A DNA stretch of 48,268 bases, taken from positions 1 to 48,268 of the IMG/VR virus record IMGVR_UViG_3300020202_000100; one strand, written 5' to 3'. Origin of the DNA: a virus. Below, piece after piece: positions 1 through 48,268 of the stretch; the first letter of the stretch is position 1, and every line of letters starts with the position of its first letter. The notes below the pieces were generated by a model. That model saw only the letters and a list, made by a program, of their open reading frames with translations, made no database searches and was not told the origin of the DNA. Made by a program: the position numbers and the translations under genes.

Positions 1-127
1 GGCATGGAGCCGGAGACGGTGGTTGTAACGAATGGCGTAGATAAGGTTCGTAAGTGGGAGCCAAAAGCTCAGCCTGAGCCGAGGACTCCTCAAGAAGATC
101 AGTATCAGGTAATTGTTGAGCACGGAA
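1..127. repeat. Terminal direct repeat, left copy
   Basis: These 127 bases are identical to the last 127 bases of the window. A coding frame runs through the repeat without interruption, so the sequence is best read as a circular molecule opened at an arbitrary point. A length of 127 matches a common maximum assembly k-mer, which favours an assembly overlap over a biological terminal repeat. Confidence 0.95.
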
Positions 128-240
128 AGCTTGTCGAGGTTAAGGGCCTTGACCGCGAAGCGTGGATGGAAATTGATGGGAAGAAAGTGCAGCTTAAAGA
201 CGCGATCGGGAGGCCGTTTCAAAGTGGAAAGATTCTATAA
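1..240 (+). CDS. Hypothetical protein, 3' part of a gene crossing the circular join
   Basis: This is the last 80 codons of a 119-residue protein whose ATG is at 48022 near the right end. Frame and sequence agree exactly through the 127-base overlap, and the stop is TAA at 238-240. The visible part is charged and proline-rich in the middle (around PKAQPEPRTPQ) and has no motif I recognise. The next gene, a polymerase-like protein, begins 18 bases later, so the two are probably co-transcribed at the end of the radical SAM cassette. Function unknown. The gene is not truncated; it is only split by how the window was cut. Confidence 0.85.
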   Translation, partial: GMEPETVVVTNGVDKVRKWEPKAQPEPRTPQEDQYQVIVEHGKLVEVKGLDREAWMEIDGKKVQLKDAIGRPFQSGKIL

Positions 241-258
241 TACGCACGGGATTGAACT

Positions 259-870
259 ATGTTCGGACAAGATCGGGAAAGTGATACTGGAGATCCACTT
301 GATAGAGGATCTTCCGTCGTTACCTATCGCCTCCATCTGCAATACTGGGAAGAAAGAATCGTGGCGGGACTCTCAGGAGATGAGCGTCTACAGGCTGCTG
401 TTGAGCGAGAAGGCGATTTTGGAGAGTGGTTTATCTGCCGCCGTATTCATGGAACAGTTGAAGGCTCTATTCTTTCAGAAGGGCAGCTGGGTAAGGTATT
501 GGTGCGAACAGGCTGTCTCGGCCTTGGAAAAAGAAGCCTGGCAAGCGCAGCTGGCATCTCCCCTGTCAAGGCTCAGCAGCTACTTAATCAATACTATGCG
601 GTATTCGTTGATAATCAAAGATGGCTCAAGGAAAACGGCCCAAAGAACGCTCAAAGGATAGTGGCTGAGTTAATCGATGGGTATGTGCAGGATTCGCTGA
701 GAAGGTGTCTTGCGCGGATTCCTTGGGACTGGAAGCATGCGGGCGAACTTGTCTTTGAGCTGCCTTCCTATATATACGACGTGCAGGCGGTGAAGTTCTT
801 TCATCATTTCTTTGAGAGAGAAGTTGAGATTGAAGGCAGCGCGGTAAGGCTTCCGATAAGGATTGAGTAA
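259..870 (+). CDS. Shrunken DNA polymerase family A-like palm protein, catalytic residues missing
   Basis: This 203-residue protein follows the outline of a phage family A polymerase C-terminal region. Residues 31-41 (EERIVAGLSGD) match the end of motif A, 75-90 match the RQLGKVAVLGLGYGMG region, 100-109 (ISPVKAQQLL) match the following helix, and 161-169 (AGELVFELP) match motif C HDELVFEVP. The motif A aspartate aligns with His26. The motif B arginine and tyrosine align with Gly75 and Leu87. The motif C His-Asp aligns with Ala161-Gly162. The thumb, part of the fingers and the exonuclease domain are absent; intact enzymes are about 600 residues. By family knowledge it should not polymerise DNA, so a structural or regulatory role, or decay, is inferred. 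A separate exonuclease lies convergently at 1282-1950. The assignment is by eye from motif order and needs a profile search. Confidence 0.6.
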   Translation: MFGQDRESDTGDPLDRGSSVVTYRLHLQYWEERIVAGLSGDERLQAAVEREGDFGEWFICRRIHGTVEGSILSEGQLGKVLVRTGCLGLGKRSLASAAGISPVKAQQLLNQYYAVFVDNQRWLKENGPKNAQRIVAELIDGYVQDSLRRCLARIPWDWKHAGELVFELPSYIYDVQAVKFFHHFFEREVEIEGSAVRLPIRIE

Positions 871-1202
871 GTGGCGCTTCGCGCCGTTCCGCCCTACGGC
901 CCCTTCGGGGCCTCCGGCCGGGATAAAACCAAAGGCCCAAAGTAACGTCTCTTGACTACCAGGATGCGGAAATGTATAGTACGCAGCTAGCAGCAAGGGG
1001 TGATGCCCGAGCTGACCAAGTAACGTCGAAAGACTATACAGGATGAAGCCGCTGGAGTAATCTGGCGGCTTTTTCTTTTTCGCCCGCCCCCCATCCTGGC
1101 AGTCTTTACGATGAACTTGGGGGGTTGGTTTTATCCACCCTGAGCCGCCGGTTTTTGGCGGCGATGGAGTGCAGGTTTTCCCCGCCGAAGGCGGGAGGGA
1201 CA
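871..1202. other. Structured non-coding region between convergent gene blocks
   Basis: No convincing gene lies here. Seen directly are: a GGCGC-TTC-GCGCC hairpin and a GGCCCC-TTC-GGGGCC hairpin just after the polymerase-like gene; the decamer AAGTAACGTC twice (about 940 and 1019); a distant 8-bp pairing of TGTATAGT with ACTATACA (about 973 and 1032) enclosing small hairpins; an intrinsic terminator; and two GC hairpins before the next small gene. The last of these, CCCGCC-GAA-GGCGGG, abuts that gene's ribosome site. A small structured RNA ending at the terminator is possible, but I could not match it to a known family. Confidence 0.5.
1046..1080 (+). terminator. Rho-independent terminator
   Basis: A 7-bp stem AAGCCGC/GCGGCTT with a 12-base loop is followed by TTTCTTTTT. 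It is placed to end plus-strand transcription from the radical SAM and polymerase-like genes, before the convergent late block. Confidence 0.8.
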
Positions 1203-1280
1203 ATGAAGAGAATTATTCTGGCAATTCTAATGACGATCGTTGCGCTTGGGACTTATCTATTCTCAGGCTTTGCGCCGTAG
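1203..1280 (+). CDS. 25-residue hydrophobic membrane peptide
   Basis: A strong GGGAGG site lies 4-5 bases before the ATG. The peptide starts MKRIILAILMTIVAL and is almost entirely one membrane segment after a KR start. The stop at 1278-1280 is 1 base from the convergent exonuclease gene. A GC hairpin (CCCGCC-GAA-GGCGGG) directly upstream could mask the ribosome site. It resembles small holin-like, leader or type I toxin-like peptides in form only. Its length is too short for homology, and function is unknown. Confidence 0.45.
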   Translation: MKRIILAILMTIVALGTYLFSGFAP

Positions 1281-1281
1281 C

Positions 1282-1950
1282 TTATTGATCGCTTCCCCAT
1301 TGTGTGATCTTGGGGGCGAGATACCTTAGCTTGTCGGCGACCTTTTCAAGAAGATCGACGTCGGCGACGCAATGCTCGACAATGTAATCGAGCGCTCTAC
1401 TATTTCCATCGAGCGCCGCCTCGTTCCAATACTTCGGGCTCACCCTTGTTTTTCCGATGAATCCAAAGTGCTCGCCCACCGATTCCAAGCTGTTAAACTT
1501 AAACCTCATAAATCTTCGCGCAAGCCTGACCGGATCTACGTTCTTCGGCTGAGGCATCTCGACTCCTACCTTACCGAGCCTAGACCGCAAAAAGTTAATA
1601 TCAAACGCCAGGCCGTTGTGCGCGATGCAGATCGAATACTTACTTAGCTCCGTATAAATATCAACGGCAATCTGAGAGTCATCTGAGCGCTTTCGCTCCC
1701 AGGTATCATACTGATCGCCGCGAAAAATCACAGGTTCCCCGCCCCACGGCTTAATAACGCCGCAAAGAATCACGCCCATGAAATTGCCATAGAGATTAGT
1801 GGTTTCAAGATCAAAGCAGCAGGCCCAGGGATTGGGCTGTTTTTTCTGCTCTCTTATATAAGGAAGGAGGTGTTTTAGTTTGGAGAGGAATCCTTTTTTA
1901 TTGGCACGTCTTAACTCGTCCATCTGATCCTTGATGCTAATATTTTTCAT
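1282..1950 (-). CDS. RNase H-fold 3'-5' exonuclease (YprB-like)
   Basis: This 222-residue protein carries DEDD exonuclease signatures. Motif I is CCFDLETT (Asp47, Glu49). Motif II is AHNGLAFDINFL with Asp117. Motif III is EHCVADVDLL with Asp197 and a histidine where DEDDy enzymes have tyrosine. Family knowledge predicts metal-dependent removal of nucleotides from DNA 3' ends. It has no fused polymerase domain, and the only polymerase-like gene in the genome is the divergent one at 259-870, so it might act as a detached proofreading or end-processing enzyme. AAGGAG precedes the ATG. It is the last gene of the minus-strand block, just downstream of the PurD-like gene. Confidence 0.8.
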   Translation of the reverse strand: MKNISIKDQMDELRRANKKGFLSKLKHLLPYIREQKKQPNPWACCFDLETTNLYGNFMGVILCGVIKPWGGEPVIFRGDQYDTWERKRSDDSQIAVDIYTELSKYSICIAHNGLAFDINFLRSRLGKVGVEMPQPKNVDPVRLARRFMRFKFNSLESVGEHFGFIGKTRVSPKYWNEAALDGNSRALDYIVEHCVADVDLLEKVADKLRYLAPKITQWGSDQ

Positions 1951-1957
1951 AGTCTCC

Positions 1958-3016
1958 TTATCGAGAAATAGTATTAGCTTTAAAAGGTTCGAGTAACTGC
2001 TCCTCCTTTAAATCGATCCATCCGAGCTTAGTAATTTCTCTGAATTTATCGACGGCATTAAGGCCGATGTCTGTCCTATACATGATCCCCTCAGTGCTGA
2101 GGTTTGAAAGAGTCCGGTAGGCCCGCCTCTTGGCCTCACGGATGTATCCGCCCCTTCCTGTGACCGTCATGAGATCGCCGTTCTTGAAGTTTCTCACCCA
2201 TAAATGCTTTGAGTTATTGCTGTCGATCCCTCTGATTTCAGCCTCTTCTTCGCGCTCAAGATTGTAGGGAAACGGCGGCACGCCGCAGTTGATCTGACAG
2301 CTCCACGGTGACTTAATCTTAAGTCTCATCGGCTCGTTCATGCTGCACTGATAAAAGAACTCAGACGGGCTCATATTGATGTTCTCAAGCAGCGCATAGA
2401 TCGTGTTCCACCGGAAGTAGAAATAAACGCCGGCGCACCAGGCGTCTTCGCCGAGACGAAGCTGAAAGTCAATCTTGCCGCTGAAGCCTGATTTAATCAG
2501 GGCGTTAACCATGGCCGACATCTTTTGGTCGATCGCCGAGATATCGCCGAAGTATCCGATTGATCCCATGTAGGCAGGAGGCCCGACGTCATCATTCATG
2601 AGATAGACGTACTCGTAAAAGACGGAGGACATGACCTTGTTCTTTCCGTTCAAGACCACGGAATAAGTCAGGGGGATAGTGTCCTTTGGGATTGCCTCAG
2701 TCTTGATCCCGTTAATATTTAGAATCTTACTGATATACGCAGGATTCTTTGTTGCGCTCTTTGAGAAGAGAGAGGTTCCGTAGACGGGAATCCCCATCTT
2801 CTCAAACTCTGTCTTTGCCGCCGTCGAGGCCTCAAAGTCAGAGTCCATGATGATGAGCTCCGGACGCTCTTTAATGACGCGGCTTAAGACCTCGGGATTA
2901 TAGAGCGGCCCTGTGAAGAGCGAGCTCTCAAGGATAACGCGGTCTCCTAGCTCCTGAATTCTTTTCGCTAATGCCGCTGAATCGTTTGATTCGGTAATAA
3001 AGATAATAGTTCTCAT
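1958..3016 (-). CDS. PurD-like (GAR synthetase-like) protein with a deleted ATP-grasp subdomain
   Basis: The 352-residue protein has the PurD layout. There is an N-terminal Rossmann-like part (residues 1-105, with a KERPELIIMDSD...GIPVYG stretch like PurD's EKADLVVVGPE...GIPVFGP). The remains of the ATP-grasp core include DDVGPPAYMGSIGYFG (142-157). The C-terminal GARS_C domain ends GIMYRTDIG (310-318), very close to PurD's GMFYRKDIG. PurD is about 420-430 residues. The missing 70 residues fall where the first ATP-grasp subdomain and its lysine should be, between residues 105 and 115. The EFNARFGDPE metal site is also replaced. Ordinary GAR synthesis is therefore doubtful; a repurposed binding or ligase role is inferred. 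It overlaps the upstream virion gene by 4 bases. Confidence 0.7.
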   Translation of the reverse strand: MRTIIFITESNDSAALAKRIQELGDRVILESSLFTGPLYNPEVLSRVIKERPELIIMDSDFEASTAAKTEFEKMGIPVYGTSLFSKSATKNPAYISKILNINGIKTEAIPKDTIPLTYSVVLNGKNKVMSSVFYEYVYLMNDDVGPPAYMGSIGYFGDISAIDQKMSAMVNALIKSGFSGKIDFQLRLGEDAWCAGVYFYFRWNTIYALLENINMSPSEFFYQCSMNEPMRLKIKSPWSCQINCGVPPFPYNLEREEEAEIRGIDSNNSKHLWVRNFKNGDLMTVTGRGGYIREAKRRAYRTLSNLSTEGIMYRTDIGLNAVDKFREITKLGWIDLKEEQLLEPFKANTISR

Positions 3017-6000
3017 AGCCTTGGTCTTAACCTAGCTTTCATTTTGGCCTTAAACTTATTTAAGGTGTTGTTTGATTGCTTTGTTTCATAAGTCATCGTT
3101 CCGACGCCAAAGAAGGCCGGGATTCCCATGGGAAGGCCTTCAAGGCCACGGTCTTTGTAGAGGTCGTAGAGGTCTTGGAAGACGAGCGGGACGTAGCGCT
3201 TCACAATATCTTTGGGAAGAGTCTTTACGTTGACTTCTTCACCAATGGCGTCCGTTCCTCGCATAATAGATACAGCAAGTGACAGTAACGGCGCGGTCTT
3301 ATATTCAGCGAATCTTGCAAGCACGTCTAGGCGCGTAAGCGGTTTAAACTCTTTGGGATCTCCGAGCGTGTGAACGCGGCCTGAGGATGATTTTACTTTT
3401 CCGCCAATAAGCTGTGAGTAGAGGCGGATAAGCTGGAGGAATCCGCCGCCCATGTCGTAGCGTGTATTGCCGATCTTTATCTTTCCGAAGTCTGTGGCGG
3501 TTGGATCGGTCTCAACTTTAGCGCCTCCAAGCTTTGCCATATACATAATGGTTGAGAGCGTGCCGACGGTTCCGGCAAGCGTCTTGAGTGCTTCCTTACG
3601 CACGAATGGATCTTGCTTCATGTAGTAGACGGGATTTAGGAGATTGATACGGCTCATGAGAAGGCGCGGTGAGAAGAGGGTTGCGTTTAGGACGGGAAGC
3701 GCTCGCTCCATTCCCTTGATGTTACCGCGACCTGTCGCGCTATTAATGAAGTCTCCGAGGGATTGTAGGAATGGAGAGTTATCATCGACTTGAATACCTT
3801 CTTTCTGAGCTTTTGCTATGAGGTCATCGAATACATCGGAGCGTAGTTTATTAAGAAAACCAACGGCGGCCCTGTTTGATGCTCTAACAATCTTTCCGAT
3901 TCCAGGAATTGCTTCAGCGAGATTAGCCTGCATAAATTGTTCTTCTTGTTTTGTGAGTACACCGTCCATCTCGGTCAGGGCGAGTTTGGCTTGCTTCATG
4001 AGTTGAAATGTCGGGCGCTGTGCGAGGCTTGCCTGGAACTGATTGAGAGCCTTCTCGCTTGCAAAATAGCGGAACATTTCCTTGAAGGCTGGTACGAATT
4101 GCTTGGGCTTCGAGACAAGGAAGATTCCCTGTCTTAGCGGCATCGACATATCAAAGGATGCCATAAGACCGCGAGAAAGGTTTCCGGTCTTAATTAGGTA
4201 TTTCCAGAGCCGATCCTGTAACGGGAGCTTTCCGTCAAGTACGGACTCCAGCTTATTGCCGAATACCTTCTTGAGGAGTACGAGCTCGCTTTCCTGCGGA
4301 ACCTTTCCCTGCATCATTTTTAGGATCGCGTTACGGCCGGTTACAGTCTCTATATATTCGAGCTTCGGACTGTTCTTGATCATCTCAAGAAGCGCATCGG
4401 TCTCATCCTGCGAGAACTTTCCGGTAATCGGCTCATACTCAGCCTTCGGGAGTTCACCCTTGAGCATGGACTTTTCATTCTCAAAGCCGGCTTGGCCGCG
4501 TGTTTGTTTCGATACTCCCTCGGCCTTGCCGAATCGTTCTGTGCGCTCCTTCGTATACAGCGCTTCCTGCTCACGGCGTACAGGCTTTGCGGCCTTGAGC
4601 TCAGCGAGCATTTTAGAGGTTAGGTCTTGAGGTGATGGAGCTGCTGGAACTGGAGTGTCTGGATTAAATGGGTCGAATGATGCAATCTGGTTAGGATGTG
4701 CTTTTCCAGAGTAAGATCCTTTAGGGTCAAGAACAATCAGTGCCTGATGCGGGGTGTTTCCTGTTCTCTTTCCACCTGTGTGAGTCAGGGCATCATAGCC
4801 AATTTGCTTAAGCTTGATTGCCAAGTTCTGAAACATTTCCACATACTCAGAAGTTGGAATTTGTTCCGCATGAGAATATTCGCTCACATATTTTCTCATG
4901 GCAGTTATAATTTCTTCTGTTGTCGCATCAGGTTTTGATTTAATGAAATTCAATAAGTCATCAGCTATAGCGGGCTCATAATTCGAAACTTCCATAATTG
5001 CTTTTCTAACTGGTTCAGGAGCGCGTTCTTCAAGATTAAGTACATTCTGAATGTTTAGCTTTGATTTATATATGCTAGGAGTTCCTGTGCGTTTCGATCT
5101 TGCCTTTGCATAACCTGACGCAATTTGTGGATTGTCTGTTAAGTAAATACCTTGCCCGAATAGAGACTCATGGTTTCCGTACAAAGGGTCTAAGTCATCA
5201 GCTTTAAGTCCAGATTTTCCTGTTCCGTGATACCAGTCTTTAGAACTTATCTCTTCTGGAAGAGTTGACAGTTTAAATGGTTTAGGTTGTGCTTGAGCTG
5301 GTGCTACGACTTGACTCTTAACACTCTCCGGCAAATGCTTCTTCACACTCTTTAGATACTTCGCCATACGGATATAACGATCCTGCGCAGCCGGAGAAAG
5401 CTTACCCTTGATCGAATCCTTAATCTTACTCATAGGAAGCTGAAGGATCTTGCCGACGGTAGTTTTGCCGACCGGAATATTCCCCGCCTTCGCAGCTGTG
5501 GCTGCTACAGCCGGATTCTTTGCTATCGCACCCGCTACCGCCGGAACCGCAAAGTTAACAGGCGCCGTAACCATCCCTGCCACATCGGCGGCCACGCCCT
5601 TCGCAAATGTCTTCCGCGCAACCGGATCGGTAAACGGCCGGCTTAGATCCTCAGGCCTCAAGGAAAGCGCCTGGCTTAATAGGTTCCCATCAGGCTCGGG
5701 AAGATTCATTTGCCGCTTCATCTCAGGCCCGACGCCGCTCATAAACGCCTCAGCGTACTTTTCAGGCTGCGTAAGATTGGCTCCTAACGGCGTCGCCTTA
5801 ACCGCCCCGGCAAGCACATCGACGAATTGATTCTTCGGTTCCACGTCCTCGGGTAGACGGGATCGAAGTCCTGCCTGCTCTGCCTTTGCATCCAGCTGAA
5901 AGAACTCGTTCCTTGCTGATTCAATCTCAAGAGGATCTCCGATCTTCGGAGCTACGTTTGAATTAAAATACTCAATCTTTGCCTGGATCTTCTCAGGCTC

Positions 6001-6054
6001 CGGCAGGCGCTTATAAGCTTCTAACTGCTCAACTTCTTTCCATGGCTTTGCCAT
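3013..6054 (-). CDS. Large internal virion-type protein with inserted ADP-ribosyltransferase-like domain
   Basis: The protein has 1013 residues. Residues 1-150 are charged and helical, 150-195 are Ala/Val-rich and hydrophobic, and the C-terminal half contains apolar stretches (about 800-830) typical of ejected podovirus core or large polyvalent proteins. Residues about 268-455 look like an ART/PARP-like fold: WYHGT at 274-278, GQGIYLTDNPQIASGYA at 300-316, and HQALIVLDP at 436-444 with a Gln in the final motif. Such domains transfer ADP-ribose from NAD to host targets. The DNA coding this domain is clearly more AT-rich (about 35-42% GC by hand count in several lines) than flanking DNA (about 50-65%), which suggests late insertion by transfer. 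It is the longest gene and follows two other virion-type genes. Delivery into the host with the DNA is inferred. Confidence 0.65.
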   Translation of the reverse strand: MAKPWKEVEQLEAYKRLPEPEKIQAKIEYFNSNVAPKIGDPLEIESARNEFFQLDAKAEQAGLRSRLPEDVEPKNQFVDVLAGAVKATPLGANLTQPEKYAEAFMSGVGPEMKRQMNLPEPDGNLLSQALSLRPEDLSRPFTDPVARKTFAKGVAADVAGMVTAPVNFAVPAVAGAIAKNPAVAATAAKAGNIPVGKTTVGKILQLPMSKIKDSIKGKLSPAAQDRYIRMAKYLKSVKKHLPESVKSQVVAPAQAQPKPFKLSTLPEEISSKDWYHGTGKSGLKADDLDPLYGNHESLFGQGIYLTDNPQIASGYAKARSKRTGTPSIYKSKLNIQNVLNLEERAPEPVRKAIMEVSNYEPAIADDLLNFIKSKPDATTEEIITAMRKYVSEYSHAEQIPTSEYVEMFQNLAIKLKQIGYDALTHTGGKRTGNTPHQALIVLDPKGSYSGKAHPNQIASFDPFNPDTPVPAAPSPQDLTSKMLAELKAAKPVRREQEALYTKERTERFGKAEGVSKQTRGQAGFENEKSMLKGELPKAEYEPITGKFSQDETDALLEMIKNSPKLEYIETVTGRNAILKMMQGKVPQESELVLLKKVFGNKLESVLDGKLPLQDRLWKYLIKTGNLSRGLMASFDMSMPLRQGIFLVSKPKQFVPAFKEMFRYFASEKALNQFQASLAQRPTFQLMKQAKLALTEMDGVLTKQEEQFMQANLAEAIPGIGKIVRASNRAAVGFLNKLRSDVFDDLIAKAQKEGIQVDDNSPFLQSLGDFINSATGRGNIKGMERALPVLNATLFSPRLLMSRINLLNPVYYMKQDPFVRKEALKTLAGTVGTLSTIMYMAKLGGAKVETDPTATDFGKIKIGNTRYDMGGGFLQLIRLYSQLIGGKVKSSSGRVHTLGDPKEFKPLTRLDVLARFAEYKTAPLLSLAVSIMRGTDAIGEEVNVKTLPKDIVKRYVPLVFQDLYDLYKDRGLEGLPMGIPAFFGVGTMTYETKQSNNTLNKFKAKMKARLRPRL

Positions 6055-6059
6055 TTAGT

Positions 6060-6845
6060 TTAGCTCCAGAGGCTTTGATAAGATTTCTTCTCAGATGAGG
6101 TTGATTGCGGCGTCGGCGTTGCGGCCGTGGCCGGCTTACCGCTAAAGGTATTTGCAATCGCCCCGGTAAATGAGTTTTGCGGCGGCTGCGGCATTTGCGG
6201 CGCTGCTTGTGGCGGCAGAGCGCCCTGGCCGCCCGATAAAATCCTCAGGTGCTTTTGCTGCTTAGCGATGATATTTTCTTCTGACCATGCGTTCTTAGTG
6301 CCTTGATCAGCCTCGCTCATTACCTCTAGCATTGCCCTGTCGTTTGCTTGTCTCAACAGTTCATCGTTTCCAAGCCGAAACATTTCCGCAAGCTTCTCTT
6401 CTTCGGGCGCTAGCGCCTGGCCTGCTTTTACCTTTTCAAACAACTCAGCCTTCATGGAATCGAGCTTCTCATCCCTGATCTTTTTTGTTGTCTCAAAGAC
6501 CTTCTCGTTTGAGACGCCGATAAACTGACCACCGTCATCAAACGCCCATGGCACATCTTTCTTGATCTCTTTGAGAATCTGCTGCCCGTTATTAGTGAGT
6601 AAGAACTGGGCGCGCTTCGCTTCGTCCATTGTCGTTAACTGCGTAGCGATATGCTCGGCGCGTTCGAGGCGTTCCTTTTTTTCCTTCGACTCCAACTGAT
6701 CTCTTTGAAGCTTGTAGTAGGCCTCCTTCGACTTAACATCCCGCAGTTGAGCGCCGGCCTGAGCGCCTTGCGCCAAGGCGTCACTTAGTCCGCTTAACGC
6801 CGAAGGCCTCGGCTGACCGTAATTTCCAAGGTTATAAACTGGCAT
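6060..6845 (-). CDS. Putative internal virion protein, coiled coil with Pro/Gln-rich tail
   Basis: This 261-residue protein starts with a Gly/Ala-rich segment. A long charged coiled-coil-like region spans about residues 40-195. A flexible tail rich in Pro, Gln, Ala, Ser and Thr ends the protein. GGGAGATCAAT precedes the ATG, which overlaps the end of the upstream tail gene by 14 bases. Its position between a tail-tip gene and the 1013-residue protein fits podovirus core or ejection proteins. I see no enzyme motif and the role is inferred from context. Confidence 0.55.
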   Translation of the reverse strand: MPVYNLGNYGQPRPSALSGLSDALAQGAQAGAQLRDVKSKEAYYKLQRDQLESKEKKERLERAEHIATQLTTMDEAKRAQFLLTNNGQQILKEIKKDVPWAFDDGGQFIGVSNEKVFETTKKIRDEKLDSMKAELFEKVKAGQALAPEEEKLAEMFRLGNDELLRQANDRAMLEVMSEADQGTKNAWSEENIIAKQQKHLRILSGGQGALPPQAAPQMPQPPQNSFTGAIANTFSGKPATAATPTPQSTSSEKKSYQSLWS

Positions 6846-7680
6846 ATTGATCTCCCTTCTTTGCGAAGAAATTAAATAGAGGTCTGACGAATACCTTCAG
6901 CCAAGTATGCTTCCTGATGAACGAAGCAATGCCGGCTCCGTGAGTGAGGTAAAACTCCTTGAACCATTTTGGGGCGTGGTAGTTAATGTAGTAGCGCGCC
7001 CGCATCGTTCTTATGTCTTCCCATCCGTCAAAGACCTCGGCAGCTACCCAGCATCCTGTGGCGGCGACGGCTGTCCCGGCGGCTGCTGCTGCCTTCAAAA
7101 GATCTCCGAACCATCCTTGGGTTCCCGGATTTAGAGCGCTTAGAACATTGTAACCGGAATCGGAATTAAGAAACTGGATTGCGGTGGACAGCGCAGGGTT
7201 TGTTTCTGAAAGCGAGTTGTACCAGTTTGTATAACGTCTTGCGAACTCAGTCTGACCGACATCAATCTGCTGCTTGGCGAAGCTTGGGATAAAATCGGCT
7301 CCCATCCGAGCGAGATTCTCACTGAATTGATTAATCCCCGCCTCTTCCGCAGCAAACCTCCCAGAGCCTCGGAGATTTCCGGCAAATCCCTCGCGTATAA
7401 CCGGCAAAAGATTCTCTTTGTATCTCTTTATTTCTGGCGCTGCTATGTTCTTGTCAAAATACTCCCCAGGATTCATAGCCATGAATTCGTTATAGCGGTT
7501 TGTGTAATTGGGATCTGTCTCATACTCCCCAATTCCCTTTCCGATCTGCCCAGCCAGAAAGTTTGACAGCGGACTCGACACCTTCGTCTTGTAAGGGTCC
7601 GTAACAATCTTGACATCCATGCCCGGCTCTTTCCCGAAAGCACTTTTCTCAGCCTTCTTTACAAAATCAAATAACCCCAT
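6832..7680 (-). CDS. Virion protein with C-terminal CWVA-type domain
   Basis: The protein has 282 residues. The N-terminal part (about 1-190) is a charged helical segment with no known motif. Residues about 195-208 form an Ala-rich apolar stretch. Next comes GCWVAAEVFDG followed by a basic, aromatic tail (RARYYINYHAPKWFKEFYL...). This CWVA-x-x-V arrangement recurs at the C-terminus of tail-associated proteins in many podovirus-like phages. It is the first gene of the three-gene internal or tail-tip set, preceded by AGGTGAGATTAA and ATG. A tail-tip or ejection role is inferred. Confidence 0.6.
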   Translation of the reverse strand: MGLFDFVKKAEKSAFGKEPGMDVKIVTDPYKTKVSSPLSNFLAGQIGKGIGEYETDPNYTNRYNEFMAMNPGEYFDKNIAAPEIKRYKENLLPVIREGFAGNLRGSGRFAAEEAGINQFSENLARMGADFIPSFAKQQIDVGQTEFARRYTNWYNSLSETNPALSTAIQFLNSDSGYNVLSALNPGTQGWFGDLLKAAAAAGTAVAATGCWVAAEVFDGWEDIRTMRARYYINYHAPKWFKEFYLTHGAGIASFIRKHTWLKVFVRPLFNFFAKKGDQYASL

Positions 7681-7820
7681 TTAATCTCACCTAGCCTTTC
7701 TTAGATATCTATGTAGTTCTTGTAATGATTGATACCGTAAATTAAACGGTTCGCCATAAATTTTATTTGCCATGTGTTAAAATTATTGACATACTGTCGC
7801 TCGCTTTTAAGGAGGCGAAT

Positions 7821-7973
7821 ATGAAGATAATTTTAACGATCATTGTTGCATTAACCTTTGCAGTGCCGGCTTATGCATCTTTATTTGACTTTGAAACAAA
7901 CAATGACACCGTTTACCATTGCACACGTGATGGTTACGGTGGAGAAAGATGCTCGGATTACTATAAATTTTAG
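7821..7973 (+). CDS. Secreted 50-residue Cys-containing peptide (moron-like)
   Basis: A perfect AAGGAGGCGAAT site precedes the ATG. Residues 1-18 are a textbook signal peptide (MKIILTIIVALTFAVPAYA) with a likely cut after AYA. The mature part is about 31 residues, acidic, with two Cys (YHC, RCSDYY) able to form a disulphide. It is the only plus-strand gene inside the 24-kb minus-strand late block. It has its own AT-rich upstream region with a TTGACA box about 35 bases before the start. Such isolated opposite-strand genes are called morons and often alter the host surface. Function unknown. The upstream in-frame ATG at 7767 has no good ribosome site. Confidence 0.7.
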   Translation: MKIILTIIVALTFAVPAYASLFDFETNNDTVYHCTRDGYGGERCSDYYKF

Positions 7974-8300
7974 TCATCCCTTCGGCACAAAAAATATCGA
8001 CCCCTGAATTCCGGTTCCAGTAATAACCTGAACCACCAATCCTTTTCTCGCCTGAACCGGATGAAACCTGATGTCTCTGGTTGAGACCGTCGCTCCAAAC
8101 AAAACGATATCAATTAAGTTTCCGGTCGTTGTCCCGGTGCTATCAAATATCTTTAGATGCCCGCCGGCCGAGCTGCACTGAACCACAAACCCGTGATAAG
8201 CGCACGCCGTAGTCGAGACAACGATTGATCCGTTAGTTACTGCGGCCGATGCGAGACCGTAGGCGACATCGAAGTATCTTGGATCATTATTCGCACTCAT
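7974..8300 (-). CDS. Small beta-rich virion protein
   Basis: This 108-residue protein is rich in Val, Ile, Thr and Gly with alternating polarity (IVVSTTACAYHGFVVQCS...), typical of a beta-sandwich. GGAGTACAAGACG precedes the ATG, and it overlaps the upstream tail gene by 4 bases. In style it resembles the proteins at 14427-14789 and 15773-16045, which may be paralogues used as decoration or fibre-attachment units. No motif identifies a function. Confidence 0.55.
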   Translation of the reverse strand: MSANNDPRYFDVAYGLASAAVTNGSIVVSTTACAYHGFVVQCSSAGGHLKIFDSTGTTTGNLIDIVLFGATVSTRDIRFHPVQARKGLVVQVITGTGIQGSIFFVPKG

Positions 8301-10351
8301 CGTCTTGTACTCCTCGGGTGATAGTAGAGGGCAAAGTAGCGCATAAAAAACCCGCTAGAAGCCGACGTGTTTCTGAACCGGAACCTAATCTTTCTTGCGG
8401 TAACATCGAAGTCCTGTTGGTAAATAGCATACGCACTATTAAGCGCCTGTACATTTGTGGCATTTCCTTGTGTTGGATTCCACGTCGAGCCCCCATCCAC
8501 TGAGAACTCGGTTGTTACAGAATCCCCCTTCGCCTCATAGATCAACTGAGTAACCCGAAAGAAATCAAGCAGAGAACCTTCGTTTGTGTTGCTGCTCGTT
8601 CTTAAGAGATTAGTCGTAACCGGAGGCGTGAAGTCAGGCGTCTGGAACTCATTGGTAATCGCCGCGCCGTCATTGTTGTAGGTTGACTGGCTTATCTGAA
8701 ATACTTTCCCGGAGGTATTCCCAAGAAGAAGTGTTGGGAAGTTGGCCTTGGTAAGCGCGTCTCCGATCCTATAGTTCTGCTCCCCGATAGTTCCGATTAG
8801 ATCGCCGATCGTAAGCGCGGCCTGAGTCGTGAAGAATCCGAATCCAGAGGCCGTTCGAGTCTTCCTATATATAGGATGCTCGCTATCGATGGAGTTGATG
8901 GCCCAAATATCATCCGGGACGGTGTCTGCGGTAGGGATCCAAAATTGGAGTTCGGACGTGCTCTTATCAAAGACAATGAATGATCGGTTGATGTAGGTTG
9001 TATCAATGGAGTCGTAGAAGGACTTATTAAACTTCTCATCCTCCTGGACGATTTCTTTGGTGCCAGAATATGTGTACACATATCTGTTTCCAATAATTGC
9101 GTGTTTGCCGCGCACGTTATAGACGCAGTCTTTTCCCGCCGACCCATCCCCTTGATAAACGGTCGTGAAGCGAAAGGGCGTCTGACCTCCCACCCATCTC
9201 ATCTCAACGATTGAGTTCTCCTTATAGATAATTGCAGTGTCATCATCCATCGGGAGCGCTGAGATGATCCAGTCGCTATCATCGACAAGATCCTGATAGC
9301 CGGCTGTCCCGCCCACATAATCCTCAAGCTCTCCGATATTTCCCCAAGATACGCGCTGCGGCGCATCGGCCCCGTTCTCCGTATTATTCATAAACACTAC
9401 GTGATCTCTCATAACCAGAACGATCTCGGAGGTTGCAATGTCTCCGGCTGAAAGAGTCGTGCTAAGCAGCTGAAACCCGGTTGATGCCGTGCCGTCATAT
9501 TTCTGAGGGTGATCGACGCCGTTTGTAACAATGGCCTGCTGATCAAACATCGCAGCGCTGAACCGGTTGTCCTCATCTCCGGTAAAGCGAATCACAGCCC
9601 TGATGTCATCGATATAGAGGTCGTGCGCTCCCTTGTCCACGACGCCAACAATCGCTACGCTCAGGACCGCGTTAAGCCCTGAAAAGTCCCCGTCCACGCA
9701 GCACGGCGTCCAGGTGTTTGCCGCAATCGTCGGTAGATCAAACTCAACATTCGTCGCTCCAGTTCCGCCGTCGTTGGCTTCACTTAAACGAATCTTGTAG
9801 TCGCCTGAGTTGAGAGCAATCGATGAGTAAATCCAGAAATGAAGCGCTGTATTTCCCGTAAGATCAGTTGATGAAAAATTCTCATAGGCTGCAACGCCTG
9901 TCGTAAAGCCGGCGGCAAACGCAAGCTTAACGGAGTTGGTACCGCGAAGCTTTATGGCCGAGTCTGCCGTAGAAGTTACGTTGGCATTCGCGGTCCAGGC
10001 ATCCTCGCAGTCCTCGACGATCTCGCCCCGCGTTACGTTGTCCCAGGTGCTCGTTGAGGTGTTGTAGTGATAGGCGTTCGTGGTTGTGAGCGCGAGGGTA
10101 AAAGTGTTACCGTCCAGCTTCTTGAACTGCTTAAGCAATAGAACGCTTCCGTGGAGATAATTGGTCTTTGTTGCGCCGGCAGTCGGAAACTGGACGTAGC
10201 CGTAATCTGACCTCACCTCTCCCCGGCCGATCACAACACCTTTCGCATAATCCGTTGCGCGAGGACCAATGCCCTCAGGCGCAGGCAGATAATACGGAGG
10301 ATTTGATGTATCGATACCCTGAGTTGGATTGTGAACGTGGATATATGGCAC
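8297..10351 (-). CDS. Large beta-rich tail protein (tubular/nozzle type)
   Basis: The protein has 684 residues, starts with GTG after GAGGAG, and overlaps the upstream stop as TAGTG. It begins MPYIHVHNPTQGIDTSNPPYY, a beginning common in podovirus tail tube or nozzle proteins. It continues as repeated beta-strand segments with many Thr, Asp and Asn. Residues about 90-240 look like an inserted carbohydrate-binding-like sandwich (DCEDAW...LYIDDIRAV). Position after the adaptor and fibre genes fits a T7 gp12-like role. Assigned from context and composition, not from a diagnostic motif. Confidence 0.6.
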   Translation of the reverse strand: MPYIHVHNPTQGIDTSNPPYYLPAPEGIGPRATDYAKGVVIGRGEVRSDYGYVQFPTAGATKTNYLHGSVLLLKQFKKLDGNTFTLALTTTNAYHYNTSTSTWDNVTRGEIVEDCEDAWTANANVTSTADSAIKLRGTNSVKLAFAAGFTTGVAAYENFSSTDLTGNTALHFWIYSSIALNSGDYKIRLSEANDGGTGATNVEFDLPTIAANTWTPCCVDGDFSGLNAVLSVAIVGVVDKGAHDLYIDDIRAVIRFTGDEDNRFSAAMFDQQAIVTNGVDHPQKYDGTASTGFQLLSTTLSAGDIATSEIVLVMRDHVVFMNNTENGADAPQRVSWGNIGELEDYVGGTAGYQDLVDDSDWIISALPMDDDTAIIYKENSIVEMRWVGGQTPFRFTTVYQGDGSAGKDCVYNVRGKHAIIGNRYVYTYSGTKEIVQEDEKFNKSFYDSIDTTYINRSFIVFDKSTSELQFWIPTADTVPDDIWAINSIDSEHPIYRKTRTASGFGFFTTQAALTIGDLIGTIGEQNYRIGDALTKANFPTLLLGNTSGKVFQISQSTYNNDGAAITNEFQTPDFTPPVTTNLLRTSSNTNEGSLLDFFRVTQLIYEAKGDSVTTEFSVDGGSTWNPTQGNATNVQALNSAYAIYQQDFDVTARKIRFRFRNTSASSGFFMRYFALYYHPRSTRR

Positions 10352-11154
10352 TAAATTAACTCCTCAATAATGATTCCGCCATTTCCGGCAGTTCCGTTAG
10401 CCAAGCTTCCAGTCATGGCGTTTGCAAAGTTAAAAGCGCATGCGTTTGAGGTATCCAAACCAGCTCTTACATAAAATGTGACTGACGTAGTTCCTGGGGA
10501 AGCGATGATGTATTCAATATTTAATGGAGGGTTTCCGTACTGGCTGTAATTTTGGTCATAGGGACATCCAGTAACAGCCAAAGCGCTTGCTGTTGTATCC
10601 TTAAAAAGAGCCATTCCGACTCGATTAGCCACGCCGGCTGCCGTTGCGTTGAAATCACCAAAACAATTAATCTTCAAACGGCTTGATGTGCTTTTGGGTG
10701 TTATGGATTTAGATACAAATAAATTACCAGCCGTTGTCGTTGGCGTAGTTCCGGCTGCAAAGAGTGGCGTAGACCCCAAAATAACCATAGTCGAAACAAA
10801 TGAACTGACAACCTGTAACTGCCCTCCAACGGCGGATCGATACGTCAACTGCACTTCTGTCCCGGCCTCATTCTCCCAAAACAATTCTTGAAGACCCGAT
10901 CCTACGGTCTTCATATACACCGCGCCAAGCTGCGTTCCGCTTACAGTCGGCTTCGTGGACTGCTGTTGGAGCGTAATAAACTTATGCTGCCCCGCCTGAT
11001 TTGTTGCCGATTGCGAGCTCGGCCATTCATGCTCATGAGACATGCGCGAGCGAATACCGACTCTTAGGTCGCGGTCATAATCATCAATGCTTGTTGCTAG
11101 CGTAGAATTAGTTGGATTTGTTTCATCCCATGCCGAACCGTCTCCGACTGCCAT
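10351..11154 (-). CDS. Putative tail fibre protein
   Basis: This 267-residue protein has an N-terminal adaptor-like part (DYDRDLRVGIRSRMSHEHEW, residues about 25-45) of the kind that anchors fibres in short-tailed phages. A Thr/Ser/Gly-rich beta tail of about 170 residues follows and is likely host-facing. The DNA for the tail half (about 10,370-10,770) is visibly more AT-rich than its neighbours, as expected for a swapped receptor-binding module. It sits next to the tail nozzle gene. Confidence rests on context and the HEHEW-type N-terminus. Confidence 0.55.
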   Translation of the reverse strand: MAVGDGSAWDETNPTNSTLATSIDDYDRDLRVGIRSRMSHEHEWPSSQSATNQAGQHKFITLQQQSTKPTVSGTQLGAVYMKTVGSGLQELFWENEAGTEVQLTYRSAVGGQLQVVSSFVSTMVILGSTPLFAAGTTPTTTAGNLFVSKSITPKSTSSRLKINCFGDFNATAAGVANRVGMALFKDTTASALAVTGCPYDQNYSQYGNPPLNIEYIIASPGTTSVTFYVRAGLDTSNACAFNFANAMTGSLANGTAGNGGIIIEELI

Positions 11155-11155
11155 G

Positions 11156-11311
11156 TTAATTCACTCCCTTTCTTTTTCTGCGCCTGCGATCCTTGAGGAT
11201 AACAAGCGGCTTATTATCATTTCCTTCTTTGCCATTGAGACAACTAAAGCTGAGGCAGTGGTTGTCGTATAAACAATCCATGCAATGGCATTTGCAATCC
11301 GGAATGCTCAT
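11156..11311 (-). CDS. Cys-rich small protein with basic tail
   Basis: The protein has 51 residues: MSIPDCKCHCMDCLYDNHC, then another Cys, then a strongly basic end (DRRRRKRKG). The Cys spacing suggests a small metal-binding knuckle. The ATG lies one base after the stop of the gene at 11313-11480. A longer in-frame start gives 98 residues, but that extension is antiparallel to nothing recognisable and overlaps a better gene. The short form is therefore preferred. Function unknown. Confidence 0.5.
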   Translation of the reverse strand: MSIPDCKCHCMDCLYDNHCLSFSCLNGKEGNDNKPLVILKDRRRRKRKGVN

Positions 11312-11312
11312 A

Positions 11313-11480
11313 TTAGAAATACCTTCGTGATCCGGATGTTCTCGAAATAGTCCTGTCTTTTTCAAGCAGGACATCAATGAATCTCCCATACCCTGACCTG
11401 CGAATCTCAACTTCTTCAATAAAGCGCCGAACACCGGAATCTTGAAAATCATCGATAAGCTCCAAGTACGTTTTTGCCAT
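11313..11480 (-). CDS. Hypothetical 55-residue protein
   Basis: A GGAGG site lies six bases before the ATG, the best start signal in this interval. The protein begins MAKTYLELIDDFQDSG and is amphipathic and charged with a basic C-terminus. It is in a different frame from the longer reading that covers the same bases. It ends one base before the next gene's ATG, so the two are probably translated in tandem. No family is recognised. Confidence 0.5.
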   Translation of the reverse strand: MAKTYLELIDDFQDSGVRRFIEEVEIRRSGYGRFIDVLLEKDRTISRTSGSRRYF

Positions 11481-11497
11481 ACGAAGCCTCCATTAGT

Positions 11498-11845
11498 TCA
11501 CCAGACTGCAAGATGAAGAACGAGTCCGAACATCGCCATAGAGAAAAAGATGAGGGGTAAGTAACCGATCCATCCCACCTTCTCAATGTACTTTTTGTAG
11601 TTGGCCGAGATTGTCATCTTTCTTCTTTGGCCGTCATAGTCAACGTAGCCGACGAGAAGACCGTAAGCCTCGGCCGCAAGAATCCAGAGCGTGATCGCAA
11701 AGAACACCGCAAACCAAACAAAGTTGCCGGTTGCATAGAGCCAGAAGAGCAGTGCCGCGTCTGAGAGAATAAGAATCCAAAGTCCGGCCGTGCGTAGAAC
11801 GCCGCCAATCGGAGTTCCCTGAAACTTGCTCAACCAATTCACCAT
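11498..11845 (-). CDS. Integral membrane protein, about three membrane segments
   Basis: This 115-residue protein has hydrophobic segments at about residues 20-40, 44-65 and 94-113. A polar loop (DYDGQRRKMTISANYKKYIEK) separates the last two. GGAGGTTTAA precedes the ATG. It lies beside two other small membrane-protein genes and the tailspike, so a lysis role (holin or inner-membrane spanin partner) is possible. No family motif supports that and I leave it open. Confidence 0.55.
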   Translation of the reverse strand: MVNWLSKFQGTPIGGVLRTAGLWILILSDAALLFWLYATGNFVWFAVFFAITLWILAAEAYGLLVGYVDYDGQRRKMTISANYKKYIEKVGWIGYLPLIFFSMAMFGLVLHLAVW

Positions 11846-11994
11846 TTAAACCTCCATCCGATAATTACCCTCTTCTCATCCTTTGACCATTCCCAGTCAA
11901 GAACGCGCAAATTAACCAGCGCCCTAATCAGCCAGGATTGCTTACGGGAGGAAGTTAAGTCCTCGCCCTTTGAGAAAGTTTCTTGTGAACTCAT
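11839..11994 (-). CDS. Overlapping small protein, 51 residues
   Basis: This open frame starts with ATG inside the end of the holin-like gene, in another frame. It fills the otherwise empty gap and ends TGGTGA, overlapping the next gene's start by 7 bases. The product is polar at first, then Trp- and Arg-rich (LRVLDWEWSKDEKRVIIGWRFKW). Codon use looks ordinary, but the ribosome site is weak, so translation coupling would be needed. Function unknown. Confidence 0.35.
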   Translation of the reverse strand: MSSQETFSKGEDLTSSRKQSWLIRALVNLRVLDWEWSKDEKRVIIGWRFKW

Positions 11995-12178
11995 AACCGG
12001 CCAAGCCTCCCGTTACAATCGATGCAACAACAAGATCGTTATCCACTTCGACTTTAACTCCGTACTTTGCGAGGAACGAAATAACGGCGGGCGCAGCAAT
12101 CGCGGCGACACCGGCCTTCACTCCTTTAGTCAAAGACTTTTTAAGAGCTACTTGCCAAATCCAGTCAAACAATCCCAT
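11942..12178 (-). CDS. Small holin-like membrane protein
   Basis: The protein has 78 residues, starting MGLFDWIWQVALKKSLTKG. It has an apolar stretch at about 18-37 and a second, weaker one at about 50-65. AAAGGAGTAACT precedes the ATG; upstream in-frame starts lie within the previous gene and lack such a site. The size, the paired hydrophobic segments and the neighbouring XhlA-like gene suggest a holin, although the family is not certain. Confidence 0.5.
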   Translation of the reverse strand: MGLFDWIWQVALKKSLTKGVKAGVAAIAAPAVISFLAKYGVKVEVDNDLVVASIVTGGLAGYEFTRNFLKGRGLNFLP

Positions 12179-12194
12179 AGTTACTCCTTTGTGG

Positions 12195-12464
12195 TTAGAA
12201 CGACGCTTTCCAGTTATGCGTAATCCAAAAAACTGCAAGCGCAACAAATGTCGGCGCGACAAAGAACGTAAGGACCGCTCCAATTACCCAAAGAGCGCCT
12301 TTGGTAAATTCCTGGTTACGTTCGACCTTTGTAACGCGCCCGTTTTGAATCTTTACCTGTTCAACTAAGTTGTAGATATTTTCCTTATTTTGTAGCCCAA
12401 CCTGCTTAACCTCGCCTAAGACCAGAAGCACATGTTCGAGAGCTGATTGCCGCCGCTCTTCCAT
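12195..12464 (-). CDS. XhlA-like holin-associated protein
   Basis: This 89-residue protein has a coiled-coil-like N-terminal half (about residues 5-50) and one C-terminal membrane helix (about 56-80, GALWVIGAVLTFFVAPTFVA), then a short basic end. This is the layout of XhlA/hemolysin-type proteins that work with a holin in lysis. GGGAGG precedes the ATG. It sits between the tailspike and the other holin-like gene. The lysin itself appears to be on the other strand at 32585-33112. Confidence 0.6.
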   Translation of the reverse strand: MEERRQSALEHVLLVLGEVKQVGLQNKENIYNLVEQVKIQNGRVTKVERNQEFTKGALWVIGAVLTFFVAPTFVALAVFWITHNWKASF

Positions 12465-12479
12465 GGTTTGATAGCCTCC

Positions 12480-14087
12480 CTATTCCATGATGTTAAAGAT
12501 GCTGTACTCAAACCTTTGAGCCGCGCCTATGTCTAGGTAAGAGCGTGTGGAAGAATCGCCTGCACCGATGTTTGTGGTTTGAAAACCTAGCGCCTTCAGG
12601 TTCGGCCCGATGGAAAAGTCGTTATTCGCAGCATCCGTGAACTGAGGATCAGCGAAGACGTTATTCTCACTTACAACGGTGAAGTCGATACCCGAGGACG
12701 GTAAAAAGTTATTCGTACAGTTCCAGAAGCAGTTGTTGCGATTGCGCCAGGTGACAGCTTGAAGGAAGGCTGTTGTGATACCGCTTCCCGAGACGTTGAT
12801 GCCGGAGGCGGCGGTATGGAAGATGTTATTCTCAATCGTCAAGCCGCGGTAAGCGCCTGTCGCAGAAGAACTTGTCGAGTTTTCGATACAGTCGCCAGTC
12901 ACGTTGTAGAACGTATTACCGCCGATGTACATAGGCGCGTAGTTGCTCGATGTCAGCGCGGCAAGCGGCCTAATCGCGTCCCCGCCGACGTTTGCAAAGA
13001 TGTTCCCGCATATAAAGACACCGACGTTTGTCGTGAAGGTAAGCGCGTGCGAAGTGCAGTTACCGATAAATGTGTTTCTGAGCGTAATTGTGTTCCCCGA
13101 TGCAATCGCTGTACTGGTCTGGTAGCGAAAGTTGCAGTTTTCAATGATTGAATTTCCAGCCGGGTTGATTGCTTGCGCGAAGTAGTTCGTTTGATGATTG
13201 ATTGAGACGTTACGAATAAGCGCACGCCCGGAAGATCCGATATTAATGCCAATCGTAGAAGTCTTTGTTCCTGCGGTATTCCGAAGGTCGAGGTTTTGAA
13301 AAACGATCTCAACGACACTTGTGTTGGTTGCGAGTAGCGTCCCGTTGAAGTTTCCGGTGATGATTGGTTTTGTGGCTGCATTCGGGTCGCCCTCGATGAT
13401 GATCGGGCCGCTTGTTGTATCGCCGGAGCGCCGGAACGTAATCACTGAGGCCGTCGTGTCGCTGAAGGACGAGCCGCCCATAAAACGAAGCCGCCAGCCT
13501 GGACGGGCGTCCCCGGCAGCGGAGTTGTTTTCTGCAAGTTTGCGGCTGGTTGTAGAGCTAATTGTTGCGCGTTGCCCACCAATCGCCCACGCGCGGTCGG
13601 CTGTGGCGTTGATGTCTACGGAGACTTGGACAGTCTTAAAGAACGTAACGGTGACGTCCGTAACTGCTGTCGACGCACTGTCAACAGTCGTGATCTGCCC
13701 GGTTCCATCTGCTGACTGTACCGTGGTGTTAAGGTCTGCTCCTGCGGCACCGGCCCCTGGAATCCTAATACGTTGACCCACCACAAGACCTGGATCAGAT
13801 GGGGCGCTGATTGTGTTACCTATGCCCATGTTGCAACCGGCAATCGAGGACACGTTCATGTAAGCGGTGATCGTCGAGAAGTTCACGACACCTGCGGTAG
13901 AGTCATTCACAAAGAGAACGTGCGAGCCGTCAGTTAAAACGTCTGAAAGGTCGGGATTGTCCGCAAGCTCTAAAATATTCGCCGACACCTTCTTGGCGAG
14001 CGTCCCGAATACTGCATTGCTAGGCCCTGCACCGCTCGCCTGGGTATCACTCCCGGTTGGACTAAACTCAATGATCGGTAGCGCCAT
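12480..14087 (-). CDS. Parallel beta-helix tailspike
   Basis: This 535-residue protein begins with a short beta-rich cap. From about residue 215 it shows the repeating pattern of a right-handed beta-helix: short turns rich in Asn, Gly, Ile and Val such as IIEGDPNA, IIENCNF, TLRNTFIGN and LTIENNIFH. Such folds in phages bind and often cleave host surface polysaccharide. No catalytic residues can be assigned by eye. It is placed among virion genes and probably forms trimers on the tail. Confidence 0.7.
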   Translation of the reverse strand: MALPIIEFSPTGSDTQASGAGPSNAVFGTLAKKVSANILELADNPDLSDVLTDGSHVLFVNDSTAGVVNFSTITAYMNVSSIAGCNMGIGNTISAPSDPGLVVGQRIRIPGAGAAGADLNTTVQSADGTGQITTVDSASTAVTDVTVTFFKTVQVSVDINATADRAWAIGGQRATISSTTSRKLAENNSAAGDARPGWRLRFMGGSSFSDTTASVITFRRSGDTTSGPIIIEGDPNAATKPIITGNFNGTLLATNTSVVEIVFQNLDLRNTAGTKTSTIGINIGSSGRALIRNVSINHQTNYFAQAINPAGNSIIENCNFRYQTSTAIASGNTITLRNTFIGNCTSHALTFTTNVGVFICGNIFANVGGDAIRPLAALTSSNYAPMYIGGNTFYNVTGDCIENSTSSSATGAYRGLTIENNIFHTAASGINVSGSGITTAFLQAVTWRNRNNCFWNCTNNFLPSSGIDFTVVSENNVFADPQFTDAANNDFSIGPNLKALGFQTTNIGAGDSSTRSYLDIGAAQRFEYSIFNIME

Positions 14088-14097
14088 TGATTAGCCC

Positions 14098-14409
14098 TTA
14101 GTTTGCGTCTAAAGCCCGTGTGCAGAATTTCGAGATAACACTCATCGTGTTGCCGCCCTCAAGACGCGCCTTTAAGTCATTAATAAGCGCCATGATTGCG
14201 TGAAGATCAGCACCCGTTACCTTTACCCACCCTTGAGAAAGTTCCGCATCTTCCTTAATAATCTCGTTTGCGTCGTTCGGAACGGCAGACATGATATGAC
14301 TCCACGTCTCATTCATCGCCTCGCCCTTGGCTTTATCCGCTCGGATAATCAAGGCAAACGGACGTGCGTACTCCAGTAAGAACTTTGTTACTTTCGGATC
14401 ATCAATCAT
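14098..14409 (-). CDS. Hypothetical small virion-region protein
   Basis: This 103-residue protein is helical and charged (MIDDPKVTKFLLEYARPFALIIRADKAKGE). GAAAGGGAGCGACTAA precedes the ATG. It lies directly before the tailspike gene, with 10 bases between. It could be a chaperone or attachment protein for the spike, but nothing in the sequence proves that. No recognised family. Confidence 0.5.
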   Translation of the reverse strand: MIDDPKVTKFLLEYARPFALIIRADKAKGEAMNETWSHIMSAVPNDANEIIKEDAELSQGWVKVTGADLHAIMALINDLKARLEGGNTMSVISKFCTRALDAN

Positions 14410-14426
14410 TTAGTCGCTCCCTTTCA

Positions 14427-14789
14427 TCAATCCTTCACCTTAAGATAATCAACGTGATACTCAACACTCGCCCCCGACGTAGACGTAAATAAAAACAAGG
14501 CCTTCGTCGTTGATAGCTCCCAGGCCCCGCCAAGATTCAGAGAGTAAAGTCCGTTCTGCGGAAGGTGGGCCGGGTACAACTTATCCCCCGCCGACCCGTC
14601 TCTCCACGAAACCGTGGTCGATACCGCCCCGGAATTATTAGCCTGAATCCTGTAAATCTTTAAGTGATGGCCGGCAGGAGGGGCCGCCACAACAACCGTT
14701 GAAGCTCCTGTAGTTATTGCCGTTCCGTTCGAGGATGCGTGGTCGTAGTCGCCGCCAGGATAGTTTGCTTTTAATATCGCAATAGTCAT
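14427..14789 (-). CDS. Small beta-rich virion protein
   Basis: This 120-residue protein starts at the ATG preceded by GAGGGAG, which overlaps the upstream stop as TAATG. An earlier in-frame start is inside the neighbour. It alternates polar and apolar residues with Gly and Ser turns (ASTVVVAAPPAGHHLKIYRIQ), suggesting a jelly-roll or beta-sandwich. It resembles in style the proteins at 7974-8300 and 15773-16045, which may be related decoration units. Confidence 0.55.
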   Translation of the reverse strand: MTIAILKANYPGGDYDHASSNGTAITTGASTVVVAAPPAGHHLKIYRIQANNSGAVSTTVSWRDGSAGDKLYPAHLPQNGLYSLNLGGAWELSTTKALFLFTSTSGASVEYHVDYLKVKD

Positions 14790-15364
14790 TACGACTCCCT
14801 CGTTCTTTTCACATCTTCCCAAACAATTCTTTCCACCTTCACCGGGAAATACTCAAGCTTCGGGACCTTGATAATCTCCTCAACGAGTTTGTAATCGCGC
14901 AGGCCGTCAAGGTTCGTCTTAAGCTCCGCGAGCTCCTTTGAGAGCTCCTTAACAAGCGCAATCATCCGTTCGATCTCTTCTACGTTCTTTACCTGCACAA
15001 CCTCATAGACCTTCTCCTGAATGATTGGCTTCTCGTAGCTCTTAGTCGTGACCACCGGCTTCTCATACTCAACTTCCTTGATGACCGGCCTCTCGCACTG
15101 CACTTCCTTCGCAACAAACTTCGTTGTCTCTTCCTCCCGGACAATGAACTTAGTTGTCGGCTCTTCCTTCGCCTTATAGCGAATCGTCTCGACTTCCTTG
15201 ACGATGGGCTTCTCATACTCCTTCTCAACCAGCTTGATCTCAGGAATCTCTACGGTATATTTCTGCTCAATAACCTTTACATCCTTAACAACAATGCTGC
15301 CGGTCAGCTCCTCAACTCTCACAAGTGGTTTTTGGGGCTGCCCGCCGCCCGCACTCATGCTCAT
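14789..15364 (-). CDS. Repetitive fibrous protein, Glu/Lys/Val repeats then coiled coil
   Basis: This 191-residue protein contains a long stretch (about residues 20-115) of imperfect 9-11-residue units, such as VEYEKPV, VKEVETI and IKEVEYEKPVV. A coiled-coil-like section follows (EIERMIALVKELSKELAELK). A second beta-repeat tail ends the protein. The layout suggests an extended trimeric fibre, whisker or neck appendage. The start at 15364 gives an ATGA overlap with the upstream stop; a longer frame would begin inside that gene. Confidence 0.55.
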   Translation of the reverse strand: MSMSAGGGQPQKPLVRVEELTGSIVVKDVKVIEQKYTVEIPEIKLVEKEYEKPIVKEVETIRYKAKEEPTTKFIVREEETTKFVAKEVQCERPVIKEVEYEKPVVTTKSYEKPIIQEKVYEVVQVKNVEEIERMIALVKELSKELAELKTNLDGLRDYKLVEEIIKVPKLEYFPVKVERIVWEDVKRTRES

Positions 15365-15753
15365 GCCGTCACCGTTAGGCCGACCCACTCAGTGATCAAA
15401 TAAATATTCATGGCCCTCGTCGCGGTATTCGTATACACAAACTTCAAGGACTCATTCTTCGAGATCTTTTGCAGCGCCGGGAAATCAAGCGACACAACCG
15501 CGTTCGCGCCGGCGTTGTGCATGTTCGTTGCGAGGATCGCAATCGTCTGGCCCGTCCCTCCGGTATCATTCATGTGCCTCAAAGAAAATGTATCTCCGGG
15601 CCCATAATCATCAGGGGTAATCGAAATTGAATTCAGCGCCGCCCCTGACGTATTCGTAATCACTAAGTTGTAGTCACCCGGCGTAGAGAGAACCGCTAGT
15701 GCATGCCCTCTAAATAACGATCCCCCAACCTTTACATTCTTTGAAATTGCCAC
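15361..15753 (-). CDS. Small beta-rich virion protein
   Basis: This 130-residue protein starts with GTG, supported by GAGGTGAGACT just upstream. It contains Gly/Asn/Thr turns and short strands (SLFRGHALAVLSTPGDYNLVITN). It overlaps the repetitive fibre gene by 4 bases, so the two products are likely made together and may form one appendage. No known motif. Confidence 0.55.
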   Translation of the reverse strand: MAISKNVKVGGSLFRGHALAVLSTPGDYNLVITNTSGAALNSISITPDDYGPGDTFSLRHMNDTGGTGQTIAILATNMHNAGANAVVSLDFPALQKISKNESLKFVYTNTATRAMNIYLITEWVGLTVTA

Positions 15754-15772
15754 AGTCTCACCTCTCGCCTAT

Positions 15773-16045
15773 TTAGCTTGTTGGAATCGATACGATTGAA
15801 AACGAAGCCGTTCCCGTAAGATCAACAATCAGATTTCTAAACGCTGTCGGATGTCCCGGAAAAAATGTAATGTTGTTTGCCGTCGATGCCGCAAACACAA
15901 CAAACTTAATGTCCGTTCCGTCAAGCACCGTAATGGTGCTGTCAGCAGCGCTTCCCTTCGCAAGCACTCCGACGAACGCGACTTTCCCGACTGTTGTGTC
16001 CGCCGAAGCCCATGTTGTTACAACTGCATACTTGCTATTACCCAT
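15773..16045 (-). CDS. Small beta-rich virion protein
   Basis: This 90-residue protein has AGGAGAAATAA before the ATG. It is rich in Val, Thr, Ala and Gly (VTTWASADTTVGKVAFVGVLAKG), typical of a compact beta fold such as a decoration protein. It lies between the adaptor and fibre genes. The role is not determined by sequence. Confidence 0.5.
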   Translation of the reverse strand: MGNSKYAVVTTWASADTTVGKVAFVGVLAKGSAADSTITVLDGTDIKFVVFAASTANNITFFPGHPTAFRNLIVDLTGTASFSIVSIPTS

Positions 16046-16054
16046 TTATTTCTC

Positions 16055-16819
16055 CTATTCATATCCCCATAACGGATCATCCGGATGACCTGAGGCCGAA
16101 AGCCAGGGGTTGGCTGAAGGCGGCATTCCGTTGGTTCTAAACGGCTCAGCTTGCGGCTCCCAGTCCTGATCGGATTCATCCGCAATCGAATCCTTTAGCT
16201 GTCCCAAAAATCTCTGCATCCACGTCGCCGCATCGGTGTACTCCTGAAGCGCCAGGTACGTCTCAAGAACTCCGGCGGTAACAAGCAGCTCATCCTTATC
16301 CGTATAGTCACTCACCTGAGATCCGGAACTAAACGGAGTCGGCCACTTGTCGTAGCGGATAATGAGCGTGTAGGCGGCGTCAGGAATCCTGAAAAGCTCA
16401 ATGTTGTCGCCTTCTCTTGTGTAGATCGATGGAATCTCTGAAGGATAGTTTTCCGGGCGCGGGAACTTCTCATCAAGCCGGCGATGGTGCCAGAACGTGA
16501 GCTTCCTGCTGCGCTCAGTGTTTGAGCCGTCAACGAGCACGATCGAGCGAATGTCTCTCGGCCTTGTCAGTCCCAGGTTATTTGTTCCGGTCTCAAGCGG
16601 GTAGGTCTTAACGTCGGCAACCGTGACTGAATCCGTCTTCTTTGCCTGGAGCTCATAGAACCCAAAGGACTTCGCAATCCTTCTCTGGCCCCAGTTGAGG
16701 TAGTAGGACTGCACCCTCGACTGAAGCGTTGACCCGGATACCGAAAGAGCCGCCGTTGACTTTCCTACAATGTCACAGATCTCCGTAACAAGCTGGTCTC
16801 GCGTAAGAATCCCAGCCAT
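16055..16819 (-). CDS. Head-to-tail adaptor-like protein
   Basis: This 254-residue protein has an N-terminal helical part (LVTEICDIVGKSTAALS, NWGQRRIAKSFGFYEL), then beta segments, then helices (LLVTAGVLETYLALQEYTDAATWMQRFL), and a Pro/Gly-rich end. This helix-beta-helix pattern and the position downstream of capsid genes fit the tubular adaptor (gp11/gp4-like) proteins that join portal and tail in podoviruses. No sequence motif is diagnostic, so context carries much of the call. Confidence 0.6.
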   Translation of the reverse strand: MAGILTRDQLVTEICDIVGKSTAALSVSGSTLQSRVQSYYLNWGQRRIAKSFGFYELQAKKTDSVTVADVKTYPLETGTNNLGLTRPRDIRSIVLVDGSNTERSRKLTFWHHRRLDEKFPRPENYPSEIPSIYTREGDNIELFRIPDAAYTLIIRYDKWPTPFSSGSQVSDYTDKDELLVTAGVLETYLALQEYTDAATWMQRFLGQLKDSIADESDQDWEPQAEPFRTNGMPPSANPWLSASGHPDDPLWGYE

Positions 16820-16822
16820 CGC

Positions 16823-17035
16823 TCAACCAAACACCTTAACCCAGGTGCCGTTTCCGGCCGTGGCCGTACACAAAAACCAATCATTGGCCGCGCTATCCAG
16901 CACACACATTCCAACCCGGTAATTGGCCGCACCAAGCCCGGTTCCCGTATTTGTTACCGCAAGCATCTGGTAAATGTTGCGGCCGCCACAAACATCCTGC
17001 TTAAACTTCCTGCGAAGCCCTTCGTAACTAGGCAT
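16823..17035 (-). CDS. Small virion-region protein
   Basis: This 70-residue protein has CAGGAGAATAAAA before the ATG and overlaps the glycosyltransferase-like gene by 8 bases. After a basic start it holds a Gly/Asn/Thr-rich compact segment (VTNTGTGLGAANYRVGMCV) ending in NGTWVKVFG. This resembles short decoration or tail-end domains. Function unknown. Confidence 0.5.
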   Translation of the reverse strand: MPSYEGLRRKFKQDVCGGRNIYQMLAVTNTGTGLGAANYRVGMCVLDSAANDWFLCTATAGNGTWVKVFG

Positions 17036-18020
17036 TTTTATTCTCCTGATTTATAATCGGGACAGGCTGAGGAAGGGGCGCTTGAACGAGCGTTCCAACC
17101 GGCGTGTCCTTACTTTTCTCATAGAATTTGATTCGCCTGTGTTGTTCTAACGAATATTTCTTCTCAGCCTCAGTCATTCTCGACTGAACATAAATCTCAT
17201 GCTTCTGCATGTCCTCAGGCGTCAGTTCGATCGTGCGCCCTGAATTGCGTTGAGCCTCATGCATTCCGATTTGCTGATGAAAATGAACATTGTCTCTGCG
17301 AATCCCGCGATGATTGAGCCAGACATCAAAATGCGCGTAATACTGAAGGCCTGCGTTCAGCACAGAATCTGCAAAGTGAGAATCGGTCGGAGCCTTCTCG
17401 TCACACTTAAACCAGGGCTTGGGAATCTTTGAGAACACGGAAGTTTTAATAAGCGTAAATCCAAACGGAATCAGATCTACCATCTGAGCGCCTACGCGCT
17501 GCTCGGCCGGAACCTCGTAGAGGCGGCAAGACTCGGTAAGGCGCGGCTGCTCTGCCACGGTTTTCGTAAGGTCGTATCTGCGAAACGCGCACATCGCATG
17601 AGGAAATCCAGAGGTGTACATAATCCCGCCGATCACATCTTTATCAGCGTCAAGCAGCGTCATTAAATCGTTGGCGGTCACATCATAGATGTCATCATCC
17701 ATAAGAAGGAGGTGCGTGCAGCCGGCATCGATCGCAGCCTGGGCGAGTTCGCACTCCGCAAGATCAACCGGGCGGCGGTAGCGAAACTCAAATCCAACAT
17801 GGAATTTTCTTCCCTTGTGCTGATACGTCATAAGATCCGTCCAGAACTTCAGGAACGATGTTGCAAATTCATGAGTCCAAGCAAGGATCGGAACTCCGAT
17901 AAGAATTTTAGGAATAGGTAGAAGGTTGTTCTTTTCAAGGATGGATGCCATCCTGCTGTTTTGCTCTGCGAGCGCGTTTAAATTTGCTTGTAACTGATCA
18001 ATTTCTTGCTGTGTCGCCAT
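17028..18020 (-). CDS. Glycosyltransferase-like (GT-A fold) protein
   Basis: The protein has 330 residues. After a short coiled-coil start it reads KILIGVPILAWTHEFATSFLKF, then THLLLMDDDIYD. The DDD cluster sits where GT-A enzymes bind the metal and sugar nucleotide. The segment VIGGIMYTSGFPHAMCAFRR follows and then WFKCDEKAPTDSHFADSVLNAG, as in family 2-like transferases. It would move a sugar from a nucleotide donor onto an acceptor. It lies in the middle of the capsid and tail genes, 85 bases after a terminator, so glycosylation of a virion protein is an attractive inference. Acceptor and sugar are unknown. Confidence 0.7.
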   Translation of the reverse strand: MATQQEIDQLQANLNALAEQNSRMASILEKNNLLPIPKILIGVPILAWTHEFATSFLKFWTDLMTYQHKGRKFHVGFEFRYRRPVDLAECELAQAAIDAGCTHLLLMDDDIYDVTANDLMTLLDADKDVIGGIMYTSGFPHAMCAFRRYDLTKTVAEQPRLTESCRLYEVPAEQRVGAQMVDLIPFGFTLIKTSVFSKIPKPWFKCDEKAPTDSHFADSVLNAGLQYYAHFDVWLNHRGIRRDNVHFHQQIGMHEAQRNSGRTIELTPEDMQKHEIYVQSRMTEAEKKYSLEQHRRIKFYEKSKDTPVGTLVQAPLPQPVPIINQENKNA

Positions 18021-18056
18021 TTCATACTCCTGTTTAGTTATTCGCCTGAGGTTTTA

Positions 18057-18089
18057 AGAAAAGCAGGGAGGCTGGTTGCCCAGCCCCCC
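18057..18089 (-). terminator. Intrinsic terminator, minus strand
   Basis: Read on the minus strand, a 10-bp stem GGGGGGCTGG/CCAGCCTCCC (with one G-T pair) and a 4-base loop is followed by TGCTTTTCTT. It follows the gene at 18106-18915 and should reduce transcription into the glycosyltransferase-like gene. Confidence 0.75.
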
Positions 18090-18105
18090 GCCATTTGATT
18101 CTTGG

Positions 18106-18915
18106 TTAAGGTGCAATCCTGATGAAAGCAAGAGCACGGTCTGATGCAGCAGGAGCGGCATACAAAAACTCTCCAATAGCATTGACCGGAGTTCCTCCAG
18201 TACCAGTTGCAATAAATCCAACCACAGCGCCCGTCGCAGCAGGTCCAAACTGATTTCCGACCACTGCACCGCCGGCCGCAGTTTGGGACTTGATTGCGCA
18301 AGGACCCCATGTTTGAATCCAAACGTAGTCGTTCGTAGTCGCCGGACACGCAAGAACGCCGGCCGTTGCTACAGTTCCGGCCGTGTTTTGAGTCACAAGC
18401 TTGTACGGATTACGAATCACACTCCACTCGTCCGTGACATTCACATTTTTCTGAAGCGCATCATAAAGAACGAGAGTTCCGTTCGTTGTTGCGCCAAGAG
18501 AAGAGTGAGACTTGATGCGGTAAATCGCGCCCAAGTTTCCGGCCGTTCCCGATTCAGACCACAAATAACCTTCTGCAAAGAAATCAGCAGCGCGGTCAGT
18601 CGTGGAATAAAACGTAAACGTCTTAGAGCCTGCGGCGTCCGTTCCGCCGGCTGTAACGCCGAGCTGAGCAAATGCAGCAGCATTCGCAGGAAACTGAAGA
18701 ACGTCACCTGCTTGAGCCGCGACAGCGCCAAGCTGCGCGTAACGGAACACACGATCGCCAACGACGAGCCGCGATCCGAGCTCAGCTAACTGCACGGAAG
18801 ACGATTCGTGGATTGACTGTCCGCCTTGAGGAATGGTTACCTGGTCCCCGCGCCAGTTCACCTTCCCCATCTTTTCACCTACGTTTCCACTTTGTAGCGT
18901 TGTAATATCTGCCAT
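18106..18915 (-). CDS. Putative head decoration or capsid-associated protein
   Basis: This 269-residue protein is rich in Ala, Gly, Thr and Val with few charged residues, beginning MADITTLQSGNVGEKMG. It has its own ribosome site (GGAGAAGTGAA) and is flanked by two terminators, downstream of both the capsid gene and itself, suggesting separate tuning and high expression. The composition and location next to the major capsid gene suggest an abundant capsid-surface protein. No domain recognised. Confidence 0.55.
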   Translation of the reverse strand: MADITTLQSGNVGEKMGKVNWRGDQVTIPQGGQSIHESSSVQLAELGSRLVVGDRVFRYAQLGAVAAQAGDVLQFPANAAAFAQLGVTAGGTDAAGSKTFTFYSTTDRAADFFAEGYLWSESGTAGNLGAIYRIKSHSSLGATTNGTLVLYDALQKNVNVTDEWSVIRNPYKLVTQNTAGTVATAGVLACPATTNDYVWIQTWGPCAIKSQTAAGGAVVGNQFGPAATGAVVGFIATGTGGTPVNAIGEFLYAAPAASDRALAFIRIAP

Positions 18916-19010
18916 TTCACTTCTCCTTTAATTCGGCTTTGACTACCTCATGCCCTTCATTGGCTTGTCGGGATAAAGGTTAATCTTCAAATATAAATTC
19001 GCCTGACAAA

Positions 19011-19036
19011 GTAAGGCGGGGAGTTTCCTCCCCACC
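19011..19036 (-). terminator. Intrinsic terminator after the capsid gene
   Basis: On the minus strand, GGTGGGGAG-GAAA-CTCCCCGCC forms a strong hairpin with a GAAA tetraloop and one internal mismatch, followed by TTACTTTG. The T tract is weak, so it may be a partial terminator or a 3' stabiliser of the capsid message. Confidence 0.6.
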
Positions 19037-19049
19037 TGACCTCACTTAA

Positions 19050-20036
19050 TTACGCAGCTTGTCCGGTCAATACGCCGTGACATTGCCGTTTATCAACCCA
19101 CGTATTTCCGCGCAGGACGATTTGAGCAACGACATCGTTGTATTGATTGGGGATTTGTTTCCAGTCCGACATCGCCATATTTACCGCCGGATCAATGGAC
19201 AATCCATAATGATCACGATCGATGAAATAGGTGAAGCCTGAGGGGCAGCGAGGGCTCCATGTCCAGATGCGGCCCATGAACGTGACGTGGTCAATGCCCA
19301 GGTCAACGGCTTCCTTATTAACAACGCGAATGCGCTCGATGGCTTCCGCAATCCCGAGCTCATAGGTTGTTTGGTCGGAGATAAGACAGCTTACGTTCCC
19401 CCAGCGGTTGCAGGTGTTCATAAGATTAATCATGTCCGATTCACCATAGACAGAGAAAGCGCCCGTAGACGTTTTCTGCTGGTTACGCCAGACAAAATTG
19501 CCTTGACCGTCGGTCTGCGTGGCTTGGTTTAAGCCGTGCACCACGACTGAGGCGGACGGTGCGTTATCAATGAGAAACTGAATCCCATTGAAGTCATTCA
19601 CCGACGAGCCGCCGGTGTCTGCCCAAAGCGCAATTTCCATCTTCAGCTGGAACGAAGACTTCAAAACTTTTATCTTCGCATCCATGAGCTTGAGGTGGGC
19701 CGTCTTCGAGCTTCCGTTAACCTTGTCATCCTCCCAGTACCGGATGATTTGATCGCCCAAGTTTTTGTAGGTGTCATAGGCGACAGTCAGCGGATCAAAA
19801 TCATTGATACTAAACGCATGACCTTTCGTGAAGAACACAGCAGAACGCGGATCTGAGATCGCAACTGGGATCTCAAAACGCCGACCGCTCGACTCTTCCA
19901 TCTTGATCATTCCCTTTGACTTCAAAAGAAGGTAGAGATAATTCTTCTCAAATACCTGATCAATGACTTCACCCCGGCGCTTCGCCCAGGTTGTTGTGTA
20001 AAGTGTATTAAGTGTTTCAGTTAATGTACCGGCCAT
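19050..20036 (-). CDS. Major capsid protein
   Basis: This 328-residue protein begins MAGTLTETLNTLYTTTW. A basic helix region then contains FEKNYLYLLLKSKG. Toward the end there is GFTYFIDRDHYGLSIDPAVNMAMSDW, then VVAQIVLRGNTWVDKRQCHGVLTG, a C-terminal layout shared with HK97-fold capsid proteins of environmental podo- and siphoviruses. AAAGGAGTAGCAA precedes the ATG. It lies just downstream of the scaffold-like gene and is followed by a terminator, as expected for the most abundant virion protein. The call rests on gene order as well as this pattern. Confidence 0.75.
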   Translation of the reverse strand: MAGTLTETLNTLYTTTWAKRRGEVIDQVFEKNYLYLLLKSKGMIKMEESSGRRFEIPVAISDPRSAVFFTKGHAFSINDFDPLTVAYDTYKNLGDQIIRYWEDDKVNGSSKTAHLKLMDAKIKVLKSSFQLKMEIALWADTGGSSVNDFNGIQFLIDNAPSASVVVHGLNQATQTDGQGNFVWRNQQKTSTGAFSVYGESDMINLMNTCNRWGNVSCLISDQTTYELGIAEAIERIRVVNKEAVDLGIDHVTFMGRIWTWSPRCPSGFTYFIDRDHYGLSIDPAVNMAMSDWKQIPNQYNDVVAQIVLRGNTWVDKRQCHGVLTGQAA

Positions 20037-20047
20037 TTGCTACTCCT

Positions 20048-20713
20048 TTAAAATGCAGGCGGAAGTCCGTCTTTTCCGACGGCTTCTTCCCACGCTTCTT
20101 CATAGGCCTCTTCAGCTGAAAGTTTTTTCCCGTCTCTCTTGAACGAAGAAGTGCTGTATCCCGGCTTTTCTCCGCCGGAACGCCGCGACTTTTCCTTCTC
20201 TTCCTCAGATGCGCCCGCAAGAGCCTTCACATGTTCTTTAGCTTTCGCATAAAGTTCCTGAAGGTTGTCGTTCGCATTCTTTGGATCAAGGGAAAGCCCG
20301 TACATCATGGGGCGGTAGCGCTCAAAATCCGGATGCGTCTCAGCGAATTTCTTGACCTCTGCTGCGGTTCGCGCATCAGATTCTTCTTTTTGTTTCTGCT
20401 GAAACTCCGTGAGCTTAGAATTGATCTTTTCCTCGGCGGCCTTAAGGGCCTTCTCATAAATCTGTTCCGGGGTAAGACCCTTGAGATTTTCTTCATCAGG
20501 AGCGGTGTTGGCGGCTGGCTTCGCAGCCGGAGCCGGTTTCCCGTCCTTATGATTTAAAAAATCAAGATAATCCTCGCTCATGAATTCAAGACGCAGGTCT
20601 TCGTTCGACTTCTTTAGAGATTCGTTTTCACCTTTCAACTTCTCAAGTTCGGCCTTGTAATCAATTTGTGGTTCGCCTGATTTCGGATCGCCTGTTTTTT
20701 GATCTTCACTCAT
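20048..20713 (-). CDS. Capsid scaffold-like protein
   Basis: This 221-residue protein is highly charged and mostly helical, with a coiled coil at residues about 18-45 and another at about 90-125. An Ala/Pro linker sits at about 60-75 (PAPAAKPAANTAP), and the C-terminal end is Glu- and Lys-rich. This is typical of capsid assembly scaffolds, and it sits between portal-side genes and the capsid gene. No protease motif is visible. Confidence 0.7.
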   Translation of the reverse strand: MSEDQKTGDPKSGEPQIDYKAELEKLKGENESLKKSNEDLRLEFMSEDYLDFLNHKDGKPAPAAKPAANTAPDEENLKGLTPEQIYEKALKAAEEKINSKLTEFQQKQKEESDARTAAEVKKFAETHPDFERYRPMMYGLSLDPKNANDNLQELYAKAKEHVKALAGASEEEKEKSRRSGGEKPGYSTSSFKRDGKKLSAEEAYEEAWEEAVGKDGLPPAF

Positions 20714-20752
20714 TTCGCCCTGTCTCCTTTTAATTGATCATTTAGTTCCAAC

Positions 20753-20795
20753 AAAAAAGGCAGGGCGGAAGACTCGCTGTCTTCACTACCCTGCC
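20753..20795 (-). terminator. Long hairpin terminator, minus strand
   Basis: GGCAGGG/CCCTGCC pairs around an inner GAAGAC/GTCTTC stem, followed on the minus strand by TTTTTT. Flanking CCAACAAAA and TTTTGTTGG could extend the pairing. It separates the terminase/portal unit from the scaffold/capsid unit. Confidence 0.75.
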
Positions 20796-20823
20796 TTAGC
20801 TAAGGACTTCTTTTGTTGGTTAG

Positions 20824-20848
20824 CCCCGTATGATCAGTACGGGGTTTT
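20824..20848 (+). terminator. Perfect hairpin with T run on the plus strand
   Basis: CCCCGTA/TACGGGG with a 7-base loop is followed by TTTT on the plus strand. No plus-strand gene precedes it closely. It lies just past a minus-strand gene, so it may block antisense transcription or act as a 3' hairpin. Confidence 0.45.
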
Positions 20849-20856
20849 AATTAAAC

Positions 20857-21123
20857 TTACTTAAGCGCCTGCGACTGCTTCATTGCATTCAAGGTCGCAT
20901 GCTTCCTAACGTCATCGTACTTTCTCTCAATCGCTCTCATGGCGGCCTTGAGAAGGTTGCCGTCCCAAAACCCGGTCATCTCCACTTTCGGAGAACTATG
21001 GTTTTCCATGGTCAAGATAATGGAGCGTGCCGCCTCAAAGGTTGAATCGGTCTTAAGGGCGCTTGATAAATTAACGCCCGTCAATTCCTTAACTTCTTCG
21101 CCTGTCTCGCTCATACTGTTCAA
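20857..21123 (-). CDS. Hypothetical 88-residue protein
   Basis: The protein is acidic at first (MNSMSETGEEVKELTG), then mixed helical with a basic end. Its ATG lies inside the end of the upstream gene, giving a 35-base overlap. It sits between portal and scaffold genes, where small head-assembly factors are often found. No motif identified. Confidence 0.5.
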   Translation of the reverse strand: MNSMSETGEEVKELTGVNLSSALKTDSTFEAARSIILTMENHSSPKVEMTGFWDGNLLKAAMRAIERKYDDVRKHATLNAMKQSQALK

Positions 21124-21394
21124 GTCTCCTTGCTAGTTCCCTCTGATTAATTACCGGCTTATTCTTTACATCATCCGCCATCATGAGCCCTCTTTTGTCG
21201 AGCTCGCGGCGAAACTCTTCCTTGTCTCTGGTTCTTACCGGACCATTCGGGTCAATGCCAAAATGCCAGCCGTCGTAGTTGCGCGAGGCCTTTTGGCGCT
21301 CAAGCTTGCGCTCCTTAAGCTCTCTATCCTTCTTATTCGCTGCCAGCCAGGCGTCATACTCCCTGTTACTCAAATCCGTTTTCCCTCTAGCCAT
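21089..21394 (-). CDS. Hypothetical highly charged 101-residue protein
   Basis: This Lys/Arg/Glu-rich protein (MARGKTDLSNREYDAWLAANKKDRELKERK) is predicted helical with a GWHFGIDPNGPVRTRDKEEF middle. It overlaps the small membrane-protein gene upstream by 8 bases and the next gene by 35. The compact overlaps suggest one transcript with the portal. Function unknown. Confidence 0.55.
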   Translation of the reverse strand: MARGKTDLSNREYDAWLAANKKDRELKERKLERQKASRNYDGWHFGIDPNGPVRTRDKEEFRRELDKRGLMMADDVKNKPVINQRELARRLEQYERDRRRS

Positions 21395-21503
21395 TTGACC
21401 TCCAAAGAAAATAACTAATGACTCCGTAGACTAAAACTAAGAGGAGGTAGGAGGCCGCAAACAAGTGGTCTATGAGCGTAAGCTTCCACTTTTTTCGCTC
21501 CAT
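21387..21503 (-). CDS. 38-residue single-pass membrane protein
   Basis: The ATG overlaps the portal stop (TGATG). The product MERKKWKLTL... has a basic start and one membrane segment (about residues 11-33, LFAASYLLLVLVYGVISYFL) and a short WRSNG end. It is too short for homology. It fills the whole gap between portal and the next gene, which supports its reality. Confidence 0.55.
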   Translation of the reverse strand: MERKKWKLTLIDHLFAASYLLLVLVYGVISYFLWRSNG

Positions 21504-23239
21504 CACATCGCTCCTTGGGCCAGCGCCGGGTAAGAAGAGTGTCCGCCGGCCTGCTGCTGCATCTGCATGAACTGGTTAAACATCATTGCTTTCTCAGGGG
21601 AGCGGCCAAGCCCTTGCCCTGGAAAAAGAAGTTTCGGGTCAACCCAGTCAAAGGTCGAGGCGAACGCCTGAGTCAAATACTGCATATCAATCCCTGGGAT
21701 GGCCTTGGCAAGCTCCATAAATTGAAGGGACTCCTGGCGCTGCGTCTGGCGGCTTGAAAAGATCGCCTCCTCAGGATTCACCTTGTAGGTGAACTCACCC
21801 TTGATTTCCTTGCCGGTAAAACGAACCCAGTAGCGGGCGCCGTCCGCACCAAGGATGTCGATTACGTGCTGCGTATTCCAGTTCTCAAAAACAATCTGGT
21901 TAATCCCGCGCACAATATCGGTTAAGTGATCGGCCATGATGTCGCGCCGCTCATCAATCCTAATCATTGCGGCCTGCCGGACAATCTCAGCCTCTGTCGC
22001 CGAGCGTCTCCCCGAAGGATTCTCAAAACTCCCCATCTGATTGCGCGAGAACCCAACGATCTCACGCACGTCCTCTCTGATTTCTTTGGCGGCGATTGAA
22101 AGGTCCGGGGGAACGTGCGATTGAAACAGTGCAACAGCCTTGCGGATATCGCCGTTCAGGCCGCCGGCATCAATGCCTACGGCCGTCTTCACATCCCCGT
22201 CAAGAAGCTTCTCAAGCTCCTCTTTTTTCATCAGGCCCTTGTCGTAGAGAATCTTTAAGAGCGCCACCCGCCGGTGATACTTCGCCATCGTTCTGACATC
22301 ATTGATTTCAAGCTGCTGCTGCTCAATCAGCCTGCAATCACTCATCCACCAGAAGTAGTCAGGGTCCTCGTTAAACCCAAAGGTGCGGGCCGGAAGCCCT
22401 TCAATCTGAAGAAAATCCTGCTCTTCCCGGAGGTATTTCTCGCAGTCGAGCGTAAGCGCGAAGACTTTGCCGGTCCTCTGATCGTGGACCTGCCAGAGCT
22501 CGATCCACTCCATCTGCGCGTCCTCTTCCTTGAGCTTGATATCTGATGACTCCGAGTTATCCATCGAGCTTCGGAAGTAGGCCTTCAATTCCTTCGTATT
22601 CTCATACTTCGGATCTTCCTTGATATCACGAAGCGTCCGCATCTTGCGGAACGCAAACCACGGCGCTTCTTCCCACCGGTTCGTCCCCCAGGGAACAACG
22701 AAATCGACCGGGTTACAGCGTAAGTACCAGGGCATGCCCGGCTTCACGTTATAGTTGTACTCAATGCGCTCGCCCGAGTCCGAGCTGAACGAAGTCGTTG
22801 TGACATCGCCGAGAATCTCCGGAGACGAAAAGGACGGATTAAACCCAAACTCACTGTCGTAGCCGAGAATACCCATGCCGCGCCCGCAAAGGCCGGCGTC
22901 AAGCGCCTCGGTCTTCATTGTGTTCTTGATATTCAGCTCTCGGATCAGCCAGTTATCGAGCCGCTCAAGGATGCGTGAGTGAGGAAAAAATCCCGGCCGG
23001 TCGGGCGTGATATAAACCTTTGGATTTCTAAAATAAACCTGCGGAATCATCGATCTGAGTGTTGCAAAGATGATGTTTACAGGAACCTGGTTCTGCCCGA
23101 AAAACCCACGATAATATTGTTTGTAGCGCTTCCAGTCCTGCGAGCGGCCATAAATTCTCCGGTACCTCAGCGCAAGCCTGATCGCTTCCTGCCACTCTTT
23201 TACATTCGTCGGATTCTTAGTGGTCTCTGTTTCAGCCAA
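21503..23239 (-). CDS. Portal protein
   Basis: The protein has 578 residues and starts with TTG. The N-terminal part holds RRIYGRSQDWKRYKQYYRGFF, then VPVNIIFATLRSMIPQVYFRNPKVYI, a layout seen in podovirus-type portals. The middle has the stem-like DAGLCGRGMGILGYD. A long helical part (PDLSIAAKEIREDVREIVGFSRNQMG) follows with a Gln/Met-rich C-terminus. It sits directly downstream of terminase, as portals usually do. It would form the dodecameric DNA entry channel. Confidence 0.75.
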   Translation of the reverse strand: MAETETTKNPTNVKEWQEAIRLALRYRRIYGRSQDWKRYKQYYRGFFGQNQVPVNIIFATLRSMIPQVYFRNPKVYITPDRPGFFPHSRILERLDNWLIRELNIKNTMKTEALDAGLCGRGMGILGYDSEFGFNPSFSSPEILGDVTTTSFSSDSGERIEYNYNVKPGMPWYLRCNPVDFVVPWGTNRWEEAPWFAFRKMRTLRDIKEDPKYENTKELKAYFRSSMDNSESSDIKLKEEDAQMEWIELWQVHDQRTGKVFALTLDCEKYLREEQDFLQIEGLPARTFGFNEDPDYFWWMSDCRLIEQQQLEINDVRTMAKYHRRVALLKILYDKGLMKKEELEKLLDGDVKTAVGIDAGGLNGDIRKAVALFQSHVPPDLSIAAKEIREDVREIVGFSRNQMGSFENPSGRRSATEAEIVRQAAMIRIDERRDIMADHLTDIVRGINQIVFENWNTQHVIDILGADGARYWVRFTGKEIKGEFTYKVNPEEAIFSSRQTQRQESLQFMELAKAIPGIDMQYLTQAFASTFDWVDPKLLFPGQGLGRSPEKAMMFNQFMQMQQQAGGHSSYPALAQGAM

Positions 23240-23242
23240 TGC

Positions 23243-23410
23243 CTATTCCTTTTCCTTGTCCTTCTTTGGAATGACGATACCGCCCCGTTCACTCGCCTCT
23301 TTGAGTAGCTGCTCGTTCTCCGATGCGTTCAGCGCGAGCTTGACGCCGCGCTTCGCAAGCTCAAGCCGCTTCTTCTTCATGACTCTTTCTTTCCACGTCA
23401 ACTCAGCCAC
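23243..23410 (-). CDS. Small basic helical protein, 55 residues
   Basis: GTG start directly after the TAA of the preceding small gene. The product is Lys/Glu-rich (RVMKKKRLELAKRGVKLAL) and ends PKKDKEKE. It is too short to be caught by usual length cut-offs but fills the gap between terminase and portal with no spare bases. Function unknown. Confidence 0.45.
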   Translation of the reverse strand: MAELTWKERVMKKKRLELAKRGVKLALNASENEQLLKEASERGGIVIPKKDKEKE

Positions 23411-23524
23411 TTATTTCGAGACCGGCGGCTTCATGAGCATCGAGGCGTATTTATTGGCCTTGCGAGGCTTAAGTTTCTTCTTTGGTTTTGCGTAGGCGTC
23501 AAGAGCGCCCTTAGACATTTTCAT
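23411..23524 (-). CDS. Small Lys-rich protein, 37 residues
   Basis: It starts with ATG overlapping the terminase stop; an extra upstream ATG three bases earlier is also possible. Lys is frequent (AYAKPKKKLKPRKANKY). It ends immediately before the GTG of the next small gene. A nucleic-acid-contacting peptide would fit, but this is inferred from composition only. Confidence 0.45.
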   Translation of the reverse strand: MKMSKGALDAYAKPKKKLKPRKANKYASMLMKPPVSK

Positions 23525-25209
23525 CATTCCTCCCCCTCAATCCATTTGCGAAGAATCATGTCCTCAAAATCATCCTCTCGGTAAGGGTCATAATCCTCAG
23601 ATGTTTTGTACTCCTTAAAGATGCCCGTGGGCTTTCCTCGCTCCATGAGCTTCTCAAGGACCTCATCGCCGCTTACGGCAAACTTGTAGTCATTCAAATT
23701 TCTCTTTGCTCGGGACTCCTCATCCCCAACTTCTCCGGGGCGTGCGATCTGGAGCTGGTAGGCGAGCGCATCGAGCATGTCCTTTCGGCAGGACTGCGAA
23801 TTCGGAACGTACTCGCAATACTCATCAATGAAATCTTTGTGGTCCACCCTGCAATGAATCGCGTGATTCATGGCGTAGGGTTCGAGGGAGCGGATGCGAA
23901 GCTCCTTGGATTGGTCGGTCGCAGTCTCAAGGGCGCGGACAGGAATAAATCCCCGCTTCTCCATCTCAAGTTTGAGGAAGTGCATGAGCGCTTCCTGGTA
24001 ATAAACAACTTCAACGGCCATTCGTTCAGGGTTGAACTGAGCATGATGGGAATAAAGAAGATTAATGACCTGGGAGGGGTCGAACCGGCCGACGTCATAG
24101 CGAAGAATGTAGCAGTGGTTTTTTTCCGTCCACCCGCAGGTCATGATAACGCCCCGCGACTCGCGCCCCTTTCGCTTCGATTCCTTCCAGCCGGCAAGAT
24201 CGACGGTGGTAAAGATCCTCATGTTTTTTGGGAGCGCTTCATCAAGGCCGTAAAACTCCAGCCATTCCTTCTTAAAAAGCATATCTTCTGGCGCCATCGG
24301 TTGCAGAAGATATTGCGTTGCGAACATGTAGAAACCCTGGGCATGCAGGATCATCTCGATCTGACCTCTCCCATACATCTCCGGCCAGGTCGGCTCGCCG
24401 TCCCGAGTCATGTCCTTGGTGATTGCTATTTTGAAGACCTTGTAATGAGGTTCATGAGTCCAGATATAATCAACAAGATCATGCTTCGCCCAACGAGTAC
24501 CGCAATTATGAATACGAGTATGAGCTCCAGGAACAAGTAGAGAAGTAGCCAGCTTATGCCAGCCAATGGCCTTATCAATGTCCTCTTGATTAGGTTGAAG
24601 CTCTTGTCCGCTAAGGTCATCTTTGTTCGCATAGATTAAGTCATCCTCGATGATTAGGTCGTAGTGGCGCGAAGTCGTTGAGCCGCCGATACCGCCGGCC
24701 TCAAAAGTTGCTTCCGTGAAATCCTCCGAGCGGTTAATGCAGGCCTCTGAGTTCGACCACCGTGTTTTATTAAAGTTCTCAGGGATAACGTCCGGGAAGA
24801 GCGCCCGCATCGCCGGGTTCCTCTCATAGGTGCGGCGAATCAATCCAACCATCTTCATCGAGTTGGCGATGACGTAAGAGGCGACGAGTATCCTTATGTT
24901 GGGGCCAAGGTTGTAAAACTTGTCCGAAGGATCGATCCCCTCAGGGTACTCATCAGCCTCTTTACGCGGGAGAGAAATCCAGATCGGGTAGGCGATTGAT
25001 CCTATCCAGGTCTTTACAAATGACCGGGGCATTGTGATTTGTTTGCGCGGGTCTGAGGACTCAAGAAAACGGCAATAAGTTCCGTGGACTTCCTCAGAGA
25101 TATCGTCGTAGCCCATGACACTTTTGCAGAACTCGAAGAGCGAGGAAAGACACGCCTTCCTGACTAAAAGGCGCTTCCTCTCATCCATCTGAATGGTTTT
25201 AGGACTCAA
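23524..25209 (-). CDS. terL: Terminase large subunit
   Basis: The protein has 561 residues. The ATPase domain has a Walker A-like MPRSFVKTW (about 60-68) and Walker B DLIIEDDL (184-191). The nuclease domain shows TTVDLAGWK (Asp337) and a late MLDALAYQL. It cuts and pumps DNA into the procapsid through the portal. The TTG start is favoured by GAGGAG six bases upstream. The gene overlaps the small subunit by 11 bases. The domain order and length are usual for the family. Confidence 0.9.
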   Translation of the reverse strand: MSPKTIQMDERKRLLVRKACLSSLFEFCKSVMGYDDISEEVHGTYCRFLESSDPRKQITMPRSFVKTWIGSIAYPIWISLPRKEADEYPEGIDPSDKFYNLGPNIRILVASYVIANSMKMVGLIRRTYERNPAMRALFPDVIPENFNKTRWSNSEACINRSEDFTEATFEAGGIGGSTTSRHYDLIIEDDLIYANKDDLSGQELQPNQEDIDKAIGWHKLATSLLVPGAHTRIHNCGTRWAKHDLVDYIWTHEPHYKVFKIAITKDMTRDGEPTWPEMYGRGQIEMILHAQGFYMFATQYLLQPMAPEDMLFKKEWLEFYGLDEALPKNMRIFTTVDLAGWKESKRKGRESRGVIMTCGWTEKNHCYILRYDVGRFDPSQVINLLYSHHAQFNPERMAVEVVYYQEALMHFLKLEMEKRGFIPVRALETATDQSKELRIRSLEPYAMNHAIHCRVDHKDFIDEYCEYVPNSQSCRKDMLDALAYQLQIARPGEVGDEESRAKRNLNDYKFAVSGDEVLEKLMERGKPTGIFKEYKTSEDYDPYREDDFEDMILRKWIEGEE

Positions 25210-25681
25210 TCGACTCCTCGACCTTCATCTTGCGGGATTGGATGCGCTCAAGGGTTTTGTCCCAGCGGCTTGCCATCTCCTCAGTCACCTCGACGGAGGT
25301 CGTGACCTTTTTCGACTCAACTTTGTAGCCGGCCCGATCCAGAATCTCAGAGAGTTTTGCGCCGCGCACGAATTCAGAGTCGGCTTCCTTGGCGAGCTTG
25401 ATGATTCCATCAGCCGCCTCCGGCGCTGCTTCACGAAACTTTTTAATGACAGGGTCTTGCGCGGTAATGTTGGCGACTTGCGCGGCAAAAATCGCCTCAT
25501 GCATGTCTTTTTCGAGCGTGGCCTTGCGCGCCTTGTAAAGCTTGAAGCCCTTGATCTGCCGAATGCGGGCCTCGGTGAGCTTCAGCTCTTTTGCAATCCT
25601 CGGCGCGGTCCACCCCATCAAGTCATAGGAGAGAACGAGATTGTGGCGGTTCGTTAAACTCTTCGGCTCTTTGACTGGCAT
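25199..25681 (-). CDS. terS: Terminase small subunit
   Basis: This 160-residue protein has an N-terminal helix-turn-helix (LVLSYDLMGWTAPRIAKELKLTEARIRQIKG, about residues 16-46) and a helical, charged C-terminal part that would oligomerise and bind the large subunit. It recognises the packaging start on phage DNA. It is first in the minus-strand late operon. Upstream on the minus strand, TTGCGC-17-TATGAA could be its promoter. Confidence 0.75.
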   Translation of the reverse strand: MPVKEPKSLTNRHNLVLSYDLMGWTAPRIAKELKLTEARIRQIKGFKLYKARKATLEKDMHEAIFAAQVANITAQDPVIKKFREAAPEAADGIIKLAKEADSEFVRGAKLSEILDRAGYKVESKKVTTSVEVTEEMASRWDKTLERIQSRKMKVEESIES

Positions 25682-25889
25682 ACTATTTGTAGTAGTACCT
25701 CTAAGGCCTTCATACTACATATAGCGACTTAGCGCAAGGGCCCTTCGGATAGATTGGAGTTGTATCTAACTCGCCCACTAGCACCGCCTAGCATTAGCTA
25801 GTTAAACTCGCCCCATCCTCGATCCCTGCGCCGCTCCCACTCCTCTACTCCCCCTTACACGCGCCCTCTTCCCCAAGCACCCACAAAAT

Positions 25890-25903
25890 TTGACTCGTGT
25901 AAA
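25890..25903. promoter_or_regulatory. Operator-like site, fourth member of the TTGAC-N4-GTCAA set
   Basis: TTGACTCGTGTAAA differs from the palindrome TTGAC-N4-GTCAA by one base in the right half. On the minus strand it reads TTTACACGAGTCAAAT, almost identical to the early-promoter site at 26481. No clear -10 box follows in either direction. Confidence 0.4.
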
Positions 25904-26105
25904 GACCTTAAAAATAGGTCGGTAATTGGGGAGGGGTAATCCGCCATTTCAAAATCGCGATGGGGGGTGGCCGGGGTACCCTTCTTAGCGTCAAACGTCC
26001 GATAACTCTTTATTATAGGACGTATTAGAGATAACAATGCTAGTGATTATTATAATAAGTATGATATGTAAGTCTATGTATGATAATAAGTTATAATCGT
26101 TATGG

Positions 26106-26114
26106 TTATCCACA
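26106..26114 (+). promoter_or_regulatory. DnaA box
   Basis: TTATCCACA is a perfect consensus site for the host replication initiator DnaA. It directly follows a roughly 100-base AT-rich run, the arrangement expected at an origin. Only one perfect copy was seen. Confidence 0.6.
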
Positions 26115-26230
26115 GGTTAGGGGCATAAAAATAAATTGAAAATAGTTTGAATAAATGGATAAGTAGATACGTCTAATCTTGCCCTCTCCCCCCTCAATCA
26201 ATCCTCAAACTACTGTCTAGCCCTACCTAT

Positions 26231-26261
26231 TAAGCACTCACGTGTATATCACCAGTGCTTA
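26231..26261. repeat. Inverted repeat in the putative origin
   Basis: TAAGCACT and AGTGCTTA form an 8-bp perfect stem around a 15-base loop. No T run follows, so it is more likely a protein site or cruciform than a terminator. Confidence 0.5.
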
Positions 26262-26423
26262 TATAACTCTCTGACTAACGCTCAATAGACCATGATTAAG
26301 CCTGATGACTAACACTGAGATTGACCTATACCGAGGCCTTAGCCGGATGGAGATCGGGCCGCTAATAGCGTTTAAAGCGCAAGTTTTTGGGTCGGGCACG
26401 CCCATTTTGCCTAATTCCGCACA

Positions 26424-26443
26424 AAACTAGATCAAACTAGATC
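26424..26443. repeat. Tandem decamer AAACTAGATC x2
   Basis: Two perfect head-to-tail copies of AAACTAGATC lie 38 bases upstream of the early promoter. They are iteron-like and could bind a replication or regulatory protein. Confidence 0.5.
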
Positions 26444-26480
26444 CTATTAAAGGTAATGATAAATTAGTCCGTAAATATAT

Positions 26481-26509
26481 TTGACACGAGTCAAATGCGG
26501 GTGTAATAT
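26481..26509 (+). promoter_or_regulatory. Early promoter with palindromic operator
   Basis: TTGACA, a 17-base spacer and TAATAT make a near-consensus sigma70 promoter. The -35 box is part of the palindrome TTGAC-ACGA-GTCAA. It drives the DUF932 gene and probably the early block. Just downstream a CCGGCA-ATTG-TGCCGG hairpin would form in the leader. Confidence 0.8.
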
Positions 26510-26568
26510 TATCACTGTCCGGCAATTGTGCCGGATAAAACCTAGCGAAGAACAACGGAGATTAAACA

Positions 26569-27426
26569 ATGGATGCAATGACCAAAACGGAAGCAATGCT
26601 TAAAGCGGATCTTAACTGGACGGTATCGAGACAGCCAGTCTACGACAATCAAGGGCGAGAGTTAAGCGAGTTTAAGGCAATTACACGCGATGATAACGGC
26701 AAGGTGTTTCATATTTCGCGCAACAGATATACACCGTTTCAGAACGAAACACTCTTTAACATCGTCGAGGAAGTCACCGAAACTGGCGCCGCGAAGTATG
26801 TTAAGGCGGGTTGCTACAAAGAAGGCGCGTATGTGTATGCAGTTGTGGCCGTGCCGGATGCGAACTTTGAAGTTGTGCCGGGCGATGTATGCAAAACTTA
26901 CTTAAGGATTAGCACGTCCCATGATGGCTCTAGTTCGATTATGTTGTGGCCGGAAGTGTATCGGCAAGTGTGCTCAAACGGCATGCACGCATGGGTCAAA
27001 GACGCGGCACGCACAATTAGCGTGCGGCATACTGAGAGCGCAAAAACGCGCCTTAACATTGATGCCAAGCGTTTACTTGAACGTGAAATCCAGTACTTTC
27101 GTACGTTTGCCGAGCAATCGCGTGCAATGGCACAAAAAGAGTTCGACATGCTTCGTATCGATTCCTTCCTCAAGGAACTGTTTGAAATCGAGGACAGCGA
27201 GGACGTTAGCGCGCGCACGATGAATCAAATGAGAGACATTGCCTACCTTGCGCGGCGTGGTAAAGGTGTTGAATACGCTCCAAATACCGCGTGGGCTGTC
27301 TATAACGGAGTCACGGAGTACGTGACACATCATAGAGGATCGGACGCGGAAAACCGCGCGGTTAGTGCCTTAATGGGTGCCGGGCGGGATTTAAGGGAGC
27401 GTGCGTTTGCACTGTTAACACGCTAA
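26569..27426 (+). CDS. DUF932 phage/plasmid-like protein
   Basis: The 285-residue protein matches the DUF932 family found in phages and plasmids. It has an N-terminal region with FHISRNRYTPFQNETLFNIVEE (about 43-64), KYVKAGCYKEGAYVYAVVAV, then ISTSHDGSSSIMLWPEVYRQVCSNGMH (about 113-140), and a helical C-terminus with ENRAVSALMGAG. The family is common in early regions and its function is not settled. The ATG follows CAACGGAGATTAAACA. It is the first gene under the strongest early promoter, so it is likely one of the first proteins made after infection. Confidence 0.8.
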   Translation: MDAMTKTEAMLKADLNWTVSRQPVYDNQGRELSEFKAITRDDNGKVFHISRNRYTPFQNETLFNIVEEVTETGAAKYVKAGCYKEGAYVYAVVAVPDANFEVVPGDVCKTYLRISTSHDGSSSIMLWPEVYRQVCSNGMHAWVKDAARTISVRHTESAKTRLNIDAKRLLEREIQYFRTFAEQSRAMAQKEFDMLRIDSFLKELFEIEDSEDVSARTMNQMRDIAYLARRGKGVEYAPNTAWAVYNGVTEYVTHHRGSDAENRAVSALMGAGRDLRERAFALLTR

Positions 27427-27435
27427 GAGATCGAA

Positions 27436-27511
27436 ACGGCTAAGGCAACATGCCTAGCCGTCTAGCGGTAAGGCCGCTACTGACGAGATCAGGCAAAGCG
27501 CATAAGGCGCG
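27436..27511 (+). promoter_or_regulatory. Array of hairpins between two early genes
   Basis: ACGGCTA/TAGCCGT (with an inner GGC/GCC), TAGCGG/CCGCTA and a small GCGC/GCGC stem follow one another without T runs. The array may protect the DUF932 message or set the downstream level. Confidence 0.4.
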
Positions 27512-27529
27512 AAGAAAGGGAAACATACA

Positions 27530-27808
27530 ATGAACACATTAAAACATAAAAACATGGTCAATGCTTATAACGGTTTTTTAGGCCCGATCACCAAAGCGGA
27601 TATAATGCGGCATATCCCTGATTATTTGATCGGTAAATTGACGGGAAAAGAGCTGGGTCTAGTTATGGCGGCAGTAAACTCTGCATATCATAGCGGTAAA
27701 CGAATAGCCGGGGCAGATATTATCGACGGGGATGCTATATGGATCAATAAGCTAGGACATATCTACGAATTAAACGATATCGCAACCCTAAAACCGTCGG
27801 TGGCATAA
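27530..27808 (+). CDS. Hypothetical 92-residue early protein
   Basis: The protein begins MNTLKHKNMVNAYNGF and is compact, with alternating helices and an end AIWINKLGHIYELNDIATL. No family recognised. The start is preceded by an AAGAAAGGGAAAC ribosome site. It is followed by a GGCCAG hairpin (27829-27852). Early position suggests a host-takeover or regulatory role, but this is only inference. Confidence 0.55.
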   Translation: MNTLKHKNMVNAYNGFLGPITKADIMRHIPDYLIGKLTGKELGLVMAAVNSAYHSGKRIAGADIIDGDAIWINKLGHIYELNDIATLKPSVA

Positions 27809-27996
27809 TCGGTAGTATAAAAAGCAAAAAGGCCAGCGTTTAAACTGGCCTTAGTGCTAACTGATCTTTGAGAGATCACTTTAACGAGTTTGTTTCGATC
27901 CACGCTAGCGGCGACGCTGGCGCGATACAACAGCCGCTAATTAGCCAGCGGTCAAATGATAGCAGAGCGGTTTTAATGTGTCAACAGAAAGGGCGA

Positions 27997-28206
27997 ATGA
28001 TGAAAACATGGCCAACGGAAGACGGAAAAATAGAGTACTCAGAGGGAGTAGGGTTTACGTGGATCGGATTTAAAGCTAATGAGTTAAGAGCTTGGATACG
28101 GACAACAGAGTTTTTAAAGCAAGCTTGTGCCGACGATGCCCTACTTTGCAAAATTCTTGATGACACATTAGAAGCGGCTAAGGCTCACGGAAGATCAACA
28201 CTTTAA
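27997..28206 (+). CDS. Hypothetical small early protein
   Basis: Two adjacent ATG codons (27997, 28000) begin MMKTWPTEDGKIEYSEG. The product is 69 residues, with FTWIGFKANELRAWIRTTEFL and a charged helical end. A longer frame reaches back to 27868, but that part crosses hairpins and reads as low-complexity sequence, so the internal start is chosen. Function unknown. Confidence 0.45.
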   Translation: MMKTWPTEDGKIEYSEGVGFTWIGFKANELRAWIRTTEFLKQACADDALLCKILDDTLEAAKAHGRSTL

Positions 28207-28284
28207 CTAAAACAAAAACCCGCCCCCCTGTTACAAGCAGAGAAGCGGGGTAAAACAGTCCACCCGGATAGGAGCCGGGCAAAC

Positions 28285-28731
28285 ATGGCAGATCATACCA
28301 TCTACGAAGTAAAGACGACAAGAGTAAGGCTTAAACTCTCTGAGCCGCTACAGTGCATATCCGATCCAGAGACAGCGGTATCTATCCTCAAGAGCATCTA
28401 CGCGGATTTAGACGCCGATCAAGAGCACGTTACGATACTTTGTCTGAATAAGGCGCATAAGGTCACCGGGTTTAAAGTGTTGTTTACGGGCGGTCAGGAT
28501 GAATCAATCGTTGATTTAAAGGTGTTGTATCGTAACGCGCTCATGCTTGGAGCGACAGCACTTGTGATTGCCCATAATCATCCAAGCGGCAGGACAGAGC
28601 CGAGCACGCAAGACTTGGATATGACGCGCAAGGTTTTGAGTGCCGGAGAGATGCTAGGCATAAGAGTGTTAGACCATATTATCTTAGGCGGGGATCAGTG
28701 GTTATCGTTTAGGGAAAAGGGATTGATTTAA
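28285..28731 (+). CDS. radC: RadC-like JAB-domain protein
   Basis: This 148-residue protein contains the RadC/MPN (JAB) motif HNHPSG (97-102) with a later PSTQD, giving the H-x-H...S...D set (His97, His99, Ser101, Asp110) of metal-binding JAB proteins. RadC-family proteins are common on mobile elements and linked to DNA processing or defence, though the exact activity is uncertain. The N-terminal UvrC-like HhH part of cellular RadC is absent, as usual in phages. Its ribosome site AGGAG lies inside a CCCGG...CCGGG hairpin, suggesting translation control. Confidence 0.85.
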   Translation: MADHTIYEVKTTRVRLKLSEPLQCISDPETAVSILKSIYADLDADQEHVTILCLNKAHKVTGFKVLFTGGQDESIVDLKVLYRNALMLGATALVIAHNHPSGRTEPSTQDLDMTRKVLSAGEMLGIRVLDHIILGGDQWLSFREKGLI

Positions 28732-28761
28732 ATCACAATGACAACACGGGAGAGTAAAGCA

Positions 28762-28953
28762 ATGAAAACTAATTATCAATCCACCTTGTGCGATTGTTGC
28801 GGTAAAACAAAAATACAGATCAGTGACAATCGCTTTGTGCGCGGTTGCTTACAGTCATTCTATGTTTGCTATGACTGTTCGCATTTAGACGATAAAAACT
28901 TCTTTAAGACCATGCGGAAAACTGAAAAGAGACAATCGAAAGATTTAAATTAA
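28762..28953 (+). CDS. Small zinc-ribbon protein
   Basis: This 63-residue protein has CDCCGK and CYDCS pairs, likely one zinc site, and a Lys/Arg-rich end. The ATG at 28762 is preceded by ACACGGGAGAGTAAAGCA, nearly the same leader as the next gene, which favours it over the ATG at 28738. Function unknown. Confidence 0.55.
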   Translation: MKTNYQSTLCDCCGKTKIQISDNRFVRGCLQSFYVCYDCSHLDDKNFFKTMRKTEKRQSKDLN

Positions 28954-28971
28954 ACACGGGAGAATAAGCCA

Positions 28972-29289
28972 ATGAACGCACAAAATAAAGTGAAGCATAC
29001 GCCGGGGCCGTGGATTGTTGATGGTGTAGATATAACCACAGAAGGTTCTAAAGACTTTGTAACGGTCGCTATTGTTGAAACAAGTAAACCCGTAGAGGTT
29101 GTGCACGCCAATGCCCGCATCATTGCGGCGGCGCCGGAGTTGTTGGAAGCTTTGAAGCTAGCGCATAGCCTACTTGAGAATATGCTGGAACAGGAAGAAT
29201 ATGAAGTATCGAGCGAGGTTGGAGAGGCCATAGAAAATATCCAAGAAACAATAATGAATGCCCTTGCCAAAGCTGAGGGCCGCGAATGA
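28972..29289 (+). CDS. Phage protein of the HTPGPW...AAAPELLEAL type
   Basis: This 105-residue protein has the pattern KHTPGPWIVDG near the start and ANARIIAAAPELLEALK in the middle. This is a very common but uncharacterised phage protein family. The C-terminal half is a charged helix. The start has an ACACGGGAGAATAAGCCA leader and the end overlaps the next gene by 4 bases. Confidence 0.75.
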   Translation: MNAQNKVKHTPGPWIVDGVDITTEGSKDFVTVAIVETSKPVEVVHANARIIAAAPELLEALKLAHSLLENMLEQEEYEVSSEVGEAIENIQETIMNALAKAEGRE

Positions 29290-29471
29290 CTGAGTATTAC
29301 CTAAAGAAATATGTGAAGTGTACGGCCTGCGACGGCGAAGGCTACGACTACGGACTCAGAAACCCGGTGTACTACAATCCGTGCCGGGAATGCCGAGGCG
29401 AAGGCTTTCGGCCCGTCTACATCGAAGAAAGATCGGGAGTAAAACACGTGTTTAAGGGGCCGCAGAAGTAA
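29286..29471 (+). CDS. DnaJ-type zinc-finger mini protein
   Basis: This 61-residue protein has CTACDGEGYD and CRECRGEGF, the two CxxCxGxG knuckles of DnaJ-like zinc domains, and nothing else. Such mini proteins occur widely in phages; their targets are unknown. It ends before the operator/promoter region of the recombinase. Confidence 0.65.
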   Translation: MTEYYLKKYVKCTACDGEGYDYGLRNPVYYNPCRECRGEGFRPVYIEERSGVKHVFKGPQK

Positions 29472-29472
29472 G

Positions 29473-29543
29473 TTGCACAGAAAATTGTGCAATTCCAGAA
29501 AATTGTGCAAGTGCTTGAAAATTAATAACTTGTGTAAAATAAT
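29473..29543 (+). promoter_or_regulatory. Recombinase promoter with TTGCACA operators
   Basis: TTGCACA-GAAAAT-TGTGCAA is a perfect inverted repeat (29473-29492). Its right arm is repeated 18 bases on (AGAAAATTGTGCAA at 29479 and 29497). A TTGAAA-17-AATAAT promoter (29515-29543) lies just downstream, so a bound protein could block or activate it. The operator differs from the TTGAC-N4-GTCAA set. Confidence 0.6.
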
Positions 29544-29572
29544 CCTTGAAAGAAGAGGTGAAATAAATAGAA

Positions 29573-30451
29573 TTGCTATCCCTCGATATGGAAATTAAGA
29601 AGAAGTATATTGAGTACCTTGAGGTTCACGAGGAACTGGCCCCCTCAACCATTCGTGAATATTCGAGAATGCTCAATTTGATTTATGATGAGGCCGGATC
29701 GCATCCGCTTGTGCCGTTAAGGACACAGAGCGAGTATGAGGATATTATTAAGGCGATTGCGGCACGTTTTACGTGGTCAAAGGGAACGAGATATCGATGC
29801 TCGATTCTCTTTGAAGGGTTCGGAGACTATGCATACAGGGAAAGATTAGTGGAGAGGAAGCCTTATACCAATACGTTTCCGAAGGGAAACGGCAAGAGAG
29901 TTGAGTTTTTTACAGAGGAAGAGTTTTATAGGATTGCGTTTAATCCGTTTCATTCGATCACGGATTTTTGTATGAGTGTGTTGCTCTGGGATTGCGGAAT
30001 GAGGAAGAGTGAGTTGATTGAGCTTAATGTTGAGGATGTGGACGTACAGGAAGGCATTGTCAGAGTGATTAATTGCAAGACTGGAGAAGAGAGGTTTAAT
30101 CCGATTACTCCGTTTGCAAGGGCCGTTATGTCGCTGTATATGTGCATGCTTGGGTTTCAAGGGCGATTGAAGAAGGGTGAGCCGTTGTTTTATAGTCCGA
30201 CATGGAACCGGATCAATGAGAGTACGCTTGCGAGGCACTTGAAGGGATTTGAAGAGATTGAGCGCCCGGTAAAGGTGTTTGCACATAAATTTAGGCACAG
30301 CCTTGGAGGACGTGTCGTGGCTGCCGGCGGCGACCTGAGTCTGGTCAAGGAGCTGCTCGGGCATAAGAACTTGAATACAACGATGATTTATACGCATTTT
30401 GCTAAAGATAAGCTAAAAATGATGCATGAGAAATTTGCGAGTTGGAAGTAG
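29573..30451 (+). CDS. Tyrosine recombinase / integrase
   Basis: This 292-residue protein has a SAM-like N-terminal core-binding part (residues about 5-95) and a catalytic domain with Arg144 (CGMRKSEL), Lys169 (NCKTG), His238-x-x-Arg241 (HKFRH), His264 (GHKN) and the nucleophile Tyr273 (YTHF). All are present, so it should be active. It may integrate the phage, or resolve genome multimers like XerC/D. The start is TTG at 29573 or ATG at 29588; GAAGAGG lies upstream. An excisionase-like gene follows after a promoter. No attachment site was identified. Confidence 0.88.
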   Translation: MLSLDMEIKKKYIEYLEVHEELAPSTIREYSRMLNLIYDEAGSHPLVPLRTQSEYEDIIKAIAARFTWSKGTRYRCSILFEGFGDYAYRERLVERKPYTNTFPKGNGKRVEFFTEEEFYRIAFNPFHSITDFCMSVLLWDCGMRKSELIELNVEDVDVQEGIVRVINCKTGEERFNPITPFARAVMSLYMCMLGFQGRLKKGEPLFYSPTWNRINESTLARHLKGFEEIERPVKVFAHKFRHSLGGRVVAAGGDLSLVKELLGHKNLNTTMIYTHFAKDKLKMMHEKFASWK

Positions 30452-30454
30452 TGA

Positions 30455-30483
30455 TTGACTTGAGTCAAATGTTATGATAATGT
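30455..30483 (+). promoter_or_regulatory. Promoter with palindromic operator, near-leaderless
   Basis: TTGACT-17-TAATGT is a good sigma70 match, and its -35 box lies in TTGAC-TTGA-GTCAA, a perfect TTGAC-N4-GTCAA palindrome. The ATG of the next gene is 11 bases past the -10 box, so the message would have almost no leader. Confidence 0.7.
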
Positions 30484-30493
30484 ATCCGGCGAT

Positions 30494-30697
30494 ATGGGAT
30501 TTTTGTCACCAACAGAGCTTGGAAAGAGATTAGGGTATACGCGTCAGCAGATTCATAACTTAATTGTGCGCGGTCTTGTGAAAGTTGAGAAAGTTGGAAG
30601 GTACCGTGCGATTAGTGAGAAGGAAGCTGAGCGGTTGGTGAGGAAATTTAAGGGCAAGTATAAAACATTTGAGAGAAAAAGAAATCGACCGTCTTGA
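30494..30697 (+). CDS. Excisionase-like helix-turn-helix protein
   Basis: This 67-residue protein begins MGFLSPTELGKRLGYTRQQIHNLIVRG, a typical MerR/excisionase winged HTH start (residues about 5-30), then a YRAISEKEAERLVRKFKG wing-helix and a basic tail. Placement just after a tyrosine recombinase suggests a recombination directionality or control role. No ribosome site is seen and translation from a near-leaderless message is inferred. Confidence 0.65.
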   Translation: MGFLSPTELGKRLGYTRQQIHNLIVRGLVKVEKVGRYRAISEKEAERLVRKFKGKYKTFERKRNRPS

Positions 30698-31007
30698 AAT
30701 AGAGGCGCTTATCTGATAGAGTTCGATGCTTTGAAAAATCCTAGCGAGATAAAAAAAGTTCTACGAGTTCTCCCCCTCTGTCTACGGAATCCATTCTGGC
30801 CGTCAGGCCAACCTTCGCTAGGTGTGGACATGGGGAGCTTCTTTCCGGTTACACTCAGGGTTCTTTTCTTCGTTAATTAACCAATAGGGATTTTTTATGC
30901 AGGGAGTATTGTCTTTGTTCGGCGGCATAGGGGTATCACCGCAGGGCGATACAGGAAATCCCTATGTACTTTTATAAAGTTTATAGGGATAGATAGGGTT
31001 GGGATTT
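30698..31007. other. Intergenic region with RNA-like pairings
   Basis: No accepted gene. CCTAGCGA (30740-30747) pairs perfectly with TCGCTAGG (30815-30822), enclosing a TGGCC-GTCA-GGCCA hairpin and a pyrimidine-rich stretch. A second hairpin ATCCCTAT/ATAGGGAT (about 30959-30990) precedes the ATPase start. A 26-codon frame at 30897-30977 is possible but weak. The region may hold a small RNA or a recombination site. Confidence 0.45.
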
Positions 31008-32051
31008 ATGCCGGATAAAGAGTTGAAGCCGAAAGAGAGCGGGTTTGGCTATTACAATGCGAAGGACTACGAGCCAAAGCCGGATGATACAAAGTGGATT
31101 ATTGATTCGATATTACCGAAGGGCTTGGGGTTTACGGCGGGGTTGCCGAAGGGAAGCAATTCGCCCCACGGCGGCAAGAGCGTATGGTTTAAGGCCATGA
31201 GTCATGCGATTGGCAATAAGGTTCCGTTTCTTGGATTTGAGACTCATGAGACAGGGGCGGTGCTGTCGGTTAACCTGGATGAAACGCCGGACGATCAGAT
31301 TCTTTATTTTAGGAATCTTTGTAGGAGTCTTGAGGAGGCGAAGAACTTTTATGTGTCAACGGTTACCTCGTCACTTCCCCTCCCGAGCCAGTTCTGTTTG
31401 CTAGAGAATGACATTGAGAGTTTGAGGCCGGTTGTTACAGGGATCGATCCGCTACTTAGGTGTATGGGCGGCAAGGATGTCTTGGCATCAAAGGATACGG
31501 CGCCGATTATTGATAGGCTGAAGAATGGGATCGCTAAGACAGGGACAAATATCAATATGGTTCACCACAGCCAGAAGAACCCTGAGAGGGATAAGGAATC
31601 CTCGGCAACATGGCTGAATGGGTCAGTTGACCTTGATAGCGCCTGGGACTACCTCCATGCGCTCGAATGGGTGCGCGGAGAAAAGGACAACCCGCTTGAT
31701 CTTGGGTATATGCATGCAAGGATCTTTACCCGGAAGCGGCCCATGTTTAGCGTGTACTATGAGGCGGTAAAAAGAGGCTTTGATGTCATTGGGCTTAGAC
31801 GGGTACCCGATGAAATCAGGGACAGCTTTACGGCCCGGCAGATTTATGGCCATATGCTCGAATTTCCGGAGGATTCTTTGTATGCAATTTCAAAGAAAAA
31901 AAACATCCCAAAACCGACCATTTTGAAGTACGTAAATGAGAAATTTGAATGTTTAAAATTGCTATATTCTGTTAGGTCACAGTTAGAACCGAAAATCGAC
32001 ACATCGTGTCCTAGTCAAAACAGTGAAATAGGACACAACGAAAATGCATGA
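31008..32051 (+). CDS. RepA-like (AAA_25) replicative ATPase/helicase
   Basis: This 347-residue RecA-fold protein, counted from ATG 31008, has a nucleotide site at about residues 45-60 (GLPKGSNSPHGGKSVWF), a Walker B-type VVTGIDPLLR, and a sensor-like NMVHHSQK followed by WLNGSVDLDSAWD. It resembles RepA/AAA_25 proteins that load or act as replication helicases. The P-loop carries about five extra residues (NSPHG) compared with the usual GxPKxGKS. The C-terminal end looks like a small winged-helix part (AISKKKNIPKPTILKYV). The longer TTG start adds three residues. It is the clearest replication gene of the phage. Confidence 0.7.
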   Translation: MPDKELKPKESGFGYYNAKDYEPKPDDTKWIIDSILPKGLGFTAGLPKGSNSPHGGKSVWFKAMSHAIGNKVPFLGFETHETGAVLSVNLDETPDDQILYFRNLCRSLEEAKNFYVSTVTSSLPLPSQFCLLENDIESLRPVVTGIDPLLRCMGGKDVLASKDTAPIIDRLKNGIAKTGTNINMVHHSQKNPERDKESSATWLNGSVDLDSAWDYLHALEWVRGEKDNPLDLGYMHARIFTRKRPMFSVYYEAVKRGFDVIGLRRVPDEIRDSFTARQIYGHMLEFPEDSLYAISKKKNIPKPTILKYVNEKFECLKLLYSVRSQLEPKIDTSCPSQNSEIGHNENA

Positions 32052-32146
32052 ATCTGAAAGTGATGTAAGTTGTTTGGTATCAATGAACTTTTTAGGTTAC
32101 GAAAGAGTCTTAAATAAGTTTTGTCGTAACCTAGCACAACAACCCT

Positions 32147-32191
32147 AAAAGTGTGCTTTCCCCCCCCTATATAAAGGGGGGAAGCACTTTT
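32147..32191. terminator. Strong bidirectional hairpin terminator
   Basis: AAAAGTG(TG)CTT(T)CCCCCC pairs with GGGGGGAAGCACTTTT across a TATATAAA-type loop, with flanking A and T runs on both sides. It ends the ATPase transcript; a terminator for either strand is possible. Confidence 0.75.
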
Positions 32192-32215
32192 GGAGTTGTA
32201 GGAGGTAGTCTGAAA

Positions 32216-32488
32216 ATGGAAAAAGTGGGCGCTAAAAAACTGAAGAAATTGTGGCTGGTTGGGAAGCGAATTTATTTGGACGTTGATAGCAAGAGTTTTG
32301 TGTTTGAGAAAGGGGCGCCTTACAGGCTGTATGCCGATGAATTGAGCCAGATGTTTGTGATTGCGCTGAGGTACGGCATGCTGGATCTTCGGATTGTCGG
32401 CAATCAAAGCGATGAGGCTTGGGAAGGAAAGTTTAATCTTAAGCTGGCTGATGAGAAGCAGTTTAAGACATGGTTTGAGGAAGAATAG
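32216..32488 (+). CDS. Hypothetical 90-residue protein
   Basis: The protein begins MEKVGAKKLKKLWLVGKRIYLDVDSKSF and is beta-rich at first, then helical. A GGAGG site lies ten bases before ATG 32216, while the longer frame from 32153 would begin inside the terminator hairpin. Function unknown; it follows the terminator, so it may have its own promoter. Confidence 0.5.
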   Translation: MEKVGAKKLKKLWLVGKRIYLDVDSKSFVFEKGAPYRLYADELSQMFVIALRYGMLDLRIVGNQSDEAWEGKFNLKLADEKQFKTWFEEE

Positions 32489-32529
32489 GGCGATAGTTAA
32501 AGAAAGTTATAGAGTGGTCGATAATTTTA

Positions 32530-32558
32530 TTGACACGAGTAAAATGTTATGGTAGGGT
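32530..32558 (+). promoter_or_regulatory. Promoter-like site of the TTGAC set
   Basis: TTGACA-17-TAGGGT with TTGAC-ACGA-GTAAA (one mismatch to the palindrome). The -10 is weak, suggesting dependence on an activator. It precedes the lysin gene and the recombination block. Confidence 0.5.
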
Positions 32559-32584
32559 ATCGATTAAGCGAAGGAGGTAGGGCC

Positions 32585-33112
32585 GTGATTGTCTCGGGAG
32601 GGATTGGAAAGAACTGGAACCGCCGTATATCGGTTTTGCAGACCGATGCATTACCACTTTGCTATCGCGCCAAGCTTTGCGCCCTGCTCTGCTTCCTGCT
32701 TTTTTGCATTGTAGTCACCGGGACGGCTCCTGTCTATGCGGATCTCGTTGATTTAAGAGTTATTTCGGAGATAGAGAGTTCTGGGCGTGCGGATGCCAAG
32801 GGCGATTACAGGAATGGTCGTCCGCTTGCGCTTGGGTTGTATCAGTTACATCAAGCTGTAGTGGTTGATTACAACCGCGTACACAATACCCGGTATTTGC
32901 ACCAGGATGCCCTAGATTCAACGATCGCGCATAAGGTGGCAGACTGGTATGTCCGAGTTGAAATTCCCCGCCTTCTTAAGTTTTACAAACTCCCTGTTAC
33001 GACTTCAAACATTTTAGCGGCTTATAACGTCGGCATCGGCAATGTCCGGCGGGGCCGCATACCTCAACAATACATTGCCAAGTACCAAAAACTAGCGAAG
33101 GAGGCGGTATGA
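32585..33112 (+). CDS. SLT-type lytic transglycosylase with membrane anchor
   Basis: This 175-residue protein starts at GTG 32585, seven bases after GGAGG; an upstream ATG at 32549 lacks a site. One hydrophobic segment (about residues 29-50) ends APVYA, so it is a signal anchor or cleavable signal. The SLT-like domain follows: ISEIESSGRAD (Glu64 the likely catalytic acid), ALGLYQLH and LAAYNVGIGNV. It would cut peptidoglycan for lysis or entry. Unusually it lies in the plus-strand early/middle arm, not beside the holin-like genes. Confidence 0.75.
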   Translation: MIVSGGIGKNWNRRISVLQTDALPLCYRAKLCALLCFLLFCIVVTGTAPVYADLVDLRVISEIESSGRADAKGDYRNGRPLALGLYQLHQAVVVDYNRVHNTRYLHQDALDSTIAHKVADWYVRVEIPRLLKFYKLPVTTSNILAAYNVGIGNVRRGRIPQQYIAKYQKLAKEAV

Positions 33113-33279
33113 CAAAAGCGCCGTGGGATGAGTGTAAGCATGTGGAGTATGACTATGACGGGAATGGATTTAAGTTCTGCGTGGACTGTAGTGTCGTGCT
33201 AAACGACCGCATTGATGCGCGGGAGTACCTGAGAGGCTGCTATGAGGATGCGGTTTATGACGCATCTCGGGAGGACTGA
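33109..33279 (+). CDS. Small Cys-containing protein, 56 residues
   Basis: The ATG overlaps the lysin stop (ATGA). The protein has WDECKH and FCVDCSVVL, a likely zinc pair, and a helical acidic end. GGAGG precedes it. The first of a run of six tiny overlapping genes. Function unknown. Confidence 0.5.
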   Translation: MTKAPWDECKHVEYDYDGNGFKFCVDCSVVLNDRIDAREYLRGCYEDAVYDASRED

Positions 33280-33282
33280 GCG

Positions 33283-33435
33283 ATGGCGTACATGATTGAG
33301 TATAGCGATAGCACGGGTGAAGTCAGGCGTATTGAGAAGCCGTTTACTGATCTGTTTTCAGCGGAGCTTTATGCGCTCACGATTCCGATGAAGTACAGCG
33401 TGAGGATTTATGAAGCGGATGAGGTGGGGCAATGA
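33283..33435 (+). CDS. Hypothetical 50-residue protein
   Basis: MAYMIEYSDSTGEVRRIEKPF, compact and mixed strand-helix, ending EADEVGQ. It begins three bases after the previous stop and overlaps the next ATG by 4 bases, so the genes are translationally linked. No family seen. Confidence 0.45.
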   Translation: MAYMIEYSDSTGEVRRIEKPFTDLFSAELYALTIPMKYSVRIYEADEVGQ

Positions 33436-33590
33436 GCGCGTCGGGTATGAGTGAACTTGATTATTACAGGCAAGGCTACCTCGATGCGTGCGAGCTTTTG
33501 GAGCGTGAGCTTAAGAAAGGCGTGCATCCCGATACGCTGGTTTGGATTCTCAGGCAGACGGTTATTGCGCGGCTCGGGGAGGCGGTATGA
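33432..33590 (+). CDS. Hypothetical 52-residue helical protein
   Basis: MSASGMSELDYYRQGYLDACELLERELKKG is predicted helical, then VHPDTLVWILRQTVIARLGEAV. The gene overlaps both neighbours by 4 bases (ATGA). Function unknown. Confidence 0.45.
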   Translation: MSASGMSELDYYRQGYLDACELLERELKKGVHPDTLVWILRQTVIARLGEAV

Positions 33591-33763
33591 GGTACGAGCG
33601 GATGTTTTGTGCGGAGTGCAAGGACTATACGGTGCATTACGGCGTCACGCTGCCGGATGTGTGTATACGGCATCAGCGGGAGCAGGTGGTGATGGATCAA
33701 GGGATGTTGATGCTCAGTTCCAATGTTGAGCGGATCGGGAGGCTGTCACGTGGGCGCGTTTGA
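33587..33763 (+). CDS. Small CxxC protein, 58 residues
   Basis: The product starts MRYERMFCAECKDYTVHYGV, with one CxxC pair and a later single Cys. The ATG overlaps the previous stop. It resembles the N-terminal zinc knuckles seen in many phage mini proteins. Function unknown. Confidence 0.45.
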   Translation: MRYERMFCAECKDYTVHYGVTLPDVCIRHQREQVVMDQGMLMLSSNVERIGRLSRGRV

Positions 33764-33911
33764 AGAGCTTGAGAAGGAACCGGCCAAGTGGTGTGTCAAG
33801 TGTCGGGCGCTGATATTTCACGATGAGGCGTTCTACAACTTCCCTTCCGGGGTGCGGTGTGAGCGGTGCGGGAAGGATTATTTTCTGACTGAGCCTGGGT
33901 TCATTGTATAG
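33750..33911 (+). CDS. Small zinc-ribbon protein, 53 residues
   Basis: GTG start with GGAGG seven bases upstream. The product has CVKCRALIFHDEAFY and CERCGKDYF, two CxxC knuckles that form one zinc site. A longer frame begins inside the neighbour without a site. Function unknown. Confidence 0.55.
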   Translation: MGAFEELEKEPAKWCVKCRALIFHDEAFYNFPSGVRCERCGKDYFLTEPGFIV

Positions 33912-33935
33912 GCGCGTAAAGAGCAAGGAGAGCGT

Positions 33936-34115
33936 ATGCGGGAAATTGTTGAGAAGGAGCTAGGCGTTGCGGCGAAGGCTATTGAGCGCGTGATTGTGAA
34001 GGCGCAGGAGAAAGCAAGTTTGCAGCAAATGGATCGGTTGAATGAGTTTTGGTCGCAGTTTATGGGTTTTCAGAGTTTAACGAAGCGGTTAGTAGAAAAA
34101 GAAAAGGAGGCTTAA
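33936..34115 (+). CDS. Hypothetical 59-residue helical protein
   Basis: MREIVEKELGVAAKAIERVIVKAQEKASLQ is fully helical and charged, suggesting a short coiled coil. AAGGAGAGCGT precedes the ATG. The next GTG follows the stop directly. Function unknown. Confidence 0.5.
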   Translation: MREIVEKELGVAAKAIERVIVKAQEKASLQQMDRLNEFWSQFMGFQSLTKRLVEKEKEA

Positions 34116-34295
34116 GTGTTTCGCCTGACCCCCCTAAAAAATGGTGGCTATTGTTTGGAGACAACGGTGTTACAGGAGTCAATTACGGATCATACGGGTA
34201 CAACGACGTTTCTTTACCTAAAGCCGGATGATGTGGAGCGGTTGCACAATGAGATTTACCCGGAGCTTTTTGCGATTGATGAGTTGAGGAAGTAA
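34116..34295 (+). CDS. Hypothetical 59-residue protein
   Basis: GTG start immediately after the previous TAA, with AAAGGAGG upstream inside the prior gene. The end overlaps the nuclease ATG (TAATG). The product is mixed (MFRLTPLKNGGYCLETTVLQ; LKPDDVERLHNEIYPELF). Translation coupling to the recombination genes is likely. Function unknown. Confidence 0.5.
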   Translation: MFRLTPLKNGGYCLETTVLQESITDHTGTTTFLYLKPDDVERLHNEIYPELFAIDELRK

Positions 34296-34921
34296 TGCCG
34301 AGCGTTACGGAGGTCTTGGACTATTCGATCCCGCCGCAATTAGCAAAGTGGTTTAAGAATAATTCGGCGGCCAAGTGCGACAAGATCGGAGAGGAAACGG
34401 CGCGAATAGGATCTCTTGTTGATTCGCTGATTCAGCAGGATATCAGGGAGGGTGGGTATGTGCCGCCCGAACATGATGAGCAGGCGCTGAATTGTTTGAA
34501 GGGATGGGAGAACCTGAAGAAAGAGCATCCCCTGTTTGTGGCAAGCATAAAAGAGATGCAGATTGAGCTTAGGCATGAAGAGGTTATCGGGCATCCCGAT
34601 TATGTGTGCGTTGAGGCAGATGGATGGGGCATTACGGACTTGAAATGTACGAGCGGTATACGCTTCAAGAATTATGTGCAGTGTGCGAAGTATGCGCGGA
34701 TGGTGATGATGTTAAGAGAGTGGTCATTCCCCTCTTTTATTCGCGTGATTAGGTTGCAGAGAGATTCGAGTGCGTATGAGTGGTCGGAGATTAGAGATTC
34801 AAAGATGATTCAGTATTGCATGGATCTCTTTGAAAGTTACTACGAGGTGTTTAGGAGTGAACGAGTGTTTAAGGAATATCTTAGGATGCAACTAGAAGAT
34901 CAACTGTTAGGAGAGTTCTAA
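34295..34921 (+). CDS. PD-(D/E)XK nuclease (Cas4/RecB-like)
   Basis: This 208-residue protein has the PD-(D/E)XK nuclease motifs: IELRH with Glu91, GHPDYV (Asp102), ITDLKCT (Asp115, Lys117) and the QxxxY helix (Gln129, Tyr133). It should digest or resect DNA ends. It sits immediately before a Sak4-like ATPase, an SSB-like protein and an ERCC4 nuclease, a standard phage single-strand annealing and recombination set. There is no Cys cluster, so it is not a true Cas4. Confidence 0.8.
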   Translation: MPSVTEVLDYSIPPQLAKWFKNNSAAKCDKIGEETARIGSLVDSLIQQDIREGGYVPPEHDEQALNCLKGWENLKKEHPLFVASIKEMQIELRHEEVIGHPDYVCVEADGWGITDLKCTSGIRFKNYVQCAKYARMVMMLREWSFPSFIRVIRLQRDSSAYEWSEIRDSKMIQYCMDLFESYYEVFRSERVFKEYLRMQLEDQLLGEF

Positions 34922-35794
34922 ATGTTTTATCACGTTGGATTGTTTGGGCAGCCCGGAAGTTCAAAGAGTACATGCGGATTAAGTTTTCCCGGCGTTGAGC
35001 AGCATGTGTTTGGGAGTTCGGAAGAATTTACGGCGGTTAATTTCAGTCATCGCAAGGATATTTTGCCGGCGCTTAAGTGGGACTGGATGGATTTTTTGAC
35101 GGCTGAAGAGAAAGTAAAGCTCTTTGATGAGAATACGAAGGACACGGACGCGGATCAGTTAAAGGTGCTTGGGACGGCCCGAAAAATAAAGAAATATCGC
35201 AGGTATGTGATGCAGCTTAAGGATGAGATTAAGAATGGGAAAAGACCGGAATTAAAGACTGTGTTTTTGGATAACGGGACACCTTTCTTTGATCAGTTTA
35301 AGGACTATGTAAATGTGGTGCATCAAGCGAAGTTTATTACCAGCGCAGGAAATTATGACTCGATTAAGTTTTCGATGACGTACTCAGAAGAAGTCAGTGA
35401 TTTCTTGGAGCTGTTTAATTCGCTGGAGTGCAACACGGTCATGAGTTTTCACGTAGAAATGACGGTTGATCAAGAGAGTGCGGCGAAGGTGGATTTCTTG
35501 AATGATTCGAAGAAAGGGATTAAGTATCCGAAGGAATTTAATCCCATGATTAGCGGGAAGATTAAGTATGCGATTGCCGGGAAGTTTGACTTCGCGTTCT
35601 TTCTGAGCACGGAGGAAAATCCGGGACAGCCGAACAGGTACATTGCAAAGTTGGAGGCGGATTCGGCGAATGTCGGGATCGCTAAAGGTCGTATTCAGCC
35701 GTTTGAAAAAGGCGGCAGGATCGAGCTTCCGAAGGGAACCTTTTATGAGTTTCTGGACGGAGCGGTAAGGAAGAAGCTCGCCGGCGGCAAATGA
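34922..35794 (+). CDS. Sak4-like RecA-fold recombination ATPase
   Basis: This 290-residue protein has the P-loop GQPGSSKST (9-17) and a Walker B-like ELKTVFLDNGTPF. The DTDADQLKVLGTARKIKKY helical insert and the NPMISGKIKYAIAGKFDF stretch fit Sak4/AAA_24 phage recombinases. It would assist strand annealing during recombination-dependent replication. It begins right after the nuclease stop and overlaps the next gene by 4 bases. Confidence 0.75.
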   Translation: MFYHVGLFGQPGSSKSTCGLSFPGVEQHVFGSSEEFTAVNFSHRKDILPALKWDWMDFLTAEEKVKLFDENTKDTDADQLKVLGTARKIKKYRRYVMQLKDEIKNGKRPELKTVFLDNGTPFFDQFKDYVNVVHQAKFITSAGNYDSIKFSMTYSEEVSDFLELFNSLECNTVMSFHVEMTVDQESAAKVDFLNDSKKGIKYPKEFNPMISGKIKYAIAGKFDFAFFLSTEENPGQPNRYIAKLEADSANVGIAKGRIQPFEKGGRIELPKGTFYEFLDGAVRKKLAGGK

Positions 35795-35970
35795 ACGAAG
35801 AGTCTATCGAAGGGATGCTTGCGGAATTAATGCATGAGGTTGATCTTGAGACGTTGCAGGGATCGCGGGCCGAATTCGTTAAGAGTCTGAATGAGTTTTA
35901 CGCTGAGCGCGGTTTTTTAAGTGAGAAGCAGCAAGCATCTTTGAGAAAAATTTTCAGGGATGTGTTTTAG
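35791..35970 (+). CDS. Hypothetical 59-residue protein
   Basis: The protein is acidic and helical (MNEESIEGMLAELMHEVDLETLQG), ending KIFRDVF. It overlaps the ATPase gene by 4 bases and lies inside the recombination operon, so a partner protein of Sak4 or SSB is plausible. No family recognised. Confidence 0.5.
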   Translation: MNEESIEGMLAELMHEVDLETLQGSRAEFVKSLNEFYAERGFLSEKQQASLRKIFRDVF

Positions 35971-36033
35971 GAAACTCGCCGGCAATCAAGCTGGCAAGTA
36001 AATAAAAAAGCGGAAAGTAAAGGAGATTTGAGT

Positions 36034-36612
36034 ATGAGTAAGTATACGGAAGAACAGGATGATGTGCAGTTTTCAGAACCGATTCTGGCACAGAAACAGG
36101 TGCGCTGCGGGATTTCGTTTGTGGAGAAAGTGGAGTGGAAAAATAAGCATGACGGGCAGACTTACGATGCTTGCAAAGTGACGCTTACGATCTCGGATGA
36201 CAGCGTAAAGACCGAGCATGCGGACGCCAAGCCGAAGCTTACGATCGAGGATCAATTTAATATTGTTCAGTATCCGTATATGGATAAGAAAACGGGAACG
36301 ATTAAGAAGCTTGGGAAGACAAAGCTTTATCAGCTTGAGCAGGCGTTCGGGTTTGATCCGCGCTTTCAGGTGAATGGGCAGCCGGTAGAACCGTTTGTGA
36401 CGAAAAATGGGAATAAGGTTGCGCCAAAGATTGAAGGTGTGAAGCGAGTCATTAATCCTGAGTTCTTTGAGGCGTATTTTACATCGAACGGTGATCCGGT
36501 TATTGATAACTGGATTGGGAAGACTGTTTATGCAGACATCGAGGTAGAAACGTCGGAGCAATTTGGCAGCAAGAATGTGATTGCAAGATATACCAAGGCC
36601 CCGCTCGCCTGA
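36034..36612 (+). CDS. Putative single-strand DNA-binding or recombination accessory protein
   Basis: This 192-residue protein starts at ATG 36034, eight bases after AGGAG. It is beta-rich and charged, with repeated strand motifs (VRCGISFVEKVEWKNKHDG, ACKVTLTISDDS, VIDNWIGKTVYADIEVETSE) as in OB-fold SSB or DUF669-type proteins. Gene order between Sak4 and ERCC4 supports this. No diagnostic motif, so the role is inferred from neighbours. Confidence 0.5.
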   Translation: MSKYTEEQDDVQFSEPILAQKQVRCGISFVEKVEWKNKHDGQTYDACKVTLTISDDSVKTEHADAKPKLTIEDQFNIVQYPYMDKKTGTIKKLGKTKLYQLEQAFGFDPRFQVNGQPVEPFVTKNGNKVAPKIEGVKRVINPEFFEAYFTSNGDPVIDNWIGKTVYADIEVETSEQFGSKNVIARYTKAPLA

Positions 36613-37100
36613 TGCAGATTCTCATAGACACAAGGGAGCGCGATCCCCTCACCTTTCAGTTTGTAGATGGTGTGTCTGTGAAGAGCGAGTGCTTGAATGT
36701 TGGTGATTACGGTTGCAGGCACAAAGATGGGCAGATGGATAAGGCTGTCATAGAGAGAAAAAGTGTCGCGGATTTATTCCACTCGTTTACACATGAGTAT
36801 GAGAACGAGAAGGAAAAGATCATGAGGGCAAAGGCCGCTGGGCTCATCTATGTGCTTGCAATCGAAGCGCCGGCGATTGAGGTAAGGAAGGGTCATGCGT
36901 ATCGCAAGGGCGGAGAATTGATTGAGGTAAAGAAGCCTGGGATTAGTCAGGTCAGGCAGATTATGACGATTGAGCGAAAGTATGACATTCGGGTGTGGTG
37001 GTGCGTTAGCAGGACGGAGATGGCGTTTCGGATTCAGGAGTATTTTCTGGCTCAGGAGCGGATCAAAGGAGATGTTAATGCGAAAACAATTGCGATTTAA
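36612..37100 (+). CDS. ERCC4/XPF-family nuclease
   Basis: This 162-residue protein opens QILIDTRERDPLTF and has LNVGDYG and VIERKSVADLFHSF, giving the GDx(n)ERKx3D motif of ERCC4 nucleases (Asp32, Glu48, Arg49, Lys50, Asp54). The C-terminal helix-hairpin domain of XPF is absent, so it is a minimal catalytic unit. It would cut branched DNA such as flaps or junctions made during recombination. It overlaps the upstream stop by one base. Confidence 0.85.
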   Translation: MQILIDTRERDPLTFQFVDGVSVKSECLNVGDYGCRHKDGQMDKAVIERKSVADLFHSFTHEYENEKEKIMRAKAAGLIYVLAIEAPAIEVRKGHAYRKGGELIEVKKPGISQVRQIMTIERKYDIRVWWCVSRTEMAFRIQEYFLAQERIKGDVNAKTIAI

Positions 37101-37224
37101 AACTGAACATGAGGCCAATAGTGCGGCGAGAAGTTTGGTGAGTGCGGATTATTATGCGGGGATATTTTTAGAGGGCCATGAGTATGTTGTGGAGTTCAGA
37201 GAAGCGAAGAGATCTAAGGATTAA
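37078..37224 (+). CDS. Hypothetical 48-residue protein
   Basis: ATG 37078 follows AAAGGAG, inside the end of the nuclease gene. The product MRKQLRFKTEHEANSAARSL... is a small mixed domain with a basic end. An earlier in-frame start has no site. Function unknown. Confidence 0.45.
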   Translation: MRKQLRFKTEHEANSAARSLVSADYYAGIFLEGHEYVVEFREAKRSKD

Positions 37225-37237
37225 TGAGTTTGAGGGA

Positions 37238-37336
37238 ATGATTTATTGGGTCATGCAGCTTGGAGCTGAGGAGAAAGAGGGCTTGGAGAGTAAGGATAAG
37301 CCGAGTGAGCCGGGAGGGATCGGTGCTGGACTTTAG
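37238..37336 (+). CDS. Possible 32-residue peptide
   Basis: Frame MIYWVMQLGAEEKEG ends just after the next gene's GTG. The ribosome site is too near the start, so confidence is low. It may be only the leader of the next gene. Confidence 0.25.
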   Translation: MIYWVMQLGAEEKEGLESKDKPSEPGGIGAGL

Positions 37337-37481
37337 TAAGAAGTCGCTTGGGCATGAGGGAGCGCATCCTGAACGGTGTCCGAACTTTGGATGTGTTTTA
37401 GCCGAGGCTGGGTGGGAGATATATCCAGGTGGAAAAGTGCATTGTTTGGGATGTGGGACGACGTTTGAGTATGGGAGATAG
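37323..37481 (+). CDS. Small zinc-binding protein, 52 residues
   Basis: The start GTG 37323 follows GGGAGGGATCG. There are a CPNFGCVLAEAG motif and a CLGCGTTFEYG ribbon end. A longer frame to 37260 would run through the prior peptide. Function unknown; typical phage mini zinc ribbon. Confidence 0.5.
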   Translation: MLDFSKKSLGHEGAHPERCPNFGCVLAEAGWEIYPGGKVHCLGCGTTFEYGR

Positions 37482-37486
37482 GAGTT

Positions 37487-37780
37487 ATGAAAACTTTTGA
37501 AGAGTGTAAGAGTAATCCGGTTTATCGCGTGATTAAGGAATGCACGCTTAATAGCATCAATGATTATGTTCAATGGGGTTATGAGCCGGGAGGGTTTGTT
37601 AAGGCCGTGCTTGCAAATGATTTGATGGCGGCGGTCGGACGGGCCGATTCGGAAAATCTGCTTACTCTGCATGCAATTTGTACTTATGTCTACAACGAAA
37701 TTCCAGGTAATTTGCAAGGCTCTTGGGAGGCGGTTAAAGAACACTTAACGGCTGTTCATGAAAGGTTTTCGAGGGATTAA
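37487..37780 (+). CDS. Hypothetical 97-residue helical protein
   Basis: MKTFEECKSNPVYRVIKECTLNSINDYVQWGYEPGGFVKAVL is alpha-helical, ending EHLTAVHERFSRD. ATAGGAGTT lies before the ATG. It looks like a compact all-helical regulator, but no family was recognised. Confidence 0.55.
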   Translation: MKTFEECKSNPVYRVIKECTLNSINDYVQWGYEPGGFVKAVLANDLMAAVGRADSENLLTLHAICTYVYNEIPGNLQGSWEAVKEHLTAVHERFSRD

Positions 37781-37782
37781 TT

Positions 37783-37905
37783 ATGCGAGGAACAGTAGCA
37801 AAGCGTTTGAGGCGGTTAGCATTTAAGCTTGCAGAAGCGGCAAAGGATAACGGGTACGCTGTGCCGGTGAGGCAGATTTATAAGCGGTTAAAGAGAGGGA
37901 GATAG
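37783..37905 (+). CDS. 40-residue basic protein
   Basis: MRGTVAKRLRRLAFKLAEAA... YKRLKRGR, with 14 Lys/Arg and no acidic clusters, resembles short phage proteins of the RGTAKRLRKLA type. It could bind nucleic acid. It follows the previous stop by two bases. Confidence 0.5.
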   Translation: MRGTVAKRLRRLAFKLAEAAKDNGYAVPVRQIYKRLKRGR

Positions 37906-37907
37906 AG

Positions 37908-38078
37908 ATGAACGAGCATCAAGACGGCGTTAGCTTTGACGAGAGACTTTTCAAATTTATGGCTGGCATTATGGATCTTGAGCCGAATGAGCGATATTGC
38001 CAAAAGTGCGAAACGAAGACAGCGTTTTGTCTCGGAGATAAACAGATTTTTAAATGTCCTAATTGCGGCCTGATTTAA
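37908..38078 (+). CDS. Small zinc-ribbon protein, 56 residues
   Basis: An acidic N-terminal helix leads to CQKCETKTAFCLGDKQIFKCPNCGLI, a four-Cys zinc ribbon. GAGGGAGATAG precedes the ATG. Function unknown. Confidence 0.55.
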   Translation: MNEHQDGVSFDERLFKFMAGIMDLEPNERYCQKCETKTAFCLGDKQIFKCPNCGLI

Positions 38079-38104
38079 CAGAGAAAAGAAAGAGGCGGGA
38101 TTAT

Positions 38105-38569
38105 ATGGAAGAAGCGAAGATTATCGACCCGATTCCGGCACCGGATCAAATGAATGGCGAGAGATATTTTCAAATTAGAGATGTTGGAAGGGATGGAAGC
38201 GGGAGCTTTCATTTGTTTTGCGTTTCTAAAATTACTAGCGACGATGAAGTTAAGACAATCGCATCTGAATTGCACGCAAAGGAAATGATGAACCGTGAGC
38301 AAATGTACGTTCCGGCATTTTTTAGACGTCCCCCAAAGTGGCGCGATAGTCTTATTGTGGTTGAGCTGAAAAGGATCATAGCTCCTCCGACCAAGTGGCA
38401 CTTGGATCATGGCAAGAAATACAGCAACACATGGAAGACAAAGCGTAAAGGCCTCCGATTCAAATTGATCAGGTCTTATTTGAAACTTAGTCTTGCCGGA
38501 GGGCAAACGGAAATGAGGCAAGGCTATTACGCGGAAAATATCGGGACGCCGATTAACCTTGAGCGTTAA
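38105..38569 (+). CDS. Hypothetical 154-residue protein
   Basis: The ATG 38105 is preceded by AAGAAAGAGGCGGGATTAT, the same 19-base leader that precedes the next gene, so this start is preferred over 38063. The product is basic in the second half (KHG..., RKGLRFKLIRSYLKLS). No domain recognised. Confidence 0.55.
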   Translation: MEEAKIIDPIPAPDQMNGERYFQIRDVGRDGSGSFHLFCVSKITSDDEVKTIASELHAKEMMNREQMYVPAFFRRPPKWRDSLIVVELKRIIAPPTKWHLDHGKKYSNTWKTKRKGLRFKLIRSYLKLSLAGGQTEMRQGYYAENIGTPINLER

Positions 38570-38584
38570 GAAAGAGGCGGGATT

Positions 38585-38959
38585 ATGCGGGAGATAAAGT
38601 TTAGGGCGTGGAACAAGAATACTAAAACCATGATCGACTTGCAAAAGACAACGCCGCTAGCACTTCATCCTGATCTGGATTGCGATGGGATATTTATTCC
38701 GTTCCACGAAGATTGGCCGGTTATGCAATACACCGGCCTTCGGGATCGAACGGGAAAAGAGATTTACAATGGGGATATTTTGCTTCGGAAAGTTGACGAG
38801 AGATACGGGCCAGCAATGTTTAGAGTCGCAATGTCCAAGCGTGGCTTTTGGGCTGTTTACTCCGAATCAGGATTGGAGGGTTTACTTGGCGAGAACAATC
38901 AAGTTTGCGAAGTGATCGGAAACGTATTTGAACACCCTGAGCTATTAACCAAGGGATAA
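38585..38959 (+). CDS. YopX-family protein
   Basis: This 124-residue protein begins MREIKFRAWNK and has VMQYTGLRDRTGKEIYNGDIL (about 48-68), the two signature parts of phage YopX proteins, then an SH3-like beta end (VCEVIGNVFEHPELL). The family is widespread in phages with unknown role. The leader AAGAAAGAGGCGGGATTAT is shared with the gene before. Confidence 0.85.
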   Translation: MREIKFRAWNKNTKTMIDLQKTTPLALHPDLDCDGIFIPFHEDWPVMQYTGLRDRTGKEIYNGDILLRKVDERYGPAMFRVAMSKRGFWAVYSESGLEGLLGENNQVCEVIGNVFEHPELLTKG

Positions 38960-38967
38960 GGAGGGGT

Positions 38968-39153
38968 ATGAGCTACAACTGTAAGATTCACGTTTGTGAA
39001 GAATGTGAAAAAATATTCACGCAGGAAGAAGTTGAACACGAAGATCACCAAGAATTTGGGCATCCGTGCAAAATGCACCCAAGAAGTAAAAGGTCTTGGC
39101 GATGCGAGTCTTATCGTGAAGAGTTCTACCCCTCCCCGCGAAGGGAAGTGTGA
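38968..39153 (+). CDS. Hypothetical 61-residue Cys/His-rich protein
   Basis: MSYNCKIHVCEECEKIFTQEEVEHEDHQEFGHPCKMHP has several Cys and His residues able to bind zinc. AAGGAGGGGT precedes the ATG. The end nearly abuts the next ATG. Function unknown. Confidence 0.55.
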   Translation: MSYNCKIHVCEECEKIFTQEEVEHEDHQEFGHPCKMHPRSKRSWRCESYREEFYPSPRREV

Positions 39154-39154
39154 A

Positions 39155-39325
39155 ATGGTTTTAATGGTTGATCTAAGTTGTCCTGCACCAAGAAAGGCTT
39201 ACTGTATCCAGTGCCTTTCCCCGCTGTCAAAGCGTCGCGCCGTTAAGGTGCTTCTGAAGCTTGGCAAGTATGAGCTGGTGCGGCGGGAGAAGAAGATGGT
39301 TATGTATTGTAAGAGGTGTGGGTAA
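39155..39325 (+). CDS. Small zinc-binding protein, 56 residues
   Basis: The ATG lies one base after the previous stop. The product has CPAPRKAYCIQCLSP and a terminal MYCKRCG, enough Cys for one zinc ribbon. A longer frame runs back through the neighbour without a site. Function unknown. Confidence 0.5.
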   Translation: MVLMVDLSCPAPRKAYCIQCLSPLSKRRAVKVLLKLGKYELVRREKKMVMYCKRCG

Positions 39326-39331
39326 GAGATT

Positions 39332-39464
39332 TGTGGTTGGTGCGGCGTGGAAGCGTAAGACACGCTATCAAAGCGGCTAGGCAGTCATGGCCGTGGAGAG
39401 AGCAGGACAGGAAGCCTGCGTAAGAAAAAACTTTAGCTGGGGTCGCGTCCGGCCACCAACCGCA
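39332..39464 (+). ncRNA. Candidate structured small RNA
   Basis: An 11-bp closing stem joins TGTGGTTGGTG (39332-39342) and CACCAACCGCA (39454-39464), with one G-U pair. Inside are GCGTG/CACGC, CGGCTA/TGGCCG and GCAGG/CCTGC hairpins, giving a multi-branched fold. The region contains no accepted gene and is more GC-rich than the small genes around it. No known family was matched, and there is no terminator T run, so it may be cut from the long transcript. Confidence 0.5.
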
Positions 39465-39484
39465 GTTAACCGAGGGAAGGCGGA

Positions 39485-39730
39485 ATGAAACACGAAATTA
39501 AATGTATGCCAGAATATTTTAAAGCCTTGTGGTGTGGCGACAAGACTTTCGAGATACGGAAGAACGACAGAAACTATCGAGAAAGAGACGAGGTTGTGAT
39601 TCAGGAGTTTGACGGTTGCAAATATACGGGCAGAGAAATTGGCGGCTTTATCACCTATTTGACAGATTATCTACAAATCGCTGGATATGTTGTGTTCAGT
39701 TTCAGGGAATCGTATCGGCGTGAGCAGTAA
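39485..39730 (+). CDS. DUF3850 (ASCH-like) protein
   Basis: This 81-residue protein matches the phage DUF3850 pattern: MKHEIKCMPEYFKALWCGDKTFEIRKNDRNY, then GDEV-like RERDEVVIQEFD and YTGREIGGFITYL. ASCH/PUA-like domains bind RNA or modified nucleobases. GAGGGAAGGCGGA precedes the ATG, just after the candidate RNA. Confidence 0.8.
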   Translation: MKHEIKCMPEYFKALWCGDKTFEIRKNDRNYRERDEVVIQEFDGCKYTGREIGGFITYLTDYLQIAGYVVFSFRESYRREQ

Positions 39731-39746
39731 AGGATTGCGAGGGCGG

Positions 39747-40043
39747 ATGAGCGAAATCGAAGAGTGGAAAAAGGAAGCTGGAGAGATCCCGGAGGAAACC
39801 TGCCCACAGATCGATAAGTGTATTAAGCATCTGAACTGGGCTCAGAAGTGGTTAAGGGACATTGACGCTCAATTATCTAAGGACATTCGCTGGGAGCTTG
39901 AATACTGTGAAGATGAGCTGGAGAAAATCAGAAAAGCAAATTCTCAGCTCCGTGATCTGGGTGTTTTCTGGTACGAGAAAGCCAAAGAATTGGCCGAGCG
40001 GTTAGAAAAGCAAATGCCTGTTGAGCAACCAATAAGCCCTTAA
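39747..40043 (+). CDS. Hypothetical 98-residue helical protein
   Basis: The ATG is preceded by GAGGGCGG. The product MSEIEEWKKEAGEIPEETCPQIDKCIKHLNW... is helical with coiled-coil-like SQLRDLGVFWYEKAKELAERLEKQ. A longer frame begins inside DUF3850. Function unknown. Confidence 0.55.
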   Translation: MSEIEEWKKEAGEIPEETCPQIDKCIKHLNWAQKWLRDIDAQLSKDIRWELEYCEDELEKIRKANSQLRDLGVFWYEKAKELAERLEKQMPVEQPISP

Positions 40044-40069
40044 CCACCGCGCCGCGATAAGGAGGGGCA

Positions 40070-40315
40070 GTGAAGCTAACGATTGAACTGAAGGACGACA
40101 AGTTTGAATTTAACTGGAACATTGGCGAAGAAAAACAAGGCGGCCAATGCCCCATGAATGTTTCAACGATGAAACTGTTCGTGAATTTATGCGATAACTT
40201 GCACGCATTCATGCTAAATGATCTGAACGAAAAAATCCGAAATATCGGAGCGCGGGCTTGGGTTGAGACTCACCTTGATGATTATAAGGACATGCTGAAG
40301 AAAACAAAGTCGTAA
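40070..40315 (+). CDS. Hypothetical 81-residue protein
   Basis: GTG start with AAGGAGGGGCA upstream. The product starts as beta strands (MKLTIELKDDKFEFNWNIGEEKQGG) and continues helical. It has an NVSTMKLFVNLCDNLHAFML helix. No family recognised. Confidence 0.5.
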   Translation: MKLTIELKDDKFEFNWNIGEEKQGGQCPMNVSTMKLFVNLCDNLHAFMLNDLNEKIRNIGARAWVETHLDDYKDMLKKTKS

Positions 40316-40341
40316 CAACCCCCGCAGCGTGAGAGGAAGAG

Positions 40342-40695
40342 ATGAAGTGTCCGTTTTGTGGAAAAGAAGCGCTTTGGACTGAAAATAAGGCAATCTATGG
40401 CCGGAATTATGGCAAGTCATACATGGCTTATTTGTGCTCTCCCTGCGATGCCTATGTTGGATGTCATGAAAACACAAAACGGCCATTAGGGACGATGGCC
40501 AACCGTGAGCTTCGAGAGTGGCGTAGGAAAGCTCACGCAGCAATCGATCCCCTTTGGAAATCTGGGAAGCTAAAACGCGGCCATGTTTACGCGAAATTGA
40601 AAGACTTGCTAGGAACAGAAATTCACGTTGGCGAATCAGACGCTGAAATGTGCAGAAAGATTATCGAGGCAGTGAAGTCGATTAGTTGCCAATAA
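40342..40695 (+). CDS. DUF3268-type zinc-finger protein
   Basis: This 117-residue protein has CPFCGKEALWT and LCSPCDAYVGCHENTKRPLGTMANRELREWRRKAH, the signature of the phage zinc-finger DUF3268 family. The C-terminal part is helical and basic. GAGAGGAAGAG precedes the ATG. Its role in phage biology is unknown. Confidence 0.85.
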   Translation: MKCPFCGKEALWTENKAIYGRNYGKSYMAYLCSPCDAYVGCHENTKRPLGTMANRELREWRRKAHAAIDPLWKSGKLKRGHVYAKLKDLLGTEIHVGESDAEMCRKIIEAVKSISCQ

Positions 40696-40724
40696 CAAAG
40701 GAGTCCTATGAGGGAGTGGAAGAG

Positions 40725-41111
40725 ATGGGATCGATGAAAGAAGACTATGACCGGCGTAATGTTGACAGAGAAGAAGCGGAAATGGATTGGTGGGATCAGA
40801 TGAGAGAAGAACAAATGAATGATTGGGAGCAAGAGGCAAGAGCTGGAATCTATGCAATCTTTGAAAGGCATGGTTGTATTGTCGGAGTACCCTACCGAAG
40901 CATCACGACTGAGATTCTTATTTTCTTAAAACATTGTTACGCCAAGGGTGAAGCCGCAGGAAAGATTAAGGGGCTTGAGCGGGGCGCTGAGATCACCATA
41001 GATCATCCCTACATGACTGATCCATGCCATGAACCGTGCGATATTTGCGAAACAGTTGTTAGGTATCACGCCGCCCTACGCAAAGAAGCCGAGGCGGTTA
41101 GGGAGGGATGA
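40725..41111 (+). CDS. Hypothetical acidic protein with CxxC end
   Basis: From ATG 40725 the product has 128 residues: an acidic, Trp-rich start (MGSMKEDYDRRNVDREEAEMDWWDQM), then helices, and CHEPCDICETVV. A nine-codon frame (40708-40737, MREWKRWDR) lies upstream with AAAGGAG and its TGA overlaps the internal ATG 40734. This may couple translation. Function unknown. Confidence 0.5.
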   Translation: MGSMKEDYDRRNVDREEAEMDWWDQMREEQMNDWEQEARAGIYAIFERHGCIVGVPYRSITTEILIFLKHCYAKGEAAGKIKGLERGAEITIDHPYMTDPCHEPCDICETVVRYHAALRKEAEAVREG

Positions 41112-41266
41112 TGCAGAAAGTGACGGCGATGTTGTGGCTAAAGGTGTCCAGAAAACTTTGTCCTAATATCCCTTTGGCTGTTTTGCTTTCAATTTGGAAC
41201 CACATGCTGATGTTAGATAAGCGAATGAAACGAGAGAAGCGGCGGGAGCATAATGAGAAAAGTTAA
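41108..41266 (+). CDS. Hypothetical 52-residue protein with apolar segment
   Basis: MMQKVTAMLWLKVSRKLCPNIPLAVLLSIWNHMLMLDKRMKREKRREH: a moderately hydrophobic helix (about residues 19-37) and a very basic tail. GGGAGGG precedes the ATG. It overlaps the gene before and the next gene. Possibly a membrane peptide; function unknown. Confidence 0.45.
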   Translation: MMQKVTAMLWLKVSRKLCPNIPLAVLLSIWNHMLMLDKRMKREKRREHNEKS

Positions 41267-41465
41267 GATCCCTCTTTCAAAGGTAAAGGAATGGGTAAAC
41301 TCACCTTCTGGAGTCAGTCTTGTGATCCCCGTTCTTGTAAATTGGCCGGAGCTGCAACTAACAGAAGAACAGAGACTAGAAAACGCTATTGCGCTTGTCA
41401 ATGGAGAGCGTGAGCCGCATGAAGATAATGCGCTGTTTGAGGTTGAGATTGATAGCCGCAGTTAA
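41253..41465 (+). CDS. Hypothetical 70-residue protein
   Basis: MRKVKIPLSKVKEWVNSPSGVSLVIPVLVNWPELQL is followed by an acidic end. GCGGGAGCATA precedes the ATG. It looks like a small mixed domain; no family recognised. Confidence 0.5.
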   Translation: MRKVKIPLSKVKEWVNSPSGVSLVIPVLVNWPELQLTEEQRLENAIALVNGEREPHEDNALFEVEIDSRS

Positions 41466-41482
41466 ACGGGACGGAGGGCGGG

Positions 41483-41995
41483 ATGGAAGATAACGAGAAG
41501 ATTGCGAGAGAAATTGTTTATAGCGCAAACAGGAAAACTCCATGCAGCGGTGAATACTTTCAAGGCATAACAAGCACTTTAATAAGAGAAATTCATCAAG
41601 CCTTGGACGCCAAAGACGCGCAGCTACACGAGGCTTGGAGAACTGGAAAAGATTTCGCAAGACAATGCGACAGATACGCGCAGAAGATCAAAGAACTCGA
41701 ACAAGCTTTGACTGGCAGAACCGTATCGTGTGAGAACTGTAATCAGATGGGGCGGCAGGTTGCCGACCTGACTGCGAAGCTTGAGAGCGTCATGGCGGGA
41801 AACGAGTTCGCGCATGGAGTTAAAAATAAGCGGATTGATGAATTGGAAGCGAAGCTTGAGGCAGCACGGGAGGCTATAGAGAGGTGGAACAGCATTTACC
41901 ATTTAGGAATTAAATGCAATTCGCTTCCTGATCCTGACTGTGAATACTGCAAGGTTCTCTCCCACCTCTCCAAAGGAGGCGAGGATGCGGCTTGA
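41483..41995 (+). CDS. Coiled-coil protein with central zinc pair
   Basis: This 170-residue protein has long charged helices (about 25-75 and 90-145) around CENCNQMG and a final CEYCKVL, so Cys pairs may bind zinc. GGAGGGCGGG precedes the ATG. It overlaps the next gene by 11 bases. Function unknown. Confidence 0.55.
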   Translation: MEDNEKIAREIVYSANRKTPCSGEYFQGITSTLIREIHQALDAKDAQLHEAWRTGKDFARQCDRYAQKIKELEQALTGRTVSCENCNQMGRQVADLTAKLESVMAGNEFAHGVKNKRIDELEAKLEAAREAIERWNSIYHLGIKCNSLPDPDCEYCKVLSHLSKGGEDAA

Positions 41996-42374
41996 AGAAC
42001 AGGTTGTGAGTTTGGAGTTGGCGAAGCGCCTGAAAGAGCTTGGAGTAAAGCAAGAGAGCCATTTTGAATGGGAATACAACCCCGAAAAAGGCAGAGAATG
42101 GGAGCATCGCCTTTTACAGCCGCATGATGACAGATATAAATTTCATCAACATTGCGCCGCCTTCACCGTCGCTGAGCTGGGCGAACTGCTTCCGTATGAA
42201 CCAAATCACAAATATTTTTCCACTAATAATGGAACAAAAGAAAGATGGATTTGTTGGGAATGGGTCGGGGGCTATCAACATCATTATGAAGATACAACTG
42301 GTTCTGACACCGAAGCCGACGCACGCGCAAAGATGTTAATCCATTTGATTGAGAATGGGATAGTCAAGCCATGA
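41985..42374 (+). CDS. Common phage protein, Trp/Tyr-rich C-terminus
   Basis: From ATG 41985 (AAAGGAGGCGAGG upstream) the product has 129 residues. The middle carries TVAELGELLP followed by a WICWEWVGGYQHHYEDTTGSDTEADARAKMLIHL tail, a layout seen in many uncharacterised phage proteins. An earlier frame start lies inside the neighbour. Function unknown. Confidence 0.6.
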   Translation: MRLEEQVVSLELAKRLKELGVKQESHFEWEYNPEKGREWEHRLLQPHDDRYKFHQHCAAFTVAELGELLPYEPNHKYFSTNNGTKERWICWEWVGGYQHHYEDTTGSDTEADARAKMLIHLIENGIVKP

Positions 42375-42547
42375 AGCGTAAACGATTGATTAAGGCGTGG
42401 GTTGTTTTTAATGCCGATGACTCTATCAAAGGTATTTACCCAAGCTTTTACGATGCTGAGTCTTCATTTTGTGAAAAGCCATGCTGCAACCAAAAACTTG
42501 AGCCAGTTTGCATTATGATCACCCTGCCAGCGAGGAGGAAGAAATGA
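42371..42547 (+). CDS. Hypothetical 58-residue protein
   Basis: MKRKRLIKAWVVFNADDSIKGIYPSFYDAESSFC, with a CEKPCC cluster and basic end. Overlaps both neighbours by 4 bases (ATGA). Function unknown. Confidence 0.5.
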   Translation: MKRKRLIKAWVVFNADDSIKGIYPSFYDAESSFCEKPCCNQKLEPVCIMITLPARRKK

Positions 42548-42678
42548 CAACTTGCCCTATCTGTGCGCCTAAGAAAAAGATCGAGAAGCTTGAATACATG
42601 TCTAAGACTCTTAACGATCTGCCAGTAATTATAGACAAAATCAACGAACTGATTGACAACCTGAACGCCGGAAGTTGA
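42544..42678 (+). CDS. Small CxxC protein, 44 residues
   Basis: MTTCPICAPKKKIEKLEYMSKTL has one CxxC pair, then a short helix. GAGGAGGAAG precedes the ATG. Function unknown. Confidence 0.45.
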   Translation: MTTCPICAPKKKIEKLEYMSKTLNDLPVIIDKINELIDNLNAGS

Positions 42679-42682
42679 CAAC

Positions 42683-42766
42683 ATGCAGCCTTGCCGAAGA
42701 TGCAGAAAGTCCGTGGAGGTAGCGTTTGGATACTGTGATAAGTGCTTGGACGAACTGAAGAACTAA
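42683..42766 (+). CDS. 27-residue zinc-ribbon peptide
   Basis: MQPCRRCRKSVEVAFGYCDKC, then LDELKN. Two CxxC pairs are enough for one zinc ribbon, so it may be a minimal zinc knuckle. Start has a weak ribosome site; moderate belief only. Confidence 0.4.
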   Translation: MQPCRRCRKSVEVAFGYCDKCLDELKN

Positions 42767-42786
42767 ACACAAAGGAGCCGCTTATT

Positions 42787-43158
42787 GTGACTAAACCAAC
42801 ATATAACTTAGGTGACTTAATCGACAAACTATCCATCTTAACAAGAAAGATTTATTTCGGCGATGAGGACTCAATAAGTGAGCATCGGTTTTTAGAGCAA
42901 GGGCTTAAGTCGTATGGGATCAATGGGAAGCTGGTCACGAACGTCATGAGGATCATGCAGATCAACGCAGAGATTTGGAACCTTGAGAATGAAATTAGGA
43001 ACGGCGGAGAGTCGAAGTTTTCGCCGACGGAGATCGGGATGAGGGCGATTAAGATTAGGGATCTCAATAGAAAGCGCATTGATTACAAGAATAAGCTCAC
43101 GGATTTGCATCGACATGGATATAGAGAGAACAAAGTTAATCATAGGTCGGAGAAATAA
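42787..43158 (+). CDS. DUF6165-like protein at the head of the cassette
   Basis: This 123-residue protein starts at GTG 42787, eight bases after AAAGGAG. The pattern LGDLIDKLSILTRKIYFGDE (near residues 8-27) and the later INAEIWNLENEIRNGG, IRDLNRKRIDYKNKL resemble DUF6165-type helical proteins often near glycosyltransferases and other sugar genes. Its stop overlaps the next gene's ATG by one base, so it belongs to the cassette. The function is unknown and the family match is by eye. Confidence 0.5.
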   Translation: MTKPTYNLGDLIDKLSILTRKIYFGDEDSISEHRFLEQGLKSYGINGKLVTNVMRIMQINAEIWNLENEIRNGGESKFSPTEIGMRAIKIRDLNRKRIDYKNKLTDLHRHGYRENKVNHRSEK

Positions 43159-43781
43159 TGGACTGGACGCCTGAGTTACTAAAGGATTACGAAGCGAATC
43201 TTTCCCTGCTCTTTGAGGAAGGAAAGATCAACTGCCCTCTTCATCTTTGCGGGGGCAATGAGACTGAGTTGATTGAGATATTTAAGGGTGTGAAGGAGAC
43301 GGACTATGTGTTTAGTACGCACCGGGCGCACTACCACTATTTATTAAAGGGCGGCGATCCGCAGCGGTTACTTGATGAGATTCTTGGAAAGGAGTCGGGG
43401 GTGTGTCAGGGAAAGGGGCGATCGATGCATATCTATGATCCTGAGCTTAGGTTTTATTCCTCGGCGATTGTCTCGGGCGTCTCCCCCATCGCTGCCGGCG
43501 TGGCCTTGAATATCAAGAAGAGAGGGCTGAGCGAGCACGTCTGGTGTTTTGTCGGAGACGGCGCGGAGGATCAGGGATCGTTTACGGAGGCCGTTAGGTT
43601 CGGAGCAGCCCGCGACCTTCCGCTCACCTTTATCGTTGAAGACAATGATTTATCAATTAACTCAACAAAAAAGCAGCGGTGGCATAACTATCAACCAATT
43701 AAAGGAAGGAACATAATCCGGTACAACTATGTCAGAACCTATCCCCATGTTGGCATTGGACGGCACATCACCATGTTCTAA
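43158..43781 (+). CDS. Thiamine-diphosphate E1-alpha-like subunit, minimal form
   Basis: This 207-residue protein has clear features of the alpha subunit of E1 dehydrogenases (pyruvate and acetoin type): HRAHYHYLLKGGDP (55-68), GKGRSMHIYDPE (85-96), and the thiamine diphosphate site GDGAEDQGS (133-141) ending in EDND (161-164, Asn163). E1 alpha proteins usually have about 320-360 residues. Here the C-terminal part is much shorter, yet it ends naturally (TYPHVGIGRHITMF). It would pair with the beta-like protein at 43922-44428 to form an active site. The substrate is unknown. It overlaps the upstream gene by one base and the zinc protein by 53. Confidence 0.85.
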   Translation: MDWTPELLKDYEANLSLLFEEGKINCPLHLCGGNETELIEIFKGVKETDYVFSTHRAHYHYLLKGGDPQRLLDEILGKESGVCQGKGRSMHIYDPELRFYSSAIVSGVSPIAAGVALNIKKRGLSEHVWCFVGDGAEDQGSFTEAVRFGAARDLPLTFIVEDNDLSINSTKKQRWHNYQPIKGRNIIRYNYVRTYPHVGIGRHITMF

Positions 43782-43974
43782 GCGTTGCTCGAAGTGCAAG
43801 AAAGATAAAGGGCTTGATGAGTTTCATAATCATACTCAGGCCAAGGACGGAAAGTATTGGTACTGCAAGGTCTGTAAGAACAGTGAGAATGACATCTACT
43901 TTATAAGGAGAAAGGTTGTCTATGCTATACAAAGAGTTGTTACATCAAGCAATGCTACGACTTGCTGGGGATGA
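43729..43974 (+). CDS. HNH-associated type zinc-knuckle protein
   Basis: This 81-residue protein contains CSKCKKDKGLDEFHNHTQ and YCKVCKN, the pattern that often precedes HNH nucleases, here with no HNH catalytic motif. It overlaps the alpha gene by 53 bases and the beta gene by about 53. Such long overlaps suggest joint translation, or a frame that is only partly real. Function unknown. Confidence 0.55.
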   Translation: MSEPIPMLALDGTSPCSKRCSKCKKDKGLDEFHNHTQAKDGKYWYCKVCKNSENDIYFIRRKVVYAIQRVVTSSNATTCWG

Positions 43975-44428
43975 GAGGGTTGTGTTTATCGGGCAGGGAC
44001 TTCTTGAGGATGAGGCTTTCTACGGAACGCTTAACGGGATTCCGAAGTCAAAGATGCTGGAGATGCCGTGCGCGGAGATCCTAAGTACGGGAGTGGCGAT
44101 TGGGCTTGCGCTTACGGGCTGGATTCCGGTGCTTTTGTTTCAGCGCATGGACTTTATGCTGCTTGCGGCGGATCAGTTGATTAATCATGCGGCGTTATTT
44201 CCCGAGATGAGCGGCGGGAAGATTAGGATTCCGATGATTATTCGGGCGTGCATCGGAAGCCGGGACATAAAGTTTGATGTCGGAAGGCAGCATCAAAAGG
44301 ATTTTTCTTCGCTGTTTGAGCCGTACATGGAGGTAACGCCTGCGATTTCTGAGGGTGCCTTTGAGATACCGGCCAAGATGAGAATGACGATTGAATGGAA
44401 GGACATGTATGGACAGCCTATTGATTGA
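43922..44428 (+). CDS. Thiamine-diphosphate E1-beta-like subunit, PYR domain only
   Basis: From ATG 43922 (AAGGAG upstream; a TTG at 43916 is also possible) the product has 168 residues. It matches the pyrimidine-binding half of E1 beta: MPCAEILSTGVAIGLALTGWIPV (48-70, with Glu52 for cofactor activation), AADQLINHA, SGGKIRIPMIIRA and RQHQKDFSS (122-130). The transketolase C-terminal domain, about 150 residues, is absent. Together with the alpha-like protein it makes a minimal two-piece enzyme. No E2 lipoyl acyltransferase is present. Overlaps the radical SAM gene by 20 bases. Confidence 0.82.
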   Translation: MLYKELLHQAMLRLAGDERVVFIGQGLLEDEAFYGTLNGIPKSKMLEMPCAEILSTGVAIGLALTGWIPVLLFQRMDFMLLAADQLINHAALFPEMSGGKIRIPMIIRACIGSRDIKFDVGRQHQKDFSSLFEPYMEVTPAISEGAFEIPAKMRMTIEWKDMYGQPID

Positions 44429-45485
44429 CAGCCATAAACTGCATCTTCATCCGGAGCGCGTCGCGCAGTGGTCGAGTGCCAGGACGATTGAGGATAAGTT
44501 GAGAGTGTTTCCGCTTTATGTGGAGGTCTCCCCTGTCGGGCATTGCAATCACAGGTGTACGTTCTGCGCGGTGGATTATATTGGGTATAAGCCGAGGTCT
44601 ATTGGCGAAGAGCAGATGAAGGAGTGCTTGTACTCAATGGCTAGAAACGGCGTGAAGTCAGTGATGTATGCCGGCGAGGGCGAGCCGCTGCTGCATAAGA
44701 GTATTACAAGGATTGTTAATGCGACAAAGGAGTACGGGATTGATGTGGCGTTTACCACAAACGGCGTCCTGATGAATGAGAGGTTTGTTGAGGAGTGCTT
44801 GCATAACGTCAGTTGGATTAAGGTGAGTTGTAATGCTGGAGATGCAAAAACGTATGCGGCGGTTCATAGGACGAAGGAGAAGGATTTCTTCGCGGTGATG
44901 AATAATATTAATTATGCGGCGGTCTGGAAGCAGGCAAATGATTTCGACGTTGCTCTTGGCGTTCAGGCGGTTGTCCTGCCGGAGAACATCCATACGATAG
45001 AGGATTTAGTTGTTGATGCCTCGATTAACGGAGCTGATTACGCGGTCTTGAAGCCGTACTCGCAGCACCACTCTTCGATTAATAAGTATGAGATTGATTA
45101 TAAGGAATGGGATGAGGTATTGGGAAGGATTGCCGAGACGCATACGAGTGAGAGCTTTCAAGTGATTTACCGCAGGACTTCGGCGCTGAAAAGTGAGGCT
45201 AATTATGGAAAATGCTACAGCACGCCGTTCATGTGGGCCTACATCATGGCGACCGGTGATGTGTATGCGTGCTCGGCCTACCTTCTCGATGAGAGGTTTA
45301 ATATAGGGAATATTAATGAGCAGTCCTTTGAGGCGATATGGCTCGGGGATAGGCGAAGAAAACTGATTGAGTACGTGGAAAATGAGCTGGATATTTCCGA
45401 GTGCCGGCTCAACTGCCGCATGGATAAGGTTAATGAGTATCAGTGGCAGATTAAACATCCGAAAGGACACGATAATTTTATATGA
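44409..45485 (+). CDS. Radical SAM protein with SPASM-like C-terminus (A)
   Basis: This 358-residue protein, counted from ATG 44409, has CNHRCTFC (Cys46, 50, 53), the iron-sulphur motif that cleaves S-adenosylmethionine, and the GEGEP motif (89-93). The C-terminal part reads YGKCYSTPFMWAYIM..., then VYACSAYLLDERFNIGNI...SFEAIW and ECRLNC, a SPASM-like set of Cys residues for extra clusters. Such enzymes modify peptides, sugars or cofactors by radical chemistry. It shares its C-terminal pattern with the protein at 45688-46833, so the two are paralogues. The overlapped start links it to the thiamine-type genes. Confidence 0.85.
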   Translation: MDSLLIDSHKLHLHPERVAQWSSARTIEDKLRVFPLYVEVSPVGHCNHRCTFCAVDYIGYKPRSIGEEQMKECLYSMARNGVKSVMYAGEGEPLLHKSITRIVNATKEYGIDVAFTTNGVLMNERFVEECLHNVSWIKVSCNAGDAKTYAAVHRTKEKDFFAVMNNINYAAVWKQANDFDVALGVQAVVLPENIHTIEDLVVDASINGADYAVLKPYSQHHSSINKYEIDYKEWDEVLGRIAETHTSESFQVIYRRTSALKSEANYGKCYSTPFMWAYIMATGDVYACSAYLLDERFNIGNINEQSFEAIWLGDRRRKLIEYVENELDISECRLNCRMDKVNEYQWQIKHPKGHDNFI

Positions 45486-45691
45486 CCATCTGTCAGTTGC
45501 TCACGCTTCTTTACAAAAGATCGGTAATCGATCAAAGAGAAGAAGATGCGGGCATGTTGGAGAGTTGCTACATCATGGCCAAGAAGATGAATAAGAGACT
45601 TTCGGAGTACGCCGGTCTTGAAATTTCCCCAAAAGAAGTTGAAGAAGTTTGGCTTAACGAATTAAGGGTTACAGCAGAAAGGAACAAATGA
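45482..45691 (+). CDS. Small protein between two radical SAM genes
   Basis: MTICQLLTLLYKRSVIDQREEDAGML is followed by KMNKRLSEYAGLEISPKEVEEVWLNELR: a 69-residue helical protein. The gene overlaps its neighbours by 4 bases on both sides. It might be a partner or a peptide substrate, but no motif shows this. Confidence 0.5.
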   Translation: MTICQLLTLLYKRSVIDQREEDAGMLESCYIMAKKMNKRLSEYAGLEISPKEVEEVWLNELRVTAERNK

Positions 45692-46833
45692 GCATATCTG
45701 AACTGAGCAAGGATCATATTGACCGGATTCTGGACGGCACAAAGATTAATTGGTATGTGGACAGAGTGGCTGCCTGGGAACGCGGAGAGCGGATTGCGCC
45801 GGTAACGATTGATATGGCGCTTACCACCACCTGTAACATGGCCTGCGAATTCTGTTATCGCTATCTTCAGCACAACACCTACTACAAAATAACCAAAGAT
45901 CACATGACGCGATTTCTCGATGACTGCGCTGAGATCGGCGTGAAAGGAGTCAGCCTTGTATCTGACGGTGAGAGCTCGATTAGTCCTGCGTATCGCCACA
46001 GTATTGAATATGGCCATTCACTTGGTCTCAGCATGGCAAGCGGAACAAATGCTTACCTCCTACGGGGTGAGTTACTTGACGCAGTATTTCCTAAACTTAC
46101 TTATCTTCGCGTTAACATTTCCGCCGGAGAAGAAGACAGATACAACGAGATCATGGGCGCGAAGGGCGATATGTTCCAACAAGTTTGCTCGAACATTCGC
46201 CAAATGGTTAGGATGAAACGATCAGGAATAAGTAATTGTACGGTAGGAATGCAAATGGTCTTTAAGCCGGACTATGAAGACCAGCTCATTCCCCTGGCCA
46301 AGCTCGCCGTGGAACTCGAAGCCGATTACCTTGTTATTAAACATTGTTCCGATGATGAGTTCGGGACGCTAGGAGTTAATTATGGGGACTACGAAAAAAC
46401 GTATCCGACGCTCAGGGCAGCCGAAGCACTCTCAAATGAGAAGACGGTCATTAAGGTTAAGTGGTCAAAGATCAATGAGTGTACGTTTGAAGGAGCTGTG
46501 CGGAGCTACCAGCGATGCTACGGGACGCCGTTCCTACTTCAAATTTCCGGAACTGGACTTGTTGCTCCCTGCGGTATGCTCTTTAACGATCGGTACAAAG
46601 AACTCTATCATATTGGGAATATTACGGAAAGGTCGTTCAAGGAGATCTGGAGCTCGGAAAGATACTGGGAAGTTGTAAAGAGGCTGGCAAGCCCTGAGTT
46701 TGACGCACAGACCATGTGCGGTTCGCTCTGCCTTCAGCATAGCGTTAACAAGGCTCTCGACAATCACGTTAAGGGAATAAGAAAGATCGAGCCGGCAACC
46801 GAAGCGTTTCCGCTTCACGGGAGTTTTGTATGA
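45688..46833 (+). CDS. Radical SAM protein with SPASM-like C-terminus (B)
   Basis: This 381-residue protein has CNMACEFCYRYL (Cys49, 53, 56) after a short helical lead, and a SAM-binding VSDGESS where GGEP would be. The C-terminal part YQRCYGTPFLLQIS, LVAPCGMLFNDRY, HIGNITERSFKEIW and MCGSLCLQH matches paralogue A in order. The extra Cys residues could hold auxiliary iron-sulphur clusters. Substrate unknown; probably acts with A on the same target. Confidence 0.85.
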   Translation: MSISELSKDHIDRILDGTKINWYVDRVAAWERGERIAPVTIDMALTTTCNMACEFCYRYLQHNTYYKITKDHMTRFLDDCAEIGVKGVSLVSDGESSISPAYRHSIEYGHSLGLSMASGTNAYLLRGELLDAVFPKLTYLRVNISAGEEDRYNEIMGAKGDMFQQVCSNIRQMVRMKRSGISNCTVGMQMVFKPDYEDQLIPLAKLAVELEADYLVIKHCSDDEFGTLGVNYGDYEKTYPTLRAAEALSNEKTVIKVKWSKINECTFEGAVRSYQRCYGTPFLLQISGTGLVAPCGMLFNDRYKELYHIGNITERSFKEIWSSERYWEVVKRLASPEFDAQTMCGSLCLQHSVNKALDNHVKGIRKIEPATEAFPLHGSFV

Positions 46834-47021
46834 TTAAAAACATGAAGTTAGTCTGTTCAAAATGCAGGATTGATCTTGTTCCTGATAATACCTATTTTCT
46901 TTCAAACGGCGATAAGACGGCAACGGTAAAGACGAACTGCTGCGGAGTGAATGCGGTTCTTAAGAATGATAATTGGTTTAGAAAGATGGGGAGACTATGC
47001 AAGCATCTCTTAAGCCGTTAG
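46830..47021 (+). CDS. Small zinc-type Cys protein between radical SAM genes
   Basis: The 63-residue product reads MIKNMKLVCSKCRIDLVPDN, then NCCGVNAVLKNDNWFRKMG, and CKHLLSR. Five Cys residues, one CxxC and one CC. It overlaps gene B by 4 bases and radical SAM gene C by 25. It may be a partner, a metal carrier or a peptide substrate. Confidence 0.5.
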   Translation: MIKNMKLVCSKCRIDLVPDNTYFLSNGDKTATVKTNCCGVNAVLKNDNWFRKMGRLCKHLLSR

Positions 47022-47881
47022 CGATTCCGGAAGAATATAACTATGTCGCGTGCTTCCTAACGCTCGCCTGCAACCTCAAGTGTAGTTACTGCATCAATAT
47101 TATGAATGATTATGACAGGAGAAAGATTCATCATGGGCGGCCGCCCCTGTCGGCAAGCGACTGGATTAATGCGCTTAATCGTATCGAGGCGCGGGAGGAT
47201 TTGCCGATTACGCTTCAGGGCGGTGAACCAACGGTGCATCCTGACTTCTACGCTATTGTTAATGGCGTTCATAAGCCCATGGATTTACTTACCAACTGTC
47301 AATTTGATATTGATCGTTTTATTAAGGAGGTTCCTGTTACGAAGTTTAAACGCTCGGCTCCGTATGCGTCGATACGGGTTAGTTATCACCCTGAACAGAT
47401 GGAGCTCGAAGATACCGTGTTTCGAGTCGCAAAGCTTATCTCTTGCGGCTATCAGGTGGGCGTGTGGTCGGTCTTGGTTCCGAGATGGGAAGATCACATT
47501 TTGAATTCTGCGAAGAGAAAGTTCGTGGAGGCCGGCATTGATTTTAGAGTCAAGGAGATGCTGGACGGAGGAACGGAGGACGGGACGCAGTGCGGGACGT
47601 ATAAGTATCCGGATGCTGTGGGGGCGAAGGTCTTGCGTTCGTGCGAATGCCGAACGACTGAGCTCTTGATTGCACCTGATGGATCGGTTCATCGCTGCCA
47701 CTCAGATATTTACAACCTTCGGAAAGGTATCGGCCACATCATGGATGAGGAGTTCCGGCTTGACCGTGAGTTTAGGACTTGCCATGTCTATGGCGATTGC
47801 AGCGGGTGTGACGTGAAGATTACGACTAATAGGTTTCAGCAGCAGAACTGGACAAGCGTGGAGATCATCAATGTCAGATAA
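46997..47881 (+). CDS. Radical SAM protein (C)
   Basis: This 294-residue protein has CNLKCSYCIN (Cys25, 29, 32), LQGGEPTVHP (73-82), and a C-terminal series SCECRTTELLIAPDGSVHRCHSD, then CHVYGDCSGCDVKI, so auxiliary clusters are likely. It is less similar to A and B and ends with a natural terminus. The fold and Cys pattern suggest a SPASM/twitch-type enzyme. Its gene overlaps the small Cys gene before it and the next gene by 11 bases. Confidence 0.85.
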   Translation: MQASLKPLAIPEEYNYVACFLTLACNLKCSYCINIMNDYDRRKIHHGRPPLSASDWINALNRIEAREDLPITLQGGEPTVHPDFYAIVNGVHKPMDLLTNCQFDIDRFIKEVPVTKFKRSAPYASIRVSYHPEQMELEDTVFRVAKLISCGYQVGVWSVLVPRWEDHILNSAKRKFVEAGIDFRVKEMLDGGTEDGTQCGTYKYPDAVGAKVLRSCECRTTELLIAPDGSVHRCHSDIYNLRKGIGHIMDEEFRLDREFRTCHVYGDCSGCDVKITTNRFQQQNWTSVEIINVR

Positions 47882-48029
47882 GAAGAGAGAGATAAAGATT
47901 GAGCGCGGCGTAACGGACGTAAACAACGTGCTTAATCATCTTAGTAATGTAGAGAAGAGTGAGCGGAAAAAGGCTTGGCTTAAAGAGTATTATGAAAAGA
48001 ATGCAAGGCGAAAGGAAACTAATGATTAA
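47871..48029 (+). CDS. Hypothetical 52-residue basic helical protein
   Basis: MSDKKREIKIERGVTDVNNVLNHLSNVEKSERKKAWLKEYYEKNARRKET is charged and helical. It starts inside radical SAM C and ends inside the next gene. Function unknown; the tight overlaps argue that it is part of the same operon. Confidence 0.5.
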   Translation: MSDKKREIKIERGVTDVNNVLNHLSNVEKSERKKAWLKEYYEKNARRKETND

Positions 48030-48268
48030 GAATATGCTGCAAGCGGCAAGTAAGATGCTTGATTCAAGCACTAAGGAGCACGGGTCGAAATTTAAGGCAA
48101 GGGTTCAGTGCGCGAAAACAATTATAGATGAGATCGTAGCGGGCATGGAGCCGGAGACGGTGGTTGTAACGAATGGCGTAGATAAGGTTCGTAAGTGGGA
48201 GCCAAAAGCTCAGCCTGAGCCGAGGACTCCTCAAGAAGATCAGTATCAGGTAATTGTTGAGCACGGAA
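48022..48268 (+). CDS. Hypothetical protein, 5' part of a gene crossing the circular join
   Basis: The ATG at 48022 opens MIKNMLQAASKMLDSSTKEHG and the frame runs into the terminal repeat, continuing at position 1 to the stop at 240 for a 119-residue product. The N-terminal 41 residues are a helix-rich segment ending in EIVAG. It follows the radical SAM operon with an 8-base overlap. Unknown function. Confidence 0.8.
   Translation, partial: MIKNMLQAASKMLDSSTKEHGSKFKARVQCAKTIIDEIVAGMEPETVVVTNGVDKVRKWEPKAQPEPRTPQEDQYQVIVEHG
48142..48268. repeat. Terminal direct repeat, right copy
   Basis: Identical to bases 1-127. It should be counted once when the genome is closed, giving a circle of 48,141 bp. 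Confidence 0.95.

Follow-up and report, generated by a model that had tools for sequence, protein, structure and literature searches.

The window, i.e. the whole 48,268-nucleotide stretch of viral DNA analysed here, carries at positions 42787-47881 a cassette that joins a thiamine-diphosphate (ThDP) enzyme to radical SAM proteins, as the first-pass annotation had observed and as gene calls, Pfam matches and motifs confirmed. All its genes are intact, lie on the plus strand and overlap or abut their neighbours, and Shine-Dalgarno-like stretches are found upstream of the main start codons. The leading gene (42787..43158, GTG start) encodes a DUF4254-like small protein of 123 aa, whose match to Pfam DUF4254 (0.0022) is under the cut-off; the first-pass annotation had placed the beginning of the cassette at the start of this gene and left it unnamed. 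The ThDP enzyme is encoded by mini-E1-alpha (43158..43781, 207 aa), a PP domain alone (Pfam E1_dh, 7e-24), and mini-E1-beta (43922..44428, 168 aa), a PYR domain alone, with an 81-aa zinc-finger ORF (43729..43974; PHROG endonuclease VII Zn-finger, 2.6e-9) between them. Two radical SAM proteins with a twitch-type auxiliary domain, rSAM1 (44409..45485; Pfam Radical_SAM 2.9e-17, SPASM 1.9e-10) and rSAM2 (45688..46833; 1.6e-11 and 9.9e-9, respectively), are followed by the short radical SAM protein rSAM3 (46997..47881; Radical_SAM 4.4e-6, slightly below the gathering threshold). A 69-aa ORF (45482..45691) and a 63-aa Cys-containing ORF (46830..47021) are outside the conserved set. The 52-aa ORF that overlaps the end of rSAM3 (47871..48029, also plus strand) has homologues in 7 loci, including the nearest relatives, and is probably the first gene of the next module.

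Both subunits of the ThDP enzyme are truncated. The E1-beta-like protein had been described as reduced to its PYR domain with the catalytic Glu, which was upheld, and the E1-alpha-like protein proved to be shortened too. A PP domain with GDG-X25-30-N and a PYR domain with the catalytic Glu are both present: mini-E1-alpha carries GDG-X27-N, together with a conserved Y-PH C-terminus, and the catalytic Glu of mini-E1-beta (Glu52) is invariant across nine relatives. The match of mini-E1-alpha to human E1-alpha in the PDB ends at residue 212 of 365, the protein being cut after an ENN-like motif; the missing C-terminal third is where E1-alpha bears its acyl-transfer His (His291-alpha of human BCKD according to the title of PDB 1ols). 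Likewise, mini-E1-beta, whose Transket_pyr match (6.6e-6) is slightly below gathering and whose match to the PRK09212 E1-beta profile is 5.6e-16, aligns with residues 1-177 of the ca. 330 residues of E1-beta and no further. No Transketolase_C domain (PF02780) was found in the whole record, E1-beta stops after PYR in all lineages, and the third domain is missing from both halves of the enzyme in every E1 lineage seen. A lipoyl domain (Biotin_lipoyl) was found in none of 30 viral records, including the whole window record, while the controls were positive in 14 of 14 genomes; the earlier statement that no E2 gene is present was thus borne out. The best sequence matches of the pair were E1-type, not the decarboxylase family, and the two proteins correspond to the two halves of phrog_34187. 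To our knowledge, these are the smallest E1-type ThDP enzymes.

The CX3CX2C motif is present in the radical SAM domain of all three radical SAM proteins. Auxiliary sites of four conserved Cys occur in rSAM1 (CX18C...CX3C), in rSAM2 (CX17C...CX3C) and, similarly, in rSAM4, a radical SAM protein of the relatives; rSAM3 has six further conserved Cys beyond the core motif. A single auxiliary cluster with four Cys is known from the dehydrogenase BtrN (PMC9012708). In PDB profile searches, rSAM1 matched SkfB (5.4e-12) and BtrN (1.1e-11), then MoaA and BlsE, and structurally its model agreed best with SPASM maturases, SkfB and SuiB among them, with DesII, BlsE and viperin-type enzymes close behind. 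A viperin or defence reading was rejected, the PADLOC pVip matches (best 9.5e-21) being partial and confined to the core domain. When used as a single-protein query rSAM2 gave no matches, and alignments were required.

Homologues of these proteins are widespread. mini-E1-alpha is encoded on 524 viral contigs and rSAM3 is found in 57 viral loci. All five enzymes occur together in the window, in two other viral loci (L149 and L152), in a Desulfobacterales locus (L023) and in an archaeal (Nanoarchaeota-group) locus (L141); since mini-E1-alpha is so common and the full set recurs, its assembly is not due to chance. The rSAM1 clade unites Desulfobacterales, Nanoarchaeota-group and viral proteins (support 100/99). 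rSAM2 shares 51% identity with the Desulfobacterales copy and 53% with the Nanoarchaeota copy, and rSAM3 shares 39% with the Desulfobacterales copy. Because orthologues of all five enzymes lie on cellular chromosomes, the cassette is conserved but not phage-specific, and the phage-specific product suggested earlier is not supported. A check of gene order across relatives, which had been proposed, gave a divided answer: gene content is retained between loci, but the order is permuted. Homologues were present in 21/285 of an Omnitrophota sample and 6/279 of a Nanoarchaeota phylum sample; samples of the phyla to which the Desulfobacterales and Kaiserbacteria genomes belong yielded almost no additional ones. 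Matches to an Acinetobacter 'phage' were discarded as a bacterial aco operon with E2.

The small Cys proteins noted in the first pass are present but do not behave as parts of the cassette, as neither the zinc-finger ORF nor the 63-aa ORF has a homologue in any fetched locus; the 69-aa ORF is not conserved among the fetched loci. Homologues of the DUF4254-like protein were detected by phmmer in 36 fetched loci, usually adjoining E1 or transketolase genes and rSAM3, and this gene context links the protein to the cassette.

Glycosyltransferases, heptose enzymes, epimerases and SDRs are frequent neighbours of the cassette relatives, the context genes including GT2, HddA/HddC/HldE/GmhA/GmhB/KpsF-like enzymes, epimerases and an RfbH-like protein. 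The orthologues on cellular chromosomes adjoin GT2 and LPS-export genes, and the Desulfobacterales cassette adjoins lptB and rpoN. A glycosyltransferase lies near rSAM3 in 24 of 44 cases, a purely descriptive count. Because Pfam gave no match for the 'GTx' proteins or for the 254-aa 'GT9like' protein, these were not taken as proven glycosyltransferases. Aminotransferase, cytidylyltransferase and LicD genes are present in rSAM2/rSAM3 loci devoid of E1. In relatives and cells the E1 pair without E2 is set in a sugar cluster, whereas the window itself has no recognised sugar gene; neither the window (where GT2 was looked for and not found) nor its nearest relatives, all of them fragments, yielded a recognised glycosyltransferase.

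Two natural substitutions point to function. Among 36 viral lineages with rSAM3, 18 have mini-E1, 11 have a split transketolase, 7 have neither and none has both, so that a minimal ThDP pair of either type accompanies rSAM3 in 29/36 (exclusion of one type by the other, P about 5e-5, ignoring descent). Together with the recurrence of the five-enzyme set, this linkage supports the earlier proposal that ThDP and radical SAM chemistry belong to one pathway. The split transketolases in these loci are mostly truncated; one locus (L154) also retains another transketolase that is complete, C domain included. E1-type and transketolase enzymes both transfer C2 units. The other substitution is between a twitch-type radical SAM protein and a zinc alcohol dehydrogenase in E1 operons, and in one instance both occupy the same slot: the arrangement GT9like-E1b-rSAM4-E1a (L004 type, 52 loci) corresponds to GT9like-E1b-ZnADH-E1a in L010. 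Across 39 lineages or representatives, no E1 is adjoined by both ADH and rSAM1/2/4 (P about 0.001, counts uncorrected for descent), and the E1a tree implies that the rSAM4/ZnADH exchange happened two or more times. SDR genes are confined to loci having ADH or rSAM4. The ADH swap was seen for rSAM4, not for rSAM1-3 of the window. The rSAM4/ZnADH replacement and the BtrN match of rSAM1 suggest that the twitch-type radical SAM enzyme may oxidise an alcohol to a ketone.

The leading hypothesis is that these genes specify a pathway to a branched sugar (nucleotide sugar or glycan) whose central enzyme is a ThDP carboligase reduced to two domains, a reading that we judge evenly poised between right and wrong. 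The genes, cofactor motifs, missing E2 and third domain, linkage and two substitutions are observed, whereas we infer substrate, donor, reaction order, product and biological use as described below. The twitch-type radical SAM enzyme would act on a sugar as an oxidoreductase, its likeliest reaction being that of BtrN, from hydroxyl to ketone. On ThDP, the mini-E1 pair would decarboxylate a 2-oxo acid, e.g. pyruvate, and the two-carbon acyl anion, having no E2 as recipient, would then be joined to the sugar carbonyl to give a branched or chain-extended sugar. The remaining radical SAM enzymes, and in relatives also SDR, may tailor the product, which phage or host glycosyltransferases may attach to a glycan, with an altered host surface or a decorated virion as conceivable outcomes. 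Among the products proposed in the first pass, a sugar nucleotide fits the neighbourhoods best. Counting against this hypothesis are the want of a recognised glycosyltransferase in the window and its nearest relatives, whose cassettes lie among DNA-metabolism genes, the seven rSAM3 lineages that carry no ThDP gene, the complete transketolase of L154, the restriction of the ADH swap to rSAM4, and structure models of middling confidence (pLDDT 68 and 71).

A plain 2-oxo-acid decarboxylase or acyloin synthase, placing a small aldehyde or alcohol reduced by ADH/SDR on a glycan while the radical SAM proteins act elsewhere, is unlikely. ComDE, a two-subunit sulfopyruvate decarboxylase, has a similar PP plus PYR layout without a third domain; ADH and SDR are neighbours, and the aminotransferase, cytidylyltransferase and LicD genes of the E1-less loci suit this scheme. 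However, the sequence of the ThDP pair is E1-type, and its substitute, a split transketolase, is not usually a 2-oxo-acid decarboxylase, C2 transfer fitting better. PEP mutase is absent from all 30 records, which argues against a phosphonate route, and identity with sulfopyruvate or phosphonopyruvate decarboxylase was rejected on these grounds. A role like that of transketolase in the carbon exchanges of host central metabolism, as for an ordinary auxiliary metabolic gene with no tie to the radical SAM chemistry, is improbable: cyanophage homologues are labelled transketolase, but they are sited in epimerase/heptose/GT clusters and not among carbon-metabolism genes, and the lack of the third domain from both halves in every E1 lineage seen speaks against it.

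The modified base suggested in the first pass would be a hypermodified DNA base or free nucleotide shielding the phage DNA. Sak4-like and PDDEXK genes do adjoin the cassette in the window and its nearest relatives, where it occupies the DNA-metabolism half, which lends this idea slight weight, as does the lack of a recognised glycosyltransferase there. It is nevertheless distinctly unlikely given the cellular orthologues near GT2 and LPS-export genes, the location of other viral versions among structural genes with glycosyltransferases, and a cassette that contains no nucleotide-modification kinase or thymidylate-type enzyme. A peptide product, which the radical SAM/SPASM proteins would mature from a ribosomal precursor specified by one of the small ORFs, with the ThDP genes as bystanders, is highly improbable. 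SkfB and SuiB rank high for rSAM1 and small ORFs lie between the cassette genes, but DesII, BlsE and viperin-type enzymes score nearly equally, the ThDP genes are linked to rSAM3 in most lineages, and the enzymes are conserved while the small ORFs are not. No conserved small precursor ORF was found beside the maturase in the fetched loci, and the RiPP route was dropped.

The branched-sugar reading has parallels in known systems. Three E1-alpha/beta pairs, AviB1/AviB2, Pau11/Pau12 and KbDH, transfer the C2 unit of pyruvate to keto-sugars or have been proposed to do so (PMC4425429, PMC4753412, PMC12247030). Like the mini-E1 pairs of relatives and cells, these alpha-KADH2 carboligases occur in sugar clusters without E2, but their subunits are full-length with three domains (pau11, 325 aa; pau12, 345 aa), whereas those of mini-E1 (ca. 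205 and 170 aa) have no transketolase-C domain and have radical SAM partners. The split-gene transketolases of the miharamycin and amipurimycin clusters have been proposed to add a C2 branch onto a keto-sugar (PMC12247030); truncated split transketolases occupy the mini-E1 slot in sister phages, although the enzyme of the window is E1-type and those are transketolase-type, all by predicted activity. YerE of yersiniose likewise performs ThDP-dependent C2 branching of an LPS keto-deoxysugar, and an RfbH-like protein adjoins one mini-E1 clade, but YerE belongs to the decarboxylase superfamily, as one TPP-dependent flavoprotein, and is not E1-type. The radical SAM proteins resemble BtrN, DesII and BlsE in their CX3CX2C core, four-Cys auxiliary site, and profile and fold matches; identity over the model is only ca. 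18%, and rSAM3 differs by its six further Cys. The 'transketolase central region' proteins of cyanophages S-SM2 and P-TIM68 belong to the same family (phrog_34187) with E1a and E1b fused; they adjoin Zn-ADH instead of radical SAM genes, and PHROGs assigns them no function.

The combination of mini-E1 with three radical SAM proteins seems undescribed. Tentatively, and leaning marginally towards doubt, we propose an undescribed exchangeable module of phages, bacteria and archaea, in which interchangeable minimal two-domain ThDP enzymes from two superfamilies, E1 and transketolase, coupled to radical SAM or ZnADH would make new branched or chain-extended sugars for host or virion glycans. These results suggest a function for an unassigned phage family that is widespread, with members in phrog_34187 and on environmental viral contigs in the hundreds, and tie minimal E1-type ThDP enzymes to radical SAM chemistry. 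The swaps between E1 and transketolase and between radical SAM and zinc dehydrogenase serve as natural substitution experiments that predict the chemistry, and phages would carry pathways, probably for rare sugars, in common with poorly known bacteria and archaea.

The 48,268-bp window spans an entire linear viral record from IMG/VR; its terminase, portal and major head genes mark it as a tailed phage. These genes lie at 19-25 kb on the minus strand; from 26 kb onwards the plus strand carries an integrase gene and DNA-metabolism genes. The tightly packed cassette at the right end (42787-47881, plus strand) encodes a DUF4254-like protein, proteins like E1-alpha (207 aa) and E1-beta (168 aa), and the radical SAM trio rSAM1 to rSAM3, with three small ORFs interspersed among them. 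Since the record ends 387 bases past rSAM3, the operon may extend further. The DUF4254-like protein (42787-43158), a companion of radical SAM/ThDP cassettes, has relatives in 36 loci.

The ThDP enzyme is minimal on both the alpha and beta sides. The first-pass annotation had described a GDG...N site in E1-alpha and an E1-beta cut down to its PYR domain with the catalytic Glu, and both descriptions were borne out. E1-alpha carries GDG-X27-N and stops at about 205 residues, its profile match to human E1-alpha reaching only residue 212 of 365; E1-beta ends after the PYR domain (profile match only to residue 177) and keeps the catalytic Glu, which is invariant in nine relatives. When the naturally fused form was modelled, its beta half superposed on residues 1-176 of PDH E1-beta (Z 20). 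Because every lineage lacks both the E1-beta C-terminal domain and the last third of E1-alpha, and the alpha chains terminate in a conserved motif of their own, Y-PH, this mini-E1 is a defined shape and not a broken gene. Domain searches of the window record found no Transketolase_C or lipoyl domain.

The first-pass annotation also proposed that these enzymes form one pathway, and among relatives the gene content was kept but the order was shuffled. The five enzymes form a unit. A Desulfobacterales contig with lptB, rpoN and signal peptidase I genes (L023) has the order GT2-rSAM3-rSAM1-E1a-E1b-rSAM2, its proteins being 51% (E1a), 44% (E1b), 40% (rSAM1), 51% (rSAM2) and 39% (rSAM3) identical to those of the window; the complete set also occurs in an archaeal locus (L141) and viral loci L149/L152. 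In trees, each window radical SAM protein clustered with its cellular orthologue (support 100/99, 100/99 and 100/100 for rSAM1, rSAM2 and rSAM3). Separately, viral loci L181, L187, L192 and L195 carry rSAM2 and rSAM3 with a class I/II aminotransferase and without a ThDP gene; in L187 Pfam also identifies GT4, cytidylyltransferase and LicD, with similar proteins present in the other three. This sister pathway may reveal the role of rSAM2/rSAM3 alone.

The mini-E1 is widespread and not confined to viruses. An E1-alpha alignment scan matched 524 viral contigs, 80 of which were kept, and 17 cellular-contig loci (near full-length in 14); 104 loci formed 35 lineages at 70% identity. Mini-E1 was found in 21 of 285 Omnitrophota genomes and in 6 of 279 genomes of the Nanoarchaeota phylum, and known carriers include cyanophages S-SM2 and P-TIM68 (a fused gene, named transketolase) and a 735-kb megaphage. 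A second clade (L024, L028, L030-L035, L094 and L098, plus L011 and L013) mostly has GDM, twice GEM, replacing GDG; in cells its neighbours are HddA/HddC-like, epimerase, RfbH-like and B12-binding radical SAM genes, and L011 adjoins thyX and an RNA ligase gene. The phage-labelled 'Acinetobacter phage MD-2021a' records (CAKLQH020000018.1 and CAKLQF020000010.1; L018) resemble host chromosome, carrying genes such as acoABC, trpB and aroC.

In an rSAM3 scan of viral contigs, limited to 36 lineages with enough flank, mini-E1 was present in 18, a split transketolase (PP protein about 245 aa, PYR protein mostly about 150-200 aa) in 11, neither in 7 and both in none (hypergeometric P about 5e-5, ignoring descent; the lineages are not independent). 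One locus, L154, has a second, longer transketolase with a C domain; its two gene pairs, one truncated and one bearing the C-terminal domain, lie at 6897-9020. Since E1 and transketolase both generate a two-carbon carbanion on ThDP, C2 transfer would be their simplest shared job.

A second substitution, by zinc alcohol dehydrogenase (ADH), pertains to rSAM4, a radical SAM protein of relatives' E1 operons. The commonest viral arrangement is GT2-X-E1b-rSAM4-E1a (52 loci, e.g. L004), where X is a 254-aa protein; ADH occupies the rSAM4 slot in L010 (Pfam ADH_N 2.5e-15) and follows E1a in L009. Fused E1ab genes mostly adjoin ADH, whereas an archaeal one (L143) adjoins rSAM4. Among 39 lineages or representatives, 20 had rSAM1/2/4, 8 had ADH and none had both (P about 0.001, the lineages not being independent), and ADH requires at least two changes on the E1a tree. 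One SDR family adjoins E1 only in loci with ADH or rSAM4.

The four conserved auxiliary Cys of rSAM1, rSAM2 and rSAM4 resemble the one auxiliary cluster in BtrN, an enzyme that turns a cyclitol alcohol into a ketone by oxidation (PMC9012708). BtrN was the second-best PDB profile match of rSAM1 (1.1e-11). The rSAM1 model was closest to SkfB, SuiB, DesII and BlsE (Z 20-23, against 15.4 for BtrN), so the fold alone does not settle the reaction. For the ThDP enzyme, E1-alpha/beta-like pairs for two-carbon branches, AviB1/AviB2 and Pau11/Pau12 (PMC4425429, PMC4753412), offer a real precedent; KbDH-alpha/beta ligates pyruvate onto sugar-ketone analogues in vitro, and split transketolases have been proposed for miharamycin (PMC12247030). 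Unlike the window's 207- and 168-aa proteins, Pau11/Pau12 of paulomycin are full-length subunits (325 and 345 aa). A full-text literature search of partial coverage returned no paper combining phage, radical SAM, pyruvate dehydrogenase, sugar and transketolase. No radical SAM enzyme is known to us as a partner of AviB1/AviB2, Pau11/Pau12, KbDH or the split transketolases.

Cellular relatives have sugar genes around them, coding for HddA-, HddC-, HldE-, GmhA-, GmhB- and KpsF-like enzymes, for epimerases and for a protein of aminotransferase fold closest to RfbH, the HddA, HddC and RfbH assignments resting on matches under curated cut-offs. Cyanophage copies lie inside epimerase/kinase/heptose-isomerase/glycosyltransferase clusters, and the L004 type is placed with GT2 amid virion structural genes. 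Two conserved families adjoining cassettes, at L004 5622-6386 (about 254 aa) and L187 9828-10502 (about 224 aa; in several lineages the rSAM3 stop codon marks its start), have no Pfam match and look glycosyltransferase-like by eye. A search of the window and its nearest relatives found no GT2 or related gene, and in the window clade the cassette may have a DNA-related role. For a sugar pathway, we infer every functional step: a dehydrogenase-like radical SAM enzyme would make a keto-sugar, mini-E1 would add a C2 unit to it, the remaining radical SAM enzymes or SDR would tailor the product, and this product would be transferred to a glycan.
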